Shown one piece after another: positions 1-11,869 of a stretch of 11,869 bases of DNA. A program made the position numbers and the translations under genes. The stretch covers positions 1 to 11,869 of the forward strand of contig CADWAF010003395.1 of the NCBI GenBank assembly GCA_902984215.1. Direction: 5' to 3'. The number at the start of each line of letters is the position of its first letter. The stretch's first letter is position 1. A model generated the notes under the pieces. The model worked only from the letters and a program-made list of their open reading frames with translations, was not told the origin of the DNA and ran no database searches. This DNA comes from Willaertia magna. Lineage: Eukaryota > Heterolobosea > Eutetramitea > Acrasida > Naegleriidae.

Positions 1-794
1 CATTGCTATGGGAAAGGAAAAACATGAATTTTCTAACTCCAGTTTCAATATAAATCTTTCTAAATTGTTCATTCTTTAGCGTTGGGTTAGAGTTTAAAAA
101 GAGAAAACTGTCAATGGAAAAGTTAACAAACTCTTCTACATCTTTCTCTGTTAGATAGCCATCATTATCTTTGTCAAACTTCATTAGGGTTAATCTATTT
201 TGAATCAAGGAAACTTTACGCAGTATATGATTGAAATAAACAGGTATTGCCACTCTCCCCTCATCGTCCTTTGGAAGTTTTAAAAAGAGAGAAGGTTTAA
301 AGAATTCTAGGCTTTGAAACTCAGGGAATTTGGTTGCCACTTGTTTGTAGCCTTTATAATTTATTTTCTCAGTGGCGTTATCAATAATTCCTGTATCCTT
401 CTCTAACAATAATTCCCACACCCTGTCCAATTCTGATGAAGTTAGTACTTTCTTACTACATCTCTCTAAATACAGTTCTTTTACCAAAGACTTAAATAAA
501 TTTTGAACATTTTTAGCTGGTTGAGACATTTCCGGAGACAATGATACAAAACTATTTCGTTCAATCCTACTAGGGAAAAAGAATCGAGGAATTACTCTGA
601 AGGATGGGTTTTTCGTTGCCTCCATCTCCATTATTTCGTTCTCAACACTTACCATTCCCTCAAACTCTTGTTCTTCCAAACTTTTGTTAGAGCCTTATAT
701 AACATTTACGCAAATTTGCAAAAGTTAATAACTTACCCTCGTTTGTTTGATTCTCAAACATCAAATAACTTTTAAAACCTTCAATTAAATTCAT
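1..794 (-). CDS. PPP2R3C: PP2A regulatory subunit B''-type (PPP2R3C / TONNEAU2-FASS family), partial
   Basis: Two exons (794-737 and 693-1) encode about 250 residues; the C-terminus lies beyond the left edge. The start MNLIEGFKSYLMFEN is the only sensible ATG and is followed after 19 codons by a consensus donor. Family hallmarks in order are an IPRFFF motif (IPRFYY in animal PPP2R3C), the block YFNHILRKVSLIQNRLTLM (family: FNYVMRKVWLHQTR), an EF-hand loop DKDNDGYLTEKD at 175-140, and GVRKFMFFL (family: AVRKFFFFL). The family recruits PP2A to centrosomes and microtubule-organising sites and, in plants, sets cortical microtubule arrays. The EF-hand has canonical acidic residues at loop positions 1, 3 and 5 and Gly at 6, but Asp instead of Glu at position 12. 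It is divergent from the HIT gene and shares a 241-bp intergenic region with it. Family assignment is firm; centrosomal function here is inferred from homologs. Confidence 0.82.
694..736 (-). other. 43-nt intron of the PP2A B'' gene
   Basis: On the minus strand the donor is G|GTAAGTTATT and the acceptor ATATAAG|GCTCT. Splicing is phase 1 and gives ...QTNE-G-SNKSLEEQEF.... The length is not a multiple of three, and reading through meets an in-frame TAA just past the acceptor, so splicing is required for the downstream homology to be translated. Confidence 0.85.
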
Positions 795-1035
795 TTTTTA
801 ATTGATATAAACGCGCTAAAATGGTAGGCAATATCTTCGGCGGGAAAAGAGCAAAGAAAAGGAGTTTCTATAAATAATGTACCAGAATGTCATTAGATCA
901 CACAAAAAGGGTGACACAAAACAAACAACACAGACAAGTAACAATACACCCACGCAAAACAAAGGAATTACATTGTACAACCAAACAAGCACCTTGACCC
1001 AACTTATTTTGATTCTTAGTGGAGAAGTATAAAAA
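795..1035. promoter_or_regulatory. Divergent promoter region between the PP2A B'' and HIT genes
   Basis: This 241-bp spacer separates two head-to-head genes and must hold both promoters. The left half contains the GC-rich element listed separately at 838-848. The right half (about 895-990) is rich in A and C with many ACA/CAAA runs and no ORF. No obvious TATA arrangement can be told apart from the background. The HIT start is preceded by a purine/A-rich stretch ending in AAAAAATG. Confidence 0.5.
838..848 (-). promoter_or_regulatory. E2F-like element TTTTCCCGCCG
   Basis: The minus strand reads TTTTCCCGCCG, which contains TTTCCCGC, an exact match to the metazoan/plant E2F consensus TTTSSCGC. 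It lies about 44 bp upstream of the PP2A B'' start codon. The same ten bases, TTTCCCGCCG, recur at 11753-11762 ahead of the last gene. Binding by E2F/DP is inferred from the consensus only. Confidence 0.5.
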
Positions 1036-1677
1036 ATGAGAGAAAGAACTCCATTATTTCACCTTCTTCTTTTCTTATCATTCCTAGTGATATTGACTTA
1101 TACAATAATTAAAAAAACAATTTTATTTTTCATAAATCTGTTTAGAAAAAATCAATGTGTTTTTTGTAACCTACCTAAGGAAGGAAATGTTTTTCATTAC
1201 AGAGATGATATTTGTTACATTGTAGAAGACGTTAGACCTGAAGCAGATTTCCATTATTTAGTAATCCCGATTGAACATATTTCTTCAGCTAGGACCTTTG
1301 ATATTAAATATCTTAAGACAGGTAAGCTTTCACATTTTTATTTCTTTTTAATAACATGCCAAATTGCATGGCCACCCACATGTGTTAAATTTTTTAAAAT
1401 TGATGTATTAATAGTTCATCACATGTATGTAGTGGCAAAACGATTTTTCAAAGAAAGACATAGTGAACTTTTTAATTCATTACATAGTAATCAAATAGAA
1501 GATAGATTTGGTTTTCATTTACCTCCTTTTAATTCTGTAGGTCATGCACATATGCATGTTTTAGTTGGAAAATACAATAATTTTATCTCTAGAATTGAAT
1601 TCACACCAGATACTTATTGGTATTGTACAGCACAATCAATGATTAGATCTATGATACCAGATGAAGATGACGAATAA
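1036..1677 (+). CDS. HINT3: HINT3-like HIT-family nucleotide hydrolase with N-terminal membrane anchor
   Basis: The frame is open for 213 codons, but the best model removes a 93-nt intron (1322-1414), giving 182 residues: ...FDIKYLKT-V-HHMYVVAKRFF.... The HIT domain starts at CVFC (residue 41), continues through HYLVIPIEHISSARTF, and ends with GFHLPPFNSVGHAHMHVLV. HAHMH is the histidine triad (residues 170-174 unspliced, 139-143 spliced), and its last His is the expected nucleophile. GFHxPPFxSxxHxHxHVL and the C-terminal YWYxTA are typical of HINT3-type adenosine phosphoramidases, which hydrolyse adenylated amines. Residues about 7-32 are strongly hydrophobic and should anchor the protein to a membrane, which is unusual because HINT3 proteins are usually soluble. 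It is followed 83 bp later by the co-oriented CEP295-like gene. Confidence 0.8.
   Translation: MRERTPLFHLLLFLSFLVILTYTIIKKTILFFINLFRKNQCVFCNLPKEGNVFHYRDDICYIVEDVRPEADFHYLVIPIEHISSARTFDIKYLKTGKLSHFYFFLITCQIAWPPTCVKFFKIDVLIVHHMYVVAKRFFKERHSELFNSLHSNQIEDRFGFHLPPFNSVGHAHMHVLVGKYNNFISRIEFTPDTYWYCTAQSMIRSMIPDEDDE
1322..1414 (+). other. 93-nt cryptic intron in the HIT gene (3n, no stop codon)
   Basis: The donor ACAG|GTAAGC and acceptor TTAATAG|TTCATC bracket 93 nt. The encoded 31 residues (starting GKLSHFYFF) interrupt the HIT fold between the HISSARTF strand and the following helix and match nothing in the family. Splicing restores a contiguous helix. Because it is a multiple of three without stops, retention would give a longer protein rather than a truncated one. 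Confidence 0.7.
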
Positions 1678-1723
1678 ATCTTTGTGTTGTACACAACTTT
1701 GTGTTTAAGCAAAACAATCTTTA

Positions 1724-1729
1724 AATAAA
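1724..1729 (+). terminator. Candidate poly(A) signal AATAAA for the HIT gene
   Basis: AATAAA lies 47 nt after the HIT stop codon and 32 nt before the next start codon. A short imperfect dyad (TTGTGTTGTACACAA, about 1682-1696) sits between the stop and the signal. In AT-rich DNA the hexamer is common, so the assignment rests on position. Confidence 0.4.
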
Positions 1730-1739
1730 GTTCCCGCTC
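1730..1739 (+). promoter_or_regulatory. TTCCCGC element upstream of the CEP295-like gene
   Basis: GTTCCCGCTC, 21 bp before the ATG, carries the seven-base core TTCCCGC found in the E2F-like elements at 838-848 and 11753-11762. The first base of the octamer differs (G for T), so it is a weaker match to TTTSSCGC. Confidence 0.35.
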
Positions 1740-1760
1740 TTTTATTACGTTAAAAAATAA

Positions 1761-2846
1761 ATGAAAAAGTTTAGTACTGCTTGCAATAGTGGTGGTAGAA
1801 GTAATTTGTATCTTACCGATACAGAGATTAAAAGATTAAAAGAGGAAGAAGAGAAGAGGGTCCGTTTGGAAAGATTAAAACAAGTGAGAAATCAGGCAAA
1901 ACTACATGCACATGCAAAGAGAGAAGAATATAAAAAGGTAAGGGAGAAGGAAGTACAAGAACATGTTGGTGTCGTTAAAAAGGCTTGGGAAGAAAGAAAG
2001 GAGGTACAATTAAAAGATCTCAAGGATAAACTAAATGACATTGAGTCAAATATTGGAATTGCTAATCGAAATGCCGTTCTTCATCTAGAACAATTAAAGT
2101 ATCAAGCGTTGGTTGATCAAGAGAAGAGTAAAGTTGCAAGAGAACGAGCAGAACAAAGATTTCAAAAAGGAATGAAAGTAATTCAAGAAAAACGTGAAGT
2201 GGAAAGGAAGAAATTAGACGAAATTGACAATAGAAGAGAAAAAGCAAAAAGCATTGATTACCCAACAGAAAGTGGCACTTTAGTCAATCAAACTCCTTCC
2301 TATGATGAAATATACCTAATGAAAAACCGTCCTTTGAATTCTAATAACAGTTTAATATTAAAGAGAGAAGAAATACTTGAGAACTACTCTAAATCTTACT
2401 TCCACATGAAAGTGCCAGAATCTAAAGAAGAAAAAGAAGAAAAACCTTCCTCTATTCGTGTCAACAAATACGTTATAAAGCACTTTGACTATAATCCAAC
2501 AAGTAACACCAAAGACGTAGAAAAGGTGGAAAGAGAAAGAGAAGAAAAAGAGAAATTGAGAAAACAAAGAGAAAAACAAGCAAAATTACTTGGAAATCAA
2601 GCCGCCCAAAAACTAAGAAACGAAAAATTTAAAGAAACAATAGAAAGCCAGTTGGAGCAAGTAGAAAAGTTGGATAGAAAAACTAAAGTAGAAGCCCTGC
2701 TAAGAAACAGCACAAACACAAACTCACACCAGACATTAGCTGACATGCACATGAAAACGAAGAGGGAACAAGAATTAGAAAAGAAGTTTGAACAAGCATT
2801 TATTCAAAGAGTGCCAACAAGCATTCCTGGCAGCAGCTATTTTTAA
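1761..2846 (+). CDS. CEP295/Ana1-like centriolar coiled-coil protein (short form)
   Basis: A single exon encodes 361 residues, highly charged (Lys/Glu/Arg) and predicted mostly helical. Residues about 16-105 line up without large gaps with the N-terminal region of animal CEP295: LYLTDTEIKRLKEEEEKR (family: LSPNEEAFILKEDYERRR), then RLKQVRNQAK (family: RLLQVREQER), then AWEERKEVQLKDLK (family: EWEESQTQKIQNLE). A second coiled coil spans about 253-350. CEP295 and fly Ana1 are needed to convert centrioles into microtubule-organising centres and are far longer (over 1700 aa), so this would be an N-terminal-only form. Generic coiled-coil similarity is the main risk. The start is the first ATG after the upstream gene's poly(A) signal. 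The stop overlaps the stop of the convergent kinase gene. Confidence 0.55.
   Translation: MKKFSTACNSGGRSNLYLTDTEIKRLKEEEEKRVRLERLKQVRNQAKLHAHAKREEYKKVREKEVQEHVGVVKKAWEERKEVQLKDLKDKLNDIESNIGIANRNAVLHLEQLKYQALVDQEKSKVARERAEQRFQKGMKVIQEKREVERKKLDEIDNRREKAKSIDYPTESGTLVNQTPSYDEIYLMKNRPLNSNNSLILKREEILENYSKSYFHMKVPESKEEKEEKPSSIRVNKYVIKHFDYNPTSNTKDVEKVEREREEKEKLRKQREKQAKLLGNQAAQKLRNEKFKETIESQLEQVEKLDRKTKVEALLRNSTNTNSHQTLADMHMKTKREQELEKKFEQAFIQRVPTSIPGSSYF
2843..2846. other. Overlapping stop codons of two convergent genes (TTAA)
   Basis: The palindrome TTAA supplies TAA to the plus-strand CEP295-like gene (2844-2846) and TAA to the minus-strand kinase gene (2845-2843). Neither gene has any private 3' untranslated DNA, so each transcript's 3' end must lie inside the other's coding sequence. 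Confidence 0.9.
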
Positions 2847-3808
2847 TTGCAAATATCTTTGTATATTTTAGTCCCAATGAACGTGAAGGGAATGGCCGCA
2901 GTCTCATTAAGGTTGGATAATTGTTTTAGATAATCGGTGCTTGATTTTATGATAAAAACGGTGTGTCCTCTCTTTGCAGCTATTCTAAGTGCAGTGGATA
3001 GCTTCCTTTCAAACCCTCCAGTCACATCGTGTTGGTGGGTAATTGTTGTTTGAATGGAATTATGCTCAGTGTGAATGGATGTGTTTTGATTTCTATCATA
3101 TAATTCGATTGAGTATTCCTTTTCGTTGTTTCCTACCTTAATTTCTTTAATTAAATCCTTAAGAATTAAATCATTTTTATTAGAAGGACAAGTTAAATAA
3201 GCTCCATATACATCTGTGACAAATATAAATTGAACCGAAGAATAATCCATTTCAATAATATCATTAGATGTTGCAAAATGAAAAGACAAGGCATCAATTA
3301 TATCATCACCAGAAATAACTTTAAATGGTATTAATTGAGAGGCAGAGTAATGAACATTATTTTGAAAGTTTACATCTCCATGTAATATTGGAACGCATCC
3401 TTGGCTTAATAACTTTAAAATTAACTCTTTAAATTCTTGAGAATGTATTGATGGATAAGCAAAAAGAGATATTCCAATTACTGGAATGTTTTTTTCTAAA
3501 CATTTTTTAATAAGGTAATGATTTAAAGTTTCTACTGCATGTTTAGTTTCAACTATTTTCATAAGAATATTATGATTTATATGATTATTTTCTTTTTCAC
3601 TTTTTAGTAAAGTTTTCACTTCATTCCATTCGAAATGACCGAAAGAACCAGCTCCGTGAATAATAATTGTAGGAATTTGTTGTTGATAAAGATATTGAAT
3701 TTGATCACAACACCAATTTATATTTTCCTCATGATAGGAATGTTTTGTTTCTTTGTTAGTTAAACAACTACCGCCAAACTTGATTATTGAAACATTTTTT
3801 TTGGGCAT
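2843..3808 (-). CDS. IPK: Isopentenyl phosphate kinase
   Basis: An intronless 321-residue amino acid kinase. Motifs in order: IIKFGGSCLT (residues 8-17, nucleotide-binding Lys10 and Gly-rich loop), IIIHGAGSFGHFE (48-60, with His58 at the position of the catalytic histidine that distinguishes isopentenyl phosphate kinases from other members), VIGISLFAYPS (110-120), GCVPILHGDV (137-146), KVISGDDI (163-170), FVTDVYGAYL (196-205), DVTGGFERKL (261-270) and the C-terminal FIGTKI. The enzyme phosphorylates isopentenyl phosphate to isopentenyl diphosphate in the cytosol, feeding isoprenoid synthesis. It is the terminal step of the archaeal mevalonate route and a salvage enzyme in plants and some other eukaryotes. 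Residues about 222-260 form a variable, polar insertion before the DVTGG loop. The gene is convergent with the CEP295-like gene and divergent from the DUF962 gene. Confidence 0.93.
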   Translation of the reverse strand: MPKKNVSIIKFGGSCLTNKETKHSYHEENINWCCDQIQYLYQQQIPTIIIHGAGSFGHFEWNEVKTLLKSEKENNHINHNILMKIVETKHAVETLNHYLIKKCLEKNIPVIGISLFAYPSIHSQEFKELILKLLSQGCVPILHGDVNFQNNVHYSASQLIPFKVISGDDIIDALSFHFATSNDIIEMDYSSVQFIFVTDVYGAYLTCPSNKNDLILKDLIKEIKVGNNEKEYSIELYDRNQNTSIHTEHNSIQTTITHQHDVTGGFERKLSTALRIAAKRGHTVFIIKSSTDYLKQLSNLNETAAIPFTFIGTKIYKDICN

Positions 3809-3912
3809 TTTGTGTTGTAAACAGATAATTGATGGCTAAACTAAAATTGAAAAATAATTATACTTGCTGTTGTTCTATTAAATTGTGAGATTTTGCTTTT
3901 CACAATTGGTGA
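3809..3912. promoter_or_regulatory. Short divergent promoter between the IPK and DUF962 genes
   Basis: 104 bp (up to 275 bp if the DUF962 gene starts at its latest plausible ATG, 4084) separate two head-to-head genes. It contains CACAAA and TTGTG runs near the IPK start and no recognisable GC-rich element. No ORF or RNA gene is seen. Confidence 0.45.
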
Positions 3913-5058
3913 ATGACGTTTATTTTAAATATTTTTGATATTTTATACCTGTTTAATGGTATGTCTATTTTAGGAAATCATATAATAAATAAAAATAAAT
4001 TTTGTAATTTTCTAAAAATAATATTTTTATTTAATTTTAAAACAAAGATGCACAAAACATTTTTAACACAAGAACAAAAAACAATGTCTAGTCCCATCCT
4101 TTCCACTTCCTTCATCTCAAACGAACACCTTGTTGAGGACAACAGTGACAGCAATAACAAACTGTCAACTACTACAAACACATCCAAAACTACAACAAGT
4201 TCAAGTACCACCACAACAAATAACCACGAAACAAAACATGATAATGGTAATCCAATTTTAATATTAAGGAAATTATTCTATCCACTTTATTGTAACATAT
4301 TTGGTAATTGGTATGACAAAACTAATCAAACAGATAATTTATTTGTTGGAGCCTTTTCATTCGTTCATTTCTTTCATTCTTCTTTAGGTAATAGATGGGT
4401 ACACTTTTTTGGTTTAATCCCTTTCTATAGTGGTTTCTTTATTACAATTGGTTCACTTCTTTCTCTTGTAAATTATTATTTTCTATTTAGTCAACCGACA
4501 AGTAATTTTCAACAACCATCTCCTTCCTCAATTACAACAAACAACAACAACATTAACAACATTGATAACAGTAATATCAACAATACTACTTTTTTAATTA
4601 TTCATTCCTTAATAATTTCATGGTCAATTATCTATAACCTATTTATTTTTGGAATTGATAAATATGTTGGAATATGTACTTCCATCTATTCTTTCATTGT
4701 TTTAAAATTTACAATGTTCATCCTTTCCTTCTTCTTCTTCTTTTCTAATAATTATAATTACTTTTCATTATCACCCTCTACCATTAACAATAATCCTTCC
4801 TTAATAATTTATCAAACCTTACTTTTAGGAATAGTAATCTATCTATTAGCTAATTTAATACAATTATTTGGACATTTCTATTTTGATCATAAATCTCCAG
4901 CCTTTTACTATCAAGAAGCCTTCATCATTACTCCAATCTATATCTATTTAAGATGTATCTTAATGGATAATCCATTACTTTCTTACGAACAAGAATGGAA
5001 AAGAAAAATTGAATCCTTATCTACTGAAGAACGTTATCATCCATATAAACGAGATTAA
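3913..5058 (+). CDS. DUF962 / Mpo1-like multi-span membrane protein
   Basis: An open frame of 381 codons. The DUF962 signature is split: SFVHFFHSSLGNRWVHFFGLIP (about residues 147-168, His pattern HxxxHxxxxNRxxHxxG) with a membrane segment after it, and near the end QLFGHFYFDHKSPAFYYQEAFIITPIYI (family: Q..GH..FE...PA). In yeast Mpo1 the conserved His residues bind Fe(II) for alpha-oxidation of 2-hydroxy fatty acids at the ER; this protein may do something similar. Two low-complexity stretches are inserted: a Ser/Thr/Asn-rich tail (about 57-113) and an Asn-rich loop (about 201-223). The start is uncertain. Codons 1-45 are AT-rich and hydrophobic; ATGs at 4048 and 4084 have good A-rich context. 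I kept the longest form because 45 stop-free codons are unlikely in such AT-rich DNA. Confidence 0.75.
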   Translation: MTFILNIFDILYLFNGMSILGNHIINKNKFCNFLKIIFLFNFKTKMHKTFLTQEQKTMSSPILSTSFISNEHLVEDNSDSNNKLSTTTNTSKTTTSSSTTTTNNHETKHDNGNPILILRKLFYPLYCNIFGNWYDKTNQTDNLFVGAFSFVHFFHSSLGNRWVHFFGLIPFYSGFFITIGSLLSLVNYYFLFSQPTSNFQQPSPSSITTNNNNINNIDNSNINNTTFLIIHSLIISWSIIYNLFIFGIDKYVGICTSIYSFIVLKFTMFILSFFFFFSNNYNYFSLSPSTINNNPSLIIYQTLLLGIVIYLLANLIQLFGHFYFDHKSPAFYYQEAFIITPIYIYLRCILMDNPLLSYEQEWKRKIESLSTEERYHPYKRD

Positions 5059-5118
5059 ATAATAAATAATAAAAAACATACAAAAAAAAAATAAAAAACC
5101 ATAATAAATAATTTATTT
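5059..5118. terminator. 60-bp convergent 3' spacer
   Basis: An almost pure A/T spacer between the stops of the DUF962 gene (plus) and the phosphatidylinositol synthase gene (minus). It contains several AATAAA/ATAATAAA hexamers on the plus strand and TTTATT-type hexamers for the minus strand, enough to serve as poly(A) signals for both genes. Confidence 0.4.
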
Positions 5119-5697
5119 TTAATTCTTTTTATGATGAACATCATGTTCATATTCATATTCAACTAATTCATTAGCACTTTGATACATTTGTATAAAATTC
5201 ATGACTTGTTTACCACCCCATGTAGGTACTAATAAAATATAAAATATAATAAAACCTAAAATAGTTTTATTTGGATTTAATAAATCATTATAAAAATATA
5301 AAGCATATAAATAAATATAAAATAATTCATTTCCAACACATAAAATTGCCATAAATAATTTATTAGTATAATATAAAGCTAATAAATAACTTCTATTCCA
5401 ATCAACATCTTTATGACTTGTATTTCCTAAAACTAAACCAACATACATTCTAATCCAATGTGAAATAAAATCTAAAATATTTAATAAAATAAATAGAAAT
5501 ATATAATTTGGATAAAATTTACATAAAATTGTAATTAATGCAGCTGTTGAGAATCTATCTGTAACCATATCTAATACTGCACCAAATCTAGAACATTGAT
5601 TATAATGTCTTGCTGCAATACCATCTAAACCATCTAATAAGAAAGATAAAGTATACATTATTAAAACTAATTTAGGATATGTTTCATATAAAAATAG
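5119..5697 (-). CDS. PIS1: Phosphatidylinositol synthase (CDP-DAG:inositol phosphatidyltransferase), N-terminus missing
   Basis: The open frame from the first Met (5658) gives 179 residues, but homology continues upstream to about 5697: LFLYETYPKLVLIMYTLS aligns gap-free with the region before the active site in yeast Pis1. The CDP-alcohol phosphatidyltransferase signature is complete, D-G-x2-A-R-x8-G-x3-D-x3-D (DGIAARHYNQCSRFGAVLDM then VTD), followed by ISHWIRMY, SHKDVDW, LYYTNK and CVGNELFYIYLY, all phosphatidylinositol synthase hallmarks. It is an integral ER membrane enzyme joining CDP-diacylglycerol and myo-inositol. The first 20-30 residues (the PNxIGYxR segment) are absent: beyond 5695 the DNA switches to antisense RCC1 sequence, with an in-frame TGA at 5709-5707 and no AG splice acceptor between that stop and the homology. 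The retained part shows no damage, so truncation is recent, artefactual, or bypassed by an unseen exon. Confidence 0.85.
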   Translation of the reverse strand, partial: LFLYETYPKLVLIMYTLSFLLDGLDGIAARHYNQCSRFGAVLDMVTDRFSTAALITILCKFYPNYIFLFILLNILDFISHWIRMYVGLVLGNTSHKDVDWNRSYLLALYYTNKLFMAILCVGNELFYIYLYALYFYNDLLNPNKTILGFIIFYILLVPTWGGKQVMNFIQMYQSANELVEYEYEHDVHHKKN

Positions 5698-5700
5698 TTG
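5695..5700. other. Breakpoint: truncated PIS gene joined to RCC1 duplicate
   Basis: From 5695 rightward the sequence matches 10954 onward (shared start TAGTTGTGGAGATC). Immediately left of it (AAAA at 5691-5694 versus TTTT at 10950-10953) there is no match, and the DNA encodes phosphatidylinositol synthase on the other strand. The join falls inside a Ser codon of the RCC1 frame, so it is not a splice site. It is either a duplication/insertion breakpoint or an assembly misjoin. Confidence 0.8.
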
Positions 5701-5834
5701 TGGAGATCATACTTATGGTGCAGATGCTCAACCATTAAACTTTAATTTAATCCCAAATGAATTTCAGTTAGTTGAAAATTGTAAATTTGTTAAAGAAATG
5801 ATGATTGGTTATTTTTTTGGCGCTTTTAAAACTT

Positions 5835-5894
5835 GTAAGTTTTTTATTGTAATTAATATTTACAAAAAGATTAATATTTATTATTTATTAAAAG
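5835..5894 (+). other. 60-nt intron in the truncated RCC1 copy (3n, stop-free)
   Basis: ACTT|GTAAGTTTTT ... TTAAAAG|TGGATG, phase 1. The homologous intron at 11094-11156 is 63 nt and carries an in-frame stop; here small indels removed it, so the frame reads through. Confidence 0.75.
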
Positions 5895-6065
5895 TGGATG
5901 ATAAATATCAAATATTTGGATTAAACAATTTTAATCAATTTTCAAATAATTTTCCACTCGGTAAAATTTATGGACCAACCGATTTTAATTTACAAAATTC
6001 AGAAATTAAACAAGAAGATATTTATCAATTAGAATGTGGTGGATATGGATCTATTATTGTAACAA

Positions 6066-6119
6066 GTAAGTTATATATTTTAAAAAACGTAATTAAAAAT
6101 TCATGTTTTTTAATAATAG
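6066..6119 (+). other. 54-nt intron in the truncated RCC1 copy (3n, stop-free)
   Basis: ACAA|GTAAGTTATA ... TAATAATAG|AAAATTG, phase 1, at the same exon position as the 49-nt intron 11328-11376. The intron bodies share essentially no sequence beyond the splice signals, in contrast to the near-identical preceding exon. Confidence 0.7.
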
Positions 6120-6410
6120 AAAATTGTAAAACTTATACAACTGGATCATTTGGTTGTCCATTTACAAAAACTAATAATAATTATCAAATTACTGAACTTT
6201 CAAATGTTATTTCAATGCATTTGCAAGATTTAAAGAAATTTAAGGTGAAATGTGGCGTTTCGTCAATTGTTTATTTTACGGTTACGAAGAGAGAAGTTGG
6301 AAATATTTTTAATTTTAAAAATATTTGGAAAATAACTGACTGTGATTTTTTGATATAAATTACATTTTTGAAGCACAAATATTTAATAAAATTAAATGTT
6401 ATTTATTTAT

Positions 6411-7835
6411 TTTTTAATAATTTTAGAGAAAATGTTCAATAAAAAAGATGTTTCAGTATTAAATAAATTAATTGATTCTCAAAAAGATTTTATAAAATTA
6501 TTTAACTTACAATTAATAAAAAATTATTATTATTCAATTAATTTTTTAAATAAAATTTTTATTTAAATTACTAAAATCAGTTACAAAATAATAATTGATG
6601 AATTTAAATAATGGAAATATGTTTTTTCCTATTTATTTTTTTTTAAATTTTTATTAATAATTATCAATTTTATATTTACTAAATAAAATAAACATAAATA
6701 CAAGTTTAATAAATAAAATTTGTTATTTTTTAAATACAAATTATAAATAATTATTTTATTTTTTGTAATTGTTTTTATAATTGTTATACTTTATTTTTAC
6801 ATATTATTTACTATATTTATTTCATTTTCTTTCTTAATATCTATTATTATTAAATTTTTTTACTTAATACTATAAATATTTATCATTAAAAAATAATAAA
6901 TCAATATTTTTAATTCTAATTACTTTATTTAATTTTAATAAATTATAAATTTTCTTTTTTATTAAAACCAAAAATTACTGTTATAATTTATTATATAAAT
7001 TTTTATTATTTTTGTAAATTTTTTTTGTTAATATGAATTGTTAAATAAATATTAAATTTATTTATAATAAGTAATTCTTTTAATTTTTTATAAACTTTAT
7101 TACTTTTATATTTTAAAATAGAGATAATTTTAAAATATTTAAAATTTTTATTTATTCAATTAATTACATTCTTATTATAATAATTATTTAAATTTTATTT
7201 TTTATTTTTTATTAATATTTTGTTTTATTTTTATTATTTTAATATTTACAGAATAACAGTTTATAGTTAAGTTTTTATTATAATTTTTTTTATAAATTAA
7301 TATTTTTATTTTATTTTTTATTTTATTAACAAATAATAATACTTATTATTATATATTATTACAATATTTATTATCAATTATAATATAAATTTTTATATTT
7401 AAAAAAATTAAATTTATTATTTTTTTATTTAAATTGTTATTAAAATATATTATTAATATAAATATTATAAATATTATAACTATTAAATTAATTTTTTAAA
7501 AATAATTTATAATTAATAAACAATAATATTAAAATATAAATAACATATTTATTACTTAATATTATAAAAAAATTTTTTAATTATTAAAATTTTTTTACTT
7601 ATTAATATATTTAAATTCGTTAATAAATTTAACAATTTTATAACAAATTTACTTCATTTTTAGCTAATTACAATTAATTTATTAATTATATTTATAAATT
7701 GTAAACTATATTATTAATTTTTTATAAATATATTTATTTATTATAATAGTTAATATATTAATTTTTTTTAAAATAAAGTATTTAAATTTAAAATTATTTA
7801 AAAAATTTAATAATATTTAATTATTAAATTTTTAA
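6411..7835 (+). repeat. Diverged large tandem repeat, left unit
   Basis: Blocks in this unit recur in the same order in the right unit: 6411-6770 with about 7948-8345; 6988-7080 with about 8514-8615; 7601-7710 with about 8656-8755; and 7778-7831 with about 9373-9427. Offsets change from about 1537 to 1576, 1527, 1055 and 1595 bases, so hundreds of bases were lost between blocks two and three and gained between three and four in the right unit. Distinctive shared words include CAATAAAAAAGATGTTT, CAAGTTTAATAAATAAAATT, AATTTACTTCATTTTTAG and AGTATTTAAATTTAAAATT. Confidence 0.7.
6432..6566 (+). pseudogene. 44-codon ORF of unknown origin, duplicated and decayed 1.54 kb downstream
   Basis: MFNKKDVSVLNKLIDSQKDF begins a 44-residue open frame ending ...NKIFI-stop, preceded by a possible splice acceptor (ATTTTAG|AGAAAATG). 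It has the charged-helix look of real protein rather than random AT sequence. A diverged copy at about 7968-8110 keeps IFNKKDV, ILNKLIDFQKD but has lost the ATG (ATG to ATA) and gained a 9-bp insertion with a stop. I do not recognise the family. It could be a remnant exon of a gene once following the RCC1 copy. Confidence 0.4.
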
Positions 7836-7874
7836 TAAATAAATAAAAATAGAAATTTAATAGGAATTTAATAA

Positions 7875-7930
7875 AAAGTTTATTTGTAAAGATAAAAAGT
7901 ATTATAAAAAATTAGATTAAAATTTAAATT
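7875..7930 (+). pseudogene. Decayed remnant of RCC1 exon 2
   Basis: GTTTATTTGTAAAGATAAAA and the following AGTATTATAAAAAATTAGAT match RCC1 exon 2 at about 10564-10622, where the gene encodes VYLSYKDKKYCGKLDQNLF. After a small deletion (ATCT) almost all bases agree. The changes are TGTGG to TATAA and CAA (Gln) to TAA (stop), all toward A/T. Reading frame is destroyed. I see no equally clear neighbouring exons 1 or 3 nearby. Confidence 0.6.
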
Positions 7931-7947
7931 TGATTATTATTAATTAT

Positions 7948-9427
7948 TTTTTAATAATTTTAAAGAATATATTCAATAAAAAAGATGTTTTAATATTAAA
8001 TAAATTAATTGATTTTCAAAAAGATTCTTTATTATTATAAAATTATTTAACTTGCAATCAATAAAAAATTGTTATTATTTAATTAATTTTTTAAACAAAA
8101 ATTTTATTTAAATTAATAAAATCATTATATTGACAATAATTAATGAATTAATTAATAAATGAAATAATAAATTTTTATATTAATAATTGAAATGTTTTTT
8201 TTTGTTTATTTTTTTAAAATTTTTATTAATAATTATTAATTTTAAATTTACTAAATAATATAAAATATAACAAATACAAGTTTAATAAATAAAATTTGTT
8301 TTTTTTTAAAATAAGTTATAAATAATTATTTTATTTTTTATAAATTTTTTGTAATTAATAATAAATAATAAAGTTTTTATTATATTTTATTTTATTTATT
8401 TTTATATATCATTTACTATATATCACTAATTTTTTTTAATTTATTTTTTTTATATCATAAAAATTTTTTTTATAAAAACTATTAAAACAATATAAATATT
8501 ATTAATATAAATAATTTATTATATAAATTTTTATTATTTTTATAATTTTTTTAAATTTTTTTTATTTATATAAACTATTATATAAATATTAAATTTATTT
8601 ATAATAAATAATTCTTCTTATTTTTCATACTCAAACCATTAAAACTTTTATAATTATTAATATATTTAAATTCATTAATAAATATAATAAATTTATAATA
8701 AATTTACTTCATTTTTAGTTAGTTATATTTATTTATTAATTATATTAATTATAAATTCTCTAAAATCATATTATAATCATAAATTTTATTATAAAAAGAA
8801 GTAAGTAATAAAAATTTTAAAAATTATTAAATATTTTTAGATAACTTTTATTATAATTTATAAAAAAATTTTATTTTAAAAAAATTTTTTTTTTATTTAT
8901 TTTATTTTTTTGTTATTTTATTTTTTTTTAAAATGTTTTAGTAAATTAATTATATATTAATATTAAAATAATAAAAGCTATTATAATTATTTAAAATATT
9001 TTTATAAAAGAAAAATAAAAAAATTATTCAATAAAATAAAAATTTTTATAAATTTTTATCTATAAATGTTTTAATATTATTAAATTTAATATATAATAGA
9101 TTTTAAATATTAAAAATAAGTTTAATATAAATAATTTAAATAAATTTTTAAATAAATTTAATTTAAAAAATAATAAAGAAACTAATAAATATAATAATAA
9201 TAATATTATACAAAATAATTTATAAATAAATAAAAAAGAAATATAAAAATTTTTAAAAAATAAAAATTAAAAAATAAATATTTATATTTTAAAAAAATAT
9301 TAAATTTAATAAATAAAAATTTATTATTAATTTATAAAAAATAATTCATATTAATTTATTTGTTAATATGAAGTATTTAAATTTAAAATTATTTAAAAAA
9401 TTTAACAATATATAAATTATTAAATTT
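7948..9427 (+). repeat. Diverged large tandem repeat, right unit
   Basis: Second copy of the 6411-7835 unit, with the block correspondences given there. It starts directly after the decayed RCC1 exon at 7875-7930, just as the left unit starts directly after the last RCC1 exon of the truncated copy. That suggests the original duplicated unit included RCC1 gene sequence. Several differences in the first block are C-to-T or G-to-A relative to the left unit. Confidence 0.65.
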
Positions 9428-10067
9428 TAATAGACAAATTATTAAAATTATTAAATTTATAAATAATATTATAAACAAAAATAAATATACTTATTTTTTA
9501 TATAATTTACTAAAATAATATTCAAATATATCTTTATTTAAAGAACTTTTAGAAATATTTTTATATATTTTATAAAAATTAAATTATAGTGATCATTTAA
9601 TTTAATTTTTATTCTTAACCCTAAACTTTTATTGCTTTTGATATAATATTTTTTTATTTTTATTTATAATGTTTGATATATATTATTTTAATATTGTTTT
9701 TTCAAAGAAAACTTGATTATAGTTAATAAATTTTATTTAAAAAAAGATTAATTATAGTGTTATATAAAAATAAAAAAAATATAAAATTTTAAAAAGTTAA
9801 ATTAAATTTTTTTATTTATTTTTTAATTTAATTTTAAATAACTTTATTAAATTAATAAAAAAATAAAAAATAAAGTTTTTTTAATAAAATTTAAAAAATA
9901 AACTATATTTAAAATAACATATTATTAGTTAATATATGATATAATAAAAATTATTTCTTTATTAATAAACTTACTATTATCAATAATTTTAATATATTTA
10001 TTTCAAATACAAAATTAATATGTTAATTTAGTATATTATTATATCAACTAGTTTTCAGCTTATAAAT

Positions 10068-11621
10068 ATGAATAAACAAATAAAAAAAATGTGGCTCTTT
10101 AAAAAGAAGAAATCAATTCCGAAAAATATTATCATTCATAAAACCATTTCAGACATCACAACTTTAAAATCAACTTTATTAAAGGAACAGTCAACAAACA
10201 ATTTCTTATTCATTACCAATTCAATTTTAGCAAATAATTCAATTTTAATTTTTGGATTGTCAATTAAAGATGTTCAAACAAGTTATGATTATACTTTTAT
10301 TTTAACAACTGATGGAACTGTTTATGTTGTTTCACATTTATTAAAACCACAAAATTTAAAAGATGAATTTTGGAAAGGAATTAATTTTAAAAAAGATTGT
10401 GTTGATTATTTTAAATTTACAAAAAATGATCCAATTGAAAGTATTTCAGCTAAATGGGGAAATAATTATGCTTTTATTACGAGTAAGTGTTGTTAATTAT
10501 TGTAAATTGTATTTTATTGTAAATTATGTAAAATAATGATTTCCACAAACAGAAAAAGGAGAAGTTTATTTATCTTATAAAGATAAAAAATATTGTGGAA
10601 AATTAGATCAAAATTTATTTGAAAATAAAAAGATTATTAAAGTGGCATCTGGAGTTGATCATATTTTATTTTTAACAAGTGGCAGTTGCGTTTATTCTTT
10701 AGGAACAACTTGTAAGTTTATTTTACAAAAACATTTTTTTTTACACAATTAATTTATACAAAATAAAATTTACAATAATAGTTAATGGAAAACTTGGACA
10801 TGGAAGAAATATAAATTATAAATCAGCTTCTTTTGATTATATTTTTGGTAAATGTAATTTAGATAATATTTTACAAAATAATAATACAAAAATAATTGAC
10901 ATTGGTGCTTCTTACAATACAAGTTTTTTTTTAACTGACAATGGTCAAGTTTTTAGTTGTGGAGATCATACTTATGGTGCAGATGCTCAACCATTAAACT
11001 TTAATTTAATCCCAAATGAATTTCAGTTAGTTGAAAATTGTAAATTTGTTAAAGAAATGATAATTGGTTATTTTTTTGGCTCTTTTAAAACTTGTAAGTT
11101 TTTTATTGTAATTAATATTTACAAAAAGATTATTTAATATTATTTATTATTAAAAGTGGACGATAAATATCAAATATTTGGATTAAATAATTTTAATCAA
11201 TTTTCAAATAATTTTCCAACAGATAAAATTTATGGACCAACCGATTTTAATTTACAAAATTCAGAAATTAAACAAGAAGATATTTATCAATTAGAATGTG
11301 GTGGATATGGAACAATTATTGTAACAAGTAAGTACTTAAAAAAAATAGATAATTGTTAATAATTGGTATTGTATAGAAAATTGTAAAGTTTACTCAACTG
11401 GAGCTCACAGTTGTCTATTTTTAAAGAAAGAAGATTCTAATTATCAAATGATAGAACATTCAGATGTTATTTCAAAGTTTATTAAAGATGTAAAGAGATT
11501 TAAAGTTAGATGCAGTGTACATTCAGTTGTTTACTTTACAGTTACAAAAAAAGAAATTGTAGATATTTTTAATTTTAAAAATGTATGGAAAATAGTTGAT
11601 TGTGATTTTATATTTAATTAA
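10068..11621 (+). CDS. RCC1-like seven-bladed propeller protein (five exons, 433 aa)
   Basis: Exons 10068-10482, 10553-10711, 10782-11093, 11157-11327 and 11377-11621 join to 434 codons including TAA. Repeats of the type (V/I)xxIxxGxxxxxFLTxxGxVYxxG can be followed: ESISAKWGNNYAFITKKGEV, KVASGVDHILFLTSGSCVYS then LGTTFNGKLGHG, DIGASYNTSFFLTDNGQVFS then CGDHTYGADA, EMIIGYFFGSFKTLDDKYQI then FGLNN, QLECGGYGTIIVTKNCKVYS then TG, and a C-terminal blade ending WKIVDCDFIFN. Seven blades fit the RCC1 fold, a beta-propeller used for protein binding and, in RCC1 itself, Ran nucleotide exchange. The Gly and catalytic-face residues are degenerate, so Ran exchange activity is unlikely and the partner is unknown. 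The start ATG follows AT-rich DNA; MNKQIKKMWLFKKKK is a basic N-terminus, with a second in-frame ATG at 10089. No signal peptide or membrane span. Confidence 0.8.
10483..10552 (+). other. Intron 1 of the RCC1 gene (70 nt, phase 1)
   Basis: TTACGA|GTAAGTGTTG ... CCACAAACAG|AAAAAGGAGAAG. Reading through meets TAA within five codons of the donor. Splicing yields FITK-KGEVYLSY, continuing the blade consensus. Confidence 0.85.
10712..10781 (+). other. Intron 2 of the RCC1 gene (70 nt, phase 1)
   Basis: ACAACTT|GTAAGTTTAT ... TACAATAATAG|TTAATGGAAAAC. Splicing yields SLGTTF-NGKLGHGRN, the canonical RCC1 GxxxxGxLGHG motif. Confidence 0.88.
11094..11156 (+). other. Intron 3 of the RCC1 gene (63 nt, phase 1)
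   Basis: AAAACTT|GTAAGTTTTT ... TTATTAAAAG|TGGACGATAAA. Contains an in-frame TAA. Nearly identical in sequence to the intron at 5835-5894 except for small indels. Confidence 0.85.
11328..11376 (+). other. Intron 4 of the RCC1 gene (49 nt, phase 1)
   Basis: GTAACAA|GTAAGTACTT ... GGTATTGTATAG|AAAATTGTAAAG. Splicing yields IIVTK-NCKVYSTG. Differs in sequence from the positionally equivalent intron 6066-6119. Confidence 0.85.
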
Positions 11622-11809
11622 AAATATTTATTTAGAAAAAATATATTATAAACAAAAAGTTACTGAGCTTTAACAAAGGAAATAAGGAGAGAACACATTA
11701 CAATCATTGTAAACTTTTTAATTAATTTTTTTTTGAAATTTTTTTAAAGCTATTTCCCGCCGTTCTCGAAAGAAAAAATACAAAAAAAATAAAACCATTT
11801 CAAAGAAAG
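11622..11809. promoter_or_regulatory. Spacer between the RCC1 gene and the right-edge E2-like gene
   Basis: 188 bp without an ORF starting in ATG. The first part is AT-rich and could hold the RCC1 3' end. From 11754 it becomes an A-rich leader downstream of a GC-rich element (listed separately), the usual look of a promoter plus 5' leader in this window. Confidence 0.4.
11753..11762 (+). promoter_or_regulatory. E2F-like element TTTCCCGCCG
   Basis: Identical over ten bases to the element ahead of the PP2A B'' gene (838-848, minus strand) and an exact match to TTTSSCGC. It lies 48 bp before the ATG at 11811, nearly the same spacing as in the PP2A gene (44 bp). Confidence 0.5.
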
Positions 11810-11869
11810 AATGCATTAAAAGGAATAGCAGCGGCTCCTGTTAACGAAAGTAATTTATTCTTATGGCAC
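11810..11869 (+). CDS. Probable ubiquitin-conjugating enzyme (E2), 5' fragment, partial
   Basis: The frame AAT GCA TTA AAA GGA ... reads NALKGIAAAPVNESNLFLWH to the window edge. This matches the beginning of the UBC fold, most like UBE2G2/Ubc7 (PPEGIVAGPMNEENFFEWE): G-I-x-A-x-P-x-N-E-x-N-x-F-x-W is conserved in register. E2 enzymes carry activated ubiquitin on a cysteine that lies beyond the edge here. No ATG is in this frame upstream; the only nearby ATG (11811) is out of frame and hits TAA after two codons, and ATG at 11863 is also out of frame. An exon start at 11806 or 11810 (after AG) would need a first exon I cannot find, and the frame stays open leftward. Frameshift, truncation or an unseen exon are all possible. 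Start coordinate is approximate. Confidence 0.4.

Follow-up and report, generated by a model that had tools for sequence, protein, structure and literature searches.

Willaertia magna is a free-living amoeba related to Naegleria. Phosphatidylinositol synthase (PIS; CDP-diacylglycerol--inositol 3-phosphatidyltransferase) is normally essential (yeast PIS1) and is a CDP-alcohol phosphatidyltransferase, a family for which we take DGxxARx8GxxxDxxxD to be the signature motif. The closest described counterpart of the locus studied here is a 336,893-bp contig of W. magna on which four consecutively tagged genes, ABK040_004012-004015, code for an RCC1-like protein (RCC1-B), a second RCC1-like protein (RCC1-A), an intact PIS and an Mpo1-like protein. 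We infer that the ABK040 tags belong to the assembly of strain T5(S)44, a nanopore/Illumina assembly (PMC11702301); the text of that paper does not contain the prefix itself. For strain c2c maky, a short-read assembly was obtained from a library of ~400 bp sequenced as paired 150-base reads (2 x 150; PMC6892926), and the passage on Table 3 of PMC7696429 gives one phosphatidylinositol marker from the lipidomics of adherent cultures. The main text of PMC7285305 contains none of the terms inositol, CDP-diacylglycerol and RCC1.

The stretch of DNA analysed here (the window) is one entire contig of 11,869 bases in an 894-contig, 19.24-Mb genome assembly from W. magna or a species very close to it. 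Its predicted proteins match ABK040-tagged proteins of W. magna, namely PIS at 99% (P0001, ABK040_004014), RCC1-B at 100% (rounded) over 98% (P0121, ABK040_004012) and the Mpo1-like protein at 98% (P0130, ABK040_004015). The gene order in the window is that of the ABK040 tags, reversed; the comparison drew on protein names, tags and contig size, so that order in the other assembly means tag order and not DNA. The gene for the Mpo1-like membrane protein (4084..5058, plus strand), in which PF06127 was detected only weakly (19 bits versus a cut-off of 24), is the syntenic neighbour of PIS on its other side, its counterpart lying on the same 336,893-bp contig. Because its product differs from P0130 by 7 substitutions in 324 residues, the window comes, as judged from predicted proteins, from a different assembly and a different haplotype than the ABK040 contig. 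It may derive from the short-read assembly of strain c2c maky (PMC6892926).

PIS is encoded on the minus strand at 5119..5694, within an open frame (5706-5119) assigned to the CDP-alcohol phosphatidyltransferases (PF01066, 46.9 bits versus a curated cut-off of 22). From codon 48 to the stop codon, i.e., over residues 48-238 of 238, it is identical to ABK040_004014 at 191 of 191 residues. The ungapped match described in the initial annotation was confirmed, while its end is shifted from about 5697 to 5694, where the last identical codon terminates. The signature motif is present, with D68, D71, G72, A75, R76, G85, D89 and D93 (P0001 numbering) invariant in a nine-row alignment including the remnant; a PIS would form phosphatidylinositol from CDP-diacylglycerol and inositol. 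A single-sequence search of solved structures yielded no match; the profile search retrieved five distant enzymes (best E 6.8e-05). Codons 1-47, present in ABK040_004014, are absent from the window, and with them the YIPNIIGYLR region. The corresponding pattern YxPNxIG[YFW]xR, defined here from the eight full-length rows of the alignment, was recognized by eye in all eight of these relatives. Since this N-terminal region is absent, the predicted product is a PIS fragment and not a complete family member.

On the plus strand, 5695..6358 carries the gene model of a headless RCC1-A, comprising the end of exon 3 (to 5834), an intron (5835-5894), exon 4, a further intron (6066-6119) and exon 5 with the stop codon. 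Both introns, the open frame and the stop are retained, and the encoded 182 residues are all identical to positions 236-417 of the 417-residue ABK040_004013 (P0122), which by tag order has the same neighbours; ABK040_004013 is whole, whereas the remnant lacks residues 1-235. The open frame of the tail gave no family at E 0.1 in the curated-profile search; intact P0122 carries PF00415, PF13540 and PF25390 (precomputed), and the exon 3 frame of RCC1-B matches PF13540 (31.3 bits, cut-off 22). The lack of decay initially observed for PIS was found again (191/191) and likewise applies to RCC1-A (182/182). At the level of predicted proteins, the comparison shows that each remnant is the tail of a gene, without any change relative to its counterpart in another W. 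magna assembly, where both genes are whole and bear consecutive tags.

The two remnants abut at 5694..5695, the last base of PIS and the first of RCC1-A; they have no bases in common at this join, which also lacks any N. The initial annotation had placed this join inside codons of both genes, which is correct for RCC1-A, where 5695 is the last base of the F235 codon (P0122 frame), but not for PIS, where it falls between two codons. The reported 97% similarity to a segment starting at 10954 was reproduced over 5695-5890, the first 108 bases being identical and no base being identical upstream of the edge; a chance resemblance is excluded (E 5.7e-91). This segment belongs to RCC1-B (10068..11621, plus strand), a complete five-exon RCC1-like gene model differing from P0121 by a start 7 residues longer, one extra residue and one substitution.

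The interpretation of 5695 as the edge of an RCC1 duplicate did not stand, as the RCC1 sequence there represents the 3' part of a distinct paralogue that is complete in the other assembly, and in that paralogue the near-identity reaches further upstream. Between the RCC1-A and RCC1-B proteins it spans residues ~101-340 (16-20 of 20 identical per block), with about half of the residues identical on either side, and it is this shared central tract that gave rise to the apparent 97% duplicate. Within the window, once gap columns are excluded (three for intron 3, 17 for intron 4 and 10 for exon 5), DNA identity declines from the exon 3 part (137/139, 98.6%) over intron 3 (56/60, 93.3%), exon 4 (163/171, 95.3%) and intron 4 (34/43, 79.1%) to exon 5 (183/240, 76.2%), and similarity extends to the stop at 6358. 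As intron 3 lies inside the near-identical tract, gene conversion between the tandem RCC1 paralogues would be its simplest cause. The edge at 5695 is accordingly best read, from the alignments, as the end of a missing stretch within this tract and not as the start of a copied segment. An origin of the RCC1 piece as a copy of the 10068 gene inserted into PIS was also considered and rejected, the piece being identical to the separate gene ABK040_004013 at 182 of 182 residues, including exon 5, for which the two copies in the window agree at only 183 of 240 bases.

The consecutive tags 004013 and 004014 argue for one locus with its middle missing. The initially suggested misjoin of two loci through the repeat is thus retained in kind, as an assembly fault, and not in its particulars, since a single locus is concerned and the sides of the join share no bases. 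PIS (minus strand) and RCC1-A (plus strand) would be neighbours with their front ends facing, the head-to-head order in the other assembly being deduced from the window. A single loss would then extend from PIS codon 47 through both gene starts and the intergenic sequence to RCC1-A codon 235; with one stretch missing between PIS codon 48 and RCC1-A codon 236, both genes are left headless. The missing stretch amounts to at least 845 coding bases (~47 + 235 codons), plus any RCC1-A introns and the intergenic sequence.

We consider it most likely, with a probability of roughly two in three, that this stretch was lost in the assembly and not in the cell, both genes being whole in the species. This is favoured because PIS is normally essential, neither remnant has decayed and the whole pair exists in W. 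magna; the cell would then possess a normal PIS. The phosphatidylinositol marker of strain c2c maky is in keeping with this, though a further PIS copy or the culture medium could also account for it. The lost part would comprise intergenic sequence, probably as rich in A+T as the nearby spacer, and part of the near-identical tract of RCC1-A and RCC1-B, both of which would be hard to assemble from short reads. The locus agrees with an assembly omission between adjacent genes of a draft genome in that both flanking genes are cut at one point, and in that an independent assembly has them complete and under consecutive tags. It differs in that the usual signature of repeat collapse is missing: such a collapse should join within the repeat, whereas the join is clean, free of N and not located within sequence common to its two sides. 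Furthermore, if the strain is c2c maky, as it may be, a library of ~400 bp cannot span 845 or more bases, and the join is then unlikely to have arisen simply by closing a gap between genuine pairs of reads. Screening of 60 loci (129,532 bases in total, including overlaps and copies of the window) revealed no N runs, which says little.

The missing heads were searched for in the 894-contig genome. Twenty of its contigs, sampled by number, measured 10,505-50,100 bases, and the searched genome appears restricted to contigs of at least ~10 kb. Among these contigs, the only PIS match was the remnant of the window itself. The PIS head was found there neither by protein search nor with a degenerate YIPNIIGY pattern, which would miss an intron-split codon, while matched queries from the retained part of PIS, used as positive controls, were found. 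For RCC1-A residues 1-234, nothing above 87% was present among the best 50 matches in the same genome, the top ones representing RCC1-B. That the two heads appear to be missing together is what a single lost stretch would predict and points weakly in this direction. Because the searched contigs seem to start at ~10 kb, failure to find the heads elsewhere carries little weight. The same applies to two proposals of the initial annotation, another PIS copy with an intact N-terminus and a first exon located elsewhere, neither of which was recovered from these contigs of apparently at least ~10 kb; a distant first exon was dropped as a candidate on this basis, although contigs below ~10 kb seemingly fell outside the search.

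A clean join without shared bases or N is also what blunt end-joining would give, and a genuine deletion in the strain, removing both heads and the space between them from one of several alleles or from one copy, is a possible, tentatively held explanation; the initial annotation had likewise proposed a recent rearrangement disrupting one allele or copy. It would place the intact allele or copy outside the searched contigs. In addition to the join itself, which short-insert libraries cannot easily create (provided that the strain is c2c maky), headless RCC1 tails appear to exist elsewhere, behind a thioredoxin gene of the same genome (C737) and in P0127 of the other assembly. On the other hand, both genes would be non-functional on that allele, yet their 373 retained residues show not a single change, so that a very recent event is needed, and a second PIS was not found in the 894-contig genome, apparently limited to contigs of at least ~10 kb. 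That a natural deletion has left one W. magna strain with at least one allele lacking a working PIS appears unlikely. If it were true, the strain would provide a natural test of whether this amoeba can live with fewer working PIS alleles or takes up phosphatidylinositol, the deletion being tolerated through extra alleles or through such uptake.

Very improbable is a strain truly devoid of a working PIS, which would take phosphatidylinositol from food or medium or would use a headless enzyme translated from an internal start, the first methionine of the open frame being codon 17. The lack of another PIS in the 894-contig genome and the retained residues of the catalytic motif would agree with it; opposed to it are the loss of the YxPNxIG[YFW]xR region common to all eight full-length relatives, the disappearance of the sequence upstream of both remnants, the lack of decay and the incompleteness of the searched genome. 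Equally little can be said for a normal spliced first exon upstream, which would render the enzyme whole after splicing. Introns are common enough for this, the RCC1 genes of the contig having short ones, yet no head-coding match was found on the contig or in the 894-contig genome (contigs apparently of at least ~10 kb), and the upstream sequence belongs to the tail of RCC1-A and is identical to a different gene. Moreover, inspection of the minus strand by eye showed an in-frame TGA between the nearest AG upstream of the join and the PIS frame, leaving no usable splice acceptor for PIS, in agreement with the initial annotation.

With omission during assembly as the preferred reading, the biology behind the join is probably ordinary, and the locus serves chiefly as a warning: where a draft assembly is fragmented and a gene in it seems to have lost its head, a second assembly should be consulted before any biological meaning is drawn from the loss.

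Further RCC1-related sequences were observed. The tail on contig C737 (locus ~1400-2020), apparently headless as judged by eye, lies behind a thioredoxin-domain gene; in the other assembly the two are annotated together as a single protein (P0127, ABK040_005263), which may reflect a fused gene model. At the very start of contig C230, positions 103-348 of its first 350 bases hold a degenerate RCC1 sequence interrupted by several stops, and another RCC1 relative extends to base 7 of contig C268. In the window, RCC1-A and RCC1-B are separated by a 3.7-kb AT-rich spacer (6362..10067; 6.6% G+C) with degenerate repeats, including two similar units (6387-7120 and 7918-8664, 76%). At 7879-7926, a sequence 86% identical to 10569-10617 (E 6e-8) may be the relic of an RCC1 exon, with other low-complexity matches there reaching similar E values; older RCC1 copies may have decayed in this spacer. 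Upstream of the Mpo1-like gene, the minus strand carries a gene of the amino-acid-kinase family (2846-3808), with isopentenyl phosphate kinase as its best match (NF040647, 116.2 bits, narrowly under the cut-off of 120).
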